A stretch of DNA of 64,000 nucleotides from Bacteroidales bacterium (lineage in GTDB: Bacteria; Bacteroidota; Bacteroidia; Bacteroidales; Azobacteroidaceae). Below, one piece after another: positions 1-64,000 of the stretch (positions within the stretch are counted from its first letter, which is position 1; every line of letters starts with the position of its first letter). The position numbers and the translations under genes are program-made. The stretch spans positions 1 through 64,000 of the forward strand of contig BHEP01000008.1 in assembly GCA_003851245.1 (NCBI GenBank), given 5' to 3'. The notes beneath the pieces are model-generated. The model saw only the letters and a list, made by a program, of their open reading frames with translations. It ran no database searches and had not been told where the DNA came from.

Positions 1-2265
1 ACCATCAATAGTATATTGAGGAATATGATCATACAGTCCTAGACCATTCTGATTACCCAATTCTCCCCATGAGGCTCTTATTTTTATATTTGAAAATACT
101 TCTTGATCTTTCATGAAATTTTCTTCTGTTAATCTCCAGCCTAAAGATGCAGAAGGAAAAAGACCCCATTTATGTTTATTCGAAAAACGAGAAGAACCAT
201 CTGCACGAAAATTCATTTCTAGCAAGTATTTAGAATCAAAGGCATAATTGAATCGCATAAATCCTGAAAGCAAAGTCCATTCTGTTTCATCTGCTTCATT
301 CGACCATCCTGCTGTTGAACCAAGAGACAGTGAAGGCAACTCGTTTCCAATAATATTTATTCGTTCTGCACTCAGTTTTTCATATTTTTGTTGCTCTGCA
401 GACCATCCTCCCAAAACAATAAATTCATGTTTTAATACCTTTTTATTATACTCTGCTATAAGTTGTCCTGTCATATAACGCTCATTCGATGTGTATTGTG
501 TAACTCTATTCGGCCCTGCCTGTCCTGCTCCCATCGAAATTAATCCATTTGGTCCATATTTTCCATACTGCCTGCGCCATTCTTTTAATTGTTGACTATT
601 AAAAGAAATACCTCCAACAGCTTTTATTGTTAGTTCTTTAATTGGCATAAAATTTAATGTAAAAATCCCTTCCGTTTTTTGATTTTTATTCTCAGCTTTT
701 CCCCCTTCTCGAAGTGCTTGAATAGGATTTGCTTGCATTCTATAACGAGAGTAATTACCATTCGGATCATAAATGGGCATATTAGGTCCTGCTTGAATAA
801 AAGTCATATAAGGTATACTCCATCCTCCAAAAACAGGATGATACTCCTTTTGCGTATTGGTGAAAGTAATTTTAGAATCAAAAATCAATTTATCTTTCAC
901 AATATCAACATTAATATTAGAGCGTAAATTTATTCGGTCAAAATTATCTGGTCCATATTCCGAAAACAAACCATCTTGATCAAACCATCCTGCAGAAAAC
1001 ATATATCTCAGGGCATCTCCTCCCTTGGATAATGCTATGTTGTGATTTTGTTGAAAGCTATTATCCATCATCAAGCTGATCCAATCTTGATCAGAAGTAT
1101 AAATCCAGTCATTGCCTTTAGGTATTGCCAGCGTTTTTTTTCCCTTTATTGCTTCTAAAGCTTCTTGAGAAAATTGAGACACTAGCCCCGCAGAGTTAAA
1201 GGCCAAATTAGATAATAGAGCATGATCCAAAGCATTATTGCTTTCAGGTATTCGTGTAGGTGAATTAAAAGATATATTACCACTGTATTCAATCTTTACT
1301 TTATCAGAACTTCCTTGCTTAGTTGTAATCAGAATTACTCCCTCTGCTGCTCTTGCACCGTATATAGCCGAAGATGCGGCATCTTTCAGAACTGAAATGG
1401 ATTCAATATCCAGAGGATTTATTGTATTGATATTTCCAGGTAATCCATCTATCAATACCAAAGCTCCCGCAGAATTTATTGATGTTGTGCCTCTAATTTT
1501 TAATGATGAGTTATTACCTGGTTCTCCAGAGGATGCACTCACTATGAGACCCGAAACTGTTCCTTGCAGTGCATCCGTAGCACTCCTTATAGGTCTATCT
1601 TCAATAACATCAGCCTTAATCATCTCTACTGCTCCTGTCAAATTAATCTTTTTCTGTGTTCCGTATCCCACGACCACCACTTCGTCCAATGTTTGTGCAT
1701 CTTCTTTTAGCACCAAACGAACTCTCTCTTTGCCTTCTGTCGAAAACTCTTGTGCATTGTAACCAATATAAGAGATAGTGATCTTTGCTCCTTCCGCAAC
1801 ATTCAGCTCAAACTTCCCATCCAAATCGGTCACGGTGCCTTGCTTTGTTCCTTTCACCACCACACTTGCCCCAATAATTGGTTCGCCTTTTTCGTCAGTT
1901 ACAAGTCCTGTGATTTTTTTATCTTGGCTGATGTTCTTTGCATCCAAAAGACCTTTAGAAGAGCCTTTTCCTTTTGTAATAATAATGTGAGTACCGCTCA
2001 TTTCAAAGTCCAGACCCTGACCTTTGAATACAGTAGCCAACACATCTTTTACAGCCTGATTGTTTGCCTTTATTGTCACTTTTTTGTTGGTATCAACATC
2101 ATTGACATCAAACCAAAAAGAGTAGGAAGTCTGTGATTTTATTTCGCTAAACAATTCGTTTATAGCCCTGTTTTTAAGGTCGATAGTAACTTTTGCTTCT
2201 TGCGAATGAGAAGTCGCCGAAAGGGAGATTATCCCAAAAAAAAGAAAGAAGAATGAAATCTTCAT
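1..2265 (-). CDS. SusC/RagA-type TonB-dependent outer-membrane receptor with STN domain (3' end outside window)
   Basis: The minus-strand frame is open for exactly 755 codons from the ATG at 2265 to the window edge, so the C-terminal half of the barrel is missing. Order seen: signal peptide (about 1-21), STN domain (about 24-97, the segment that signals to FecR-type anti-sigmas), a carboxypeptidase-regulatory-like beta-sandwich (about 117-192) and a TonB-box-like stretch DEVVVVGYG. The SusC-type plug follows (about 205-310, with the family-typical SIYGARAAEGVILITTKQG), then the start of the barrel. By family it imports a glycan, peptide or iron ligand using TonB energy. FecR and an ECF sigma lie immediately upstream, so it is probably the transducing receptor of that circuit. 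The substrate cannot be read. A SusD partner, if present, lies beyond the edge. Confidence 0.93.
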   Translation of the reverse strand, partial: MKISFFFLFFGIISLSATSHSQEAKVTIDLKNRAINELFSEIKSQTSYSFWFDVNDVDTNKKVTIKANNQAVKDVLATVFKGQGLDFEMSGTHIIITKGKGSSKGLLDAKNISQDKKITGLVTDEKGEPIIGASVVVKGTKQGTVTDLDGKFELNVAEGAKITISYIGYNAQEFSTEGKERVRLVLKEDAQTLDEVVVVGYGTQKKINLTGAVEMIKADVIEDRPIRSATDALQGTVSGLIVSASSGEPGNNSSLKIRGTTSINSAGALVLIDGLPGNINTINPLDIESISVLKDAASSAIYGARAAEGVILITTKQGSSDKVKIEYSGNISFNSPTRIPESNNALDHALLSNLAFNSAGLVSQFSQEALEAIKGKKTLAIPKGNDWIYTSDQDWISLMMDNSFQQNHNIALSKGGDALRYMFSAGWFDQDGLFSEYGPDNFDRINLRSNINVDIVKDKLIFDSKITFTNTQKEYHPVFGGWSIPYMTFIQAGPNMPIYDPNGNYSRYRMQANPIQALREGGKAENKNQKTEGIFTLNFMPIKELTIKAVGGISFNSQQLKEWRRQYGKYGPNGLISMGAGQAGPNRVTQYTSNERYMTGQLIAEYNKKVLKHEFIVLGGWSAEQQKYEKLSAERINIIGNELPSLSLGSTAGWSNEADETEWTLLSGFMRFNYAFDSKYLLEMNFRADGSSRFSNKHKWGLFPSASLGWRLTEENFMKDQEVFSNIKIRASWGELGNQNGLGLYDHIPQYTIDG

Positions 2266-2454
2266 TATTTTTAACGTTCTTTGGCTACACAATATAGGCC
2301 ATAAGAGCCTAAAACAGAATATTTTTTTATACATTTGTATCGTTTTTTAGATTAGCAATCAATTTTGTGGTTATTACTTAATTCGGAATCGGGGAATGTT
2401 AGCGCATTCTCCTATTCGTGTTTTGTATTGTTTATTTCTCAATAGGCATGTTTT

Positions 2455-3495
2455 TTAGTAGATATTTATATTATTCCCATCAATGGTGTATGAGAATCTC
2501 TGGTTGGAAGACATTACCTTCAGCACTTGCTCGATGGTTTCGTTGTTTACAAAGTCGCCCACAAAGCGCTTATTTTTTAATGATTGCTGGTGAACATTAA
2601 TTTTCACATTGTAATTCCTTTCCAGTATGTCTACAATTTTGTCGAAGGCATAGCCTTCAAATATCAATCTGTTTTGCATCCAAGCAGTGGCTTCTGCCAT
2701 GCCGTTTTTGCTTATCGCTATTTGTTCTGAAAGCAGGTTGTAAGTTGCCAAATCATTGGGCTTCATAATTGTAGAATTTTCTGCCGACACAATCAATTCG
2801 ACTGAACCTTCTATAAGAGCAAGTTTTATTTCGTCGTTCTCTTTATAGTAATTTACATTAAATGTAGTGCCTAAGACTTTCACTTCCAAAGTTCCTGTTT
2901 CCAATATAAAAGGACATTCTTCATTTTTGGATACCTCTAGGTATGCTTCACCATAAAGCTTTATTCGCCTTTCGCTATTTCCAAATTTGCTGTCTAGTTC
3001 AACGACAGAGCCCGAATTTAGCCATATCTTGGTGCCGTCTTTCAATTCTATTTGCGATTTAGAGCCGTTTGGAACACTTATCTTGGAAATGAAATTGTTA
3101 TTATCGTGCTTGGGCAACACAAAATATGAATACGCAAAGTAAGAGATAAAAACAAAGGGAACTATGATTGCAGCATATCGGAGCATACGACGAAGCATGT
3201 TTCGTTTTTCTATGATAGCACCTTCAAATATATGATAAGCTTCTTTTTCATCAAATCGCTTGTCTGTTATAATAAAACCTACCGACTTCCAAGTGCTTTT
3301 TATCTCATTAAAATATTCTTTATTGCTATGCGACAGCTCTATCCAAGCATCCAGATCTTGTTGAGATGTCTTTGAAATAGAGCCAGTAAGATGGTCAATC
3401 ATCAAACCTAAATAATACTCTTTTTCTCGCTCTTGCTGCATATTTTCTTCCATATACTTATTAAGACGATTGAAATTGAATTGTGGGTAAATCAA
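2455..3495 (-). CDS. FecR-family anti-sigma factor
   Basis: A 346-residue single-pass inner-membrane protein. The N-terminal cytoplasmic part (about 1-105) should bind the sigma factor. One membrane helix (about 106-127, beginning YAAIIVPFVFISYF) follows, then a periplasmic FecR domain (about 140-240, with NGSKSQIELKDGTKIWLNSGS) and a C-terminal DUF4974-like region (about 275-346). It starts 11 bp after the sigma gene and precedes the STN-bearing SusC receptor, the standard order of Bacteroidota cell-surface signalling units. An alternative start is the methionine at residue 15 (position 3453, MEENMQQ), which gives a more typical N-terminus. I keep the longer form because no ribosome-binding signal decides between them. 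Confidence 0.93.
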   Translation of the reverse strand: MIYPQFNFNRLNKYMEENMQQEREKEYYLGLMIDHLTGSISKTSQQDLDAWIELSHSNKEYFNEIKSTWKSVGFIITDKRFDEKEAYHIFEGAIIEKRNMLRRMLRYAAIIVPFVFISYFAYSYFVLPKHDNNNFISKISVPNGSKSQIELKDGTKIWLNSGSVVELDSKFGNSERRIKLYGEAYLEVSKNEECPFILETGTLEVKVLGTTFNVNYYKENDEIKLALIEGSVELIVSAENSTIMKPNDLATYNLLSEQIAISKNGMAEATAWMQNRLIFEGYAFDKIVDILERNYNVKINVHQQSLKNKRFVGDFVNNETIEQVLKVMSSNQRFSYTIDGNNINIY

Positions 3496-3506
3496 AAGCA
3501 GTTTAT

Positions 3507-4079
3507 TTACAGATATTCTTTGAGATCCTTCCTTAAACGTACAATTGCCGACTTGATGTGGTATTTAACAGTATCAACTGAGGTGCCTATTTCTTGAGCA
3601 ATTTCCTGGTATTTAAGGTCTGAGAAACGACTTAATTCAAAGATTCGGCGCGTAAGGTCGGGCATAGCCAGCAAGCTTTTTTTAATCTTGAGGTCCAACT
3701 CTTTTTCAATCAGTTGAGCCAGAGGGTAATCGTATTGATCTTCGTAGTTTACTTGACTCGTGTGTAGCTTGTCTCCCACACTTATCTTTACCTCCTCTAG
3801 TCGTTTGCGTTCTTTCAGATGGTCTAGGCAACGGTTTTTTACGGCTCCCATCAAATAGCTTCGCAGTGATTGCAAGATATTAATCTCATTTCGCGTTTTC
3901 CAGATATTAAAAAAAACATCACTAACCATGGTTTCGGCAATAAAAGAATCATCAACATATTGATATGCAAATACACAAAGTGCTTTGTAGTGGTTTTCAT
4001 ACAAGAACTTATAGGCTTCGCTATTTCCTGCTGCAAGACCCTTTATAATAGTGTGGTTTGTATCTTTATTCATATTCAA
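3507..4079 (-). CDS. ECF RNA polymerase sigma factor, Bacteroidota sigma-70 type
   Basis: A 190-residue protein with sigma region 2 (about 25-95, with NHYKALCVFAYQYV and the VSDVFFNIWKTR helix) and region 4 (about 130-185, with LSRFSDLKYQEIAQEIGTS as helix-turn-helix). There is no region 1 or 3, as expected for an ECF factor. It heads a minus-strand unit with fecR and the SusC receptor, so it probably drives that receptor when ligand is sensed. A near-consensus -7 box lies about 50 bp upstream (4129-4136). Methionines 1 and 3 are both plausible starts. Confidence 0.94.
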   Translation of the reverse strand: MNMNKDTNHTIIKGLAAGNSEAYKFLYENHYKALCVFAYQYVDDSFIAETMVSDVFFNIWKTRNEINILQSLRSYLMGAVKNRCLDHLKERKRLEEVKISVGDKLHTSQVNYEDQYDYPLAQLIEKELDLKIKKSLLAMPDLTRRIFELSRFSDLKYQEIAQEIGTSVDTVKYHIKSAIVRLRKDLKEYL

Positions 4080-4104
4080 AAAAACAATTATGGATAAAAT
4101 TTAC

Positions 4105-4112
4105 TATCTTTG
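4105..4112 (+). promoter_or_regulatory. Promoter -7 box for the FabK-like gene
   Basis: TATCTTTG matches TAnnTTTG and lies about 75 bp upstream of the ATG at 4187. It overlaps the region holding the divergent sigma-factor promoter, so the two units may compete for polymerase. Confidence 0.5.
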
Positions 4113-4128
4113 TTTTTTAAACGTAGAG

Positions 4129-4136
4129 CAAAGGTA
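4129..4136 (-). promoter_or_regulatory. Promoter -7 box for the sigma/fecR/susC unit
   Basis: The minus strand reads TACCTTTG, a match to the Bacteroidota -7 consensus TAnnTTTG, about 50 bp upstream of the sigma factor start. It lies back to back with the plus-strand box at 4105-4112. The -33 element is not clear. Confidence 0.55.
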
Positions 4137-4186
4137 TACAATTTATACGATAATCAAAATTAACTTACATTCAGCAAATATTTTTT

Positions 4187-5137
4187 ATGCAAAATAGAAT
4201 AAGTTCTCTTTTTGGAATTAAGTACCCCATTGTTCAAGGCGGTATGGTGTGGTGTAGTGGATGGCGTTTGGCATCAGCAGTGAGTAATGCAGGAGGTTTG
4301 GGTCTTCTAGGAGCAGGCTCCATGCATCCTGAAGTACTTAGAGAGCATATACAAAAGTGTAAAAAGGCTTGCGGCCCTCATCCTTTTGGAGTAAACATAC
4401 CCTTATTATACCCTGAGATTGATACAATAATGAATATTGTGGTAGAAGAAGGAGTGAAAATTGTATTTACCTCGGCAGGAAATCCAAAGACTTGGACAAG
4501 CTGGCTCAAAGACAGGGGCATTATAGTAGTGCATTTGGTGTCTAGTGCAAAATTTGCTATAAAAAGCGAAGCTTGTGGTGTAGATGCGGTGGTAGCAGAA
4601 GGCTTTGAAGCAGGCGGTCATAATGGGCGCGAAGAGACCACTACTATGGTATTGATACCTCAGGTGAAGCGATCCATAAGCATCCCATTGATTGCGGCAG
4701 GCGGCATTGCTACAGGACAATCTATGCTGGCGGGCATGGTTTTAGGAGCCGAGGGTCTGCAGTTGGGATCTCGCTTTGCATTGACACAGGAGAGTTCGGC
4801 TTCCGAGGCCTTTAAGCAGAAATGCCTTCAGATAGGAGAGGGGGAGACCCTACTTTGTCTGAAAAAAATTGTGCCAACACGCTTGATAAAAAACGATTTT
4901 TTTCAAGAAGTAGCACTTGCCGAAGAGAGGGGAGCAAGTGGCGACGATTTGCGTGCTTTGCTGGGAAAGGGGCGTGCCAAAAAAGGTATTTTTGAAGGAG
5001 ACCTTTCTTTGGGGGAACTTGAAATTGGGCAGGTAAGTTCTTTGATAGAGGATTTGCCTACTGTATCAGAGCTTATTGGCTCATTAGTTTTTGAATATAA
5101 TATGCTAATAAATACTTTCGATAAGAGAGCGTGGTAA
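4187..5137 (+). CDS. fabK: FMN-dependent FabK-type enoyl-ACP reductase / nitronate monooxygenase family
   Basis: A 316-residue TIM-barrel flavoprotein. The N-terminal YPIVQGGMVW motif, EGFEAGGHNG (138-147, His145 in the place of the family's catalytic histidine) and the FMN-phosphate motif AAGGIATG (170-177) are all present. FabK reduces trans-2-enoyl-ACP in fatty-acid elongation, while close relatives oxidise nitronates. The length and the GGHNGRE motif suit both. No other fatty-acid gene is adjacent, so FabK is the likelier but not the only reading. The gene is the first of a plus-strand run that continues into ftsK 59 bp later. Confidence 0.8.
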   Translation: MQNRISSLFGIKYPIVQGGMVWCSGWRLASAVSNAGGLGLLGAGSMHPEVLREHIQKCKKACGPHPFGVNIPLLYPEIDTIMNIVVEEGVKIVFTSAGNPKTWTSWLKDRGIIVVHLVSSAKFAIKSEACGVDAVVAEGFEAGGHNGREETTTMVLIPQVKRSISIPLIAAGGIATGQSMLAGMVLGAEGLQLGSRFALTQESSASEAFKQKCLQIGEGETLLCLKKIVPTRLIKNDFFQEVALAEERGASGDDLRALLGKGRAKKGIFEGDLSLGELEIGQVSSLIEDLPTVSELIGSLVFEYNMLINTFDKRAW

Positions 5138-5145
5138 TATTCCTG

Positions 5146-5163
5146 TAAATTTGCGTAAATTTG
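5146..5163 (+). promoter_or_regulatory. Two tandem -7 boxes upstream of ftsK
   Basis: TAAATTTG occurs twice (5146-5153 and 5156-5163), exactly 10 bp apart, and each copy matches TAnnTTTG. The ftsK ATG is 33 bp beyond the second. They could give two start sites about one helical turn apart. Confidence 0.5.
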
Positions 5164-5196
5164 CAAAATATTATACGTTAGGAATAAAATAGGTAC

Positions 5197-7656
5197 ATGG
5201 CAAAAAAAAAGCAAACTAAAAAACAGGTAGAAGAGTTTCAATTTTGGACATCCTTTTCAGATTTAATGAAAAGTGAGGTCACCCATTTTATTGTAGGATT
5301 GATGATTCTTCTGTTTACTGTTTTTGCCACTTTATCTATGATTTCCTTCTTTTTTACGGGCTCTTCTGACCAAAGTAAAATCGAGGGAGTTTCCCTGTTT
5401 TATATAGGAAATATTGCCAATATTCAAAACTGGACAGGTTTTAGAGGAGCTTGTTTGAGCAATATATTAATGAATGAGTGGTTTGGAATTTCTACCTTTA
5501 TACTTTTATACTTTTTTGCTCGTATTGGTTTGCGATTAATGCATGTAAAGCCTTATTCGATATTAACAAATTTTGTGTTTAGTGCCCTAAGTATGATTGG
5601 TTTGTCGATTGCTGTTTCATTTTTCTTGGGCTATTTTTTTAGAGATTCCGCCATTTATATTGGCGGTAAACATGGTTTTATAATGTCTGATATTCTCAAA
5701 GAAAATTTGGGGATTCCTGGAACAGCCATTCTTCTAATCCTATTTTTTGTTGTTGTCATGGTTTTTGTTAATGCCGACACCATACCATTTTTAAGGAAGT
5801 TTTTTAATATAAAGCCACTTTCTTTTAATGCTTTGTGGACCAAGAAGGCTACTTCATTACTAAGTAAAAAAGACGAGGAAGACCAAAGCCAAGATCCTGA
5901 AGTCATCGTCAAGTATAAGAAAGATGCTACTCCCAATATATTGGTTGTCGACCAAAAGGATGGAGAGAATGCCTTTGTGAGGATAGAGGATGTAAAATCT
6001 GATGCAGATAAGGCTTTTGAGGTGCATGCTCCTGTGGACGAGGAATACTATATCCCTACAGAAGAAGCAGCTGAAGATAAGTTGCCTTTAATTATTAACA
6101 AGAGCGAGAGTGATGAATTGGCAAACGAATTGCTGCGCGAACATGGACTCTACGATCCTACCATAGATCTTCCAAATTTCAAGTTTCCGGGACTTGAGCT
6201 CTTAAAAAAATATGACTTGGGTGACAGACAGGTAGATATGGATGAGCAGAATGCCAACAAGAATAGAATTATAACTACACTTGAGCATTATGGCATCAAA
6301 ATTAAGTCCATTAAGGCAACTGTTGGCCCAACCATTACGCTCTATGAGATTATTCCTGAGGATGGGGTGAGGATTTCCAAAATTCGCAACCTCGAAGACG
6401 ATATTGCCATGAGTCTGTCGGCTCTCGGCATACGCATCATTGCCCCCATGCCTGGAAAAGGAACTATAGGAATTGAGGTGCCTAATAAGGATCCTCAGAT
6501 TGTATCTATGCACTCTATTATTGCATCCAAAAAATTCCAAGAATCTAAACTTGATTTGCCCATTGCCTTAGGTAAAACCATTACCAATGAGGTTTTTATG
6601 GTCGATCTTTGTAAGATGCCGCACTTGCTGGTGGCAGGAGCCACAGGACAGGGGAAGTCGGTAGGGCTCAATGCTGCTATCACATCCCTCTTATATAAGA
6701 AGCATCCCGCAGAGCTAAAGTTTGTGTTGGTAGATCCTAAGATGGTAGAGTTTAGCATTTATTCCATTATAGAAAAGCATTATTTGGCAAAACTTCCAGA
6801 TTCAGACAAGCCAATCATCACAGATTTTACAAAGGTAATTTATACACTTAATTCCTTGACCAAGGAGATGGACGATAGGTATGACCTCTTGATGAAAGCG
6901 GGTTCACGTAATATTAAGGAATACAACGAAAAGTTTTTCAATAGGCGACTCAACCCACTCAAAGGGCATAAATTTATGCCGTATATTGTGGTAATTATTG
7001 ATGAGTTTGGCGATCTTATTATGACGGCAGGCAAGGAAATAGAGCTTCCCATAGCGCGTATTGCCCAAAAGGCTAGGGCTGTGGGTATTCACATGATTAT
7101 TGCTACCCAGCGACCTACCACCAATATTATAACCGGAACTATCAAAGCAAACTTCCCTGCACGTATTGCTTTTAGGGTAACTTCCATGATAGATTCGCGA
7201 ACTATTTTAGATAGTCCTGGTGCCAATCAGCTCATTGGTAGGGGCGACTTATTGTTTTTTCAAGGCAGTGATATGACCCGTGTGCAGTGTGCTTTTGTGG
7301 ATACTCCCGAGGTTGAGAGAATATCCGAATTTATAGGAAGTCAGGCAGCTTACCCCACAGCATTTTATTTGCCCGAATATGTGGGAGAGGATACCGAAAA
7401 ATCGCCAGGAGGAGTTGACCTACGTGATAGAGATGCCCTATTTGATGACGCTGCTCGTTTAATTGTAATTCATCAACAGGGATCTACCTCACTTATTCAG
7501 CGCAAGTTTTCTGTAGGTTACAATCGTGCAGCCAGGATCATGGATCAGTTGGAGGCGGCAAGAATTGTTGGACCCTTTGAAGGAAGTAAGGCTAGGCAGG
7601 TATTGATACAAGACGACTATCAATTGGAGCAAGTATTGACCAATCTAAAGCAATGA
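5197..7656 (+). CDS. ftsK: DNA translocase FtsK
   Basis: An 819-residue translocase that pumps chromosome ends through the closing septum and activates XerCD at dif. Four membrane segments lie in the first 190 residues (about 28-54, 90-112, 117-146, 167-190), followed by an acidic linker (about 215-340). The motor has Walker A GATGQGKS (481-488) and Walker B VVIIDEFGDL (Asp602, Glu603), and the C-terminal gamma winged helix is about 745-819. The linker is short compared with the long proline/glutamine linker of enterobacterial FtsK, as is usual in this phylum. The LolA-like gene follows 79 bp later. Confidence 0.96.
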   Translation: MAKKKQTKKQVEEFQFWTSFSDLMKSEVTHFIVGLMILLFTVFATLSMISFFFTGSSDQSKIEGVSLFYIGNIANIQNWTGFRGACLSNILMNEWFGISTFILLYFFARIGLRLMHVKPYSILTNFVFSALSMIGLSIAVSFFLGYFFRDSAIYIGGKHGFIMSDILKENLGIPGTAILLILFFVVVMVFVNADTIPFLRKFFNIKPLSFNALWTKKATSLLSKKDEEDQSQDPEVIVKYKKDATPNILVVDQKDGENAFVRIEDVKSDADKAFEVHAPVDEEYYIPTEEAAEDKLPLIINKSESDELANELLREHGLYDPTIDLPNFKFPGLELLKKYDLGDRQVDMDEQNANKNRIITTLEHYGIKIKSIKATVGPTITLYEIIPEDGVRISKIRNLEDDIAMSLSALGIRIIAPMPGKGTIGIEVPNKDPQIVSMHSIIASKKFQESKLDLPIALGKTITNEVFMVDLCKMPHLLVAGATGQGKSVGLNAAITSLLYKKHPAELKFVLVDPKMVEFSIYSIIEKHYLAKLPDSDKPIITDFTKVIYTLNSLTKEMDDRYDLLMKAGSRNIKEYNEKFFNRRLNPLKGHKFMPYIVVIIDEFGDLIMTAGKEIELPIARIAQKARAVGIHMIIATQRPTTNIITGTIKANFPARIAFRVTSMIDSRTILDSPGANQLIGRGDLLFFQGSDMTRVQCAFVDTPEVERISEFIGSQAAYPTAFYLPEYVGEDTEKSPGGVDLRDRDALFDDAARLIVIHQQGSTSLIQRKFSVGYNRAARIMDQLEAARIVGPFEGSKARQVLIQDDYQLEQVLTNLKQ

Positions 7657-7683
7657 GGCAGGCCGAATAAATCCAGACCAATA

Positions 7684-7725
7684 ATAATTAATAGGATAAT
7701 CAATAGAATAATCAATAGAATAAAT
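7684..7725 (+). repeat. 12-bp tandem repeat between ftsK and the lolA-like gene
   Basis: The units are ATAATTAATAGG (7684-7695), then ATAATCAATAGA twice (7696-7707, 7708-7719), then a partial ATAAAT. The array ends 10 bp before the next start codon, so copy number sets part of the leader length. Confidence 0.75.
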
Positions 7726-7735
7726 AATTTACATA

Positions 7736-8386
7736 ATGCAAGGAATAAAAATTTCACTTTTGCTTTTTTTAATAAGCTTCTCATTTATTGCTTTTGCTCA
7801 TAATGATATAAGAGCCATTGAAGTACTCGAAAACGCAAGTAGCGAATACCTCAAAGCGGGAGGTGTAAGTGCTCAGTTTGCTATACATATCAAGGATAGC
7901 AAGCTCATACAAACTTTTGAGGGAGATATTAAAATGAAAGGAGATAAATTTTACCTCTCAACACCCGACATTGATACATGGTTTGATGGCAAAACCCAAT
8001 GGGCGTATTTGAAGCAAAATGATGAAGTAAATATCACAGAACCCGAAGCAGAAGAATTGCAAATGATAAATCCTATAAATATATTGGGGATTTATAAAAA
8101 TGGATCTTATACTTGTAAGTATCTTGGAGAAAGGCAGGATGCCAAACAAAAAAGCGTTTTTGAAGTCGAGCTTAATCCTAAAAATAAGAAGGGGCAAATC
8201 ACAAAAATTGTTTTGCAGCTGTCTAAAATAGATTTTACTCCTACAAAATTTCAAGTTTTTTATAAGAATAAACTTGAAAATATTATTCAGATCAATAAGT
8301 ATGAAAAAGGGCAGAGTCTAAGTGATCAAATATTTGTGTTTGATAAAAAAAAATATCCTGAGGTCGATGTCATTGACCTCAGGTAA
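7736..8386 (+). CDS. lolA: LolA-like outer-membrane lipoprotein carrier
   Basis: A 216-residue exported protein with a signal peptide (1-21, ending AFA). The remainder is a single beta-rich LolA/LolB-like domain with the familiar spacing: FEGDIKMKGDKFYLSTPD, then WFDGKTQWAYLKQNDEVNIT, then the PINIL turn. By family it shuttles lipoproteins across the periplasm from LolCDE to the outer membrane. In Bacteroidota it usually lies directly downstream of ftsK, as here, which supports the call. Specificity for lipoproteins is inferred from the family. Confidence 0.86.
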   Translation: MQGIKISLLLFLISFSFIAFAHNDIRAIEVLENASSEYLKAGGVSAQFAIHIKDSKLIQTFEGDIKMKGDKFYLSTPDIDTWFDGKTQWAYLKQNDEVNITEPEAEELQMINPINILGIYKNGSYTCKYLGERQDAKQKSVFEVELNPKNKKGQITKIVLQLSKIDFTPTKFQVFYKNKLENIIQINKYEKGQSLSDQIFVFDKKKYPEVDVIDLR

Positions 8387-8425
8387 ATGGAAAATATATA
8401 TTATTAATCAATTATCATTTAACTT

Positions 8426-9370
8426 ATGAATAAAGAGAAAACAAGATGTCTTATTATAGGCTCAGGGCCTGGAGGTTATACTGCTGCTATATACGCATCA
8501 AGAGCCAATTTATCACCTATTTTATACGAGGGGATTCAACCTGGAGGCCAGCTTACAACAACAAGCGAGGTTGAAAATTTTCCTGGCTATGCCGATGGAA
8601 TTACAGGGCCCGAAATGATGGTGGATTTGCGCAAACAAGCGCAGAGGTTTGGTACGGATATACGTACAGGGATGGCTACAGCTGCCGATTTATCAAAAGC
8701 TCCTTATACGATAACTATAGATGGAAATACGGTAATAGAAACAGAAACCCTGATTATTGCCACAGGAGCATCGGCAAAATATTTGGGCTTAGACGACGAA
8801 ACGAAGTATGCAGGACAGGGAGTTTCGGCCTGTGCTACCTGCGATGGATTTTTTTATAGAAAAAAAGTTGTAGCTGTTGTAGGTGGTGGTGATACTGCTT
8901 GTGAGGAAGCTATTTATTTGGCCGGACTGGCTTCAAAAGTTTACCTTATTGTGAGAAAACCCGAACTCAGAGCCTCCAAAATAATGCAAGATAGGGTGAT
9001 GGCTCATCCCAAAATTGAAGTTTTATTTGAGCATAATACAATAGGACTCTTTGGAAATAATGGTGTGGAAGGTGCTCATTTGGTGAAAAAACAGGGGGCG
9101 GCAGATGAAGAAAAGATAGATATTGCCATTGATGGTTTCTTTTTGGCAATAGGACACACACCCAACTCAGATATTTTTAAAGAATATTTAGATATAGATG
9201 AGCATGGATATATCAAAACAATACCAGGCACACCACTAAGCAATATTGCTGGTGTTTTTGCTGCTGGTGATGTAGCAGACCCTCACTACAAACAGGCAAT
9301 TACTGCAGCTGGCACAGGATGTATGGCCGCCATAGAATCGGAAAAATATCTTAGTAGTATTGGAAAATAA
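8426..9370 (+). CDS. trxB: Thioredoxin-disulfide reductase
   Basis: A 314-residue FAD/NADPH enzyme that reduces thioredoxin. FAD-binding GSGPGG is at 12-17, the redox-active CATC at 136-139, NADPH-binding GGGDTA at 153-158 and the second FAD motif (FAAGDVAD) near the C-terminus. Length and motif order are standard. It is the last gene of the plus-strand run that starts at fabK/ftsK and is closed by the hairpin at 9407-9439. No thioredoxin gene is adjacent. Confidence 0.96.
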   Translation: MNKEKTRCLIIGSGPGGYTAAIYASRANLSPILYEGIQPGGQLTTTSEVENFPGYADGITGPEMMVDLRKQAQRFGTDIRTGMATAADLSKAPYTITIDGNTVIETETLIIATGASAKYLGLDDETKYAGQGVSACATCDGFFYRKKVVAVVGGGDTACEEAIYLAGLASKVYLIVRKPELRASKIMQDRVMAHPKIEVLFEHNTIGLFGNNGVEGAHLVKKQGAADEEKIDIAIDGFFLAIGHTPNSDIFKEYLDIDEHGYIKTIPGTPLSNIAGVFAAGDVADPHYKQAITAAGTGCMAAIESEKYLSSIGK

Positions 9371-9383
9371 TTCCTATTGATTA

Positions 9384-9408
9384 AGCTCATATAATTCAGC
9401 TCATATAA
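9384..9408 (+). repeat. 14-bp near-duplication downstream of trxB
   Basis: AGCTCATATAATTC (9384-9397) is followed directly by AGCTCATATAA (9398-9408), which runs into the terminator stem. It is short, so weak alone, but it fits the window-wide pattern of tandem duplications in spacers. Confidence 0.45.
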
Positions 9409-9439
9409 AAAAAGCCCTCTACATAGAAGGCTTTTTTTT
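9407..9439. terminator. Bidirectional hairpin terminator between trxB and the M16 gene
   Basis: The outer arms AAAAAAAGCC and GGCTTTTTTT pair, followed by an inner TCT/AGA pairing around a short ACAT loop. The A-tract and T-tract make it work in both directions between the converging genes. The T-tract overlaps the stop codon of the M16 gene. Confidence 0.8.
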
Positions 9440-10724
9440 ATTTTTTTGTGCCAGCAATAATAATGTATATCTCTTCTTTTTTGAGATGTTTCTGCGCCAT
9501 TTCCATTATGTCTTCCTTGCTTACAGATTGTATGTCTTCTACTTGTTTTGAGAAATAGGTTTCGGGCAAATCATTGGCATACATTGAAATGTATAGGTCG
9601 GACAAAGAAAAAATGCCATCCAAATTCCTAACAAAATCGCCCAACATATAATTTCTTACCATGTCGAGTTCTTCTATTGTAATAAACTCATTTTGCAAGC
9701 GCGATATTTCTATATGCACCTCATCAATAAGAGGCTGACTAAATTCGCAGGCTGTTTGCGAAGCAATACTTAGGTATGAGGCATGTTTGAGACTTGTAAT
9801 ACTCGATGATATGCCGTAGGTGTAGCCTTTGTCTTCGCGAATGTTTGACATTAATCGGCTGCCGAAATATCCTCCCAAGATGGTATTCATGATGCGAAAT
9901 TTGTTGAAATCGGGCTGCATTCTGTCAATTACGGGGAGTCCCATACGAATGGCATTTTGCATGGCATCGGGTTTTTCTACCCACAATATTTTTTTTGGAG
10001 AGGCTTGAATAAGAAAGTCGGAATGTTTGTTTTCTTGCACACTTCCCCAAGTATCAGTGCCAAAGCTTTTTTCAATGGCTTGAATCATAGTATCATTTAT
10101 TTTTCCTGAAACAAATATGCGGGTATTTTTTGAGTGGTAATGCTCTGAGTAGAAAGACAGCAAATCGTTGCGCTTAAGATTTGAAAAATCTTTTTTTTCC
10201 AAATCATTGCTATACGGATGTTTTTTTCCAAAAAGAGCCTGGCTGAATTTTTTTAATGCCAAGGATTGCACTTTTTCTTGGTCTACAAGAAACTGTTGTA
10301 GTTTTCTTTCTAAGTGAGTATGCAATTCTGCCTCAGGAAAAGATGCTTGTTTGACAATTAGCTCTAAGAGGGCCAGTAGCTCGTAAAAATAGCGAGTGGG
10401 GGCATACAAAGTGAGGTAGGCATGGTGGTATGTTTGTGATACTTGTAGCCACGCACCATAGAAATCCAGCTTTTCGGCAAGTTCCTTAGGTCCCATGTTT
10501 CCTGCTCCTTCTTTGATGAGCAGATTGGTAAATGAAGCCACCAATTTCTTTGACTGCTCCCATTTGCCCGCGGCAATCATGATGTCTAATCGGCATACAT
10601 CTTGTTCTCCCATTGATAATACATGCAGGGGAATACCGTTGGGCAGCACTTGCAGATTCATTTGTGGAATTTCTATCTTCTTAATATCCTTTTTTAGAGG
10701 CTGAATTGTTCTATCTAATTTCAT
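9438..10724 (-). CDS. M16-family (insulinase-like) protein lacking the zinc motif
   Basis: A 428-residue protein with the two-lobed M16 fold: N-terminal half about 20-215, C-terminal half about 240-428 with LGGYFGSRLMSNIREDKGYTYG. The zinc-binding HxxEH that should follow the first strand is replaced by SFTNL in LVASFTNLLIKEGAGN, so it should not be a protease. By family it resembles the non-catalytic subunit of paired M16 enzymes, which holds substrate for an active partner. No active partner is in the window. Its start overlaps the 3' end of kdsB by 14 bp, so the two are co-transcribed. Confidence 0.87.
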   Translation of the reverse strand: MKLDRTIQPLKKDIKKIEIPQMNLQVLPNGIPLHVLSMGEQDVCRLDIMIAAGKWEQSKKLVASFTNLLIKEGAGNMGPKELAEKLDFYGAWLQVSQTYHHAYLTLYAPTRYFYELLALLELIVKQASFPEAELHTHLERKLQQFLVDQEKVQSLALKKFSQALFGKKHPYSNDLEKKDFSNLKRNDLLSFYSEHYHSKNTRIFVSGKINDTMIQAIEKSFGTDTWGSVQENKHSDFLIQASPKKILWVEKPDAMQNAIRMGLPVIDRMQPDFNKFRIMNTILGGYFGSRLMSNIREDKGYTYGISSSITSLKHASYLSIASQTACEFSQPLIDEVHIEISRLQNEFITIEELDMVRNYMLGDFVRNLDGIFSLSDLYISMYANDLPETYFSKQVEDIQSVSKEDIMEMAQKHLKKEEIYIIIAGTKK

Positions 10725-11466
10725 TTGTCATTTTTTTTATTGCTATTTCCATATCTTCAGGACTATCTATTCCCATTGTCTCTTGTTGAGTTATGGCAAT
10801 GCGAATTGTATAATTATTTTCTATCCATCGCAATTGTTCGAGGGATTCAATTTTCTCCAATTTTGAGGGCTTTAGGGACGTAATTTTTTTGAGTATATCT
10901 GCTCGGTAGGCATATATTCCAATATGCTTGTAGTAAGTCGTTTGAGTGGCAAAGGGTTTGTCCGAAGCGTCTCTATAGAAAGGTATTACTGAGCGACTGA
11001 AATAAATGGCCTGCATTTCTTGGTCGAATATTACCTTGGGCGTGTTGGGGTTGCTCACCTCTTCCCATTTATTTTCGTCTGTAAATGCCTTTGCCAGAGT
11101 AGCTATTTGACTTTTTTGCTGGTCAAAACACGATTTGAGGAGTGCTATTTGTTGCGCTTGAATAAAGGGCTCGTCACCTTGAATGTTTATAAGAACATCA
11201 AAAGGTTTTCCAATTTTTTCAAAGGCTTCATAGCACCTATCTGTACCGCTTTGATGGAGGGGAGAGGTCATTACAGCCTTGCCACCAAAACTGCGTACAG
11301 TCTCAAATATCAGCTCATTGTCGGTGGCTACATACAAGTCGTCGAGCTCATTTACCACCTGTTCGTATACTCTTTGTATCATGGGCTTGCCAAGCATATC
11401 AGCCAGAGGCTTGCCAGGAAATCTAGTTGAGGCATATCTTGCAGGTATTATCCCTAAAAATTTCAT
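10711..11466 (-). CDS. kdsB: 3-deoxy-manno-octulosonate cytidylyltransferase (CMP-KDO synthetase)
   Basis: A 251-residue enzyme that activates KDO with CTP for lipopolysaccharide inner-core synthesis. The N-terminal IIPARYASTRFPGKPL nucleotide-binding loop is diagnostic, and INIQGDEPF and the metal-site region (QTTYYKHIGIYAYR) are present. Length is normal for KdsB. It is first in a two-gene unit with the M16 homologue, overlapping it by 14 bp. The link between LPS activation and M16 is positional only. Confidence 0.95.
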   Translation of the reverse strand: MKFLGIIPARYASTRFPGKPLADMLGKPMIQRVYEQVVNELDDLYVATDNELIFETVRSFGGKAVMTSPLHQSGTDRCYEAFEKIGKPFDVLINIQGDEPFIQAQQIALLKSCFDQQKSQIATLAKAFTDENKWEEVSNPNTPKVIFDQEMQAIYFSRSVIPFYRDASDKPFATQTTYYKHIGIYAYRADILKKITSLKPSKLEKIESLEQLRWIENNYTIRIAITQQETMGIDSPEDMEIAIKKMTNEIR

Positions 11467-11507
11467 GTTTTAATTATTTTTTTTGTGCAAATTAAATACC
11501 ATATCGT

Positions 11508-12287
11508 CTAAATAGTTTGCAAAATTAAGTATTGCGATTTTAATATCTCGTGCTCCCATTCGGTAAGGTTCTTTTGCTCGCCATAGCCCCTGTCCTTCAT
11601 TTGAATCATTGCCTCATTCGCCGATTTGTTGTGCTTGAACTCAAAAATATATACTGCCTGCCTACTTTTGCAGACGGCATCTATACGCCCCTTGTTGGTA
11701 GATAATTCGGCATTGAATCTATAAAGCAAATAAAATATACAGTAGAATACTGTATGGTAATAGGCCTCCGAAGACTTGCCTGCACTAAGATGGTAGGGAA
11801 TACTGGCATAAAAAGAGTACGGCTCTTCTATCAAGGACTCAATATCTTGGCTGTCTAAGCTATCTTTAAACCTATCAAGAGTATGGCTAGTATCGAGCAG
11901 AGAGTCGGTGGTGAGGTAGCCCGTTTGTATCAGCAGGGTGGCATATTTGGCATCCATGGTGATGTCGAAGAGCTTGTTGAGCTTAGAGAAGATGCTTGCC
12001 TTGGAGAACTTAGCAATGCCCGTCATAAGCACGAAGCGCAAATAAGAATCCAGCTGCTCTATCTTTAGGCCTGCAAAAAGTTCTTTTTTTACTTCAAAGG
12101 CAGCCTTGAGTGTAGAGATGGTGAGGGACTTGCCAAAGCTACGAAGACGAGAGAAGAAGAAGTAGTCTGTGTCGCCTGTCAGCATCTCGTGTATAAAATC
12201 TGTATTATCTACATACACACAATTTTTGTTGATAAGATCCTCGAAGGAATAAATATCTGTAGCAATGCGCTGGAGTTTGGTGTTCAT
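11508..12287 (-). CDS. Internally deleted AAA-ATPase-like / PD-(D/E)XK nuclease protein
   Basis: A 259-residue reading frame of the family usually found at about 500-580 residues (AAA-ATPase-like N-terminus plus PD-(D/E)XK nuclease C-terminus). Seen: the N-terminal YVDNTDFIHEML and a degenerate Walker-A-like SRLRSFGKSL (46-55). It then jumps at about residue 80 to RFVLMTGIAKFSKASIFSKL, and at about residue 117 from DAKYATL straight to LIQTGYLT. The nuclease motif RIDAV...YIFEFK (about 201-218) is intact, but the C-terminus is rearranged. The Walker B region is absent, so ATPase activity is unlikely. The frame stays open throughout. It looks like an eroding member of a multicopy family. Positions and number of deletions are judged from memory of the family layout. 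Confidence 0.75.
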   Translation of the reverse strand: MNTKLQRIATDIYSFEDLINKNCVYVDNTDFIHEMLTGDTDYFFFSRLRSFGKSLTISTLKAAFEVKKELFAGLKIEQLDSYLRFVLMTGIAKFSKASIFSKLNKLFDITMDAKYATLLIQTGYLTTDSLLDTSHTLDRFKDSLDSQDIESLIEEPYSFYASIPYHLSAGKSSEAYYHTVFYCIFYLLYRFNAELSTNKGRIDAVCKSRQAVYIFEFKHNKSANEAMIQMKDRGYGEQKNLTEWEHEILKSQYLILQTI

Positions 12288-12306
12288 ATCTATACATATT
12301 ATCTTA

Positions 12307-12314
12307 CAAAGGTA
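12307..12314 (-). promoter_or_regulatory. Promoter -7 box of the truncated AAA/PD-(D/E)XK gene
   Basis: The minus strand reads TACCTTTG (TAnnTTTG), 19 bp upstream of the ATG at 12287. A preserved promoter box suggests the shortened gene may still be transcribed. Confidence 0.45.
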
Positions 12315-12351
12315 GTTTATTTATGATAATATTGGATATATGCTCCATGAT

Positions 12352-14631
12352 TTATAAGGCTTTTTGTTGTATACACAGACTACTTAGTTGCTTAATATTA
12401 CTTCTCTCTCCAACCACCCAAAGTACGTCATCTTCTGAGAAGTCTAAATTTATTTCAGGGTTCATTATTGAGGAATCTTGTCTTTCTATGCCTACAAGCA
12501 AGCAGTTGTACTTGTCTCTTATTCTTGAGTTTACTATTGTTTTTCCAATTAATTTGGAATTGGACTCCACACGTATTTGCTCCAAATTTACTTCGCTATA
12601 AATTTCTTTCTCCTTATTTTGAGTACTGTATTCACTTCCTTTTTTCTCTATAAAACTCTGAAATACAGTCATTTGATCATCGGTGCCTAGCACTATTATT
12701 TTATCAAAAGGATATATATAAACCTCTCCACCAGGTATATTGATACGCTTGTCTCCTCTTATAATGGTCACAATATTTACCCCACAGCTTTGGCGGAAAT
12801 TCAATTCTTTCAGAGTTTTGCCAATGATGGAATAATTGGGGTTAACCACAAAATCTGAGAGGTGCAAATCTCTATTGAGCAGGTGATCAACAAATTTGGG
12901 ACTTACTGTTGCCGTTTTATATTCATACTCTTGGCGGGCATTGAGGTTGTGTTTAAATCGCCGTTCTATGAGTATAGATTGTTTTTTTACTCTTTTTGAA
13001 AATAGCAAAAATGCAACAATAATGCAGGAAATAAGCAAGGACAAATGAAGGGGTAGTTTCATTACATTTACAAACAAGAAGCCTACAATAAATATACAAA
13101 TAAATATCCTTACCACAACAATAAAAAGCAAGGGACTGCGGTTTATCTTATTTTTTACCCACAGTTTGCGAAATTCTATTGAGCGATTTTTCTTAACCAT
13201 AATGGCTCGCAACAAGGGTGACAATATCAAAAGTACGATAGTTATGAATAATAAAGATCCCTTAAGTCCCTCAATATTACTTTTGATAAAAGGTAGGAGG
13301 TAGTGCATGGAGAGAAATATAATCATCAGAGATAAAACAAGATATATTATGACCAATCTACAAATGGCTTTGAGCAGCTTTTTCCAAGTGCCTTGTTCGT
13401 TCATAGGCCTGGCTCCAGAAGCGTCTTTGTTTACAAATTGATATAGGGAGACGGGAAGGTGTTTTTCGGCATATTGATAAGCAGGTTCTGAAAATTTAAT
13501 TAGGTAGGGTGTACAAAACACTGTGACTACCGAAACGGCAACAATTACGGGGTAGAGAAATTCATCGATCACTCCCAAACTCAGACCAGTAGCAGCAATG
13601 ATAAAGGAAAATTCTCCTATTTGGGCCAAAGAAAACCCTGAGCGCATGGCTATTTTTAAAGGCTGCCCAGCGAGTAAAATCCCTATAGTGCCAAATGTTG
13701 TTTGACCAATTATTACAGCCATACTAATGATTGTGATGGGGAGGATATATTCTCCAACCACAAGTATATCTAACATCATACCCACAGAAACAAAAAATAT
13801 AGCACCAAACAGATTTTTTACAGGCACCAATTGATGTTCTATTCTCTCGGCATCCATGGTTTCTGCCAAAATAGAACCCATCACAAAAGCTCCCAAGGCA
13901 GACGAAAATCCTGCCTGGGTAGCAAGATAAACCATGCCAAAACATAGGCTTAGCGATACAACCAAAAGGGTCTCATCGTTGAGGTGGGCTTTGGCTTTCT
14001 TAAATAATGTGGGAATCAAATAGATACCCACCACAAACCAAAACAGCAGGAAGGCTAGGAGCTTCAATATGCTTTCAAGCATCTCAACGCCCTCAAACTG
14101 CTTACTAACAGCCAAGGTGGAGAGTAGCACCATGAGTAAAACAGCAAAAAGATCTTCTACAACCAAAATACCCAAAACAATGCCCGCAAAACCTTGCTTC
14201 TGCAAGCCCATATCATCAAATACCTTGATGATAATCATTGTAGAGGACATGCAAAGCATTCCTCCCAAAAATATACTGTTCATTTGCGACCAGCCCAAGG
14301 CCAGGCCTGTAAGGTAGCCTACCGACATCATAGACACCACAATGGTGGTGGTGGCTATAACTGCAGTAGTTCCGACTCTAATTAATTTCTTAAAACTAAA
14401 ATCCAAACCCAGAGCAAATAAAAGAAAAATAACTCCTATATCTGCCCATATATTTATACTCTCGGGATTGGTGACTGTGGGAAAAAACGTAATGTGAGGC
14501 CCCGCAAATATTCCTGCAACAATATATGCCAATACTACCGGTTGTTTTAATTTCTTGAATATCAACGAAGCAACACTAGCAGAAAATAGTATAAGTGCTA
14601 AGTCGATAATTAAACTGGGAAGATGTGACAT
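12352..14631 (-). CDS. KefB/CPA2-type cation:proton antiporter with two TrkA-C domains
   Basis: I place the start at 14631 (MSHLPSLIID), giving 759 residues. An upstream in-frame ATG at 14727 would add 32 residues that do not look like family sequence. About 12 membrane helices fill the first 400 residues, with the CPA2 motifs QPVVLAYIVAGIFAGPH and SSALGAFVMGSILAET. Another four hydrophobic segments lie around 410-575. The C-terminus carries two TrkA-C (RCK_C) ligand-binding domains, one starting near VNPNYSIIGKTLKEL and one near VNLEQIRVESNSKLIG. No NAD-binding TrkA-N fold is seen between them. By family it exchanges Na+ or K+ for protons at the inner membrane. The ion is not readable. Confidence 0.88.
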   Translation of the reverse strand: MSHLPSLIIDLALILFSASVASLIFKKLKQPVVLAYIVAGIFAGPHITFFPTVTNPESINIWADIGVIFLLFALGLDFSFKKLIRVGTTAVIATTTIVVSMMSVGYLTGLALGWSQMNSIFLGGMLCMSSTMIIIKVFDDMGLQKQGFAGIVLGILVVEDLFAVLLMVLLSTLAVSKQFEGVEMLESILKLLAFLLFWFVVGIYLIPTLFKKAKAHLNDETLLVVSLSLCFGMVYLATQAGFSSALGAFVMGSILAETMDAERIEHQLVPVKNLFGAIFFVSVGMMLDILVVGEYILPITIISMAVIIGQTTFGTIGILLAGQPLKIAMRSGFSLAQIGEFSFIIAATGLSLGVIDEFLYPVIVAVSVVTVFCTPYLIKFSEPAYQYAEKHLPVSLYQFVNKDASGARPMNEQGTWKKLLKAICRLVIIYLVLSLMIIFLSMHYLLPFIKSNIEGLKGSLLFITIVLLILSPLLRAIMVKKNRSIEFRKLWVKNKINRSPLLFIVVVRIFICIFIVGFLFVNVMKLPLHLSLLISCIIVAFLLFSKRVKKQSILIERRFKHNLNARQEYEYKTATVSPKFVDHLLNRDLHLSDFVVNPNYSIIGKTLKELNFRQSCGVNIVTIIRGDKRINIPGGEVYIYPFDKIIVLGTDDQMTVFQSFIEKKGSEYSTQNKEKEIYSEVNLEQIRVESNSKLIGKTIVNSRIRDKYNCLLVGIERQDSSIMNPEINLDFSEDDVLWVVGERSNIKQLSSLCIQQKAL

Positions 14632-14809
14632 GTATTTATTTTTGTTGTAATTTCCAAAATTACAACAAAATAACTGACCAGCAAAAAAATAAACTAATAA
14701 AAACACATGTTTATGCCATGATTTCACAAAGTTTTGTTACAAAATAGATAAAATATCTAAATTGAAATTCTTTATGCCTGAGATTTATTTTATTCTCCTT
14801 GTATGTGTA

Positions 14810-14817
14810 TATATTTG
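14810..14817 (+). promoter_or_regulatory. Promoter -7 box that sets the start of the next gene
   Basis: TATATTTG lies 33 bp before the ATG at 14851. A longer open frame from 14803 would begin upstream of this box, so transcription from it favours the shorter protein. Confidence 0.45.
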
Positions 14818-14850
14818 CGACTGTTTATAATTTTTAAAACTAAGTATGGC

Positions 14851-15321
14851 ATGAGTTTTAATATAAGATTATTCGTAATTAAGGTTTGTTTATTGTCTTT
14901 AGGATTTTTATCATGCAATATATTTTGCCTTTGGGCTCAGAATCAAGATTTTTTTAAGATCATTATTAACGACAAAATAAAGTTGCCTCCACCAAAAATG
15001 GATGATCTGCCAATGCGCATTGATCAATATAAAGAATCAAAAACGGATCAACAAATTTATCTTGATTTAAAAAATAAAGATTACCTAAATCTCAATAAAT
15101 TCGATGACGCTAACTTAAAAATTGCACCTGCCTTACTCGAAGCCATTAAAAATCCTGATTTAGGAATTTATAAGTTCTACTATCTTGAGCAATTTTATAT
15201 CGAAGGTAGGTGGTATCCCAAGCTTACACCACACTTATTGGGTGTAAGAAAAAATGGAGGAAAGCCTATAAAGAGCAAGAAAATGCGTGAAATAACAGAA
15301 ATATTCTATCCTAGCGATTAG
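14851..15321 (+). CDS. Small exported protein of unknown function
   Basis: A 156-residue protein starting at MSFNIRLF, chosen because a -7 box lies just upstream and because this start gives a clean signal peptide (about 1-30, ending LWAQ). The mature part is lysine/aspartate-rich with a proline patch (KLPPPKMDDLP) and a C-terminal aromatic segment (YKFYYLEQFYIEGRWYPKL). I recognise no family. It stands alone between the antiporter and the ABC exporter, on the same strand as the latter but separated by 117 bp containing a separate -7 box. A periplasmic or outer-membrane location is inferred. Confidence 0.6.
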   Translation: MSFNIRLFVIKVCLLSLGFLSCNIFCLWAQNQDFFKIIINDKIKLPPPKMDDLPMRIDQYKESKTDQQIYLDLKNKDYLNLNKFDDANLKIAPALLEAIKNPDLGIYKFYYLEQFYIEGRWYPKLTPHLLGVRKNGGKPIKSKKMREITEIFYPSD

Positions 15322-15408
15322 TTTATTCATTTTATACCATAATAATACTTAAATATTTTTATATTTGCAAAAAGATAATTAACGTATGCCATAATTGGAT
15401 AAAATATT

Positions 15409-15416
15409 TATATTTG
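15409..15416 (+). promoter_or_regulatory. Promoter -7 box of the MacB-like exporter operon
   Basis: TATATTTG matches TAnnTTTG, 22 bp upstream of the ATPase start at 15439. A second identical match lies at 15360-15367. I cannot tell which is used. Confidence 0.45.
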
Positions 15417-15438
15417 AACATCACTTAATAGATAAACA

Positions 15439-16134
15439 ATGATAAAACTTACCGATATAAATAAAACCTATTTCAATGGTTCTCCCTTGCATGTGCTCAA
15501 GGGCATAGACCTGCACATAAAAAAGGGCGAAATGGTATCTATCATGGGAGCCTCAGGCTCGGGGAAGTCGACGCTGCTAAATATCCTTGGCGTATTGGAT
15601 ACCTACGATACGGGATCCTATTATTTGGACAACCTTTTAATAAAAAATCTCAGTGAGACCAAGGCTGCCGAATTGAGGAACCAAAAAATAGGCTTTATAT
15701 TTCAATCGTTCAACCTCATAAATTTTAAAAATGCCTTGGAAAACGTGGCGCTACCCCTCTATTATCAGGGAATAAAAAGAAAGAAGCGCAACGAAATAGC
15801 CTTGGAATATCTCGATCAGATGGGCTTGAAAGACTGGGCTCACCATATGCCTAATGAGCTTTCGGGGGGGCAAAAACAAAGAATTGCCATAGCAAGAGCA
15901 CTTATCGCAAAGCCCCAAGTTATTTTGGCCGACGAGCCTACAGGTGCCCTAGATAGCAAAACCTCATTGGAGGTGATTCAAATATTGAGAGATGTCAATA
16001 TGACAGGAATGACAATGATAATAGTTACTCACGAGCAGGGAGTGGCAGATGCAACCGACAAAATCATTCGCTTGCGCGATGGCATTATAGAATCTATAAA
16101 AGAGAAAAAACAAGAATTTCAAAACCATATTTGA
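15439..16134 (+). CDS. ABC exporter ATPase, MacB/LolD type
   Basis: A 231-residue nucleotide-binding subunit. Walker A GASGSGKST is at 37-45, the Q-loop near FQSFNL (88-93), signature LSGGQ at 141-145, Walker B VILADEPTGALD at 161-172, and the H-loop in VTHEQ. The sequence places it with the MacB/LolD/FtsE exporters, which use mechanotransmission rather than classical substrate passage. It opens a tight five-gene operon with two permeases, an adaptor and TolC. Its stop is 2 bp before the first permease's ATG. Confidence 0.95.
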   Translation: MIKLTDINKTYFNGSPLHVLKGIDLHIKKGEMVSIMGASGSGKSTLLNILGVLDTYDTGSYYLDNLLIKNLSETKAAELRNQKIGFIFQSFNLINFKNALENVALPLYYQGIKRKKRNEIALEYLDQMGLKDWAHHMPNELSGGQKQRIAIARALIAKPQVILADEPTGALDSKTSLEVIQILRDVNMTGMTMIIVTHEQGVADATDKIIRLRDGIIESIKEKKQEFQNHI

Positions 16135-16136
16135 CC

Positions 16137-17393
16137 ATGTTTGATATAGATAATTGGTTGGAAATATATTATACCATCAAGAAAAATAAATTGCGCACTT
16201 TTCTTACTGGTTTTTCGGTTGCATGGGGTATATTTATGCTCATCGTACTCTTGGCGTCGGGCAATGGCTTGAAAAATGGGGTGATGTCTAACTTTGGAGA
16301 TAGGGCCGTCAATAGCATACAATTGCATGGAGGACGCACCTCACAAGCCTATAAGGGGATACCTGAAAATAGAAGAATAAGGCTGGATCAAAAAGATTTT
16401 GATCTCATAGAGCATCAGATAAAAGAATCTGAAGACCTCTCGGCAAGCGTGCAAACAGATACCAAGGTAAGTTACATGCTGGAATCTAGCACTGCCACTT
16501 TCGATGGCGTTTATCCTGTGTTGAGCAAGATAAAAGGAATTAAAATTGTGGGCAGTAAAGGCAGGTTTATCAACGAAATAGATATGAAGCAAAGGCGTAA
16601 AGTTGCCGTTATAAACAAGCGTCTTCAAGAGGTTTTATTTAAAAATACTGATCCTATAGGCAAAATGATTGTTAGCAATGGACTTTCTTTTAAGGTGATA
16701 GGAGTATACGAATCGCAGGAGTGGGGCAACCAACAAAATGCCTATATACCCTTTACCACAGCCCAATTGCTGTATAATGAGGGCTGGGGCATTGGCACTA
16801 TAAATTTTACAGTCAAGGGCATAGAATCTTTGGAGCAGAGCGAGCTCTTTGAAAAACAATTGCGAAGAAAGCTTGCTGCCTTACATCAGTTTGCACCAGA
16901 CGATAATAGGGCTGTTAGCATTTGGAACACCCTAGAAAGCTATTTGCAGACGATGAGCATTTTTAATGCCATTACATTTTTTGTGCTAATTATTGGCATT
17001 TTTACCCTCATTGCAGGCGTTGTAGGGATAAGCAATATCATGCTAATAACCGTCAAGGAACGCACCAAAGAGTTTGGCATTCGTAAGGCCCTGGGAGCCA
17101 AGCCTTGGTCTATCTTGCAATTGATACTCATGGAATCGGTTCTTATAACCTCTCTTTTTGGATATGTGGGCTTAGTTCTGGGCATTCTTACTAGCGAGCT
17201 AGCAAATAAGATTATAGAATCTGCTATGGCTGCGGAAGAGGGAGAGTTTTATATTTTTCAGAACCCTTCGGTGGATATTGGTATCGCGGTGGGAGCGATG
17301 TTGGCATTGATTGTGGCAGGGGTCTTGTCGGGGCTTTTTCCTGCAATCAAGGCTGTAAGAATATCGCCCATTGAAGCCATGCGACAAGAATAA
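16137..17393 (+). CDS. MacB-like ABC permease, first copy
   Basis: A 418-residue permease with one N-terminal helix (LRTFLTGFSVAWGIFMLIVLLASG), a large periplasmic MacB-PCD domain (about 40-270) and three C-terminal helices (about 280-305, 325-355, 375-400). The cytoplasmic coupling segment VKERTKEFGIRKALGAKP is diagnostic. I start it at ATG 16137. A TTG two codons upstream overlaps the ATPase stop and is less likely, since the second permease also begins with MFD. It probably pairs with the second permease as a heterodimer on the shared ATPase. Confidence 0.93.
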   Translation: MFDIDNWLEIYYTIKKNKLRTFLTGFSVAWGIFMLIVLLASGNGLKNGVMSNFGDRAVNSIQLHGGRTSQAYKGIPENRRIRLDQKDFDLIEHQIKESEDLSASVQTDTKVSYMLESSTATFDGVYPVLSKIKGIKIVGSKGRFINEIDMKQRRKVAVINKRLQEVLFKNTDPIGKMIVSNGLSFKVIGVYESQEWGNQQNAYIPFTTAQLLYNEGWGIGTINFTVKGIESLEQSELFEKQLRRKLAALHQFAPDDNRAVSIWNTLESYLQTMSIFNAITFFVLIIGIFTLIAGVVGISNIMLITVKERTKEFGIRKALGAKPWSILQLILMESVLITSLFGYVGLVLGILTSELANKIIESAMAAEEGEFYIFQNPSVDIGIAVGAMLALIVAGVLSGLFPAIKAVRISPIEAMRQE

Positions 17394-17426
17394 TGATTTC
17401 ATAAAAATTTATAACTCATTGATTAG

Positions 17427-18683
17427 ATGTTTGATTTAGATCGTTTTGAAGAAATTTGGATTACCATTTCCCGCAATAAAGTAAGGAGTTTTCTTACTGG
17501 TTTTGGGGTTTTTTGGGGCATTTTTATGTTGGTCATCATGCTAGGAGCAGGAAGTGGCTTAGAAAGAGGGATGATGAAAAATATCGATGGATTTGCCACC
17601 AATTCTTGTTTTTTTTACTCTTCAACTACATCCGAAGCCTACAAAGGTTTTAAGAAAGGGCGAAGTTGGAACCTCAAAAATAGGGATGTCGAAGCCATCA
17701 AGAATAGTGTAAAAGAGCTTGACTGTCTCTCTCCAATGCTTTGGGGGGTGCGTAGCAACAACAATGTGGCATACAACAACAAGGCATCTTCCTTTAGTGT
17801 GCGTGGTTTGTATCCCGATTACACAAAAATTGAGCAACAAAGAATGAGGTTTGGGCGTTTCATCAATGATGTTGATATATTGTACAAAAGAAAAGTATGT
17901 GTCATTGGCACCAAGGTACACGAAGATCTTTTTGTAAACAAAGAAAACCCCTTGGGCTTTTATATTCGAGTCAATGGCATCTATTATATGGTGGTGGGAG
18001 TTGCCAGTTCATTTTCCGAGATTAGTATTGGAGGTCGTGCTGAAGAATCTGTAATTATACCGTTTTCTACCATGCAGCAGATAAACAATCAGGGCGATAG
18101 AGTGCATTTCCTAGGAGCTACAGCCAAGCCGGGAGTTGACGCTCAAGTTTTAGAAGATAAAATAAAGCAGGTTATAATGGCACAAAATAATATAGCACCC
18201 ACCGACAAGCAAGCTGTAGGATCTTTTAATATAGAGAAACAATTTAAGATATTCGACAATTTGTTTTTAGGCATTTCATTGCTGGTTTGGATTGTGGGTA
18301 TGGGAACTCTCTTTGCAGGCGTTATTGGAGTTAGCAATATTATGTTGGTAACAGTCAAAGAGCGCACTCGCGAGATAGGAGTCAGGAGGGCTCTAGGAGC
18401 CAAGCCTGCAACTATAATGGCACAAATTATGTCCGAAGGTCTTTTGCTAACTTCCATCTCGGGCGTTTCAGGACTGTGTTTTGGCGTGGCAGTGCTGTCA
18501 TTGGTAGGTATGGTTATGGAGCAAGCTGCTGATGGCAGCTCGTTTTTAGGAAGTCCCATTGTGCCTTTTAATGCAGCCGTACAATCTATGGTGGTTCTTT
18601 TGGTGAGCGGCTTAATTTCGGGAGCTATTCCTGCATGGCGGGCACTAAAAATAAAAGCTATTGATGCAATAAGAGAAGAATAA
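17427..18683 (+). CDS. MacB-like ABC permease, second copy
   Basis: A 418-residue paralogue of the preceding gene with the same layout: N-terminal helix (VRSFLTGFGVFWGIFMLVIML), periplasmic domain, VKERTREIGVRRALGAKP coupling segment and three C-terminal helices. The two proteins have the same length and open alike (MFD, then a run of conserved residues), so they arose by duplication. Their periplasmic domains differ clearly, which suggests distinct roles in a heterodimer. The gap to the first copy is 33 bp and to the adaptor 24 bp. Confidence 0.93.
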   Translation: MFDLDRFEEIWITISRNKVRSFLTGFGVFWGIFMLVIMLGAGSGLERGMMKNIDGFATNSCFFYSSTTSEAYKGFKKGRSWNLKNRDVEAIKNSVKELDCLSPMLWGVRSNNNVAYNNKASSFSVRGLYPDYTKIEQQRMRFGRFINDVDILYKRKVCVIGTKVHEDLFVNKENPLGFYIRVNGIYYMVVGVASSFSEISIGGRAEESVIIPFSTMQQINNQGDRVHFLGATAKPGVDAQVLEDKIKQVIMAQNNIAPTDKQAVGSFNIEKQFKIFDNLFLGISLLVWIVGMGTLFAGVIGVSNIMLVTVKERTREIGVRRALGAKPATIMAQIMSEGLLLTSISGVSGLCFGVAVLSLVGMVMEQAADGSSFLGSPIVPFNAAVQSMVVLLVSGLISGAIPAWRALKIKAIDAIREE

Positions 18684-18707
18684 AAAATAATATATAAATG
18701 TAGGTAT

Positions 18708-19838
18708 ATGAAAAAAGGATTAAAATTTGTAAGTCTCGGTCTCGTTATCGTTATTGTGATTGGAACTTTTGTTTTCTTGTGGCAGAAGTCTCAGCCAGAG
18801 AAAATAATCTATGAGGCTATAGATCCTGAAAATGGAATGGTAGAAAATAAAACGGTGGCAACAGGAAAGGTAGAGCCTAGAAATGAAATACTTATAAAGC
18901 CGCAGATCTCTGGAATTGTATCAACAATACTAAAAGATGCTGGCGACATGATAAAGGCTGGTGAGATTATTGCCACGGTGAAGGTTATCCCAGAAATGGG
19001 GCAGCTAAATTCTGCAGAATCGCGACTTCGCATTGCTACATTAAATATGGAGCAGGTAAATTCCGAATTTGAGCGCCAAAAGAAACTCTACAGTGGAGGT
19101 GTTGTATCAAAAGAAGAGTACGAAGCCTCCGAAACGACTTTTAAAAAAGCACTAGAAGAAAAAGATAATGCAAGGGATGCCTTGGATATTATAAAGGTAG
19201 GAATTTCTAAGAAATTTGCCAACCTGAGCAATACACAAATCAGGGCTACCATAACCGGTATGATACTAGATGTGCCTATCAAGGAGGGAAACTCTGTGAT
19301 ACAGGCCAATACCTTCAATGATGGCACCACCATTGCGTCGGTAGCCGATATGGCCGACATGATTTTTAGGGGAAAATTGGATGAGACGGAAGTCGGTAGG
19401 GTAATCGAAGGAATGCCCCTTGTATTGACAATTGGTGCATTGAACAGCCAAAAGTTTGATGCTGTGCTGGAGTATATTTCACCCAAGGGGACCGAAGAAA
19501 ACGGGGCTGTATTGTTTGAGATAAAAGCGGCGGCAAAAATTCCTGAGGGGGTTAAGATAAGGGCTGGATACAGTGCCAATGCAGAAATAGTTTTGGAAAG
19601 AGCTGAAAATGTGATGGTTATACCCGAAAGTTCTATTGAGTTTAGCAATGATTCGGCCTTTGTATACATATTAAAAGGTGAAGAGAAGGGGCAAAATTTT
19701 GAAAAAACGAATGTAGAAGTTGGTCTTTCTGATGGTATTAAGATAGAAATAAAAAAAGGATTGACGTTCAATGATAAGATTAGGGGTGCTATTGTTAACC
19801 TTAAGGAAAAGGAAACAATGGAACATGGAGAACATTGA
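18708..19838 (+). CDS. Periplasmic adaptor (membrane fusion protein) of the MacB-like exporter
   Basis: A 376-residue protein anchored by one N-terminal helix (about 7-26). It has a lipoyl-like segment (GKVEPRNEILIKPQISGIVSTIL), a coiled-coil hairpin (about 95-165) and beta-barrel and membrane-proximal domains up to about 360. It is of the HlyD/MacA type, linking the inner-membrane ABC permeases to TolC. It sits between the permeases and tolC in the same direction. The C-terminus (LKEKETMEHGEH) is charged and histidine-containing, with no known role. Confidence 0.92.
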   Translation: MKKGLKFVSLGLVIVIVIGTFVFLWQKSQPEKIIYEAIDPENGMVENKTVATGKVEPRNEILIKPQISGIVSTILKDAGDMIKAGEIIATVKVIPEMGQLNSAESRLRIATLNMEQVNSEFERQKKLYSGGVVSKEEYEASETTFKKALEEKDNARDALDIIKVGISKKFANLSNTQIRATITGMILDVPIKEGNSVIQANTFNDGTTIASVADMADMIFRGKLDETEVGRVIEGMPLVLTIGALNSQKFDAVLEYISPKGTEENGAVLFEIKAAAKIPEGVKIRAGYSANAEIVLERAENVMVIPESSIEFSNDSAFVYILKGEEKGQNFEKTNVEVGLSDGIKIEIKKGLTFNDKIRGAIVNLKEKETMEHGEH

Positions 19839-19912
19839 AAACCTTAATAACATTAGATCAAAAACAAGTAAATTAAGTCAACTAAGGATAAAATTATTAA
19901 CATTTTCTTTGC

Positions 19913-19920
19913 TATCTTTG
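19913..19920 (+). promoter_or_regulatory. Internal promoter -7 box before tolC
   Basis: TATCTTTG is a full match to TAnnTTTG, 38 bp before the tolC start and inside the 120-bp gap after the adaptor gene. tolC may therefore also be transcribed independently of the operon. Confidence 0.45.
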
Positions 19921-19958
19921 TCCAAAAGAGGCATAAGCATATATTTAGGAGTGTAATT

Positions 19959-21296
19959 ATGAATATTAAATTTTTTCTTTTAACAGCTGCTGTTAGTATA
20001 ACATTTGCTAAGGCGCAGGATTCTAATCAAAAATGGTCTTTTGAGTCTTGTGTGGAGCATGCTATAACTCATAATTTGGTGATTAAGCAAAAACAAATTC
20101 AGAACACCAATGCTGCCGTTGCTCTAAATACAGCAAAAATGAGTCGCTTGCCAGATCTAAACGCCGGTCTTGGGCAGAATTGGAGTTTTGGTCGCACCAA
20201 TTACAATCAGTCGGGAATTTATGAAAACCAGACAACTTCCCGCACTGGCTTCGACATATCTAGTTCGACGCCCCTATTTACTGGTTTTAGAATAAGCAAT
20301 CAGATAGAGAAAAGCCGGATAGATTTGGAGGCCTCTCTTCAAAATTTGGAGAAAGCAAAGGAAGACCTCGTATTGAATGTCACCTCCCTGTTTCTTCAAG
20401 TGCTTTTTAATCAGGAGTTATTAAAAATTAGTGAGGAGCAATTGTCTCTAACACAGACGCAGGTAGATAGAACTATTCAGCTCTTGGAAACAGGGAAAGT
20501 TCCTAAATCGCAGGTTTATGATATTCAAGCTCAGGCGGCAAAAGATGAGGTAAGTTTAATTCAAGCAGAAAACAATTTGCAATTGTCTCTCTTGGATTTG
20601 GCGCAGAGTTTGGAATTGGAACGTATTAAAGAATTTAATATCATAAGTCCCAATAGCGATAATTTAATAGAAGAGTCTTTAAGTAGTATTTTACTGCCAG
20701 AGATAATTTATGCCAATGCCCTTGGTATAAAGCCTCAAATTAGGGAGCAAGAGCTAAGGTTGGAAAGTGCTAATAAGGATGTGAATATAGCTAAATCGGG
20801 CTATCTTCCAAAATTAAATTTTAATCTCCAATATAATACCAGTTATTTTCATAATTACAATAGTGAGAGTACACCATTTAAAAACCAGCTTAAAAATAAT
20901 GCGGGAGAAATGATTGGTTTGAGCTTGAGTGTGCCTATATTCAATCGCTTTCAGGTGAGAAATCAGGTGAAGAGTACTCGACTGAATGTTCAGTTACAGA
21001 GCTATATTTTGGAGGATTCAAAAAAAACATTGTATAAGGAAATTCAGACGGCTTATCTCAATGCCAAGGCATCGTCTCATAAATATAATTCGGCACAAAA
21101 AGCAGTTGAGGCCACACAGACCTCATTTTTTTATGCCAAAGAGCGATATGAAACAGGAAAATCTACGGTTTTTGAGTTCGATGATGCCAAAACAAAACTT
21201 ATGCAAACTCTCTCGGAGCAGGTGCAGGCTAAGTATGACTATGTTTTTAGAGTAAAGATCTTGGATTTTTATAATGGGGTGGATATTCGCTTATAA
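19959..21296 (+). CDS. TolC-family outer-membrane efflux channel
   Basis: A 445-residue protein with a signal peptide (1-19, ending AKAQ) and two homologous OEP repeats (about 25-210 and 230-440). Each is mostly long helices with the typical heptad spacing, and YETGKSTVFEFDDAKTKL matches the conserved segment near the end of the second repeat. It forms the outer-membrane exit duct of the MacB-like exporter encoded upstream. It differs from the second TolC at 39818, so each pump has its own channel. Confidence 0.93.
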   Translation: MNIKFFLLTAAVSITFAKAQDSNQKWSFESCVEHAITHNLVIKQKQIQNTNAAVALNTAKMSRLPDLNAGLGQNWSFGRTNYNQSGIYENQTTSRTGFDISSSTPLFTGFRISNQIEKSRIDLEASLQNLEKAKEDLVLNVTSLFLQVLFNQELLKISEEQLSLTQTQVDRTIQLLETGKVPKSQVYDIQAQAAKDEVSLIQAENNLQLSLLDLAQSLELERIKEFNIISPNSDNLIEESLSSILLPEIIYANALGIKPQIREQELRLESANKDVNIAKSGYLPKLNFNLQYNTSYFHNYNSESTPFKNQLKNNAGEMIGLSLSVPIFNRFQVRNQVKSTRLNVQLQSYILEDSKKTLYKEIQTAYLNAKASSHKYNSAQKAVEATQTSFFYAKERYETGKSTVFEFDDAKTKLMQTLSEQVQAKYDYVFRVKILDFYNGVDIRL

Positions 21297-21344
21297 TGTG
21301 TGTTTATTGTAAAATATTGCTACTACGTAATTTGTAAAATTTAA

Positions 21345-21989
21345 ATGGAAAATTCGTCAAAAGGCTATAGAATGATAGCTACAAAGTCTATTTGGGCATG
21401 GATAAAAGTGGGTGTTTCTGGACTTTTATTGGCTTTTATTTGCCTTGGTATTGCCATTTGGCTATTTCTTTCCAATAATGAAGGAAAGTATAGCGGTTTT
21501 GATTTTTTCAAAGTCTTTGTAGATAAACCCTGGGTCACACTGCTTCTTTTTAGCTCTTTCTTATTTTCTTTCTTATATATTATGATGGCAAATAAAATGG
21601 CAATGCAAAAACTTATAAGAATGGTGTGGGAGAATAAGCTTGGAGGATTTATTTTGCCCAAGGTGCAGTCATACATTTTTCAGTTTAGTAGCAAACAGCC
21701 AAATTGGCTTGTGGGGATTACTAGCTCTGAGTTTTCGCACATGTTTATTGACGCAATATCAAGAGATGAGACGCTCAATAAGGTGCAGAGCATGGTGATG
21801 AATTATGGATTTAGGGGAATGAATCTGAAGAAAAACGAATTTCAGCAGCCCGAAGCAGATCTATCATTTATTATAGTAGAAAAAATTGAGGAAAAGATAT
21901 CGGGTTCAGCAAACTCCTCCTTCAATTTTTTCTTTGTTCTGGTAATCATGCAATTGTTGATTTTGGTGCTAGCCTTGCTTTTTACATAA
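21345..21989 (+). CDS. Membrane protein of unknown function
   Basis: A 214-residue protein with two N-terminal membrane helices (about 18-44 and 60-84) and one at the extreme C-terminus (about 193-213). A soluble stretch of about 105 residues lies between (KLGGFILPKVQSYIFQF onward). I recognise no family. It follows tolC by 48 bp on the same strand, so it could be the sixth gene of the exporter operon. A second possible start is the methionine at residue 10 (21372). It ends 1 bp before the converging gene at 21991, so no separate terminator fits between them. Confidence 0.55.
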   Translation: MENSSKGYRMIATKSIWAWIKVGVSGLLLAFICLGIAIWLFLSNNEGKYSGFDFFKVFVDKPWVTLLLFSSFLFSFLYIMMANKMAMQKLIRMVWENKLGGFILPKVQSYIFQFSSKQPNWLVGITSSEFSHMFIDAISRDETLNKVQSMVMNYGFRGMNLKKNEFQQPEADLSFIIVEKIEEKISGSANSSFNFFFVLVIMQLLILVLALLFT

Positions 21990-21990
21990 A

Positions 21991-22590
21991 TTAAAAAACA
22001 GTTAATTGTTTTTTTTCTTGTATTTCAAGTCTATCTATCATTTTGTTAAACTTCTCGCCTTTAGAAATATTTATATGCTTATAACTTTTGAGAAATTCAA
22101 GCTTTCCTCCCTTGTTTTTTTTGTATAAATCTCCATCTATTCTATCCGATTTATGCGAAGAAGGGATTACATAACAAAGAAAGAGATGTTTTTCAGTATT
22201 TATAATACTTAAACTTGTAATCTCTAGTTTATCTTTGTTCACAGCATTCTTATTTTCAATCCACTTGGAGCATAATTTTATTTCTGCATCTTCCAAAGAC
22301 TTGTATCCACCTATTTCTTTGCTAAGTTTTTTCTCATTTATAAGCAGGTAGGGGTGTAGGTAGGAGGCATACAATGCAATTGTGGCCTTGATGTTTTCGG
22401 GCTGAGACGCAAGGCCCTTCCAGTTTATATCGGCGCTATGCACTATTTTTTTGTCAATGATCAATTGCATTTGCGACCATATCAATTCTACATTGATATT
22501 TTTTGTTTCTAATTCGCTGTGCGCTATCTGCGTAAAACCACAGACAGAAAATAATGATAATATTGTAAATAATAATATGAATCGTTTCAT
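21991..22590 (-). CDS. Exported protein of unknown function
   Basis: A 199-residue protein with a clear signal peptide (1-20, ending GFTQ). The mature part is charged and mixed alpha/beta, with LIWSQMQLIIDKKIV near the start and a lysine-rich C-terminus. I recognise no domain. It stands alone on the minus strand, with its 3' end abutting the converging membrane-protein gene. Its promoter must lie in 22591-22800, where I see only AT-rich sequence and no clear -7 box on the minus strand. Confidence 0.6.
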   Translation of the reverse strand: MKRFILLFTILSLFSVCGFTQIAHSELETKNINVELIWSQMQLIIDKKIVHSADINWKGLASQPENIKATIALYASYLHPYLLINEKKLSKEIGGYKSLEDAEIKLCSKWIENKNAVNKDKLEITSLSIINTEKHLFLCYVIPSSHKSDRIDGDLYKKNKGGKLEFLKSYKHINISKGEKFNKMIDRLEIQEKKQLTVF

Positions 22591-22803
22591 TTTCTTTTTT
22601 TTTTTGTGTTTTTTTGAGACTTATTCTTTCTGCACACCTGCAGTGCATCTACATTGCCAAGGTATGTTTTTACAAAGGTAATCCTTATTTCGTAATTATA
22701 TGTTTATTTTGCTCATAATGTTTGAAAAAAAGTATAAAAATGCTATTAGGTAGGGTCTTGGCAATCCTACTTGAATTTTGGTCAAAGCTAAGCGATTAAT
22801 GTG

Positions 22804-22811
22804 TATCTTTG
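22804..22811 (+). promoter_or_regulatory. Promoter -7 box of the ABC-F gene
   Basis: TATCTTTG is a perfect TAnnTTTG match 19 bp before the ATG at 22831. A TTTTG about 23 bp further upstream could be the -33 element, though the spacing is slightly long. The box rules out a longer frame that would start at 22801. Confidence 0.55.
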
Positions 22812-22830
22812 CACCAAATTATATAAAAGT

Positions 22831-24705
22831 ATGGCAAGTTATTTACAGGTCGACAATCTCACAAAAAGTTTTGGAGACTTGATTTTATTTAGAGATATTT
22901 GTTTTGGAATAGAAGAGGGCGAACGTATTGGTTTGATCGCTAAAAATGGTACAGGGAAAACAACACTTCTCAATATTCTTTCAGGAAAAGAGGACTACGA
23001 TAGCGGCACCATTGCTTTTAGGCGTGATCTTCGTATAGCTTATCTCAATCAGGACCCTCAATATCCTGCGGGGCTCACAGTCTTGCAAGCTTGCTTTCAT
23101 TCGGATAGCGATGTAGTAAAACTGATAGCTGAATACGAAAAAATGATGGCTTCGGACAATCATGATCGTTTGAACGAATTGCTCGACAAAATGGATCTTC
23201 TCAAAGCTTGGGATTATGAACAGAGAGCCAAGCAAATTCTTTCGCGATTGAAGATTACAAATATGGATCAAAAAGTCGACGAATTATCTGGGGGGCAGCT
23301 AAAGCGAGTAGCCCTTGCCAATGTATTGATTACTGAGCCCGATTTACTTATTTTGGACGAGCCTACCAATCATTTGGATCTGGAAATGACAGAGTGGTTG
23401 GAGGAATATCTCGGAAAATCTAATCTTAGCCTCTTGATGGTAACCCACGATAGATACTTCCTGGATAGGGTTTGTTCTGAAATTGTTGAGATTGATAATA
23501 AGCAAATGTATCAGTTCAAAGGTAATTATTCCTACTATTTAGAAAAACGTGAGGAGCGTATAGTTTCCCAAAATGCTGAGTTTGATAGAACCAACAACCT
23601 GTTTAAGAAAGAACTTGAATGGATGCGTAGGCAGCCGCAGGCAAGAGCTACCAAGGCAAAGGCTAGGCAGGATTCTTTTTATGAACTAGAAAAAAAAGTA
23701 GCGCAAGAGAAAACTCAAGGCAATATTAATTTAGACCTTAAGGCCTCATATATTGGCAACAAGATTTTTGAGGCAAAGAATGTTTATAAGTCTTTTGGCG
23801 ATCTTAAAATATTGGAGGACTTCAATTATGTGTTTGCACGTTACGAAAAAATGGGAGTCGTAGGCAATAATGGCACTGGCAAATCTACTTTTATAAAAAT
23901 GTTATTGGGGCTTACTCCCCCCGACAAGGGAGAGTTTGATGTAGGCGAGACAATTAATTTCGGATATTACAGCCAAGATGGTTTGCAATTTGATGAAAAA
24001 ATGAAGGTCATAGATGTTGTTCAAAACATAGCCGATGAAATTGATCTGGGAACAGGCAATAAATTGTCGGCATCGCAATTTTTACAATATTTTTTGTTTA
24101 CACCCGAAAAGCAATACAGCTTTGTAGCTAAACTTAGTGGGGGCGAAAGGCGGCGCTTGTATCTTTGTACGGTATTGATAAAAAACCCCAATTTTTTGGT
24201 CTTGGACGAACCAACCAATGATCTGGATATTATTACCCTCAATGTGCTAGAAGAATATTTGAAAAATTTTAAAGGCTGTGTAATTGTGGTCTCTCACGAC
24301 AGGTATTTTATGGATAAGGTGGTAGATCATCTCTTGGCTTTTAGTGGCAATGCTGAGTTAAAAGACTTTCCGGGCAACTATACGCGATACCGCGAGTGGA
24401 AAGAAGATCAAGAGGCAGCAGCAAAAAAGCAGGCTCCCCTAAAGGCAGAAAAAACAAACAGTACTCAAAAGAAAATTGCACCTAAGAAAAAACTTTCCTT
24501 CAATGAACAAAGAGAATTTGAGGGATTAGAACAAGCTATAAGTAAACTTGAATCAGAAAAAATAGCTGTTGAAACAATTCTTGGAGCCAATACCTTGTTG
24601 GCAGAAGAGCTTATGGAGAAGTCTATGCGTATAAATTCTATTATCAAAGAAATAGACGAAAAAACAGAGCGCTGGCTTATATTGATGGAGAAGAATGAGG
24701 CTTAA
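22831..24705 (+). CDS. ABC-F family ATPase (ribosome-associated, Uup/EttA-like)
   Basis: A 624-residue soluble protein with two ABC domains and no membrane part. Domain 1 has Walker A AKNGTGKTT (about 38-46), signature LSGGQLKR and Walker B LLILDEPTNHLD. Domain 2 has VGNNGTGKST, LSGGERRR and FLVLDEPTNDLD. A PtIM-like linker lies between them. A basic, lysine-rich stretch and a final coiled coil (about 560-624) match the Uup-type C-terminal tail that binds nucleic acid. By family it acts on ribosomes or branched DNA. I start at MASYLQVDN because a promoter box occupies the region of the longer frame. Confidence 0.93.
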   Translation: MASYLQVDNLTKSFGDLILFRDICFGIEEGERIGLIAKNGTGKTTLLNILSGKEDYDSGTIAFRRDLRIAYLNQDPQYPAGLTVLQACFHSDSDVVKLIAEYEKMMASDNHDRLNELLDKMDLLKAWDYEQRAKQILSRLKITNMDQKVDELSGGQLKRVALANVLITEPDLLILDEPTNHLDLEMTEWLEEYLGKSNLSLLMVTHDRYFLDRVCSEIVEIDNKQMYQFKGNYSYYLEKREERIVSQNAEFDRTNNLFKKELEWMRRQPQARATKAKARQDSFYELEKKVAQEKTQGNINLDLKASYIGNKIFEAKNVYKSFGDLKILEDFNYVFARYEKMGVVGNNGTGKSTFIKMLLGLTPPDKGEFDVGETINFGYYSQDGLQFDEKMKVIDVVQNIADEIDLGTGNKLSASQFLQYFLFTPEKQYSFVAKLSGGERRRLYLCTVLIKNPNFLVLDEPTNDLDIITLNVLEEYLKNFKGCVIVVSHDRYFMDKVVDHLLAFSGNAELKDFPGNYTRYREWKEDQEAAAKKQAPLKAEKTNSTQKKIAPKKKLSFNEQREFEGLEQAISKLESEKIAVETILGANTLLAEELMEKSMRINSIIKEIDEKTERWLILMEKNEA

Positions 24706-24831
24706 TTGATTTTTTTTTCGCTTTGTTATGATGCCGACGATTCCTATTTACCTGACTGAAAGTTTGGGTATTATTTTCTATCTATTTATCTCAAAAAAAG
24801 TGTACGAAAGGAACAAGATAGCATCCAAAAA

Positions 24832-25350
24832 TTAGCTTCCTGTTTTTTTCTTAGAGACAAAAAAGGCAATTGGGATAGATACAAATATTCCGTTGAAAAT
24901 ATTGTTGAGTATACCTAAAAAGCTCATTTCTATAGGAGAAAAAATGGGAACTTCACGTACTCGCTTCATCATTTCTGCATCGGCTCCAGCATCCTCCCAT
25001 AGGGTATATAGTTGGGTAAATATAGTTTCCAAAAAATCTTGAGGAGCAATGTATTCATAAAAAATGTAGTGAAAGGGAGCTACAATGATTGCTGCAAAGG
25101 CGTATAGCAAGACACAAAAACGCCAAGTTTGAGAGAATGTAATTTTTCCATCGAAGGCTTTTGTGCTATATAGGCAACAAATTCTATAGCTTACAAAGAG
25201 CCCAAAGAATGTAAGTATTTGGTACACAATTGCCATCATTGATGAGTCTATGGACATCATATAAAACAGGTACTTAAATGACCAAAATAGGCCTAATGCC
25301 AGACCAAATTTAGAAGCTAAGTCAAATAGTTGATGTTTGTTATCTTTCAT
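24832..25350 (-). CDS. DUF4199 membrane protein
   Basis: A 172-residue inner-membrane protein with four predicted helices (about 13-33, 38-60, 77-103, 140-165). The pattern, with FDGKITFSQTWRFC after helix 2 and a helical hairpin insert around 105-135, matches the Bacteroidota-specific DUF4199 family of unknown function. Members often sit near glycosyltransferases, but none is here. Its 3' end faces the ABC-F gene across 126 bp in which I see no strong terminator. Confidence 0.8.
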   Translation of the reverse strand: MKDNKHQLFDLASKFGLALGLFWSFKYLFYMMSIDSSMMAIVYQILTFFGLFVSYRICCLYSTKAFDGKITFSQTWRFCVLLYAFAAIIVAPFHYIFYEYIAPQDFLETIFTQLYTLWEDAGADAEMMKRVREVPIFSPIEMSFLGILNNIFNGIFVSIPIAFFVSKKKTGS

Positions 25351-25390
25351 GCTATATATTTATATTAGTTCTTTTTATTGATAGTTTTAA

Positions 25391-25437
25391 TTAGTGCTAT
25401 AGTAAGTTAGTATATATCAGGTTAGTGCTACATCAAG
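25391..25437 (+). repeat. Degenerate 15-16-bp repeat at the 3' end of the ZIP gene
   Basis: TTAGTGCTATAGTAAG (25391-25406), TTAGTATATATCAGG (25407-25421) and TTAGTGCTACATCAAG (25422-25437) follow one another. The last unit lies inside the coding end of the ZIP gene and the first two outside, so a coding segment seems to have seeded the duplication. Confidence 0.4.
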
Positions 25438-26232
25438 TACCATCATTGTGGCAAATCCTAGCATGGCACCTATTGTGGAGTAGTCTGTTTCGTTTCCTCT
25501 TTGAGATTCGGGTATGAGTTCCTCAACTACCACAAATATCATTGCGCCAGCAGCAAAAGACAGGGCGTAGGGTAGGAGGGGCTCGACTTGTAAAACGAGG
25601 TATGCGCCAAGCACTCCGGATATGGGCTCTACAATACCCGACAATTGTCCGTATGTAAAAGCCTTGCGTCGGGAAAAGCCTTCTCGACGTAGGGGAATGG
25701 ATACAGCCGCACCCTCAGGAAAATTTTGCAGACCTATGCCCAATGCCAAAACCATTGCTGAAGCCAATACTGCTGGGTCGGAATTGCTTGCCAATGCTCC
25801 AAAAGCAACACCTACTGCCAAGCCCTCGGGAATGTTATGGAGTGTTATGGAGAGTACCAAGAGTACGCTTCTTTGCCATGAGGTTTTTATTCCTTCGGCC
25901 TTGTCGGTAGATAGTCCCATATGAAGGTGGGGGAGAATTTTATCTACCATAAAAAGGAATAAACCTCCTGAAAGAAAGCCTATTAGGGCTGGGAGCCATG
26001 CTACCTCTCCCTTGGCTTCGGAAAGCTCTATTGAGGGCTTTAGTAGCGACCAAAAACTTGCTGCTATCATAACCCCTGCGGCATATCCTAGCATGCAATT
26101 GAGCACTTTTTCATTGATGCTTTTGAATAAAAAAACCATAGACGCTCCCAGCGCTGTGACTCCCCAAGTAAATAGGGTGGCAAAGAGTGCAAGTGCTATG
26201 GGACTATAGTCTAATAAATATTCTAAATTCAT
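25417..26232 (-). CDS. ZIP-family divalent metal transporter
   Basis: A 271-residue inner-membrane protein with about eight helices. The metal-binding signatures [10 protein letters not shown] and [10 protein letters not shown] lie in the fourth and fifth helices (about 135-185), and a glutamate in [10 protein letters not shown] completes the usual set. By family it imports Zn2+ or related metals down the gradient. It resembles the ZupT/GufA subgroup. It lies in a minus-strand run with DUF4199 but probably has its own promoter. A -7 box at 26241-26248 is only 9 bp from the ATG, so the transcript would be nearly leaderless. Confidence 0.93.
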
Positions 26233-26240
26233 AAGGAGCG

Positions 26241-26248
26241 CAAAGATA
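26241..26248 (-). promoter_or_regulatory. Promoter -7 box very close to the ZIP start
   Basis: The minus strand reads TATCTTTG, 8 bp upstream of the ATG at 26232. If used, transcription would begin within a few bases of the start codon. Confidence 0.4.
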
Positions 26249-26273
26249 CAAAATATTTATAGTATGTTGGATA

Positions 26274-27617
26274 CTATTTGACTTCAACATAAAAAAATAT
26301 CTTGCCATTATATTCATTTAGCTGCAGCAGGAGTTTGTTCTGATTGAGTTTCTTTAATGCAGAATCGAAAAAAATGGGGGCTTTGTACTGCATTTTAGAA
26401 AGCATTTGATCTATATATTTGCCTTCGGAGAGAAAGAAGAATACCTGTTTTTTATCTTTGTAGGGATACATAAGTTCAAAAAAGGTGCTTTGCTGAAGTG
26501 TTTCTTCTGATTTTATTTGTTCAACATACTTCATAAGTTTTTCCTCCGATTTGCAAAACAATATATAGCCGTTATATATGCAAGTGGCATAAGATTGCGA
26601 ATCAATATTAAAGATGGGATTGAAGATATAGTCGAAACTGGGCAATTCGAGGTCAAAGAAAGGGTCTAAATTGGTGCTATCTGCTTTTATAAAAAACACA
26701 AGTTCTTCGTGGCTTGTAAGATCATTAAAATAGTCAGTGTCGGTAAGGCAAGCACCAAAACCATAATTGTCGATAGAGCTACTATCTTTTTGCATAAACA
26801 ACAAAGATTTGGTATCTGCTGGAAAGTCATTGATATTGAAATAGTTGCCATCTGTTACCAATATGTCCTTGAGGTTTAAAATGCTTTCTTGATTGATAAT
26901 CATTCCACTGATACTTGTTTTACCTTCTGCCTCTATATTTATGTCTCCAGAAATCCATTTGTCGAATTTATAGTCTGCACTGTCATTGCTGCTTGAGTTG
27001 TCGATGAAAAATACGCTGGCAAAGGCTCTTTTCTCAAGTGTTTCTGCATATTTGTTGAAATCGATGTTGTCTCTCAAATTTTCTTTTGTGTAGAACATCT
27101 CAATGGCATTGTAGAGCAGTTTTAAACTGTAGCTACCAAGGAATACTCCTTGATGGAAGGTGTAGCAAAAAAATAAATTATCTACACTCTGTTGTATATA
27201 AATCTTGTGTTTGTTGAAAAGAATAGTTTTGGGCTTAGATGTAGACAAAATATGTTTGAACCCGTGTTGATGCAGGCCCATAAATTTGTCGTTTTTCATC
27301 TTGCTTATCAGCAATGTATTTAATGGTGTGTGATAAGATATGATGAGTTCTCCTTCGATAAATTTTGCTATTTCAAATCCTTTTTCTTCGGGTAATAAGG
27401 ATTTGAAAACCGACAAGTTTTTATCTTGCATTTTACCCTTATCTACAGATTGGAAATACATCAGACCATAGCTATCTTTAGGTATTAAGCTAAAAATATC
27501 GATATTGTAAGTCTCTTCCTGAGACTTCAATTGAATAAAAGAAAAAACGCCCCAAAAGAAGAGTACTATAAGAGATAGTACCAGAAAACCTCTTCCTATA
27601 TTTTTTTTAATCTGCAT
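26274..27617 (-). CDS. Membrane-anchored protein of unknown function
   Basis: I start at 27617 (MQIKKNIGRGF), giving 447 residues. A longer frame from 27671 overlaps a promoter box and adds an atypical N-terminus. One membrane helix lies at about 9-30, and the rest should be periplasmic. The body is rich in Phe, Tyr, Ser and Asp, with no repeats and no motif I recognise. It starts with SLIPKDSYGLMYFQS, a pattern like that of Bacteroidota proteins with paired beta-sheet domains, but this is only an impression. It is a single-gene unit between zip and a divergent acetyltransferase-like gene. Confidence 0.6.
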   Translation of the reverse strand: MQIKKNIGRGFLVLSLIVLFFWGVFSFIQLKSQEETYNIDIFSLIPKDSYGLMYFQSVDKGKMQDKNLSVFKSLLPEEKGFEIAKFIEGELIISYHTPLNTLLISKMKNDKFMGLHQHGFKHILSTSKPKTILFNKHKIYIQQSVDNLFFCYTFHQGVFLGSYSLKLLYNAIEMFYTKENLRDNIDFNKYAETLEKRAFASVFFIDNSSSNDSADYKFDKWISGDINIEAEGKTSISGMIINQESILNLKDILVTDGNYFNINDFPADTKSLLFMQKDSSSIDNYGFGACLTDTDYFNDLTSHEELVFFIKADSTNLDPFFDLELPSFDYIFNPIFNIDSQSYATCIYNGYILFCKSEEKLMKYVEQIKSEETLQQSTFFELMYPYKDKKQVFFFLSEGKYIDQMLSKMQYKAPIFFDSALKKLNQNKLLLQLNEYNGKIFFYVEVK

Positions 27618-27668
27618 AATTAATACTTCATTTGTATCTAAGAAACCCTGACCAAATAGTAAGTGATA

Positions 27669-27676
27669 CAAATCTA
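27669..27676 (-). promoter_or_regulatory. Promoter -7 box of the 26274-27617 gene
   Basis: The minus strand reads TAGATTTG (TAnnTTTG), 51 bp upstream of the chosen ATG at 27617. It supports the shorter start. Confidence 0.4.
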
Positions 27677-27749
27677 CACAAAAAAAATATTAAAATGAGT
27701 GTTTGATGCCATTTACCTTGATTGAGGACGATATTTAATTTATTATTAG

Positions 27750-27757
27750 TACTTTTG
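27750..27757 (+). promoter_or_regulatory. Promoter -7 box of the acetyltransferase-like gene
   Basis: TACTTTTG matches TAnnTTTG, 39 bp before the ATG at 27797. The -33 element is not obvious. Confidence 0.4.
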
Positions 27758-27796
27758 CCGAAGTTTTGATAATAAATCCCATGCATTTCTTAAAAT

Positions 27797-28939
27797 ATGA
27801 TGTGTACTAAGCGAAGTTATAAGGTAGGCTTGTCGGTGGACGTGCTTGATAAATTGGGTATTGATGATGAGCTTTGGTTGAAAGCTAGGGATGAAAAAAT
27901 ATTTTCGCTCATCAGTTATTTATTAGAAAAAGACAATAAGCGCTTTAGATTTGTAAGGGTTTTGGTACAGGATATTGTCGTTATTACTTACTTATTGGAC
28001 TTGCATCGTCTTCATCCAAAAAAATATTTATCTGACAAGAAAGGGATCTTGTCTTGTTTTACTAATAAAATATTAACTAAATGTGCTTTTATGACAGCCC
28101 ATAGCACTTGGTTGGTAATGTACGACAATAATCTCACTCTTTTCGACGACAAGTATTTTGTCAATAATAACAAGTTTGTGAGTCTTGCCGAAAGTCTAGC
28201 TTTAGTTGGTAAGAAATTGAATATTCGCTTGCTTAGTTTTCCTGTCAATAGGGCATTGAGCTCACAGAGCCAAGCTAAATTAAGCGCGCTAGGTTTTCAT
28301 ACATATGTGTCCGATTTTACTATGGAATTGATTGTCAATGACTCTTGGCATTGTTTCGACGATTACCTTAGCTCTTTGCGAACGAAGTATTATAAGCGGG
28401 CATTAGGAATTTTAAAAAGGGGTAGTACTTTGACTTACAGAGCTATGGACTTAGAAGAAATTCATTGTCGAGAAGAGCAACTTTACCAGCTTTATATGTC
28501 CGTGCTCCAAAAGCAGAGGTTTTATTCTGGTGTTGCCTACGAAGATCATTTCTCTATGCTCAAAAGTATTTACAATGATAATTTTGTGGTAGAAGGTGTC
28601 TTTGATGGGGAATGCTTACTTGCTTTCTTGACCTATTTCAAAAAAGATGGGGGCTTACTTATTCACTTTGTTGGCTTTGATTATGCCAATAATGAGAAAT
28701 ACTCTCTTTATTTTAATCTTCTTTTTAGATGCATTGATTTGGGTATTGGCATGGAGAGTAAATATATAAATTTTGGAAGAACATCACTAGATGCCAAAGC
28801 CAATTTGGGAGCCGTTGCCAAAGAGCAATCAATATTTGTTCGCACCAATGGGCTTGTATCTAGTTTGCGAACATATCTTGTAAGTTATTTCTCAGATTTG
28901 GAGGGACAGTCTTGGAAGCAGCGTAGGGCGCTTAAATAA
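27797..28939 (+). CDS. GNAT/FemAB-like acyltransferase-fold protein
   Basis: A 380-residue cytosolic protein. The C-terminal half (about 180-350) follows the GNAT/BioF2-like pattern: a substrate-side helix (DDYLSSLRTKYYKRALGI), then LAFLTYFKKDGGLLIHFVGFD, then KYINFGRTSLDAKANLGA, a motif common in Bacteroidota GNAT/FemAB-like proteins. The N-terminal half is unclear. By family it could transfer an acyl or aminoacyl group onto a cell-wall or lipid precursor, but the substrate cannot be read. It is a single gene ending 6 bp before the converging AraC gene. MM at the start leaves a one-codon ambiguity. Confidence 0.65.
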   Translation: MMCTKRSYKVGLSVDVLDKLGIDDELWLKARDEKIFSLISYLLEKDNKRFRFVRVLVQDIVVITYLLDLHRLHPKKYLSDKKGILSCFTNKILTKCAFMTAHSTWLVMYDNNLTLFDDKYFVNNNKFVSLAESLALVGKKLNIRLLSFPVNRALSSQSQAKLSALGFHTYVSDFTMELIVNDSWHCFDDYLSSLRTKYYKRALGILKRGSTLTYRAMDLEEIHCREEQLYQLYMSVLQKQRFYSGVAYEDHFSMLKSIYNDNFVVEGVFDGECLLAFLTYFKKDGGLLIHFVGFDYANNEKYSLYFNLLFRCIDLGIGMESKYINFGRTSLDAKANLGAVAKEQSIFVRTNGLVSSLRTYLVSYFSDLEGQSWKQRRALK

Positions 28940-28945
28940 GGGTTC

Positions 28946-29869
28946 TTACCAATTGCTAGAAGATCGTCCTTGTGTAAACTCTCTGTATTTTTTTGGAGTC
29001 ATGGCAGTTTTATTTTTGAATGCAGCAAAGAAATACGCTTCATTCTCCAGTCCCATTTCAAAGAAAATTTCTTTGATGGTGAGGTTTGAATTGGTAAGCA
29101 TTTCTTTGACTTTTTGTATTCTAAGTGCCAATATATATTGTGAGGGCGAGAAGCCCGTATGTTCTTTAAACATCTTTCTAAACCAAGAATATCCCATGTT
29201 TAAATCTTTGGCAATTGTTTGCGGACTAATTTTTTCCCCAAGGCTGTTGATCATAATTATTTTGGCCTTATTTATTTGGTCGTTAAGTTGCGAATCTTCA
29301 AACAAGGCTTGTTTGTCGAGGGAATAGGCCAGGCCTAGAAGGTGGTTGACGATGCCCGCGAGCATTTGTTGGAAGCCAGATTTCTGTTCGGCAGCAATTT
29401 TGATAGCTTGCTTGTAGAGCTGTACTATTTCTTCTCGAATATTTACTTCAAAAATAGGTTTCTGCGGACTAAAGAATCCATTTTTAACCCTGTTGTCAAT
29501 ATTTGTACCTTTAAATCCTATCCAATATTCATCCCATCCATGGGCAGCGTTGGGCATGTAATTGTGCCACTCTCCAGGAAAAAGGAGAAACATATTTCCT
29601 TCTTGTATGGAGTATTGCTTTCCTTGCTGAGAGATAAATTTTCCGCTACCTCTGGTTATATATAGAAGTTGGTATTCGTCCAATATACGCCCCTTTTTGG
29701 TAGAAAAAAGGTAGCGACTAGGATGGTTGGTTTGCGGATATGCCGAATATGGTTTTATTTGCTGATGCCCTACAGAGTGTATGCTGAGTCCCCAAAGAAA
29801 GTCAGATTCATTGACAATGAGGTATTTAAATAGAGGATCATTTTTAATCAGTGCTTTTGGCCTTGTCAT
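28946..29869 (-). CDS. AraC/XylS-family transcriptional regulator
   Basis: I start at MTRPKALIKN (29869), giving 307 residues. A 17-residue longer form is possible from 29920. The N-terminal cupin-like ligand domain (about 50-170, with GSGKFISQQGKQYSIQEGNMFLLFPGEWHNY) is followed by two AraC helix-turn-helix motifs (about 200-300, with SPQTIAKDLNMGYSWFRKMFKEHTGFSPSQYI and ending NKTAMTPKKYRE). The ligand domain resembles sugar-responsive members. No sugar gene is next to it, so its targets are unknown. It is monocistronic and converges on the acetyltransferase-like gene. Confidence 0.92.
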   Translation of the reverse strand: MTRPKALIKNDPLFKYLIVNESDFLWGLSIHSVGHQQIKPYSAYPQTNHPSRYLFSTKKGRILDEYQLLYITRGSGKFISQQGKQYSIQEGNMFLLFPGEWHNYMPNAAHGWDEYWIGFKGTNIDNRVKNGFFSPQKPIFEVNIREEIVQLYKQAIKIAAEQKSGFQQMLAGIVNHLLGLAYSLDKQALFEDSQLNDQINKAKIIMINSLGEKISPQTIAKDLNMGYSWFRKMFKEHTGFSPSQYILALRIQKVKEMLTNSNLTIKEIFFEMGLENEAYFFAAFKNKTAMTPKKYREFTQGRSSSNW

Positions 29870-29910
29870 AATTCTCTTCGATATGTAGCTTTGAGGTAAG
29901 AACAATAAAG

Positions 29911-29945
29911 CAACAGACACAAATAGAATTTATTTGCGCCTGTTG
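29911..29945. terminator. Inverted repeat between the SPOR gene and araC
   Basis: Outer arms CAACAG/CTGTTG and inner arms CAAATA/TATTTG flank a GAATT loop, with a partly mismatched three-base step. Minus-strand transcripts from the SPOR gene would read through it into a short T-rich stretch. It fits a weak terminator. Confidence 0.5.
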
Positions 29946-29959
29946 TTTTTAGATGTTTA

Positions 29960-30439
29960 TTAGTATTGTTCGAGTAGCCAAGCGTCTTTAAAGTCGGGGC
30001 TATATTCTATTTTAATATCATTTCTTGACTGTGCTGCCGATGCTTTGTCGTCGAAACTTGCAACGATAACTCTATACATTCCTTTTTCATTTTGAGCAAC
30101 GAGGGCTTTGTATCCATCATCTTTCATGCGTTCACATAGAGAGGTGGCATTTGTTTTGTTGGTAAAACTGCCAACAACAACACTGAATTTTTTTAGATGC
30201 GAACCATTCTCGTCAATGGCTGTAACCTTTTCTTTCTGAAAGGATGCGTTTGAGGGTGTTTCTGCCTTGGGTTTTGATACAGCTGTTATTTCTTCAACTT
30301 CTTTATATTTATCATCTTGAATTTCTTTTTCTTTTGCTTTCTCATAAGCTGCTTTGTATGCACTTTCTTTCGACTTACAAGAATTTAAGGAGAAGAGCAA
30401 ACTTAAGGCTATCCCACACAATACAATTTTTAATTTCAT
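29960..30439 (-). CDS. SPOR-domain lipoprotein
   Basis: A 159-residue outer-envelope lipoprotein. The signal ends in lipobox LNSC (Cys at about 21), followed by a charged, lysine/glutamate-rich linker (about 22-75) and a C-terminal SPOR domain (about 82-157, with FSVVVGSFTNKTNATSLCERM and YRVIVASFDDKASA). SPOR domains bind denuded septal peptidoglycan, so it probably localises at the division site. A -7 box lies 35 bp upstream. It is monocistronic, and no division gene is adjacent. Confidence 0.9.
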   Translation of the reverse strand: MKLKIVLCGIALSLLFSLNSCKSKESAYKAAYEKAKEKEIQDDKYKEVEEITAVSKPKAETPSNASFQKEKVTAIDENGSHLKKFSVVVGSFTNKTNATSLCERMKDDGYKALVAQNEKGMYRVIVASFDDKASAAQSRNDIKIEYSPDFKDAWLLEQY

Positions 30440-30473
30440 AATCTATAGCTATATTAATATTATTATTATTCGA

Positions 30474-30481
30474 CAAATGTA
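30474..30481 (-). promoter_or_regulatory. Promoter -7 box of the SPOR lipoprotein
   Basis: The minus strand reads TACATTTG (TAnnTTTG), 34 bp upstream of the ATG at 30439. Confidence 0.45.
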
Positions 30482-30486
30482 ATGAT

Positions 30487-30972
30487 TTAAAACTTCTCAA
30501 AAAAGTATTTATCATCTGTAGTGCTTAAATTAAGCTGCTTTCTCTTAATTTGATCAATTTTGAACATTTTGGCAAGCGTATCTTGTCCCATGCCATCACT
30601 TCCAATGGTATGCCAATCAATAAAATTGAAGTCCACATTCTGTATGGGTTTGTTGTCTAAAAGAGCAGAATTGGTGAAAAGCTCCAAGTAAATTGAATCC
30701 TGATCTTGGAAAGTGTAGTATCCAAATATTTCAAGGAGGCTATCTTTTTTAGTGTATATTTGATAAGAAAAGATATTGTTTTGGAAATTGAAATATACGG
30801 TATCTACCTTCTGTTGAGTATTTCCACTGCTCATCGTTTTTAGTTGCCATTTGCCCTGAAACATTGCATTTTCTCCTTCCACATCAAGAAATATTTTGTC
30901 GCAGGCAGTTGATGCTATAAGCAAAAACGAAATAATAAATACTAGGGATTTCACCTTTATAATATCTCTCAT
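30487..30972 (-). CDS. Lipocalin-like lipoprotein at the end of the his operon
   Basis: A 161-residue lipoprotein. The signal peptide ends in a lipobox-like IASTAC (Cys at about 24). The mature part looks like a small beta-barrel ([14 protein letters not shown], then alternating strands such as [16 protein letters not shown] and [16 protein letters not shown]), similar in pattern to Bacteroidota lipocalin-like proteins. Its ATG overlaps the hisB stop as ATGA, so it is translated from the his transcript. A link to histidine synthesis is not expected from its type. The overlap may be just compact packing. Confidence 0.7.
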
Positions 30973-32096
30973 AATATACCCTTTGTACTTGGCAATTCGT
31001 ATTGAAATATATCTCTCTTTATTGCCATTTTTATAGAACGCGCAAAAGCCTTGAAAATACCTTCTATTTTGTGGTGTTCATTTTCTCCTTCTGCTCTAAT
31101 GTTTAGGTTCATTTTTGCTGCGTCGCTCAGGGATTTGAAAAAATGTACAAACATCTCCGTTGGCATGTCTCCAACTTTTTCGCGTGCAAACTTAGCATCC
31201 CATACCAGCCAGGGGCGACCACCAAAATCCAAGGACATGCTGCACAGGCAATCGTCCATTGGTAGAGAATATCCATAGCGTTCTATGCCTCTTTTGTTGC
31301 CCAAAGCTTCTAGCAAGGCTTCGCCCAAGGCTATGCCTGTATCTTCTATGGTGTGGTGTTCGTCTACCTCAAGATCGCCTTTAACCCTGATTGTCAAGTT
31401 GATACCTGCATGTTTTCCTATTTGCTCAAGCATGTGATCAAAGAAATGTAGTCCGGTGCTTATTTCGCACTTTCCAGCTCCGTCGAGGTCGATTTCTACA
31501 AAAATATCTGTCTCGTGTGTTGTGCGTTGCACAATAGATTTTCTTTCTTTGGCAAAAATAATTTCTGCAATTGCATTCCAATCAGTGCTTATGAGTGCGC
31601 AAATGGGTATTAAATGCTTGTTGTCGTTGAGCAGCTCTTCCTTATTTAGGAGTATTGCCTTGCATCCAAGATTTTTGGCGAGCTCTACATCCGAAAGTCT
31701 GTCGCCAATTACGAATGAGTTTTCAAGGTCGTAGTCTTGAGTCATATATTTTCCCAGCATTCCTGTTTTGGGCTTGCGGGTAGGAGCATTGTCTTGAGCA
31801 AAGGAACGGTCTATTAGTATGTCGTCGAAAGTTATTCCTTCGTTTTCAAATACTTGCAGCATCTTGTTGTGTGCTGGCCAGAAGGTGTTTTCGGGAAATG
31901 ACTTTGTGCCCAAGCCATCTTGATTACTAACCATCACAAACTCAAAATTTGTGTTGCTACGTATAAAATACAAATTGCGAATTACCTTGGGGTAAAATTC
32001 CAATTTCTCTAGGCTATCTAATTGGTAGTCTAGTGGTGGTTCTATCACCAAAGTGCCATCTCTATCAATGAATAAGACTATTTTTTTTTCTTGCAT
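30969..32096 (-). CDS. hisB: Bifunctional histidinol-phosphatase / imidazoleglycerol-phosphate dehydratase
   Basis: A 375-residue fusion catalysing steps 6 and 8 of histidine synthesis. The N-terminal HAD phosphatase (about 1-165) starts [13 protein letters not shown]. The C-terminal IGPD domain (about 185-375) has [31 protein letters not shown] and [16 protein letters not shown], the metal-binding histidines. The length matches the enterobacterial/Bacteroidota fusion. It is fourth in the hisG-D-C-B order and overlaps the lipoprotein gene by 4 bp. hisH, hisA, hisF and hisI are not in this window. Confidence 0.96.
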
Positions 32097-32147
32097 ACCG
32101 TACTTGTAATTTATTGGCTATACTAATAAGAGCGTTCTTTTCTTGTA

Positions 32148-33188
32148 TTATTTTTTTGAAGGATATTCCCTAAGAGCTTCAATCAAAGAATGATTCTCTT
32201 CTTTGGATCCTACCGTGATTCGCAAACAATTTAGGCATAGGGAAACAGAGTTTCTATTGCGCACAATGATTCCTTTGTGCACTAAAAATTGGTAAATGCT
32301 ATTGGCATCCTCTACCTTTACCAGTAAGAAGTTGGCATCGGAGGGGTATATTCTTTCTACTAAGGACAGCGACGACAGTTCTTTGTGGAGGTCTAAGCGC
32401 TGGTTTGTCAATGCCTTGACCCATTCTTCTACTTCTTTATATTTGGATATGCTCACCAATGCCTGGTTTTGAGTGAGCATATTTATGTTGTAAGGATATT
32501 TAACCTTGTTGAGTAGATCAATTATTTCGGCAGAGGCGAAAGCCATTCCTAGCCTAATTGCCGCACTAGCCCAAGCTTTGGAGAGTGTTTGTAGAACTAT
32601 CAAATTTGGGTGCTGCTCAATGATTTCTAAGAACGAGCTTTGCGAAGAAAAATCAATATATGCCTCGTCTATCACCACTATACCCTCAAATTCTTGAAGA
32701 GTTTTAAGTATTTCTTCTCTGTCTAAGGAGTTGCCTGTAGGGTTGTTGGGCGAACAAAGGAAAATAATTTTTGTCTGTTCGTTGCATCCCTGCAGGAGTT
32801 TATTGCTTGAAAACTGAAAGTTTTCGTCGAGCAATACTTTTCTATATTCTACATTGTTTATATCTGCTGCTACCTTATACATGCCATAAGTTGGGTCTAT
32901 AGCAAGGATATTGTCTATCGAAGGTTCACAAAAAACTTTAATGATTAGGTCTATGGGCTCATCGCTGCCATTGCCTAAAAATATCTGCTGTTTGGCAACT
33001 TTCTTTATTTTTTCCAAGGCCTCTTTGAGCTTCCATTGCAGGGGGTCGGGATAGCGATTTAGGGGGGCGTTGTATGGATTTTCGTTGGCATCTAAATAAA
33101 TAGAGGCCTCTCCTTTAAATTCGTTTCTTGCAGTAGAATAGGGTTTTAGGTCCCATATATTTTTGCGTACCAAGGCTTTTAAGTTCAT
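32148..33188 (-). CDS. hisC: Histidinol-phosphate aminotransferase
   Basis: A 346-residue class I/II PLP aminotransferase converting imidazole-acetol phosphate to histidinol phosphate. Conserved stretches include [19 protein letters not shown], the NPTGN turn, and the PLP lysine in [16 protein letters not shown] (about 205-220). The length is normal. It starts 4 bp after hisD, so it is translationally close. 51 bp separate it from hisB, with no terminator seen. Confidence 0.96.
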
Positions 33189-33192
33189 AATA

Positions 33193-34473
33193 TCAATATT
33201 TGAGTCTTAGTGTTACCGCATTTTTATGGGCAAAGAGTCCTTCATGTTCCGCCATTATTTCTATTGAACTACCAATATTATGTATGCCTTCTTTAGAAAT
33301 TTCTTGGAAGGTAATTTTCTTAAGGAAGCTATCGAGGTTTACCCCACTATAGGCTGTGGCATAAGCATTTGTGGGCAATGTGTGATTGGTGCCTGAGGCG
33401 TAATCGCCAGCACTTTCGGGGCTGTAATGCCCAAGAAACACGGAGCCAGCATTGAGTATTCTATCGGCAAAATCTGAGTAATCTTCAGTTTCAATAATCA
33501 AATGTTCGGGCGCATAGGTATTGCTTAGTTCCACAATTTCTTTCTTGCTATGTAGCAAAATGAACTTGCTATTTGTGAGGGCTATACTTGCCAAGTGCTT
33601 GCGCGGCAGCACTTGCAATTGTTGTTCAATTTCATTGATGGTATTTAGTAGTACTTTCTCGGAGGTCGATACCAATATAACCTGACTGTCGGCTCCATGT
33701 TCGGCTTGCGACAATAAATCGGCGGCAACAAAGGCCGGATTGGCCGATTCGTCGGCAATGACAAGCACTTCAGAGGGTCCTGCAGGCATATCTATTGCCA
33801 CATCTTTGAGATTTACTTGTTGCTTGGCACTTGTTACGTATTGATTGCCAGGACCAAAAATTTTATAGACCTTGGGCACACTTTCTGTTCCGTAGGCCAT
33901 GGCGGCAATGGCTTGTATGCCTCCAATCTTAAATATTTTATTGATACCCGTTTCTTTGGCAGCAAATAGTATGGCAGGATTAATTTTGCCTTCCGTATTT
34001 GGAGGAGAGCATAAAATAATCTCCTTGCAGCCAGCTATTTTAGCAGGTATGGCGAGCATCAGTACCGTGGAGAATAGGGGGGCAGTGCCTCCGGGAATAT
34101 ATAAGCCAACTTTTTCTATGCCAACAGATTTTTGCCAGCAAAGCACTCCAGGCATGGTTTCTATTTTTGTAGTCTCTGTTTTTTGAGATTCGTGGAAGCA
34201 TGTAATGTTTCTTATTGCAAGACGAATTGCGGACTTCAAATCTTCCGCGATTAATTCTTCGCAAGCATTGATCTCTTCTATAGAAACACTTAAATCATCC
34301 AAATCAACATTGTCAAATTCTTTTTCGTAGGCTTTAATAGCCTTGTCGCCTCCTTCTTTTACTTTGGAGAGAACCGATGCAACTATTTGGTCTAAATTTT
34401 CATTGTCAAGACAAGGGCGTTGCAATATTTTTTTCCAAGTCTCGGGAGCTGGGTTTCTTATTATTTCTATCAT
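33193..34473 (-). CDS. hisD: Histidinol dehydrogenase
   Basis: A 426-residue zinc- and NAD-dependent enzyme performing the last two oxidations to histidine. Seen: [42 protein letters not shown], the zinc/catalytic region [19 protein letters not shown], and GTNHTLPT near the C-terminus. The length matches the family. It lies 18 bp after hisG in the operon. Confidence 0.97.
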
Positions 34474-34491
34474 CGTCTTAAAGAGTAGTTT

Positions 34492-35343
34492 TTAAAGGAT
34501 CATTTTCTCTATGGGGATTACCAATATGCCTTCAGCACCCAATACTTTCAATTTCCCAATAATTTCCCAGAAGCGTTTTTCATTGATTACAGCCTGTATG
34601 GAGCTCCATCCTTCTTGCGCCAAAGGCACTACTGTGGGGCTGCGCATGCCTGGAAGGAGGGCAAAGATTTCTTCCAAAGCGTTGTTGGGCGCATTGAGCA
34701 AGATGTATTTCTTGTCTTCGGCTGTTTGTACGGCTTCAATTCTAAAAATTAGTTCTGCCAGTATCTCTTGTTTCTCTTTATTTAATTTGGGGTTGGCTAT
34801 AAGAAGGGCTTCAGATTTCATTACAACTTCTACCTCTTTGAGGTGATTGCTTATCAGGGTACTTCCAGAACTTACAATATCAAATATAGCGTCGGCCAAG
34901 CCTATGCCTGGAGCAATTTCTACAGAGCCGCTAATGAGGTGGATTTCTGCCTTAATGGCATTTTTCTTTAAGAAAGCCTTGAGAATCTCGGGGTAGGATG
35001 TTGCAATTGTTTTGCCAGAAAACCAGTTTAGATTTTGATAATCATGCTCTTTGGGTATTGCCATAGACAATCTGCATTTGCTAAAACCTAGGCGTTTGAT
35101 AATATCTGCTGCCTGGCTTTTCTCTACAAATTCATTTTCACCAACCACGCCTACATCTGCCACTCCACTTGCTACGGATTGAGGAATGTCGTCGTCTCGC
35201 AAAAAAAGCAACTCTACGGGAAAGGATTTGGAAGGGACAAGCAAACTTCTTTTGCCAGAAACTAGTTTTATTCCTGCTTCATTTAGTAATGCCATTGTTT
35301 CCTCAAACAATCTACCTTTGGCTTGTACTGCAATTCTTAACAT
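34492..35343 (-). CDS. hisG: ATP phosphoribosyltransferase, long form
   Basis: I start at MLRIAVQAKGRLFEE (35343), giving 283 residues. An in-frame start 17 codons further up is not family-like. The long form carries the C-terminal ACT-like regulatory domain (about 210-283, with LPGMRSPTVVPLAQEGWSSIQAVINE) that binds histidine for feedback inhibition. The catalytic domain includes GVADVGVVGENEF and the PRPP loop DIVSSGSTL. It is the first gene of the operon hisG-hisD-hisC-hisB-lipoprotein and has a strong promoter 93 bp upstream. Confidence 0.96.
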   Translation of the reverse strand: MLRIAVQAKGRLFEETMALLNEAGIKLVSGKRSLLVPSKSFPVELLFLRDDDIPQSVASGVADVGVVGENEFVEKSQAADIIKRLGFSKCRLSMAIPKEHDYQNLNWFSGKTIATSYPEILKAFLKKNAIKAEIHLISGSVEIAPGIGLADAIFDIVSSGSTLISNHLKEVEVVMKSEALLIANPKLNKEKQEILAELIFRIEAVQTAEDKKYILLNAPNNALEEIFALLPGMRSPTVVPLAQEGWSSIQAVINEKRFWEIIGKLKVLGAEGILVIPIEKMIL

Positions 35344-35435
35344 ATCTATAGTGTTTATATTATTGTAAAAATATTGTAGGGAGTGAACATACATATAAGT
35401 CTATTTTATCAGACCTCTACTTTATATTAATAATA

Positions 35436-35470
35436 CAAAGATATTAGATTAATGTTGTAATATCAACAAA
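35436..35470 (-). promoter_or_regulatory. Promoter of the his operon
   Basis: On the minus strand a TTTG/TTG -33 element (35464-35470) is followed after about 20 bases by TATCTTTG (35443-35436), a perfect -7 box. It is the best complete promoter in the window and leaves a leader of about 85 bases before hisG. I saw no histidine-rich leader peptide or attenuator. Confidence 0.7.
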
Positions 35471-35551
35471 AACAATACTTTTTATAGTTGTTCCTTATAA
35501 ATAGTTGTGGCCTTGGCTCGTCAAGAGTTTGTGAAGATTGGCATAACTATC

Positions 35552-35692
35552 AGCTAGAACAGTCGTCGACATTAGCTAGAATAGTCGTCAATACCAGCTA
35601 GAACAGTCGTCGACATCAGCTAGAATAGTCGCCAATATCAGCTAGAACAGTCGTAAACATCGTCTAGAACAGTCGCCAATATCAGCTAGAAT
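35552..35692. repeat. 22-bp tandem repeat, six units plus a partial, with an alternating 44-bp superstructure
   Basis: Six exact-length 22-bp units start at 35552, 35574, 35596, 35618, 35640 and 35662. A seventh, partial unit begins at 35684. Five of the six open with AGCTAGAA(C/T)AGTCG and the sixth with GTCTAGAA. Odd units have C and a tail like TCGACAT. Even units tend to T and tails like YCAATAYC, giving a 44-bp higher-order period. Units contain CTAG and, in two copies, GTCGAC. No spacers separate units. The array fills the middle of the 438-bp gene-free stretch 35344-35781. The rest of that stretch holds the his promoter (35436-35470) and a terminator (35728-35762), and nothing else I can identify. 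Confidence 0.92.
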
Positions 35693-35727
35693 ATATGTTC
35701 ATAAGTGTATAAAATGGCTTATACAAA

Positions 35728-35762
35728 AATAAGGACTGCTTCTATAAGAAGTAGTCCTTATT
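35728..35762 (-). terminator. Hairpin terminator of the HU/DUF4469 gene
   Basis: A 16-bp stem with one G-U pair: arms AATAAGGACTGCTTCT and AGAAGTAGTCCTTATT around an ATA loop, 20 bp past the stop codon. On the minus strand it runs into a short T stretch. Confidence 0.85.
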
Positions 35763-35781
35763 AGGAAATAATAATAATTGC

Positions 35782-36525
35782 TCACATAACAGTGAGTACC
35801 TTGTTGAGTATGCTGCTACGAGAAGATTTTAGTGGAGCTCCTCCTCCTGAGTATTGTGTTACTACTTCTACCTCATAGTCTCCGGCATTGAGTGCTGGTA
35901 TGATAAAGATAAGTTCGGAGGGGTTGTTGGTGGCAACTTCTTTTATCGAAACAGCTGTTTTTATACCATCGGCTAGTGCGATAAAAAAGATGCCAATATC
36001 CGATAGATTGCCAGTGATTTTTATTTTGCTTCCTGCAAGTTTGAGGATGTGCCCCGGGCTCAATGTGTCGTTTGTTGTTGCTGTTTTTACGTCAAAGACC
36101 TGTCCAATGAATGGACCTGTTTCGGCTACTCCTAGCAGGTCTACTTCGATATCGGGTATCATGCTGCGCATTATTTCGCCTTGTCGAAACTGAAAGCTTA
36201 CGTTGTGTTTCTCTTTGTTGAAAGTTTCGGTAGGACTTTCAAATACTCCTTTTATGTTGGTGCTGGCAAGAAAATAGCCTGTGTTTATACTAAAACCGTC
36301 GGCTAGTCGGTATGCCATTTCTTTGAAAAAAAGTATTGCGTTGGCCTCCATGGCTGCAGCGGTGGTGTGTGCTCCTCCTCGGGCTACGGCGCTTTCGCAT
36401 ATGTCGGCTATCGACATGGAGCGTTCGCTAATTGTGCGTGCCGAAAAATCGTTAGGGCTTGCTGTTAGCATGTTGGGGTAAAGGTATGCCTTTACTCGGT
36501 GTCTGAACTTAAATTCTTTTTTCAT
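35782..36525 (-). CDS. HU/IHF-like DNA-binding domain protein with C-terminal DUF4469
   Basis: A 247-residue protein. The N-terminal part (about 1-125) follows the Bacteroidota HU-like DNA-binding pattern: DICESAVARGGAHTTAAAM, then AILFFKEMAYRLADGFSINTGYF. The C-terminal part (about 140-247) is an Ig-like DUF4469 domain, ending in ELIFIIPALNAGDYEVEVVTQYS. I know the family as a conserved Bacteroidales nucleoid-type protein of unsettled function. It stands alone, with a clean hairpin terminator downstream. It is flanked by the two most striking repeat arrays of the window (22-bp at 35552 and 13-bp at 36555). I see no clear -7 box in the spacer upstream. Confidence 0.85.
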   Translation of the reverse strand: MKKEFKFRHRVKAYLYPNMLTASPNDFSARTISERSMSIADICESAVARGGAHTTAAAMEANAILFFKEMAYRLADGFSINTGYFLASTNIKGVFESPTETFNKEKHNVSFQFRQGEIMRSMIPDIEVDLLGVAETGPFIGQVFDVKTATTNDTLSPGHILKLAGSKIKITGNLSDIGIFFIALADGIKTAVSIKEVATNNPSELIFIIPALNAGDYEVEVVTQYSGGGAPLKSSRSSILNKVLTVM

Positions 36526-36554
36526 GATCGTATCTATTAAATTGTTAATGACTT

Positions 36555-36615
36555 AGGTGTCTTGCTTGGGTGTCTTGCTTAGCTATCTTGCTTAGCTACC
36601 TTACATACCTTGCAT
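36555..36615. repeat. 13-bp tandem repeat upstream of the HU/DUF4469 gene
   Basis: AGGTGTCTTGCTT, GGGTGTCTTGCTT, AGCTATCTTGCTT and AGCTACCTTACAT tile 36555-36606, followed by a partial ACCTTGCAT. Units decay from left to right. It lies in the 5' region of the minus-strand HU/DUF4469 gene, 30 bp before its ATG. Confidence 0.8.
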
Positions 36616-36691
36616 ACAATATATAACAATATACGAGTCTGAATTGTTTAGGACATCGAGTTAATGTTTGTTAATTCATAGGGCTTGGTAC

Positions 36692-38332
36692 TCAAACGAT
36701 TTCTTCCTTGTCTTTGTCCCAATATTTGGTGCGTCCTTCGAGATATGCGCGAGTGCCCATGTGTGCAGCCATAGCTTCTTCAAAGGCAGAATCGATATCA
36801 CAGCTGGGTTTGCTTCCTGTTCTGATAGAATGAATCCATTCTCTGAGATGCAGGTGGGTGGTGTCGTATCGTTTGCCATCTACATAGGTGTATAGGAGTC
36901 CGCGCTGTGCAAAATATAGTTCGGTGGCCGATGTGATGGCATCTACATCATTTTGCCCTGGTATGTAGGTATAAAAAGGTTCGTCGGGCTTTATTATACC
37001 CTTACTTATTTTATCCTTATATTGGGTAGATGCTTGGTCGGCCTTTACTATAAGGGTGTTTGAAACCTCCATTTGTGCATCGTGTCCCATTATCACCTTT
37101 CCTCTAGGGCGATTGCTTGCCAAGGTGGCACTGTATAGCATTGTTAGGTCTTTGTCTGGAAACTCGAATGTTGTTTGCAGCACATCGGGCACTGTTCGTC
37201 CGTCTTTGAAGAAATATACTCCTCCCGAGGAGCTTGCCGAATGTGGTATGCCTACGCCCATAATTTGATTTATGGCGTCGTATTCGTGAGTTAGCAAGTC
37301 GCCACTTAGGCCAGTGCTATAGTCCCACCAGCAGCGCCAGCGGAAGAATCGTTCTAGGCTAAATTGATCGCGAGGCTCGGGGCCTAAGAATCTTTCGAGC
37401 TTGTTGGTAGTCATGTAGTCTATATATTCTTTAATACATTCTTCGGGTCCATCAAACTGCTTCCAGTCTATGCTTTGTGGGCTTGCTCCATCTATAATAG
37501 GATATACCCATGCTCCATTGGGATCGTTTCTATTGGTGCATACCTCTATAAGGGATATTTTGCCAAGAATGCCTCTATCTATTATTTCTTTGGCGCGTAC
37601 GTAGCTATCGGTTTGTCGTCCTTGATGCCCGAGTTGAAATACTACACCACTTTGCTTTACGGCCTCTCTCACACGGTATGTTTCGGGCACTGTCCATGAT
37701 AGGGGTTTTTCTACATATACATGTTTGCCAGCAGCGGCAGCAGCTATTGCCATGGTGCTATGCCATTGGTCGGGTGTTGCTATTACTACGGCGTCCACAT
37801 CGTCGGCAGCTATGAGTTGTAGGTAGTTGCGGTATCGTTTGGGAGCCGCACCAAATTTGCCACTCAAGCCCTCGCGCTCCACATTGGCACCGGCCAATAT
37901 GGCATCATCGCCATATATATCAAAGATGTCGCAAACGGCGGTTATGCTTATGTTTAGGTCGTCTTGCTGACAAAACTGCTGATAGCGGCTATCTTTTTTG
38001 TCGGTCTTTGCTGCCTCAATCAGTGTTTGTAGATATTGGGGTTCGGCAAATCCAAGTCCGCGCATAAGTTGCTTCCCGCGTATGCCAAAGCCAATTAGTC
38101 CGATGCGTATTTGCTTGCCTTCCATTACTGCAGGCACTGGAGGGCGACTGTTGAAGGTAAAATTAGTGCCCAAACTTCGTGCTTCTGTATCGTATTTGGT
38201 TTTTGCATATACACCCAAACCAAGTGCTCCTAATACGGGAATGCTTGCGAGTGTTTTTATAAGATTGCGTCTACCATTGCTTTGGGGTTCTTGCGGATGA
38301 GTTTCTATATTTTTTCGTTCGTCTGTTGCCAT
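36692..38332 (-). CDS. Gfo/Idh/MocA-family oxidoreductase with twin-arginine signal
   Basis: A 546-residue NAD(P)-dependent oxidoreductase. A twin-arginine-like signal (RRNLIKTLASIPVLGALGLG, about 21-40) suggests export to the periplasm in folded form. The Rossmann motif IGLIGFGIRG is near residue 77, and the family's EKP motif occurs in HVYVEKPLSW. The C-terminal alpha/beta domain follows. Substrates of such secreted members are usually sugars or inositols, but here they are unknown. It starts 4 bp after the DoxX gene, so the two form an operon. Confidence 0.9.
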   Translation of the reverse strand: MATDERKNIETHPQEPQSNGRRNLIKTLASIPVLGALGLGVYAKTKYDTEARSLGTNFTFNSRPPVPAVMEGKQIRIGLIGFGIRGKQLMRGLGFAEPQYLQTLIEAAKTDKKDSRYQQFCQQDDLNISITAVCDIFDIYGDDAILAGANVEREGLSGKFGAAPKRYRNYLQLIAADDVDAVVIATPDQWHSTMAIAAAAAGKHVYVEKPLSWTVPETYRVREAVKQSGVVFQLGHQGRQTDSYVRAKEIIDRGILGKISLIEVCTNRNDPNGAWVYPIIDGASPQSIDWKQFDGPEECIKEYIDYMTTNKLERFLGPEPRDQFSLERFFRWRCWWDYSTGLSGDLLTHEYDAINQIMGVGIPHSASSSGGVYFFKDGRTVPDVLQTTFEFPDKDLTMLYSATLASNRPRGKVIMGHDAQMEVSNTLIVKADQASTQYKDKISKGIIKPDEPFYTYIPGQNDVDAITSATELYFAQRGLLYTYVDGKRYDTTHLHLREWIHSIRTGSKPSCDIDSAFEEAMAAHMGTRAYLEGRTKYWDKDKEEIV

Positions 38333-38336
38333 TGTC

Positions 38337-38843
38337 TTATATTAGTTTGAGTTTAGAAAATAATGGCACAGTCTTTTTTAAGAAACGATCTATGCCAATG
38401 ATTTGTGAGGTAGGGAAGAGTAGCAGCACTAAAATGCCTGCCATTTCTACTATATTTTTATCTATCCAGAGGTAGGAGCCCTCAAACGGCATCATGTAGC
38501 TGGCACCAATGTAAGAGGGGTGCGACAGTGTATAAAAGCCCAGAAGCAGCAAGGCTCCCATAGATGAAAGCCTACCAAGAGTACCCGTTATCAGACCCAA
38601 GCCTATTAGTAGCAAAGACCACTCGTTCAATATGTTGATATACTGCAATATAGTGGCATTGCCTGCCATTTCCTTAAAAAAATCTCCTAGAAACCCTCCC
38701 GAATCCATTAGGTATGGATAGGATGTCCAGTTGGGTTTTAATATTTTTACTATGCCTTCGTATGCGAAGTGCCAACCTACACAGAGCCTAAATAAGACTA
38801 GCGCGCAGAGCTGCGGAGTACTGTAAGAATTATTAGTTGTCAT
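38337..38843 (-). CDS. DoxX-family membrane protein
   Basis: A 168-residue inner-membrane protein with four helices (about 10-30, 63-88, 91-108, 125-148) and the family's arginine/histidine in helix 1 (LFRLCVGWHFAYEG). DoxX-type proteins are associated with quinone or thiol redox chemistry. It is first in a two-gene unit with the exported Gfo/Idh oxidoreductase, so it may pass reducing equivalents from that enzyme into the membrane. That role is inferred from pairing only. Confidence 0.83.
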   Translation of the reverse strand: MTTNNSYSTPQLCALVLFRLCVGWHFAYEGIVKILKPNWTSYPYLMDSGGFLGDFFKEMAGNATILQYINILNEWSLLLIGLGLITGTLGRLSSMGALLLLGFYTLSHPSYIGASYMMPFEGSYLWIDKNIVEMAGILVLLLFPTSQIIGIDRFLKKTVPLFSKLKLI

Positions 38844-39063
38844 CTAACGTAAAATTTGGTTTGTGTATAATTATGAGCTAATCTTTTGATGTCGCGCCAA
38901 AGGGCGATTTTGAAATAAAGATGCGAATATACAACAGAATTATCTTTTAACCTTGCATTTATCCATCTTTTTTGTAGGCTCTACTAAAAATGATTGCAAT
39001 GAGGCATTCCCTTTCTTAGTAAAATAAAACACTAAAACCTTATTGGTTCCAAAAGTTTTCGCT

Positions 39064-39071
39064 TATCTTTG
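39064..39071 (+). promoter_or_regulatory. Promoter -7 box of the tetR-efflux operon
   Basis: TATCTTTG is a perfect TAnnTTTG match with TTGG (39043-39046) 17 bp upstream as a possible -33 element. It lies 46 bp before the TetR ATG at 39118. It overlaps a longer open frame from 39043, so that frame's N-terminus is not real. Confidence 0.6.
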
Positions 39072-39117
39072 CAGTCTAATCTCACCCTGGCGTGTAAGTA
39101 GTAATAAAGCAAAAAAT

Positions 39118-39729
39118 ATGGAACTAAAAAATCGAATCATAAACGAAGCCTCCGACCTATTCTTCTCCAATGGTGTGAGGAGTATCACAATGTCGGATAT
39201 AGCTCAGCACTTAGGAATATCGAAGAGAACGGTTTACGAAAACTTTAAGGATAAGGAAGATCTCTTGGCTCAATGTCTTGACTTGAGCATGAAAAAAGCA
39301 GATATAGAAAAAAAGCAAGTCACAGAAGAGTCGTCCAATGTGATAGAGTATTTGATGAAGTTGCATGCCCGTCAGCTACAAAGGGTACAGAATATTGATA
39401 AGAAAGTTCTTTACGACATAAAGAAATATCATCCCAATTTGTATAAAGTAATTGACCAACGACAAAAAGACGATCTAGGCATATTTGTTCCCCTCTTTGA
39501 GAAAGGAATAGAAGATGGACTTATCAGAGACGATTTGAATTCTGAAATATTGCTGTGGACACTAAAGTCGCAGTTAAAATCCTTGATTGATGGCGATTTT
39601 ATTCCTACCCAGAAGTTTCAGTTGTCAGAGTTTATGGACTCAATAGTATTTATTTTCTTAAGAGGAATCACTACCGCCAAGGGAAATGAATTAATTGCAG
39701 AATTGTCTCCTACAAAGAAGAGGCATTAA
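39118..39729 (+). CDS. TetR-family repressor of the RND operon
   Basis: A 203-residue regulator. The N-terminal helix-turn-helix (about 20-55, ITMSDIAQHLGISKRTVYENFKDKEDLL) is canonical TetR, and the C-terminal helices form the ligand-binding/dimer part. It is the first gene of the efflux operon (tolC, adaptor, RND) on the same strand, so it probably represses its own operon until a pump substrate is bound. I start at MELKNRII because the promoter box lies just upstream. 88 bp with a 15-bp repeat separate it from tolC. Confidence 0.92.
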   Translation: MELKNRIINEASDLFFSNGVRSITMSDIAQHLGISKRTVYENFKDKEDLLAQCLDLSMKKADIEKKQVTEESSNVIEYLMKLHARQLQRVQNIDKKVLYDIKKYHPNLYKVIDQRQKDDLGIFVPLFEKGIEDGLIRDDLNSEILLWTLKSQLKSLIDGDFIPTQKFQLSEFMDSIVFIFLRGITTAKGNELIAELSPTKKRH

Positions 39730-39740
39730 GAACATTATGT

Positions 39741-39785
39741 AAGAATATTAAGAATAAGAACATTAAGAATAAGAACATTAAGAAT
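39741..39785 (+). repeat. 15-bp tandem repeat between tetR and tolC
   Basis: AAGAATATTAAGAAT, then AAGAACATTAAGAAT twice, tile 39741-39785. A degenerate 13-base copy (39728-39740) overlaps the tetR stop codon, so the array starts from the coding end of tetR. Confidence 0.75.
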
Positions 39786-39817
39786 AAAAGTATATATAAC
39801 AACAAGTCATTTTATTT

Positions 39818-41131
39818 ATGAAAAGAATATGTTTGTGTTTTGTTTTACTATCTTTTTCACTTATAGGCGTTGCAGAGTCGCTCAAGCTTGAGATTACACT
39901 AGAGAAGGCAATAGATATTGCCTTGACAGACAATCCCTCAATAGTGGTGGCAGGTCAAGAGGTCAAGAAAAAAGATTATGCCAATAAAGAAGCTATGGCA
40001 GCCCTGTATCCTACATTAGAGGCTGGAGGTCAGTATACCCGAACTATAAAAAAACAGTCCTTAGCATTTCAGGGACAGAGCGTTCAGATAGGAACATCCA
40101 ACCAATGGGCAGGTGGATTTACGGCCAGCTTGCCACTCTTTGCCCCAACGCTATGGAAAAGTATCAACATATCCAAAGAAGATATGCAATTGGCTGTAGA
40201 GCGGTCGCGGGCTTCTAAAATAAGAGCAATTGCTGAGGTTAAAAATGCTTTTTATACAGTGCTGCTCACACAGGATTCTTACAATGTATTGAAACACAGC
40301 TACGACAATGCCGTAGACAATCATAGGGATATACGACAAAAATATGAAAATGGTATACTTGCAGAATTTGATCTTATAAGGGCAAACGTAAGGGTAAAAA
40401 GCCTTGAACCTAGCATGATACAGGCAGAAAACGGTATTAACCTATCTAAAATGCAACTCAAGGTGCTCATGGGCTTGGAAATGGATGTAGAGATAGATGC
40501 TGTAGGAAAACTCTCAGACTATGAGCCCGATATGTATGCTACATTGATGGGCGCCGATACCAGCCTTCTCAACAATTCAGACCTCAAGCAGGTAGCCCAA
40601 CAAGACAGGATACTCAAAGAAACCCTCGCCCTACATAAGTCGCAATACCTACCTACCATTGCCCTTTCGGGGGCCTACCAATGGGTGGCAATGAATGACA
40701 ATTTTACAATCAACAAAAACGAATACAATCCCTTTTCAAATGCCGTATTGTCGCTATCCATTCCTATATTTGATGGAGCAAGCAAGAGAAATAAAATAAG
40801 GCAAACCAATATCACCATTTCCCAATTGCGTGTTCAGGAAAATGATTTGCGCAGAAACCTGCAGCTCGCCGTAAGAAACAATATCGATGCCCTTTCCAAA
40901 AGTATTGAAGCCGCTGCTGCCGCCAAAGAAGGTGTGGCAGAGGCCGAAAGAGGATATACAATAGCCCTAAAGATGTACGATACCGGAATGGCAACACTCT
41001 TGGAAGTAAACGAAGCCGACCTAGCAAGAGTGAGTGCTAGCTTGCAGCACAAGCAGGCTATATTTGATTTCTTGTCGGCAAAAGCCAATCTCGACAATAT
41101 AGTGGGAGTGGAGAGCAACAGCAAACAATAG
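39818..41131 (+). CDS. TolC-family outer-membrane channel of the RND pump
   Basis: A 437-residue protein with a signal peptide (about 1-20, ending GVAES) and two OEP repeats (about 28-215 and 240-430). Long helices and the RQKYENGILAEFDLIRANVRVKSL segment are typical. It is the outer-membrane duct for the adaptor and RND transporter downstream. Its last codons and stop (TAG at 41129-41131) lie inside a 10-bp tandem repeat, so the C-terminal SNSKQ may be a by-product of repeat growth. Confidence 0.93.
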   Translation: MKRICLCFVLLSFSLIGVAESLKLEITLEKAIDIALTDNPSIVVAGQEVKKKDYANKEAMAALYPTLEAGGQYTRTIKKQSLAFQGQSVQIGTSNQWAGGFTASLPLFAPTLWKSINISKEDMQLAVERSRASKIRAIAEVKNAFYTVLLTQDSYNVLKHSYDNAVDNHRDIRQKYENGILAEFDLIRANVRVKSLEPSMIQAENGINLSKMQLKVLMGLEMDVEIDAVGKLSDYEPDMYATLMGADTSLLNNSDLKQVAQQDRILKETLALHKSQYLPTIALSGAYQWVAMNDNFTINKNEYNPFSNAVLSLSIPIFDGASKRNKIRQTNITISQLRVQENDLRRNLQLAVRNNIDALSKSIEAAAAAKEGVAEAERGYTIALKMYDTGMATLLEVNEADLARVSASLQHKQAIFDFLSAKANLDNIVGVESNSKQ

Positions 41132-41150
41132 CAAACAACAGCAAACAACA
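41121..41150 (+). repeat. 10-bp tandem repeat spanning the tolC stop codon
   Basis: GCAAACAATA, GCAAACAACA, GCAAACAACA occupy 41121-41150, preceded by a partial GCAACA. The first unit supplies the stop codon TAG of tolC, and the others lie in the 34-bp gap before the adaptor. Confidence 0.75.
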
Positions 41151-41165
41151 ACAAATAAAACGAAT

Positions 41166-42182
41166 ATGATGCTTAAGAAAGGTTTTTTGTGGGCAATAGC
41201 CCTAATACTGCTGGCAAGTGCTTGTGGAAAAAAGGATGATTCGCAGAATATAAAAGAAGAGATTAAAATAAAGGTAAACACCCAAATTGTAAGAGAAGAA
41301 ACCCTGTCTCGAATACTTACATATACCGCCAATATTGAAGGCGATAAGGTAAATAATATAAGCCCCGCTATGCCCATGCGCATAAAGCGTATTTTTGTTG
41401 AAGTGGGCGATAGGGTAGTAAAGGGGCAGAAATTGGTGGAGATGGACAATTCCAATCTTGAGCAACAAGGCATTCAGCTAAAAAACCTTGAGAGAGACTA
41501 CAAGCGCTACCAAGAACTGCTCAAGGTGGGTGGCATAGCCCAGCAGCAGGTAGACCAAATGAGGGTGCAGCTCGAAGTTTCGCAAGCCGCCATTGCCAAT
41601 ATGCAAGAAAACACAGTGCTTACCAGCCCTACTTCAGGCATTGTAAGCGCCAAAAACTACGACAATGGCGATGTGTATGGAGGGCAGCCCATTCTTACAG
41701 TACAGCAAATAAACCCCGTAAAGGCCATTATCAATGTTTCCGAAGCATACTTTCCAGAGGTAAAAACCAATATGCCTATAGAGATAAAATTAGATGTCTA
41801 TGCAGAAGAAATCTTTGCAGGAAGGGTAAAATTAATACATCCCACCATAGATCCCTTGAGCCATACCTTTCGGGTAGAAATAGAAATTAATAACGCCGAC
41901 CTTAGGGTGCGCCCCGGCATGTTTGCCCAGGTAAGCATCAATTTTGGATCATATCAGAAAGTGGTAATTCCCGACAATGCCGTGGTAAAACAAGTAGGAG
42001 CCAACGACCGCTTTGTTTTTATTGTTGAAAATGATAGGGCTGTATACAAAAAAGTAGAACTAGGACAGCGCTTTGGCGATAAATGGGAAATCATTGCCGG
42101 CATTAATAGCGGCGACTTGGTGGTGACAGGTGGCAAAACCCGATTGATGGATGGTATAGCAGTAGAGATATTAAAAAAATAA
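41166..42182 (+). CDS. RND-pump periplasmic adaptor lipoprotein
   Basis: A 338-residue AcrA/MexA-like lipoprotein. The signal ends at a lipobox LLASAC (Cys at about 19). The lipoyl half (PAMPMRIKRIFVEVGDRVVKGQKL), a coiled-coil hairpin (about 90-150), the second lipoyl half (SPTSGIVSAKNYDNGDV) and the barrel domain follow. It bridges TolC and the RND transporter. It is spaced 34 bp after tolC and 6 bp before the RND gene. MM gives a one-codon start ambiguity. Confidence 0.94.
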   Translation: MMLKKGFLWAIALILLASACGKKDDSQNIKEEIKIKVNTQIVREETLSRILTYTANIEGDKVNNISPAMPMRIKRIFVEVGDRVVKGQKLVEMDNSNLEQQGIQLKNLERDYKRYQELLKVGGIAQQQVDQMRVQLEVSQAAIANMQENTVLTSPTSGIVSAKNYDNGDVYGGQPILTVQQINPVKAIINVSEAYFPEVKTNMPIEIKLDVYAEEIFAGRVKLIHPTIDPLSHTFRVEIEINNADLRVRPGMFAQVSINFGSYQKVVIPDNAVVKQVGANDRFVFIVENDRAVYKKVELGQRFGDKWEIIAGINSGDLVVTGGKTRLMDGIAVEILKK

Positions 42183-42188
42183 GAAACA

Positions 42189-45100
42189 ATGAGTATATTT
42201 GAAACCGCCGTAAAAAAGCCCGTCACCACAGCACTTATATTTGTTGCAGTAGCTATAATAGGCCTTTTTTCGGCAAGTAGATTGGCAATAGACCTAATGC
42301 CAGATATTGAAACCAACCAGCTAACGGTGATCACAGCCTATGCTGGTGCCAGCGCCTCCGATATTGAGACAAACGTGAGCCGACCCATTGAGGACGTACT
42401 CAATTCCTGCGAAAACCTTAAGAAAATATCTTCGCAATCCAAAGACAATATGTCATTGGTGACGCTGGAGTTTAACTATGGAACGGACATCAATATCGCT
42501 ACCAATGATGTGCGCGACAAACTCGATATGGTAAAATCGGCACTGCCCGATGAGATAAGCAATCCCATCATCTTCAAGTTTAGCATGGACATGATACCGG
42601 TAGTTATTTATTCGGCCACGGCCACCGAAAGCGTCAATGCTCTATACAAAATACTCGACGAAAAGGTTGCCAACCCCCTCAATCGTGTAGCAGGAGTGGG
42701 TGCCGTTTCGGTGTCGGGAGCTCCCAAAAGACAGGTGCAGGTCAATGTATTGCCCAATAAATTAGAAGCCTATGGCATGACTGTAGAGCAAATTGCTAGC
42801 GTCATTGCCAGCGAAAATATGAACGTTCCCAGTGGGAGTTTTGATATAGGAACAGAAACTTATGCCCTTCGTATAGAGGGCGAGTTCAAAGAAAGCTCCG
42901 AACTCCTAAGCCTTATTGTAGGATCTCGTGGGGGGCGAAATATATACCTGCGCGATGTGGCAAGGGTCAATGATACCATACAAGATAGGATACAAGAAAC
43001 CTATACCAATGGTATTCAGGGAGCTACCATCATTGTTCAAAAACAATCAGGAGCCAACACCGTAGCCATAGCCAAAACGGTGAACAAAAGAATAGCAGAA
43101 CTTCAAAAAACATTACCCCCCGACATCAAGCTCTCGCTGGTGCTCGACACCTCCACTTTTATTGAATCGTCGATAGACTCACTCACCGAAACCATCATGC
43201 TCGCCGGATTGTTTGTAATGATAGTTGTGCTCCTCTTCCTTGGTCGATGGCGGGCCACCATCATAGTTATTATAGCAATACCCATATCTCTGATAGTTTC
43301 ATTTATTTATTTGATGGTTACGGGAGGCACACTGAATATAATTTCCCTATCCTCACTCTCCATAGCATTGGGAATGGTGGTAGACGACGCAATCGTTATA
43401 CTAGAAAATGTGACCACGCATATCGAGAAAGGAAGTACGCCCAAGGAGGCAGCAGTGCATGGAACCAATGAGGTTTCTACAGCCGTTATAGCCTCCACGC
43501 TGACCATAGTTGCCGTGTTTTTTCCTCTCACAATGATTACGGGACTAGCAGGCGTGATGTTTAAACAATTGGGCTGGATGGTGACGATAATGATGGTAGC
43601 CTCCACTGTAGTTGCCCTAAGCCTCACTCCCATGCTTTGCTCACAGTTGCTGCGATTAAACCCCAAGCATAGCTGGTTCGACAGGGCGCATGCTCCCGTC
43701 AAAAAAACACTCGACAGGCTAGATAATTGGTATGCCAAAATTCTTAATATCACTGTTAGAAATAGATGGAAAACAGTAGGTCTCTCTTTCTTAGCATTCT
43801 GCCTCATTATGTTTATTTGTAAGGATATAGAATCTGAATACATGCCAGCCTCCGACAATAACGAAATTTCATTGGAGGCCTTTCTGCCCACAGGCACACG
43901 CATGGAGGTGGCTAGGAGCACGGCATTGGAGATAAATCAATTGATAAAAGAAAAATATCCCGAAGTTACTATCGCCAATTTCTCGGTAGGACAGGCCGAT
44001 GAGAGCAATATGTTTGCCGCAGTGATGATGGGAAATGCTTCCAACCTCATAACCTACACAATGCGCTGTGTGCAATCTGACAAAAGAGATAGGAGCATAT
44101 ATCAGATAGCCAACCTTTTGCGTGCCGACCTCGACAACATGCCCGAATTGTATAAATATAAGGTCACTCCTGGGGGCAACAATAATATGACCTCTGGCTC
44201 CAGCTTTGTAGATGTAGAAATTTATGGCTACGACCTCGAAACCACCGACCGAGTATCCGAGGAAATGAAAAAACGCCTATCCCAAGTCGACGGATTGAAA
44301 GATTTAACAATTAGTAGGCAGGACTACAGGGCCGAATATCAGATAGAATTTGATAGAGAGAAGCTAGCACAAAACGGACTGAGCCTAGCCACAGCCGCCA
44401 CCTATGCACGCAATCGCATCAATGGACTCATAAGTTCAAAATTTAGGGAGGATGGCGATGAGTACGACATCATTGTTCAATACGACAAGGAGCACCGCCA
44501 ATCGATAGCCGATATTGAGAATATAGTAGTTTATAATGCAGAGGGCCGAGGGGTTAAAATAAGAGAGCTGGGCAAGGTTGTAGAAAAATTTTCCCTCCCT
44601 CAGATTGACCGACAAAATAGGGAGCGCATAATAAAGGTGCAGGGCTCACTCTATGGCGAAGCCTTGAGCGCCGTGATAGCCAATGTATATAAGGAAATAG
44701 ACCAAATGCAGGCCGATGGTGATATTCCCTCTGAGATAGGTATTAAAATTGGAGGGTCGCACGAAGATCAGCAGGAAACATTTGCCGACTTGGGCCTACT
44801 GATGGCCCTATGTATATTGTTGGTATACATAGTGATGGCAGCGCAGTTTGAGTCGCTAACCTATCCGTTTATTATTATGATGTCGCTGCCCTTTGGATTT
44901 GCTGGCGTTTTGTTGGCCTTGGTCATTGCAGGCAAGCCCCTGAGTTTGATGGCAATGATTGGTATAGTGATGCTTATTGGCATTGTGGTAAAAAATGGTA
45001 TCGTCATGATAGACTATATCAACCTCAACCGTGAGCGCGGCAAATCTATAGACCGCTCAGTAGTAGAGGGAGGTAAATCTAGGCTACGCCCAGTATTGAT

Positions 45101-45344
45101 GACCACTGCCACCACCATTTTGGGCATGATTCCTATGGCAATTCCTCGCGGACAAGGAGCCGAAATGTGGCAACCTATGGGTATTGCCATCGTTGGGGGG
45201 CTTGCCCTATCTACCATACTAACACTGGTATTGGTGCCTTCGCTATACTCTATTTTTGGATCTTCGGGGGTGTTTGTTGCTCGTCGCAAAAACAAGAAAT
45301 TATATGCTAAGTCAAATCCCAATTATTCAAAGTTTGTGGTATAG
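42189..45344 (+). CDS. RND-family multidrug efflux transporter (AcrB type)
   Basis: A 1051-residue proton-driven pump. Two groups of membrane helices (12 in total) surround two large periplasmic domains. The proton-relay motif GMVVDDAIVILENV in helix 4 is intact, and IGIVVKNGIVMIDYIN is its counterpart in helix 10. AcrB-like (HAE1/HAE2) rather than CusA-type, because the copper methionine triad is not evident to me. Located last in a TetR-TolC-adaptor-RND operon. The 19-bp perfect hairpin at 45355 lies 10 bp after its stop. Confidence 0.95.
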   Translation: MSIFETAVKKPVTTALIFVAVAIIGLFSASRLAIDLMPDIETNQLTVITAYAGASASDIETNVSRPIEDVLNSCENLKKISSQSKDNMSLVTLEFNYGTDINIATNDVRDKLDMVKSALPDEISNPIIFKFSMDMIPVVIYSATATESVNALYKILDEKVANPLNRVAGVGAVSVSGAPKRQVQVNVLPNKLEAYGMTVEQIASVIASENMNVPSGSFDIGTETYALRIEGEFKESSELLSLIVGSRGGRNIYLRDVARVNDTIQDRIQETYTNGIQGATIIVQKQSGANTVAIAKTVNKRIAELQKTLPPDIKLSLVLDTSTFIESSIDSLTETIMLAGLFVMIVVLLFLGRWRATIIVIIAIPISLIVSFIYLMVTGGTLNIISLSSLSIALGMVVDDAIVILENVTTHIEKGSTPKEAAVHGTNEVSTAVIASTLTIVAVFFPLTMITGLAGVMFKQLGWMVTIMMVASTVVALSLTPMLCSQLLRLNPKHSWFDRAHAPVKKTLDRLDNWYAKILNITVRNRWKTVGLSFLAFCLIMFICKDIESEYMPASDNNEISLEAFLPTGTRMEVARSTALEINQLIKEKYPEVTIANFSVGQADESNMFAAVMMGNASNLITYTMRCVQSDKRDRSIYQIANLLRADLDNMPELYKYKVTPGGNNNMTSGSSFVDVEIYGYDLETTDRVSEEMKKRLSQVDGLKDLTISRQDYRAEYQIEFDREKLAQNGLSLATAATYARNRINGLISSKFREDGDEYDIIVQYDKEHRQSIADIENIVVYNAEGRGVKIRELGKVVEKFSLPQIDRQNRERIIKVQGSLYGEALSAVIANVYKEIDQMQADGDIPSEIGIKIGGSHEDQQETFADLGLLMALCILLVYIVMAAQFESLTYPFIIMMSLPFGFAGVLLALVIAGKPLSLMAMIGIVMLIGIVVKNGIVMIDYINLNRERGKSIDRSVVEGGKSRLRPVLMTTATTILGMIPMAIPRGQGAEMWQPMGIAIVGGLALSTILTLVLVPSLYSIFGSSGVFVARRKNKKLYAKSNPNYSKFVV

Positions 45345-45354
45345 AATGGGATGT

Positions 45355-45396
45355 ATGCCTAAGTCTGTGTCCCTTTAGGGACACAGACTTAGGCAT
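45355..45396 (+). terminator. Perfect 19-bp hairpin after the RND operon
   Basis: Arms ATGCCTAAGTCTGTGTCCC and GGGACACAGACTTAGGCAT are perfect complements around a TTTA loop. The stem is longer than needed for termination and has no T-tract after it on either strand, so a role as terminator, mRNA 3'-end protector or protein site is possible. Confidence 0.75.
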
Positions 45397-45414
45397 GAAA
45401 TAAGAATTTATGTG

Positions 45415-45440
45415 TAATTTTGCCTACCTTTAGGTAGGCA
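45415..45440 (+). promoter_or_regulatory. Promoter -7 box and second TTTA-loop hairpin before the PII-like gene
   Basis: TAATTTTG (45415-45422) matches TAnnTTTG. It overlaps the left arm of a hairpin with arms TGCCTACC/GGTAGGCA and a TTTA loop (45421-45440). The hairpin shares TGCCTA and the loop with the one at 45355, so the pair may be related copies. Confidence 0.5.
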
Positions 45441-45514
45441 TCCTGTGTATTAGCAGATTGTAATAAGTAAGTAAATGAATAATTATAATAAGTCAAATAA
45501 AACAAACAACAATA

Positions 45515-45808
45515 ATGAAGGCAGTATTTATTCCATACAACCAAGCATATAAAGATCGCTTGCTAGAACTAATGAAAAGAATGAGCATCCGCGGGTTTAC
45601 CTCCTGGCAGGATGTGCAGGGCAGGGGTAGCAAAACGGGAGAGCCTCATTATGGCGACCATGCCTGGCCCACAATGAACTCTGCCATCATCACCATGGTC
45701 GACGACGACAAGGTAGACGCATTCTTAGAGGCTATTCATGCCTTAGATGCCAAAACTCAGGCGCAGGGTATCCACGCCTTTGTATGGAATATAGAAAAGA
45801 TGGTGTAG
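45515..45808 (+). CDS. PII-like (GlnB-fold) small protein next to the RND pump
   Basis: A 97-residue protein with the PII secondary-structure order: beta MKAVFIPYN, helix YKDRLLELMKRMSI, beta followed by a T-loop-like GRGSKTGEPHYGDHAW, beta SAIITMVDDD, helix VDAFLEAIHALDAKTQ, beta AFVWNIEKMV. Position of GRG and the variable loop fit GlnB-type trimers, but the PII signature sequences are absent. Similar PII-like proteins are known to sit beside RND metal pumps. Here it follows the operon by 170 bp, with a possible separate promoter. Its ligand is unknown. Confidence 0.68.
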   Translation: MKAVFIPYNQAYKDRLLELMKRMSIRGFTSWQDVQGRGSKTGEPHYGDHAWPTMNSAIITMVDDDKVDAFLEAIHALDAKTQAQGIHAFVWNIEKMV

Positions 45809-45811
45809 GAA

Positions 45812-46792
45812 TTATATAGACAATACCCTAAGCATATTTAGCAGGTTTCTGTCTATGGGCTTATCATTTTTTATAGCCTTAGAGAAGGGGGTGTAAATGA
45901 TTTGGTCGTTTTGAATGCCAATCATCACATTGCGTTGGTCTTCCAATAGGGCATCTATGGATGCAGCTCCCATGCGACTAGCCAATATACGGTCGGAGGC
46001 AGTAGGAGAGCCCCCTCTTTGGAGGTGTCCCAATATTGTTACGCGCACATCATATTCGGGATATTCTTTTTTCACTCTTTCGGCCATTCCCATAGCGCCA
46101 CCAGTAATTTCACTTTCGGCAACCAGTACTATACTACTGTTCTTCGACTTTCGGAATCCATTTTTGATGAGGTCTTCCAACTGGTCTACTTCTGTAAATA
46201 TTTCGGGAATAATGGCCGCTTCGGCACCAGAGGCAATGGCTCCGTTGAGTGCCAGAAAGCCTGCATCTCTACCCATTATTTCTATGAAAAATAGTCGCTC
46301 GTGCGAGGTTGCGGTATCTCTTATCTTATCTACGGCATCCATAACGGTGTTGAGGGCTGTGTCGTAGCCAATGGTTCTGTCTGTTCCGTAGAGGTCGTTG
46401 TCTATGGTGCCAGGCACTCCAATGATGGGGAGGTTGAACTCTTGTGCAAATATTCTAGCCCCGGTGAGCGATCCATCGCCACCGATAACAACTAGCGAAT
46501 CTATTCCGTGTTTTTGAATTATTTCGTAGGCTGTCTGCCTGCCTGCGGGATCCATAAATTCCTTGCAGCGCGCTGTTTTTAGTATGGTGCCACCCTGCTG
46601 GATGATATTGCTAACATTGCTAGTTTTGAAGGGCACAATTTCGTCGGTTATCATTCCTTTGTAGCCCCTATAAATGCCCTTTACTTCGAGGCCATTATAT
46701 ATTGCAGACCTAGTTACAGCTCTAATAGCAGCATTCATTCCAGGAGCATCGCCTCCAGAGGTAAGTATTCCTACACACTTTGTTTTACTCAT
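45812..46792 (-). CDS. pfkA: ATP-dependent 6-phosphofructokinase
   Basis: A 326-residue glycolytic enzyme. The ATP loop [19 protein letters not shown], the catalytic [19 protein letters not shown] (with Asp in the TIDND motif), the GGDGSLTGA motif and the fructose-6-phosphate motif [10 protein letters not shown] are all there. Standard bacterial length with effector residues. It is monocistronic, facing the PII-like gene with only 3 bp between stop codons, and ispH is upstream on the same strand, 100 bp away. Confidence 0.97.
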
Positions 46793-46841
46793 TGTTTATA
46801 ATAAATTATATATTATCAATTCTTAATTACTTTTATTACAT

Positions 46842-46865
46842 TACTTGCTCTTATACTTGCTCTTT
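46842..46865. repeat. 12-bp tandem duplication between ispH and pfkA
   Basis: TACTTGCTCTTA is followed by TACTTGCTCTTT, one mismatch. It is located between the ispH stop and pfkA start, so in the leader region of pfkA. Confidence 0.5.
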
Positions 46866-46892
46866 GCGCAGCTGCAAAATTACTATTTCTTT

Positions 46893-47762
46893 TTAATTAT
46901 TGGGGATATTCTCAACAATTTTTGCAACCTCCTCCATCAGCCATTTGGGAGTTGAGGTAGCACCGCAAATGCCTACAGAGTTGATATTTTTCATCCATGA
47001 GGGGTCAATTTCTTCTGGCGACTCTATAAAATGGGTGTTGGTATTTCTTTTCTTGCATTCGGAATATAGCACCTTTCCATTGGAACTTTTCTTTCCTGCA
47101 ACAAATATAATTAGGTCGTGTTTGGCAGCAAAATTGCCAATATTGGGCATCCTATTAGATACTTGCCGACATATAGAATCTACAAAATGGAAGCCTACTC
47201 CCTGGGGTATTCTGCTTTCTATTTCTTTGATAAGCTGCCTATAATCTTCTAGGTGCATGGTTGTTTGCGAAAATAGATAGGTATCTTTCGTGAAATCTAT
47301 GTTTTCTAAGTCCTCATCTTTTTCTATTACTATAGCCTTCTCTTGGGTTTGCCCAAGAAGTCCTACAACTTCGGCATGGCCTTTTTTCCCATAAATAAGT
47401 ATTTGGGACTTTGTGCTGTCTATGGCTTCAAATTGCTTGAGTATTTTTTTTTGTAGCCTCAATACCACGGGGCAGGTGGCATCTACTATTTCTATCTTAT
47501 TTTCTTGTGCAAACTGGTAGGTGGCAGGAGGTTCGCCATGGGCCCTAAACAGCACCTTTGAGCCCTTAAAATCCTTAAGCTGCTGGTGATCTACAGCTTC
47601 TAATCCTAGATTTTTCAGTCGTTTTACTTCTTGATTGTTGTGCACAATATCGCCTAAGCTCCATATTTTTGTGCCACTGGCTAGTTCGCTTTCGGCTTGT
47701 TTGATGGCATTGATAACGCCAAAGCAGAAGCCTGAACCCTGATCTATTTCTACTTTTATCAT
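46893..47762 (-). CDS. ispH: 4-hydroxy-3-methylbut-2-enyl diphosphate reductase
   Basis: A 289-residue iron-sulfur enzyme that makes IPP and DMAPP in the MEP isoprenoid pathway. The three cluster cysteines are visible in GFCFGV (Cys12), DATCPVV and SICRQV/GICGATSTPKW; the GAT-STP motif after the last is standard. Length is typical of the bacterial enzyme. It is monocistronic, with bamD diverging from its 5' side. A -7 box lies upstream (47814-47821). It shows that the host uses the MEP route. Confidence 0.96.
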   Translation of the reverse strand: MIKVEIDQGSGFCFGVINAIKQAESELASGTKIWSLGDIVHNNQEVKRLKNLGLEAVDHQQLKDFKGSKVLFRAHGEPPATYQFAQENKIEIVDATCPVVLRLQKKILKQFEAIDSTKSQILIYGKKGHAEVVGLLGQTQEKAIVIEKDEDLENIDFTKDTYLFSQTTMHLEDYRQLIKEIESRIPQGVGFHFVDSICRQVSNRMPNIGNFAAKHDLIIFVAGKKSSNGKVLYSECKKRNTNTHFIESPEEIDPSWMKNINSVGICGATSTPKWLMEEVAKIVENIPNN

Positions 47763-47813
47763 CGTCTTCTATTGTTGTATTGTATTTTGTTATGTTTTGA
47801 TTGTAATGGAATC

Positions 47814-47821
47814 CAAAATTA
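47814..47821 (-). promoter_or_regulatory. Promoter -7 box of ispH
   Basis: The minus strand reads TAATTTTG (TAnnTTTG), 51 bp upstream of the ATG at 47762. No clear -33 element. Confidence 0.4.
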
Positions 47822-47915
47822 CAATATAATTCACAACATTCACTCGTTTTCCATATAATTTAGGCATTAAAGTATTAAAAAAATAAAATACCCTCTTTAT
47901 CTCAATGCTAATGAC

Positions 47916-47923
47916 TACATTTG
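47916..47923 (+). promoter_or_regulatory. Promoter -7 box of the bamD-rpoZ operon
   Basis: TACATTTG matches TAnnTTTG, 34 bp before the bamD ATG at 47958. Confidence 0.5.
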
Positions 47924-47937
47924 CAACTTAATTAATG

Positions 47938-47957
47938 CACTCTTAATACACTCTTAG
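47938..47957 (+). repeat. 11-bp partial tandem duplication directly before bamD
   Basis: CACTCTTAATA (47938-47948) is followed by CACTCTTAG (47949-47957), which ends immediately before the bamD ATG at 47958. Short, but it matches the pattern of duplicated leaders in this window. Confidence 0.45.
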
Positions 47958-48797
47958 ATGAAATTTAGGATTCTTACGTTTATATTTGGGCTATTGTTGT
48001 TGGCTTCTTGCGGCGAATACAATAAAGTTTTGAAGAACCCCGACTTAGAGGTGAAGTATTCTTATGCCAAAAATTATTTTGCTCTAGGTAAATTTAGCCG
48101 TTCGGCTACCTTGCTTGAAGATGTGGTGCCAATGTTTAAGGGTTCGGTTCATGCCGAAGAGTCTTTGTATTTGTTGGCTCAGAGTTATTATGGAATGAGA
48201 GATTATATGACAGCGTCTCAATATTTTGCTTCTTACTACAACACCTACCCCAAGGGAGAGTATACCGAATTGGCACGATACTATTCGGCCTATGGTCTGT
48301 ATTTGGATTCTCCAGATCCCCGTTTGGATCAGACACAAACCTACCAATCTATCAAGCAATTTCAAGACTTTATGGAATATTATCCCCAGAGTGAAAGAAA
48401 GGCAGAGGCAGAGATGGTGCAATTTGAGCTACAAGAAAAATTGGCTCTAAAGGATTTGATGGCTGTTAGGCTATATTACAATTTGGGCAATTATGTGGTT
48501 GGCTACCCCTTCCCTGGAGGTAATTACTCTTCGTGTGTGATAAGTGCTACGGGAGCCCTGCGCACATATCCTTACTCCAAATATAGGGAAGAGTTTATGT
48601 ACTACTCCATAAGGGCAAAGTATGATATGGCCCTGGAGAGTGTTAAAGACAAAAAAAGCTTGCGCTATAGAGATGTGATTGATGAGTACTATACCTATAT
48701 AAACGATTTTCCTGATGGACTTTATGTAAAACAGATAGTCAAGATATTTGAAAACTCTCAGAAGCAAATCGAAGATAAGCAATTTTTAGAGCAATAG
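47958..48797 (+). CDS. bamD: Outer-membrane protein assembly lipoprotein BamD
   Basis: A 279-residue lipoprotein with a signal ending in lipobox LLASC (Cys at about 19). The TPR-like helical repeats (about 30-240) include YSYAKNYFALGKFSRSATLLEDV and ESLYLLAQSYYGMRDYMTASQYFASY, the BamD pattern. It works with BamA in inserting beta-barrel proteins into the outer membrane. It opens an operon with rpoZ and DUF4293, an arrangement usual in Bacteroidota. Four 11-bp repeats fill the gap to rpoZ. Confidence 0.93.
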   Translation: MKFRILTFIFGLLLLASCGEYNKVLKNPDLEVKYSYAKNYFALGKFSRSATLLEDVVPMFKGSVHAEESLYLLAQSYYGMRDYMTASQYFASYYNTYPKGEYTELARYYSAYGLYLDSPDPRLDQTQTYQSIKQFQDFMEYYPQSERKAEAEMVQFELQEKLALKDLMAVRLYYNLGNYVVGYPFPGGNYSSCVISATGALRTYPYSKYREEFMYYSIRAKYDMALESVKDKKSLRYRDVIDEYYTYINDFPDGLYVKQIVKIFENSQKQIEDKQFLEQ

Positions 48798-48800
48798 ATT

Positions 48801-48844
48801 TAAGAATACAATAAGAATACAATAAGAATATAATAAGAATATAA
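48801..48844 (+). repeat. 11-bp tandem repeat, four units, between bamD and rpoZ
   Basis: TAAGAATACAA twice and TAAGAATATAA twice tile 48801-48844 without gaps. The rpoZ ATG is 5 bp further. Almost the whole 52-bp spacer is repeat. Confidence 0.88.
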
Positions 48845-48849
48845 TAATT

Positions 48850-49188
48850 ATGGATTACAGAAAAACAACTGCACCAGCAAATACAATTACAAGGGACATG
48901 ATTTCCTTGTCGGCTGATACAGGCAATGTTTATGAAACAGTGCGTATTATTTCCAAGCGCTCCAATCAGATTAGTGTAGAAATTAAGCATGATTTGGAAA
49001 ATAAGCTTCAAGAGTTTGCTTCCTATAGCGACAATTTGGAGGAGGTTTTTGAAAATCGCGAGCAGATTGAGATTTCTCGCTATTTTGAACGTCTACCTAA
49101 GGCTACTCTTATTGCTACTCAGGAGTACATAGAGGATGAAATCTATTACCGAAACCCTGTGAAAGAAAAAGATAACTTCGAAGGATAA
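48850..49188 (+). CDS. rpoZ: RNA polymerase omega subunit (Rpb6/RpoZ-like)
   Basis: A 112-residue protein of the Bacteroidota omega/Rpb6 form. NTITRDMISLSADTGNVYETVRIISKRSNQIS is the conserved core, with the C-terminal helix and an acidic tail (IEDEIYYRNPVKE). Omega aids assembly of beta-prime into RNA polymerase. It lies between bamD and DUF4293 as in relatives, and a repeat array occupies its upstream spacer. Confidence 0.9.
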   Translation: MDYRKTTAPANTITRDMISLSADTGNVYETVRIISKRSNQISVEIKHDLENKLQEFASYSDNLEEVFENREQIEISRYFERLPKATLIATQEYIEDEIYYRNPVKEKDNFEG

Positions 49189-49202
49189 TTTTCATTTTTA
49201 CT

Positions 49203-49658
49203 ATGATACAAAGAATTCAAACTATTTATCTCCTACTTATCGCTGGCTTCATGCTGGCGATACTTTTTTTGCCCTTGGGCTCCTTTATTAAAGATGGCGA
49301 AGTAGCATCTTTCAACTGTTTTGGTTTGACTATTACACAAGGCACAGGTTTTGTGAAGAGCGAATGGACTCTGTTCTATCTGGCTATTGCCAGCAGTCTT
49401 ATATCCTTTAGTGCTGTTTTTCTTTATAAAAAAAGGAATCTTCAGGTAGGTTTGTCTTACCTAATGCTCATGTCTTTAGTAATGTTTTATTTCTTTTGCT
49501 GGGTCTATTTGCAGGGCTATTATAATATATACTCTTCGTCTTTCAGTTTTGGCTTCGCCCTTGTTTTACCTCTGCTATCTATTATTTTGGGTTTTATGGC
49601 AATTGCAGGAATCAAGAAAGATGAAAAATTAATTCGCTCCTTGGATAGGATACGCTAG
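49203..49658 (+). CDS. DUF4293 membrane protein
   Basis: A 151-residue inner-membrane protein with four helices (about 4-24, 48-70, 78-100, 110-135). MIQRIQTIYLLL at the N-terminus is the DUF4293 hallmark. The function is unknown. Family members typically follow rpoZ in Bacteroidota, as here (14 bp gap). It ends 20 bp before the converging porT gene. Confidence 0.88.
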   Translation: MIQRIQTIYLLLIAGFMLAILFLPLGSFIKDGEVASFNCFGLTITQGTGFVKSEWTLFYLAIASSLISFSAVFLYKKRNLQVGLSYLMLMSLVMFYFFCWVYLQGYYNIYSSSFSFGFALVLPLLSIILGFMAIAGIKKDEKLIRSLDRIR

Positions 49659-49678
49659 AAAGATCTTATTTTACGTTT

Positions 49679-50386
49679 TCAATTTAGTTGAAATAGGTAG
49701 GTAAGTTTAATACATGTTGCCTGATTAGAGGATTTAGAAAAGTAATCAGATTTATTATTGCTGAATATGTCGGAAAGCCCATAGGTATATCGGCCTTCAG
49801 CAATAAAACTTCCTACGCCAGTTCTTATCTCTAAGCCCATTCCCGCCATTATGCCATAATCGAATACTCTTTGAACTCCAGTTTCATAGTATGGAGGAAT
49901 TTCTTTTCCCTCGCTTAAGTCCTTGATAACAATATTGTTTTTAAGGTCTTTTTCGTTGAGAAGAAAGCTCAGATGCGGTCCTAAATTAAAAACTATTCTA
50001 GCTCTTTTGCCAGCATTAAAATAGATATGCGTGAGTAGTGGAATTTCTAAATACCTGATAGATCGGGCATATTGATGCCCTATGGAATCTTTGTCGGCTT
50101 CGTCCCATCCTCTTTGCGATAGATTGAGTTCTGCCTGTAGTCCAAAATGCCTTTCAGATATATACCTCACACTTATACCGCCTATATATTGCTGTAGGTT
50201 GTTTTGTTGTATGGCTTTCTGAAAGTCTATCTTTGCATAATTGATACCAATATTGCCACCTACCGATAGCTCAGGAATAAATTTACCCTGTTGAAAGGTA
50301 GAAACTTGTGCCTTTGATGGCTGCCATAACACTGCGTGCACAGCAATAAAAACATATATAAATAGTTTTAAGTCCTTCTTTTTCAT
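49679..50386 (-). CDS. porT: PorT-family outer-membrane beta-barrel protein
   Basis: A 235-residue protein with a signal peptide (about 1-26, ending SKAQ) and an eight-stranded barrel pattern: alternating strands such as LSVGGNIGINYAKIDF, HFGLQAELNLSQRGWD, RYLEIPLLTHIYF and IVFNLGPHLSFLL. PorT proteins belong to the T9SS assembly set and are needed for secretion, although paralogues exist with other roles. The call fits the nearby porZ and two CTD-bearing proteins. It starts 0 bp after the LysM gene's stop, so the two form an operon. Confidence 0.75.
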   Translation of the reverse strand: MKKKDLKLFIYVFIAVHAVLWQPSKAQVSTFQQGKFIPELSVGGNIGINYAKIDFQKAIQQNNLQQYIGGISVRYISERHFGLQAELNLSQRGWDEADKDSIGHQYARSIRYLEIPLLTHIYFNAGKRARIVFNLGPHLSFLLNEKDLKNNIVIKDLSEGKEIPPYYETGVQRVFDYGIMAGMGLEIRTGVGSFIAEGRYTYGLSDIFSNNKSDYFSKSSNQATCIKLTYLFQLN

Positions 50387-51922
50387 TTATTTATGGGCAT
50401 CTAGAGAGATGGAATAATCGGCATTAAAATTGACCAAGTAGTAGTGGGTGTTTATAAAGCCGCTCCAATTATTTATTCTTTGAAAATTAAATCCCGTTTG
50501 AATACCTTTATATTTTACCTTGCTTGTATTGTCGCTAAAGGCAGATCCAAATTGAGATAGTCCTTTGATAAAGAAAAATCCTGTGTCGTAGCCCAACAAT
50601 CCATATTTAGGATAGGTGTCCATAAGGTTTTTGGAATAGGCATTTCTGAATTTGCTGGAAAACATTTTCACCTCATCAGACTTGTTGTCGGCATAAAAAA
50701 CTGTATATATAGAGGTTTTAAGAATGCAGTATTCGTCAAAATAGTTTTGATTGTATCTTTGCCATTCGGGGTATCCGAAAAGAGAGATATTGGCATCTTT
50801 TTCGCTTTGAACAAGTGTTTTTAAGGTAGGCATAAGGCGCATTAGTGTTTGTGGCGACGCATCCGATGGCACAATAACAGTCTCTTTGTCTTTGCTGAGT
50901 ACATTTTTGATAGAGCTAAGAAGTTGGGTGCTTATTTCAAGTTCTTTAAATTCTATTTTATTTTGTTTGAGTTCGGTTTGAAGTGTTTGTACGAAGTCCA
51001 TTTTATCACCATTTTTGTCGATAAGGAACACTATATTTTTATCCTTATAGCTAGATACAAAAAGGCTTATGACCTTACTTTGCAATATAGATTGAGGATT
51101 ATTTACCTGGAAGGCATATGGATTGCTTATAGATTCGTCGAATTTAGATGTGAAAGGTATTACATATGGAATTTTGTAGTCATGTGAAAAAGATGATATT
51201 TCCGCTATCTGTTTGTCATAAAATCCACCAATAATTAGTTGCGCCTGTTTGGTCTCTTCTTTGTTAAGTATAGATTTCAACTTTTTCGTGTCTTTTCCTA
51301 TGTCGTGCACATAAAGGTTGATAGAGATGTTTTCTTTTTTGAGCTTATCTATTGCTAAAAGAAAGCCTTCGTAATATTCAATAAACCTTTTTTTCTGAGG
51401 GTTTTCATCTTCATTAATACCAAAAGGCAGTAGTAATACTACGTTTACAGTGTTTAAATATTCTGTTTTTTTTGTTTGTGATAGCAAGGCATCAGTATAA
51501 ATTTGTATCTTTGTCTCGCTGTATCCCTGCATGGGCATTGTAACTTTATTGGTAGGTATGCGTATGTTTTTGTCTATGGTAAATGTTTTTTCGGAGAGTC
51601 CCTGATTTGCTTCTATTATGTCTTCGCCACTCATTGCATACAATTTAGAAACGGAGTATAATGTTTCTTTAGGCTTTATGGTGTGATAGATATATGATCC
51701 TGATGTTTGGGGCATTTTTAGGGAATCTCCTATTGTAATGCTTTCCTTGCTTGTGTCATTGAGTTTGTAGATAGCCTCAATGGGAATATTATAAGTTTTG
51801 GAAATGGCGTATACCGTTTGTCCTCTTTCGATGATATGATAGAAATATTCAGTATTTTGAGCTTTGGCGAAACTTACTTGCAGGCTAAAAATAATAAGGA
51901 AGAAAAAAATACGTTTAAACAT
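50387..51922 (-). CDS. LysM plus periplasmic-binding-fold protein
   Basis: I start at MFKRIFFFLI (51922), giving 511 residues. The longer frame from 51991 starts with TTG and lies within a repeat array. A signal peptide (1-22, ending KAQ) is followed by two LysM modules (about 25-70 and 77-125: YFYHIIERGQTVYAISKTY and YIYHTIKPKETLYSVSKLY). A periplasmic binding protein type-1 fold (about 155-500) starts NVVLLLPFGINEDENPQKKR. By layout it binds peptidoglycan and a soluble ligand or partner, comparable to LpoA-type regulators, but function is inferred. The leader contains three 17-bp repeats. Confidence 0.85.
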   Translation of the reverse strand: MFKRIFFFLIIFSLQVSFAKAQNTEYFYHIIERGQTVYAISKTYNIPIEAIYKLNDTSKESITIGDSLKMPQTSGSYIYHTIKPKETLYSVSKLYAMSGEDIIEANQGLSEKTFTIDKNIRIPTNKVTMPMQGYSETKIQIYTDALLSQTKKTEYLNTVNVVLLLPFGINEDENPQKKRFIEYYEGFLLAIDKLKKENISINLYVHDIGKDTKKLKSILNKEETKQAQLIIGGFYDKQIAEISSFSHDYKIPYVIPFTSKFDESISNPYAFQVNNPQSILQSKVISLFVSSYKDKNIVFLIDKNGDKMDFVQTLQTELKQNKIEFKELEISTQLLSSIKNVLSKDKETVIVPSDASPQTLMRLMPTLKTLVQSEKDANISLFGYPEWQRYNQNYFDEYCILKTSIYTVFYADNKSDEVKMFSSKFRNAYSKNLMDTYPKYGLLGYDTGFFFIKGLSQFGSAFSDNTSKVKYKGIQTGFNFQRINNWSGFINTHYYLVNFNADYSISLDAHK

Positions 51923-51925
51923 GCG

Positions 51926-51979
51926 AATTGTTGTTGAGATATAATTGTTGCTGAGATATAATTGTTGTTGAGATATAAT
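51926..51979. repeat. 17-bp tandem repeat forming the leader of the LysM gene
   Basis: AATTGTTGTTGAGATAT (51926-51942), AATTGTTGCTGAGATAT (51943-51959) and AATTGTTGTTGAGATAT (51960-51976) are followed by AAT. The array begins 4 bp before the LysM gene's ATG (minus strand) and ends 10 bp short of its -7 box. It fills most of the divergent spacer to the gene at 52006. Confidence 0.88.
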
Positions 51980-51988
51980 CTTAGTGTG

Positions 51989-51996
51989 CAAAGTTA
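51989..51996 (-). promoter_or_regulatory. Promoter -7 box of the LysM-porT unit
   Basis: The minus strand reads TAACTTTG (TAnnTTTG), 67 bp upstream of the ATG at 51922. Transcription from here would place the three 17-bp repeats in the 5' UTR. Confidence 0.5.
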
Positions 51997-52005
51997 GAAA
52001 TTAAA

Positions 52006-53334
52006 ATGAATAAAAGGATAATGAATATTAAAAAACATGTGCAAAGAAGCCACTTAACGGTTTTGTTTTTGTTTTTTGCAAGCACACTATTTTCTCAATA
52101 TAAGCTTACATCTTCATTTGAGCCCCTTTTGGCAGAAAATAATAGCCAGCAGCGTATGGCAGTTTATATGTTGAGGGGTCTTTCGGGCTCTCAAATTTCA
52201 TTTACTTCCGATGATAATTCGTCACATCAATGGTATAGATACAAGACAAGGGCAAGTGATAGTGAGGCAGTTAGTTCGGTGCAAACGGGTTCGCAGTCTG
52301 TGGTTTCGGATTTAGAAAGTGGCTGGGCCTACTATGTGGGCTCGCCTGCCGATATGTCTACTTCGTATGTTTGGATTATCGATTATTTGGATTATTTGCT
52401 TCGATTCAACTCGCTTACTATAGACGATGATTTGGATGATGTTTGCACTATACTAAAGTTGATTCCCTCCATTGAGGCATCTCCTATTTATTACTACTCT
52501 ACTGTAGGCACTCGCTTGCAGGTGCATCGCAAATTTGATTTGTCGTACACTAGCCTAGTTTGGAATGAGGAGTCTAAGTTTTTTGAGATCGATCAAGTAG
52601 TAGAGACTTTTAGCAATATGGCAGCAGAAATATTGGTAAAAGCCCCACTTATAAATACCACTTTCAGCCTCAAGGGCGATCAGTTTGCACATTATTTTGG
52701 TTTGGAAGAGACCTTAGAAACTCCCCAATATACGGCCATAGCTGTAGAAGCACATGTGAGAGTAGAAAAGATTAAAAATGGTGTACCCGAGATAAGTTGG
52801 GATCCAGAGCAGTCCGAGGATTTTGGGGGCTCAGGGCCCTTCGATCTAAGTTTTTCGGTGTCTGCCAATGAGCCCGTTGCCGCCTTCTATCTTTGGACAA
52901 TTTCTCGACCAGAGAGCTCTGAAACTCTTTTAAGTTTTAGTGATCCTGCCTTGCGAGGTTTTGAGTTTTCTTCCGGCAAGTATGAGGTAAAGTATGAGGT
53001 TGGCGACAGGGGTTTAAGCTGTGTAGATTCATTGAGTTTTATTGTGGATTTGGCATCTTCGGAGCTAAAAGTGCCCAATGCCTTTACGCCTCACAGTTCG
53101 CCAGGGGTAAACGACGAATTTAAGGTTAGCTATCGTTCAATATCTCGTTTTAAGGCATCTATATTCAATCGCTGGGGCACTCTCTTGTATCAGTGGACAG
53201 ATCCTTCGCAGGGGTGGGATGGGAGCTATAAGGGAAAATTGGTTCCTACGGGAGTTTATTTTTATGTGATAGATGCAAGGGGTTCCGATGGTAGAGATCA
53301 GAGCAAGTCGGGTTCTATAAATATTCTTAAATAG
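52006..53334 (+). CDS. Secreted protein with gliding-type (CHU_C, type B) T9SS C-terminal domain
   Basis: A 442-residue exported protein: signal peptide (about 1-34, ending LFSQ), a mid region without recognised domain, a PKD/Ig-like domain (about 275-350, with FDLSFSVSANEPVAAFYLW), and a C-terminal domain (about 352-442) reading VPNAFTPHS, then FNRWGTLLYQW, then GWDGSYKGKLVPTGVYFYVIDA. That C-terminus is the TIGR04131/CHU_C pattern used for T9SS export and surface display. It lies between the LysM gene (divergent) and a lytic transglycosylase (same strand, 42 bp). A second start at residue 6 is possible. Confidence 0.85.
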   Translation: MNKRIMNIKKHVQRSHLTVLFLFFASTLFSQYKLTSSFEPLLAENNSQQRMAVYMLRGLSGSQISFTSDDNSSHQWYRYKTRASDSEAVSSVQTGSQSVVSDLESGWAYYVGSPADMSTSYVWIIDYLDYLLRFNSLTIDDDLDDVCTILKLIPSIEASPIYYYSTVGTRLQVHRKFDLSYTSLVWNEESKFFEIDQVVETFSNMAAEILVKAPLINTTFSLKGDQFAHYFGLEETLETPQYTAIAVEAHVRVEKIKNGVPEISWDPEQSEDFGGSGPFDLSFSVSANEPVAAFYLWTISRPESSETLLSFSDPALRGFEFSSGKYEVKYEVGDRGLSCVDSLSFIVDLASSELKVPNAFTPHSSPGVNDEFKVSYRSISRFKASIFNRWGTLLYQWTDPSQGWDGSYKGKLVPTGVYFYVIDARGSDGRDQSKSGSINILK

Positions 53335-53346
53335 GTTTATAGGTTT

Positions 53347-53379
53347 AAATGGATAATATAAAATGGACAATATAAAATG
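53347..53379 (+). repeat. 14-bp tandem repeat that supplies the start codon of the lytic transglycosylase
   Basis: AAATGGATAATATA (53347-53360) and AAATGGACAATATA (53361-53374) are followed by AAATG (53375-53379). The ATG at 53377-53379, the real start, is the third equivalent ATG. The earlier two are out of frame with it. Confidence 0.75.
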
Positions 53380-54351
53380 ATGAAGGTACAACATTACGTG
53401 ATATTATTTGGAATAGTTGCAGGCTTTTTATGCCTAGCATTTGTAGGTTTGGGCAGTACGGATTCCCAGAGTGTTGAGGCAGAGAAGCCCAAGGTGCTTT
53501 CTCTTACGGTTTCGGTAAGTGTGCCAGAGTCCATGTCTTTTTGCGATAAGGATATTGATTTGACCCGCAATGATATGCGTGAAGATATGGATAGGGAGCT
53601 AAATGCCTTTACCTATTACCATTCTACTACCTTACTTTTGATAAAGCGGGCAAATAAGTACTTCCCGATTCTGGAGCCTATATTGAAAGAGGAGGGCATA
53701 CCCGACGATTTAAAGTATTTGGCAGTAATAGAAAGCCACCTCAATACGCGGGCCTTGTCGCCAGCCAAGGCTGCAGGTTTTTGGCAGTTGATGCCTGCTA
53801 CCGCCAAATCGTATGGACTGGTGATAGACGAGCAGGTAGACGAGCGCTATCATATAGAGAAATCTACAAGAGCTGCTTGCAAATATCTAAAAGAAGCTTA
53901 TAGAAAATATGGAGATTGGGCTACGGTATCGGCCTCTTACAATGGGGGTATGGGAAGAATTAGTGGGGAGTTGAAATCTCAGCAAGTAGACACAACATTT
54001 GATCTTTTGTTGGTAGAAGAAACTTCGCGCTATGTGTATCGCATAATGGCAGCCAGGGAAATATTTTCTAATCCTCCTAAATATGGTTTTGTATTGAAAA
54101 AGGAGAATCTTTACCAGCCTATTGGCACCAAATCGGTTGAGGTGAAGGCGAGTATCGACAATTTTGCAACTTATGCAAAGACCCTAGGTTTGACCTATGC
54201 CCAGCTCAAAGATTTTAATCCTTGGCTCAGAGATAGGAAGCTTATTATTAGGCCAGGAAAAACTTATGTGCTGGACATTCCAAACAAGGAGGATTTATAT
54301 TTTGATAAAGAGCATTTAAAAGTACACAACAAGGCATGGCTAGTCGATTAG
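53377..54351 (+). CDS. mltD: Membrane-bound lytic murein transglycosylase, MltD-like
   Basis: A 324-residue envelope enzyme. An N-terminal hydrophobic segment (about 7-26) serves as signal or anchor. The SLT domain (about 105-215) has the catalytic glutamate in AVIESHLNTRALSPAKAAGFWQLMPATAKSYGL and continues to TVSASYNGG. A degenerate LysM-like tail (about 255-310, LGLTYAQLKDFNPWL... PGKTYVLDIP) probably binds peptidoglycan. It cleaves glycan strands without water, yielding anhydro ends. It shares its strand with the CTD protein upstream and converges on rsmI. Confidence 0.9.
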   Translation: MMKVQHYVILFGIVAGFLCLAFVGLGSTDSQSVEAEKPKVLSLTVSVSVPESMSFCDKDIDLTRNDMREDMDRELNAFTYYHSTTLLLIKRANKYFPILEPILKEEGIPDDLKYLAVIESHLNTRALSPAKAAGFWQLMPATAKSYGLVIDEQVDERYHIEKSTRAACKYLKEAYRKYGDWATVSASYNGGMGRISGELKSQQVDTTFDLLLVEETSRYVYRIMAAREIFSNPPKYGFVLKKENLYQPIGTKSVEVKASIDNFATYAKTLGLTYAQLKDFNPWLRDRKLIIRPGKTYVLDIPNKEDLYFDKEHLKVHNKAWLVD

Positions 54352-54386
54352 CCGTGCTTCATGATATTCCACGTTTATTACCACGT

Positions 54387-55091
54387 CTATTTATATAAAA
54401 GAAAAATACAAGGGCGTTTTTCTAGCTTAGGAACTTTTTTGCTCCACTCTTGTATGGTAAGGGTTTTTATAAACTCATTGTCACAAGTAATATCTGCCGC
54501 TAGGCAAAGTTTTGTAGTCGGCCTACAGTTTTTCAATATATCGTCTACGAGTTTGCTGTTTCTGTAAGGAGTTTCAATAAAGATTTGGGTTTGGTCTTGA
54601 TTGTATATTGATTGTTCAATTTTTTTCAAGGTCTTTATTCTCTGTTCGGCTTCTATGGGGAGGTAGCCACGAAAGGCAAAGTTTTGTCCATTAAAGCCCG
54701 AAGCCATCAGGGATAATAGTATGGACGAGGGGCCAACGAGAGGCACAATTTGCACATTCATCTTTTGCCCTATTGCAACTATATCGGCTCCAGGGTCAGC
54801 AATGGCAGGGCATCCAGCCTCAGACAAGAGACCTACAGGCTCGCCTTTGAAAATGGGGCTAAGAAATGCGGCAAGCACCTCAGGGCTGGTATGTTTGTTT
54901 AATATATAGAACTGCAAATCGTCTATTTCTATTGCGGGGTCTATTTTTTTTATGAAGCGCCTTGCGCTGCGCTCATTTTCTACAATGAAGTGTCGTATAT
55001 TTTGTATCACATATCTATTGTGCGAAGGTATAACCAGATCAATAGGGCTGTCTCCCAGTGTTACTGGAATAAGGTATAAAGCTACTTTCAT
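54387..55091 (-). CDS. RsmI-like SAM-dependent methyltransferase (tetrapyrrole methylase fold)
   Basis: A 234-residue methyltransferase of the TP-methylase fold. LLSEAGCPAIADPGADIV and VPLVGPSSILLSLMASGFNGQ are characteristic of RsmI (16S rRNA C1402 ribose methylation), and ETPYRNSKLVDDIL follows. It is shorter than E. coli RsmI, lacking its C-terminal extension, and belongs to the Bacteroidota short group, so the rRNA target is inferred. It overlaps the porZ stop by 4 bp (ATGA), so the two are translationally linked. Confidence 0.85.
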   Translation of the reverse strand: MKVALYLIPVTLGDSPIDLVIPSHNRYVIQNIRHFIVENERSARRFIKKIDPAIEIDDLQFYILNKHTSPEVLAAFLSPIFKGEPVGLLSEAGCPAIADPGADIVAIGQKMNVQIVPLVGPSSILLSLMASGFNGQNFAFRGYLPIEAEQRIKTLKKIEQSIYNQDQTQIFIETPYRNSKLVDDILKNCRPTTKLCLAADITCDNEFIKTLTIQEWSKKVPKLEKRPCIFLLYK

Positions 55092-57415
55092 TTTACTATC
55101 ATAATTTTAGTTACTACCGACATGCTGCCATTATTTATTCCCGAAGACGATAAAACTAGGTAGATACCTGTGCCTACGCGCCTGCCTGCTTGGTTGGTAC
55201 AATCCCAGGAATACACTCCACCATTGGAAGGCCCCTGACTGAGCAAGTTGCCTTGAAGGTCAGTGATTTTAACATTAGAGTTGTGCATTAGTCCAGTGAT
55301 TGCTACCCTGCCTTGATATTCGGGCCTTACGGGGTTTGGGTAGGCATAAACATCCGAATAATCGATTTTCCCTGTTATGGCATCGCCCATATAGGAGACT
55401 ATACCCTTGTCGGTGCCAACGAAAACTTCTCCCGTATTGTTATTTATTGCCAGGCAGTTAATAATATTGGATATTAAGAGGCTATTTTCGGCGGTAAAAG
55501 TTTCTATAACCTCAGTATTTGTGGCATTTACCAGAAATAATCCGGCACCCTCTGTTCCTATCCATTTTCTATTGGCACCATCTATGGCTATGGATGTTAC
55601 CTTTTGTCCTTCAAGCAAATAGTATGCTGCATCAGTGCCATCGTCGATAGCAATTTTTACCCTCGAGCAAATGAGCTCTGTGTTGTTTGTTAATATGTTG
55701 CTAGAAAATAGTATAGGTCCATTGTCTGTGCCCATCCATACTGTTGCGTTGAGGTCTTCGGCCATGCAGTAAAAGCCATTGGTAGGCACTGTTTTGCCAT
55801 CGGTGTCGGTAATAACTTTTGCAGCTTTTACTATGTCGTCGCCTACATTGCCGATCGTATTTTTGTTGTTTACAGCGAATATGCCGGGAGGGTTTCTATC
55901 AATATTGACCCATAAGTGTCCATTGGTAGTTATCAGCAAGTTGTTTAGTGCATCCCTGCCATTGAGCTCATTATAAAATGAGGATATCCATCTTCCATCA
56001 GCAGATAGCGTTACTATTCCATTTGCTACCTCCGAGTTTAGTATGTGTAGGTTGTTTTGTTTGTCATAGGCCATTCCGTCAGTGCGCACAAAGTTGTCTT
56101 CGCTGTTTGCTCCTGGATAAATTGATGCCAATCCACTATTTTTAGAGTTGTGTAGTTTCACAAATTTCTTGTCCTTAAATTCATAAACACCCTCTCCCCA
56201 GCTCGATACGTAATGATGCTGAGGGTCTCTAGGATCCACCACGGCCGATAGAAAGTCTTCGCATTGGAGTCCTGTGGTTTTGGCTATTTCGTTTTCGTCG
56301 TAATTGTGCCAGCTATTGTTTTCTAATACCATAAAAGTGCCAGGAAGCTTTAGCCTGTCGGAAGTTCTACCACCTCCCACCACCAGCAGCTGGTCGTTGG
56401 CAAGGGTAAGGTGTCGGGCCCAATTTCTCTTGGGGCTATTTATTTTCAATTCCGAGAGTATGGTTTTTGTGATATTGGCATTTTCATCAATTTCTATACC
56501 TACTAGTCCCTTGTCGGCTTCGGAGATCCAATAGCGATTTGTTTTTTTTGAGGAGCTGATATCTGTAACTTTTATGCCATCGAGTTCCTTGTAGCTATCG
56601 AAGTCGGTATAGAAATAGGTTTTATCATCTCTGAATAATATTAATTTGTCGTTTATTATTTTCGGAGCTTCATGCCCAGCATTCCGTATTAGGCTGATGT
56701 TTTTATCTTTATCTATATGATAGACTCCATTTTGCAATTGGAAGAAGCAGAGTTCATTTTTGTGTATAAAAAGCTTTCTTATGTCGGCATCGTTTCCTCC
56801 GGGGTATGTTAGTGGCATGTGTTTCCAGTTTGTGCGGTCTAGGAGATTAGTGTTTAGCGCCGCTTCCAGCACCCCCTCGGTAGTGGCGGCGTATATATAC
56901 TGTCCAAGGACGCATACGGAGTGGGTTTTTTTCTGCAGGGAGTAGGTTTCTTTTACTTCTTTTCTTTCGAGGTCGAGCACCACAATGCCGAAGGCTGTAG
57001 AGAGGTAGGCCTTATTGTCTATAAACTCCAGATTGTTGATAGTTTTGTCGGGGATGAATAGGTTGTCTTTTATAAAATGTATATTAAAGATTCCCTGATT
57101 AGTCATGATATCGATATTGGAGTTTTCGTATATGATGACAAGGCTTTGGTTGTTAGGCTCATATGCTAGATGCGAAATTCCAGTGTCGTTGAGTCCATCG
57201 GCCTTGCTATAAAACTTTACAGCGCCATCTTCGGGCTCATAGGAAATCATTGAGCCATCGTAAATGGCAAATACCTTATTGGGAGTTTCGGCAACATGGC
57301 TTGCATTTTGGTATGCCATATAATTTTTCCAGGAGCCAATTTCTCTCTGCGCCTTCATTTGGCAAGCAAGGGTCATTGATAAAAAAAATACTATATATGC
57401 CACTTTGAGATTCAT
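55088..57415 (-). CDS. porZ: T9SS attachment-complex protein PorZ
   Basis: A 775-residue exported protein. The signal peptide (about 1-22) precedes two large beta-propeller regions (about 25-690) with short strand repeats such as IGSWKNYMAYQNASHV at the N-terminus, a PorZ hallmark. The C-terminal T9SS domain (about 695-775) reads YAYPNPVRPEYQGRVAITG, then VKITDLQGNLLSQ, then GTGIYLVLSS. PorZ works with PorU, PorV and PorQ in removing the CTD and linking cargo to anionic LPS. It lies in a minus-strand run and overlaps rsmI. Confidence 0.92.
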   Translation of the reverse strand: MNLKVAYIVFFLSMTLACQMKAQREIGSWKNYMAYQNASHVAETPNKVFAIYDGSMISYEPEDGAVKFYSKADGLNDTGISHLAYEPNNQSLVIIYENSNIDIMTNQGIFNIHFIKDNLFIPDKTINNLEFIDNKAYLSTAFGIVVLDLERKEVKETYSLQKKTHSVCVLGQYIYAATTEGVLEAALNTNLLDRTNWKHMPLTYPGGNDADIRKLFIHKNELCFFQLQNGVYHIDKDKNISLIRNAGHEAPKIINDKLILFRDDKTYFYTDFDSYKELDGIKVTDISSSKKTNRYWISEADKGLVGIEIDENANITKTILSELKINSPKRNWARHLTLANDQLLVVGGGRTSDRLKLPGTFMVLENNSWHNYDENEIAKTTGLQCEDFLSAVVDPRDPQHHYVSSWGEGVYEFKDKKFVKLHNSKNSGLASIYPGANSEDNFVRTDGMAYDKQNNLHILNSEVANGIVTLSADGRWISSFYNELNGRDALNNLLITTNGHLWVNIDRNPPGIFAVNNKNTIGNVGDDIVKAAKVITDTDGKTVPTNGFYCMAEDLNATVWMGTDNGPILFSSNILTNNTELICSRVKIAIDDGTDAAYYLLEGQKVTSIAIDGANRKWIGTEGAGLFLVNATNTEVIETFTAENSLLISNIINCLAINNNTGEVFVGTDKGIVSYMGDAITGKIDYSDVYAYPNPVRPEYQGRVAITGLMHNSNVKITDLQGNLLSQGPSNGGVYSWDCTNQAGRRVGTGIYLVLSSSGINNGSMSVVTKIMIVK

Positions 57416-57499
57416 ACTGTTGATGCTTAAATTAATATACTAATGCTAAATTCTTTACAGCCTTAAAAAATCTAATTTTCATAAGCCCTCTTTAGTCTG

Positions 57500-58087
57500 T
57501 TATTTGCTTTGCGATTCCAAAAAATGCTTGAGTTTTTCAACAGCAAGGGCGCGATGGCTAATTTTATTCTTGGTATGAGCCTCCAATTGGGCAAAAGTTT
57601 GTTGATGTCCTTGTGGAATAAATATGGGGTCGTATCCAAATCCTCCCTCACCGCTTTGCTGCAGGCTAATTTGTCCGTTTATCAGTCCTTCAAAAACATG
57701 CTGCTCGTCGCCTATCAAAAGTATAATCACCGTTTTAAAAGCGGCACTTCTGTCGTCCAGGTTTTTTAATTCGCTCAATACCTTGAGCCTATTTGCTGCA
57801 GCATCTCTCTCAGGGCCAGCATAGCGAGCCGAATAAACGCCAGGCGCATTGTTGAGAGATTTTATTTCCAGCCCAGTGTCGTCGGCAAAGCAGTCGAGGG
57901 CAAATTTATTCTTTACATACAATGCTTTTAGTAGGGCATTTCCTTGTAGGGTATTGGCAGTTTCGGGAATTTCTTCTGTGCATCCAATGTCTTTTAATGA
58001 GAGCACCTCATATTGCGAGCCTAGCATTTTTTTAACCTCTTCTATCTTGTGAGCATTGTCGCTAGCAAAAACTATCTTTTTCTTCAT
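57500..58087 (-). CDS. rdgB: XTP/dITP pyrophosphatase (Ham1/RdgB)
   Basis: A 195-residue house-cleaning enzyme removing non-canonical purine triphosphates. It opens with FASDNAHKIEEVKKML, and FADDTGLEI, APGVYSARYAG, GEGGFGYDPIF and SHRALAV are the family motifs. Length and motif order are standard. It lies 34 bp after yitT and 84 bp before porZ on the minus strand. Confidence 0.96.
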   Translation of the reverse strand: MKKKIVFASDNAHKIEEVKKMLGSQYEVLSLKDIGCTEEIPETANTLQGNALLKALYVKNKFALDCFADDTGLEIKSLNNAPGVYSARYAGPERDAAANRLKVLSELKNLDDRSAAFKTVIILLIGDEQHVFEGLINGQISLQQSGEGGFGYDPIFIPQGHQQTFAQLEAHTKNKISHRALAVEKLKHFLESQSK

Positions 58088-58121
58088 CTTTCTATAACGT
58101 AATAAAACTAAAAAACGTATT

Positions 58122-59018
58122 TTAGGCCTTTATTTCATCAAAGCCCTCACCATAAACTCCTACAACAGAGCTTTGGGAAATAAAGGCTCGGTCATCTATC
58201 TGTTTGATTAAGCGAAATACGGCTGTCGATTCTCCTTTTTTTGCTAGGAGTATTATTACCTTCACCTCTTTTTGGGAATACCATCCCTGTCCTTGTATGA
58301 TGGTGCATCCCCTGCCTATTTGCTGGTTGATGGCGGTGGCTATTTCGTCATATTTTTCTGAGAAGATCAGAAATTGCACCGATTGGCGGGTGCCATTAAA
58401 TACGAGGTCTACAGTATAGGTCATTACGCCCATAACGACAAGTCCGTATACTATTTTTTCAACACTTTGAAAAATCATGTAAGAGGAGCATATAATGATA
58501 ACGTCCGATATGAGCATGCTTTTTCCTATGCGCATATTGCGGTATTTGCTGATTACTAGAGCAATGATGTCGGTTCCTCCGGTGCTACCTCCTGCAGAAA
58601 ACACAATGCCAATGCCTATTCCGCAAAGCACACCTCCGAGTATGCAGCTCATAAAAGGCTCTCCTACAACTATAGGTTCTTGAAATATTTTGCCAAAAAA
58701 AGACAGTAATAATGTGAGAACAAAGACGCTAAAAATTGTTCGCAGGCTAAATTTGAGTCCAAATATCTTTATGGAGAAGAGCAGTAGAAAGGCATTGATT
58801 ATAAAATAACTATATTCTACAGGAATGCCCTTGGCATAATATATGAGAGCTCCAATGCCCGTTACTCCTCCGGTTGTAATCTCTGAGGGCAGTAGAAATC
58901 CGGTCCATCCTACAGCATAGAAAACTAGGCCCACCGCTATGTTTACAAGGTCTTTGGCCTCTTGCAGCATCATTTTTTTTGATTGAAAGTCGTAAGCTAT
59001 CTTTCTACGTTTGTCCAT
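58122..59018 (-). CDS. YitT-family (DUF161/DUF2179) membrane protein
   Basis: A 298-residue protein with five or six N-terminal helices (about 20-195) and a soluble DUF2179 domain (about 210-295, ending in VVGVYGEGFDEIKA). The helix stretch GFLLPSEITTGGVTGIGALI is the YitT hallmark. The function of the family is unknown. Some members are reported as membrane transport or regulatory proteins. It lies between rsgA and rdgB with gaps of 36 and 34 bp, so it is likely co-transcribed. Confidence 0.92.
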   Translation of the reverse strand: MDKRRKIAYDFQSKKMMLQEAKDLVNIAVGLVFYAVGWTGFLLPSEITTGGVTGIGALIYYAKGIPVEYSYFIINAFLLLFSIKIFGLKFSLRTIFSVFVLTLLLSFFGKIFQEPIVVGEPFMSCILGGVLCGIGIGIVFSAGGSTGGTDIIALVISKYRNMRIGKSMLISDVIIICSSYMIFQSVEKIVYGLVVMGVMTYTVDLVFNGTRQSVQFLIFSEKYDEIATAINQQIGRGCTIIQGQGWYSQKEVKVIILLAKKGESTAVFRLIKQIDDRAFISQSSVVGVYGEGFDEIKA

Positions 59019-59054
59019 TTTAGCTATTGATTATTTTTATACCTACCTACACCA

Positions 59055-59993
59055 CTAATATGCCTCCCTGTATTTATCTTCGTCTTTGTCTTTGAGCATG
59101 CTGAGATAACTTTTGTATCGCGAGGGGCTCACTTGCCCATTTTCTACAGCATCCTTTACTGCACATTGAGGCTCTCGCTGGTGGCTACAATTATTGAATT
59201 TGCAGGTCTTGGAAATCTCAAACATTTCCCTAAAATAATGAGCTATTTCTACTCCCTCCATATCGAAGGTGCCAAAGCCTTTTATTCCAGGAGTGTCTAC
59301 AATATATCCGCCATCGGGAAGTGCAAACATTTCTGAAAATGTGGTGGTGTGCATGCCCTTGTTGTGGTATTCGGAGATGTCCTTGGTTTTTAGTTTTAGA
59401 TCGGGTATTAACTTGTTTATTACCGTCGATTTGCCTACTCCCGAATGTCCTGAAAGCAGGCTCGTCTTGTCTTTTAGCAGGGATGCTATTATTTCTAATC
59501 CCTCGTTTTTGCGGGCGCATATAGTATGGCATGGGTAACCTATGGATTGGTATAGGTCAATAAGCTCTTTCATTTTAGCCATATCTGAATCTTTGTATCT
59601 ATCAATTTTGTTAAATACAATTTGTACGGGTATGCTATAGGCTTCGGCACTTGCTAGGAAACGATCAATAAAAGTGGTGCTGGTGATGGGGTAGTTGATG
59701 GTTGTTATGAGAAAGGCCTGATCCAAATTGCTAGCAATGATATGCGACTGCTTGGAGAGGTTTGACGATCGGCGCACTATGTAGTTGCGTCGGTCTTCAA
59801 TTTCGGTAATATAGGACATACCCTCATTATTTGCATCAATAATCACCCAGTCGCCTATTGCTATGGGGTTTGTGCTTTTTATATTCTTGAGGCGGAAATT
59901 ACCTTTTATCTTGCAAGAGAATAGTTCTCCATTTTCTGCGCACACTTGGTAGTCGCTGCCAGTATTTCTAACTACCAAGCATCTCATACGCAT
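59055..59993 (-). CDS. rsgA: Ribosome small-subunit-dependent GTPase A
   Basis: A 312-residue GTPase in late 30S assembly. The circularly permuted GTPase order is seen: NKID (in [10 protein letters not shown]) before Walker [15 protein letters not shown], then DTPGIKGFG. An N-terminal OB fold (about 1-70) and a C-terminal zinc finger (about 255-290, with [16 protein letters not shown]) complete it. It is 19 bp after frr. MRM gives a two-codon start ambiguity. Confidence 0.96.
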
Positions 59994-60012
59994 TGTTGTT
60001 TGTATGGATTCA

Positions 60013-60573
60013 TTATACTGTCATGATTTCTTTTTCTTTGGCAGCAAAGACATTTTCAATTACCTTTATATATTTGTCGTGCATTTTTTGTATTTCGGCT
60101 TCGCAATCCTTTCCTACATCTTCGGGCATTCCTTCTTTGACGGCTTTTTTTGCTGTTTCTACGGCCTCTCTTCGTGTGTTGCGAATGCTTATTTTGGCGT
60201 TTTCGGCCTCTTGTTTGCACTGCTTGCTCAATTGCTTGCGCCTATCCTCGGTCAAGGCAGGTATGCCCAGTCGGATTATTTCGCCATTGTTTTCGGGAGT
60301 AATGCCAACGCTAGAGTCCATTAGCGCTTTTTCTATGGCTCTGAACATTGTTTTTTCCCAGGGAGATACTGTTATTGTCTTGGCATCGGGCGTGCTTATG
60401 CTAGCTACGTTTGAGAGAGGAACCATACTTCCATAATATTCCACTTTTACTCCATCGAGTATGTGTATATTAGCTTTGCCAGCTCTTATATGCGACAATG
60501 TTTCTTCAAGAAAGGTTTGCGATTGTAGCATCTTCTCTTCAGCATCTTTTTCTATTTGCTTGACTTCTAACAT
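60013..60573 (-). CDS. frr: Ribosome recycling factor
   Basis: A 186-residue two-domain tRNA-mimic that splits post-termination ribosomes. [38 protein letters not shown] in domain II and the C-terminal helical hairpin ([15 protein letters not shown]) are typical. Length is standard. A -7 box lies 39 bp upstream, so it may be transcribed from its own promoter as well as from pyrH. Confidence 0.97.
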
Positions 60574-60611
60574 GTTCTAATTAATTATTTTTAATACCTA
60601 GTTTACAGGTG

Positions 60612-60619
60612 CAAAGGTA
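60612..60619 (-). promoter_or_regulatory. Promoter -7 box between pyrH and frr
   Basis: The minus strand reads TACCTTTG (TAnnTTTG), 38 bp upstream of the frr ATG at 60573. Confidence 0.5.
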
Positions 60620-60643
60620 CGAAACTTTATTTCATTTGTTATT

Positions 60644-61354
60644 CTAAGGGTGCACAAAAGTTCCAATGGCATCTCCTAATATTATTTTTTTTAGGTTGCC
60701 AGGTCTGTCCATATCAAAAACTATTATGGGCAGACCATTTTCTTGGCATAGGGTGGTGGCGGTAAGATCCATTATTTTTAGTCCCTTGTCATAAATCTCT
60801 TGGTAGCTTATTTTTGTAAATTTTGTGGCATTAGGATCTTTCTCAGGGTCGGCAGTGTATATTCCATCCACCCTTGTTCCCTTGAGCATTACATCAGCTT
60901 CGAGCTCTATACCTCTGAGAGCAGAGGCTGTGTCGGTAGTAAAAAATGGGTTGCCAGTACCTCCGGCAACGATAACAATCTCCCCATTTTGCATGGCTGT
61001 GATGGCATCTCTCTTGGAAAAATGCTTGCCAATGGGCGACATTGGGGTGGCAGTAAATACGGTAGCCAGCATTCCCTCTTTTTCTAGGGATGCACTAAGT
61101 GCAATGCTGTTGATGACGGTAGCCAGCATTCCCATTTGATCGCCCTTAACTCGGTCTACACCCTTGTCTGTGCCACTCAAGCCCCTAAAGATATTGCCTC
61201 CACCAATAACTATGGCAATTTCAATGCCAAGCAGAGAGATCTCTTTTATTTGTTGGGCATACGACTGTAGCTTTTCTTGATCAATGCCATAAGCCTTTGT
61301 TCCCATCAATGATTCGCCACTGAGCTTGAGTAATATTCTTTTGTATTTAAGCAT
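60644..61354 (-). CDS. pyrH: Uridylate kinase
   Basis: A 236-residue amino-acid-kinase-fold enzyme making UDP from UMP. KRILLKLSGESLMG, VIGGGNIFRG, GMLATVINSIAL, GTGNPFFTTDTAS and the EADVMLKGTRVDGIYTADP segment are all typical. It precedes frr as in many bacteria (70 bp gap). The T9SS cargo gene upstream ends 12 bp before it. Confidence 0.97.
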   Translation of the reverse strand: MLKYKRILLKLSGESLMGTKAYGIDQEKLQSYAQQIKEISLLGIEIAIVIGGGNIFRGLSGTDKGVDRVKGDQMGMLATVINSIALSASLEKEGMLATVFTATPMSPIGKHFSKRDAITAMQNGEIVIVAGGTGNPFFTTDTASALRGIELEADVMLKGTRVDGIYTADPEKDPNATKFTKISYQEIYDKGLKIMDLTATTLCQENGLPIIVFDMDRPGNLKKIILGDAIGTFVHP

Positions 61355-61366
61355 TTTATTTGTTTA

Positions 61367-64000
61367 TTATCTTACCACTAATTTTTGTATTTTAAGTCCA
61401 TCGTTCTCTGTCACTACATGCACTATGTAGACCCCTTTGGCAAGGCCATTGGTAGAAGTAGAATAGCTGGTGCTCATCAAGGCTACTTCTTCTATAAGTT
61501 TTGTGCCTTGTACATTCATTACATGTACCTCTTTTATTATATCCTTGCTGCTAATATACAGCATATTTTGAGCCGCATATATTTTGATAGAAGCGAGTTC
61601 ATTATCATCTATAGCTGTGGTAGATTTGCCCAATCTAATGATAAATCTATTGTTAAATCCGTTTACATTGTTGGTAAACGAGTACGAACTATTTTTCAAC
61701 AAGTCTATTTCCATTTTTGTATGTGTATCATATAGAGACAATGATGCTATAGCCACCTTGTCAATATTTGCAAACTCCAAAGACATTTCTTTGCTTCCTT
61801 TCTCAGCATCGGTAGATCCAAATTCTGGATATTCGAGGGGTTCTAAATCCATTTCTGTGCTTGCTGCCTCTTCAAACAATATGCCCATTTCTACATCTCT
61901 TTGAAAGCTGTTGGGTGCATATATAGATAATTTTTTATTGTCGGCATCTGTCAAATATAACTGAGGAATTGACGATCTATCTTCGTAAAACAATTTGCCT
62001 ACATTTTCATTGCTAGGGCTGTTGAGTGCAAGTATAGAGGTGCTATTTCCCTTATTGTTGCTGGCAGTTATGTAGATCACATCATCAACAAAATGCTGCT
62101 TGCTGCTTGTAGTTTTTAGTAGACCAGTAGTATTTGCAGGACGTGTTATAGACATCAATTCGGGAGAAAATACCAAGTTTATATTGCCACCACTTTCTTT
62201 GGTTCTTATAAAGAATGCCTGCAGTGCGGCAATATTTTTTGTGATTGCACCGCCGCTGCTGACGCTATATTCCTTCCACCCTTCACCATCAAAAATGCGG
62301 TAGTAGTCATTTATATTTGCCTTGTTTGCCTGATAAAAGGCATCAAAATCGAGGGTAGACATAAATGGATTTCCTACCATTATTTCTTTGCCCACAGCAG
62401 GCACCGACATTTTGAATACCTGGGTAGGTGTGCCATTTATGTTTCCATTTTCCAAGGCATTATCAAATACAAAGCGGTAGGCATCTGTTCGGGCAATACT
62501 GCCAGCAGGGATATTGTTGAGTAAAGGAAATCCTTCTACTATGGAGTTGTAGTATTGGAAATAACTCATACCTGAGTGATAGCTATGACCCCTGTGCAGC
62601 ATACTTTTTTCTTCGTTTTCAAAATAAGGTATCTCAATGATTCCCTTCAATTGATTGAGATTGGTATGATATCCAGCTTTCTCGCCCAATTCAGTTCGTC
62701 TATTCAAAAATTCGCCTGCCCATATGCTTATGGCATAATTGATATTGCTGTTGATTGCCCTATCGTTATTGTTGTTGGGAGCCGACCAAGATCCTACAGC
62801 AATAGAGTCTGACGTACTTATTTTGAAATCTCTTTGCCAGAAATTGGGGTATCCTCCAAAGGCAAAGTCGCCAATGGCCATGCTTTTTAAGGGAGCTGCC
62901 AAGGCATACCACCTACCTCTAGCCATTTCAGTAGCCGAAAGATTATCTCCATTAAGCATTGCATATTTATCATTGTAATATCCAAAATTGTATTGTACAA
63001 ATGCTTTTTCGTATTGCAAGAGCTGAGGTTTGGCAAGTTCTCCTCCAAAATGGAAGGTTATATTGCGTGCCATAGGCTTGCCGAAAGTGCTTCTAGGGGT
63101 AGATATAGTATCCAAGGAAGGATACATCTTTGCATTACCTGGAATAAAAACATCGGTACACTCTCGTGGTATGGTGTTTATCACCACACCTGCTCTATTT
63201 GTCCAGTTTGTTGGCTCGTTCCAGTTATTGTTAGCAGCATTTATATTCCAATAAGCTATGCTTGGAGCTTCTGCCAAAAACAGGATATTGCTAGTGTCGG
63301 CACCACAAATATAATCTTTGCTGATGCGTCTAAAATATCCTTTTTTCAAATTAAGGCTTTTGAAATCCTTGTCGGTAGCTCCTTGAATATTTGTCCAATT
63401 GCTATTGTCGTTACTGTTTTGCCATTGGTAATAAAAAGAACCACTGCCACCACTGCTTTGGTCGCCTGTAATCAAGGTAGTATCGGTAGGGCTAGCGCAA
63501 ATTATGAGATTGCCTTGAATGTTTCCTCCATAAAGTTTGTCAAAAAAGCTGATTGTCAAGATGCCTTTTGCACAATATGATACAGGATTGGTACTATTGT
63601 CACTTACGGTGTATTCTATAGTCACTGTGCGACCTAGGTCTATATTTGCCTTAGGTATTATAGTGAGCCTTCCATCGTGGTCGGAAAGTTGGAAGCTCAG
63701 TATATCCTGGTCGTTTGGATATATAAATTTAACATTTGTAATCCTCAATACATCATTAGCATCAGGATCAGAAACCATATTCATCAATTCTATGATAAGG
63801 CTTTCACCATAGCAAAGAGTGAAGCTGCTATCTTGTGCAATGGGCGTTTTATTGGTTCCATCAGGACATACAGAGGGGTTGGTGATGCCAGTAGAAAAGG
63901 TTAGTCCTGTCATTCCCACCATTGTTGCACCCAGATCCAGACCGTCGCGGATATATCCTGCATCAGTGAGGGGCTTATTGGGCTCGGCTATAACTCCAGC
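61367..64000 (-). CDS. Large secreted protein with T9SS type A C-terminal domain (5' end outside window)
   Basis: 877 visible residues, open through the right edge with the first ATG at visible residue 27. The start lies outside. Order: a cadherin-like/tandem beta segment (about 50-150, with MVSDPDANDVLRITNV), an Ig-like part (about 165-245, with GSGSFYYQWQNSNDNSNW), a long region without recognised domain (about 250-790) and a C-terminal T9SS sorting domain (about 795-877, AIDDNELASIKIYAAQNMLYISS, then VHVMNVQGTKLI, then LAKGVYIVHVVTENDG, ending KLVVR). The gene lies upstream of pyrH on the same strand. Surface display by T9SS is inferred. Confidence 0.85.
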   Translation of the reverse strand, partial: AGVIAEPNKPLTDAGYIRDGLDLGATMVGMTGLTFSTGITNPSVCPDGTNKTPIAQDSSFTLCYGESLIIELMNMVSDPDANDVLRITNVKFIYPNDQDILSFQLSDHDGRLTIIPKANIDLGRTVTIEYTVSDNSTNPVSYCAKGILTISFFDKLYGGNIQGNLIICASPTDTTLITGDQSSGGSGSFYYQWQNSNDNSNWTNIQGATDKDFKSLNLKKGYFRRISKDYICGADTSNILFLAEAPSIAYWNINAANNNWNEPTNWTNRAGVVINTIPRECTDVFIPGNAKMYPSLDTISTPRSTFGKPMARNITFHFGGELAKPQLLQYEKAFVQYNFGYYNDKYAMLNGDNLSATEMARGRWYALAAPLKSMAIGDFAFGGYPNFWQRDFKISTSDSIAVGSWSAPNNNNDRAINSNINYAISIWAGEFLNRRTELGEKAGYHTNLNQLKGIIEIPYFENEEKSMLHRGHSYHSGMSYFQYYNSIVEGFPLLNNIPAGSIARTDAYRFVFDNALENGNINGTPTQVFKMSVPAVGKEIMVGNPFMSTLDFDAFYQANKANINDYYRIFDGEGWKEYSVSSGGAITKNIAALQAFFIRTKESGGNINLVFSPELMSITRPANTTGLLKTTSSKQHFVDDVIYITASNNKGNSTSILALNSPSNENVGKLFYEDRSSIPQLYLTDADNKKLSIYAPNSFQRDVEMGILFEEAASTEMDLEPLEYPEFGSTDAEKGSKEMSLEFANIDKVAIASLSLYDTHTKMEIDLLKNSSYSFTNNVNGFNNRFIIRLGKSTTAIDDNELASIKIYAAQNMLYISSKDIIKEVHVMNVQGTKLIEEVALMSTSYSTSTNGLAKGVYIVHVVTENDGLKIQKLVVR

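Follow-up and report, generated by a model that had tools for sequence, protein, structure and literature searches.

Proteins of the DUF1703 type, which join an AAA-ATPase_like domain (PF09820) to a PDDEXK_9 nuclease domain (PF08011), are widespread and have been expanded in some symbionts. Their ATPase carries a variant Walker A region, the second and third arginines of which have been proposed to replace sensor residues (PMC1913061). PF09820 is named among the domains found in the RADAR, PARIS and Old-tin systems (PMC10952713), and the Cardinium cCpun genome is credited with 25 recombining DUF1703 paralogues, along with eight partial ones near scaffold borders (PMC6387759). Gene neutralization is described as a rarely caught stage (PMC4224334). 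Searches of the literature on DUF1703 and its Pfam domains, and on in-frame deletion and pseudogenes, brought up no report of a DUF1703 protein that had suffered internal deletions and stayed in frame.

Here we describe an ORF of this kind from a Bacteroidales bacterium (assembly GCA_003851245.1), located in a stretch of 64,000 nt (contig BHEP01000008.1, positions 1 to 64,000), hereafter the window. An earlier note, made from the sequence of the window alone, had taken it for a PD-(D/E)XK family gene with at least two internal blocks lost in frame, either through repeat-mediated deletions that happened to preserve the frame or because a compact nuclease-only protein is kept by selection. We found that a gene for a 527-residue ATPase-nuclease protein has been reduced to about half its size by four or more separate in-frame cuts, and that the frame was probably selected during this shrinkage, be it for the protein or for the operon. 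Frame alone cannot call short, open and Pfam-positive ORFs functional or dead, and a neighbouring operon provides a third possible reason for an open frame, beside function and recent death.

Layout of the ORF and its deletions

Both Pfam domains are recognizable on the 259-aa ORF (Table 1). PF09820 is detected with 82 bits (cut-off 26.1), the best stretch being partial and covering residues 12-81 only (profile positions 4-72 of 201), and PF08011 with 55.2 bits (cut-off 25.5) over residues 173-240 (profile positions 2-82 of 105). A 527-aa paralogue on contig 11 of the same genome (L022:1451-3034, minus strand), the one complete close paralogue in an assembly of 118 contigs, fills both profiles (4-201 of 201 and 2-104 of 105). 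Neither protein matched any family among the anti-phage models of PADLOC-DB at E up to 0.01. The contig 11 copy was used as the reference for a DNA alignment, the comparison with a full-length family member that the earlier note had proposed; gaps are present and their ends could be marked. The blocks flanking each join align to this one full-length paralogue, with 184 identical residues in 244 aligned codons.

Table 1. Coordinates of the ORF, its parts, the joins left by deletions and the neighbouring genes in the window
Feature	Position	Strand	Remarks
kefB-type exchanger (PF00999 + TrkA_C), upstream neighbour	12352..14727	-	Pfam
Candidate -7 box TACCTTTG (TAnnTTTG)	12307..12314	-	Sequence match; presumed consensus
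ORF, internally deleted DUF1703-type (AAA-ATPase_like + PDDEXK_9) paralogue	11508..12287	-	259 aa, ATG start
Block 1, residues 1-80, P-loop side of ATPase	12047..12287	-	Alignment to 527-aa paralogue
Join 1, 312 nt missing (104 codons), including Walker B DEYD	12046..12047	-	
Block 2, sensor-1 strand region (YLRFVLMTG..DITMD)	11940..12046	-	11/11 family-invariant residues kept
Join 2, 348 nt missing (116 codons), helical part between ATPase and nuclease	11939..11940	-	
Join 3, 105 nt missing (35 codons), linker-region beta hairpin and helix	11909..11910	-	
Single-codon deletion, 3 nt, LLPYRF to LLYRF	11724..11725	-	
Nuclease part, E174, D203, E216-x-K218 and Q229 kept	11582..11771	-	Motif roles per PMC1913061
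Join 4, 57 nt missing (19 codons), last core nuclease strand	11581..11582	-	
C-terminal end, KNLTEWEHEI (homologous to KNITESKHEI) and 11 unmatched residues	11508..11581	-	
kdsB-type cytidylyltransferase (PF02348), downstream neighbour	10711..11466	-	Pfam

Relative to the contig 11 copy, the ORF has net deletions of 312, 348 and 105 nt and smaller ones of 57 and 3 nt. All five length changes are multiples of three, and the ORF contains neither stops nor frame breaks, as the earlier note had read from the joins. That note had placed missing blocks at about 12047, holding Walker B, and at about 11936; both coincide with deletions in the alignment, and the 105-, 57- and 3-nt events, which it had not listed separately, are to be added to them. 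The first deletion takes away the Walker B strand (LLIDEYDKP), with DEYD being absent from the ORF, and Walker A is eroded from RPRRFGKS to RLRSFGKS and no longer matches the family motif. The nuclease motifs I (E), II (D), III (ExK) and IV (Q) are all in place, in agreement with the earlier reading. The C-terminus is altered, but not by the simple shortening that had been supposed: an internal deletion has taken out 19 codons, among them those of the last core strand (PIHLVAINF), the KNLTEWEHEI that follows is homologous, and the final 11 residues (LKSQYLILQTI) have no counterpart among the five family tails tested. The idea that this tail is a displaced family strand was dropped after local alignment against the same five tails, which was no better than with shuffled sequences (38 to 238 of 300 shuffles reach the scores).

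The repeat-mediated origin suggested earlier finds no echo at the joins, where no long direct repeats and only weak microhomology were found in comparison with a reference diverged by about 24%, a distance at which the original repeat length cannot be judged. Recent gene conversion was considered as a cause of the open frame and rejected, because over the aligned codons the divergence of the ORF is 24% from the contig 11 copy and at least 22% from each of the others.

The AlphaFold model of the full-length paralogue has a pLDDT of 84.1 and a pTM of 0.80. Deletion ends, read by eye from the alignment, place the losses on this model at the Walker B strand (146-151) and its neighbours, at the helical region from about residue 221 to about 336, at a hairpin with a helix between about 347 and 381, and at strand 502-510, the last in the core of the nuclease. 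The model of the 259-aa ORF is poor (pLDDT 60.6, pTM 0.42), with residues 82-132 below 50 and residues 171-240 at 63-79 by block of ten. Two strands drawn at its new C-terminus (242-249 and 252-258) would sit in the place of the lost strands, at block pLDDT values (44-56) too weak to serve as evidence. Foldseek searches with the full-length model returned AAA+/STAND chains, CED-4 and ORC/Cdc6 at E of about 1e-4, and those with the 259-aa model returned no PDB matches at E below 0.1; the family profile, searched against solved structures, was of no help, its hit being a single designed minibinder (E 0.27). With the last core strand deleted, the model poor and the sensor-1 block of the ATPase retained and conserved, the label 'nuclease-only' is unsafe.

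Constraint on the ORF and the fate of other copies

A dN/dS comparison, which the earlier note had proposed against relatives, was made with our own script for an MG94-type codon model on a star tree of full-length and partial paralogues. Over 244 codons the target branch has an omega of 0.18, and omega = 1 is rejected (p = 8e-13), this being an average over the whole branch, including the full-length era, that does not date the constraint to after the deletions. Omega on the other branches is 0.10, and the difference is not significant (p = 0.11). Because the target branch includes the full-length era, we fitted an unconstrained segment at its tip, with the grid being read by eye. For the whole alignment the fit is best at a fraction of 0, about 8% being the limit when stops count (lnL drop of about 1.9). 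Outside block 1 the best fraction is likewise 0, with a limit of about 7%; for block 1 it is about 0.05-0.1 (range 0 to about 0.28), a relaxation that is not significant alone. Calculated directly from the lack of stops, the time without constraint is at most 0.08-0.11 substitutions per site, in agreement with the tip model.

An alignment of 20 full-length relatives has 86 columns with conservation of 90% or more, and 55 of these survive in the ORF. Block 1 has lost 5 of its 24 family-invariant residues beyond those lost in the paralogue (K28N, L45F, P48L, R50S and G66V), a count that leaves out a 25th residue, P9, different in all copies of the genome. The other blocks have lost 0 of 30, with I486 differing in both the ORF and the paralogue, and the contrast has a Fisher p of 0.013, which is post hoc and rests on small counts. 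P48 and R50 are Walker A positions invariant in all 20 relatives aligned, and R50, the third Walker A arginine, is a serine in the ORF. The contrast is consistent with loss of the ATPase under continued constraint on the other parts. Two observations speak against this: block 2, although derived from the ATPase, matches the nuclease part in its degree of conservation, and a frame-broken copy (C28a) has kept all 11 of the nuclease invariants that it covers.

Further copies in the genome lie on contigs 42, 2, 68, 53, 19, 28 and 45, and several of them are cut by contig ends, which suggests unresolved repeats. Large deletions measure 394 nt (contig 42), 471 and 822 nt (contig 28), 123 nt (contig 2) and 1075 and 52 nt (contig 45); three of these six are in frame, and all four copies bear a frame break or a stop. 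Of 20 stretches with partial copies taken from relatives, most reach contig ends or are simple end truncations. Four carry an internal deletion (L122, L123, L124 and L134) and none of these continues in the same frame, as judged from tblastn frames, which are coarser than the alignments within the genome. Thus, in total 3 of 10 large deletions in this background are in frame, against a chance rate of about one third, and none of the 8 copies has escaped a frame break. In the ORF all four large deletions are in frame, for which the chance is 1/81; this is to be read as one in nine deletion-bearing copies, because the ORF was chosen for its open frame, and so weakens to about 0.1.

Several other features of these copies deserve mention. 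About 35 codons of the sensor-1 strand region (FVLMTGVAKF..DITMD) are largely retained in three differently deleted copies, namely those on contig 28 (L026:4354-4640) and contig 2 (L030:2032-2189) and the one in the window (12046-11940). This may be a detection bias, because remnants of so highly conserved a stretch are the easiest to detect. The contig 42 copy (L023:1278-2462) is a complementary case, in which the ATPase half is intact within a 394-aa ORF, the 394-nt deletion has removed the nuclease and the old tail is thrown out of frame. The copies L024 and L025 (contigs 68 and 2) differ from the contig 11 copy in the first 45 or so residues and are nearly identical to it in the next stretch, a mosaic that looks like intragenic recombination near Walker A. 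A divergent second group (L031, L032 and L033 on contigs 32, 6 and 54) has open frames of 588-591 aa, whose ATPase part shows 23-25% identity to that of the contig 11 copy.

Genomic setting and upstream region

The ORF fills the junction between kefB and kdsB in the direction of both, 64 nt after the former and 41 nt before the latter. A survey that took in some 1.5 kb of flanking sequence showed kefB immediately upstream of kdsB, in the same orientation, at 7 of 15 kdsB loci from the same family; another genome of the order brings the count to 8 of 29 loci outside the genome itself. Because kefB adjoins kdsB without this gene in several relatives, the ORF is probably an arrival in a pre-existing pair, and the benefit to kdsB may be what protects its frame.

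Upstream of the start, a region with a -7 box is common to the ORF and its paralogues (TACCTTTGTAAGA versus TATCTTTGTAAGA). We take TAnnTTTG to be the Bacteroidota-type consensus of this box. The TTG at -33 of the intact copies, about 18 nt further up, is absent at the ORF. The earlier note had correctly seen the -7 box as preserved, but this is no evidence of use, because a wrecked copy retains the same kind of box. An upstream block with a T-tract and CATATCTTTGTAA is conserved at the L022, L023, L024 and L030 copies, with TTGAGG in three of the four. That it travels with the copies, a wreck included, suggests duplication units with a promoter of their own.

Origin of the open frame and comparison with known systems

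The reading we prefer, at a confidence slightly short of even, is that of a paralogue cut down under selection for its frame and yielding a small selected protein. A lineage-specific DUF1703-type paralogue would have entered the kefB-kdsB pair and would have been shortened by at least four independent internal deletions with the reading frame still under selection. The ATPase would be dead, because Walker B is gone and Walker A changed, and the product would most likely be a small protein on the conserved C-terminal half, with the PD-(D/E)XK residues in place and a putative role as an ATP-independent nuclease or as a binding partner of the full-length paralogues. The compact protein supposed in the earlier note is favoured over chance by the frame, the lack of stops, dN/dS and the pattern of residue loss, which fall short of proof; the deleted last core strand, the poor model and the lack of a short-form orthologue among the genomes searched count against it. 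A more specific version, in which the new tail forms an edge strand of the nuclease in a mini-protein that acts as an ATP-independent nuclease or regulates the full-length paralogues, is doubtful. Quite possible, if less probable than a small selected protein, is that the gene died lately, with its deletions in frame by luck and too little time elapsed for a stop or frameshift. The many decaying copies of the family in this genome and in relatives, the up to about 8% of the target branch that may be unconstrained, the damage to Walker A, Walker B and the last nuclease strand, the lost -33 element and the poor structure model all speak for such a recent death, which nevertheless needs four large in-frame deletions and a codon deletion in a short time with neither frameshift nor stop, and has to contend with the frame breaks in all eight other deletion-bearing copies examined and with the uneven loss of invariant residues.

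It is also conceivable, though unlikely, that stops and frameshifts were disfavoured only for their polarity in a putative kefB-kdsB transcription unit, in which untranslated RNA would reduce kdsB expression and the amino acid sequence would be irrelevant. The ancestral kefB-kdsB pair, the position and direction of the ORF in its junction and a frame kept without a foldable product agree with this; an even loss of conserved residues along the ORF would then be expected, and the losses lie in block 1 only. A naturally short DUF1703 subfamily with the layout of the ORF, which the earlier note had named as the outcome that would overturn its claim, is very improbable, and we found nothing in its favour. 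Among the best matches listed in 41 relatives we found no short gene spanning the joins, and a search of 393 genomes of the order, with a few top candidates scored in each and matches listed at E up to 1e-16, likewise turned up no short orthologue. The matches listed from outside the genome in both searches align as partial pieces, with no contiguous short homologue among them, and the seven listed from the 393 genomes all lie in open frames of 528-604 aa. The alignment of the join-flanking blocks to a single full-length paralogue likewise argues against such a subfamily. As a frame-keeping shrunken copy, the ORF marks the part of the protein that may matter without the ATPase, and constitutes a natural minimal construct.

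The ORF shares with the DUF1703-type proteins of PMC1913061 both Pfam domains and their order, the E, D, ExK and Q residues of the nuclease, and a recognizable variant Walker A region; unlike them, it has lost Walker B, the greater part of AAA+ domains 1 and 2, a portion of the middle region and the final core strand of the nuclease. Its genome resembles that of cCpun in having multiple divergent and recombining paralogues. The partial members in cCpun comprise six ATPase-only and two nuclease-only forms, which the authors regard as possibly artefactual truncations (PMC6387759), whereas the ORF is contig-internal and internally deleted. The degraded copies on contigs 2, 28, 42 and 45 come from the same parent family and often keep their ends with the inside deleted; all four are frame-broken, and the ORF is not.
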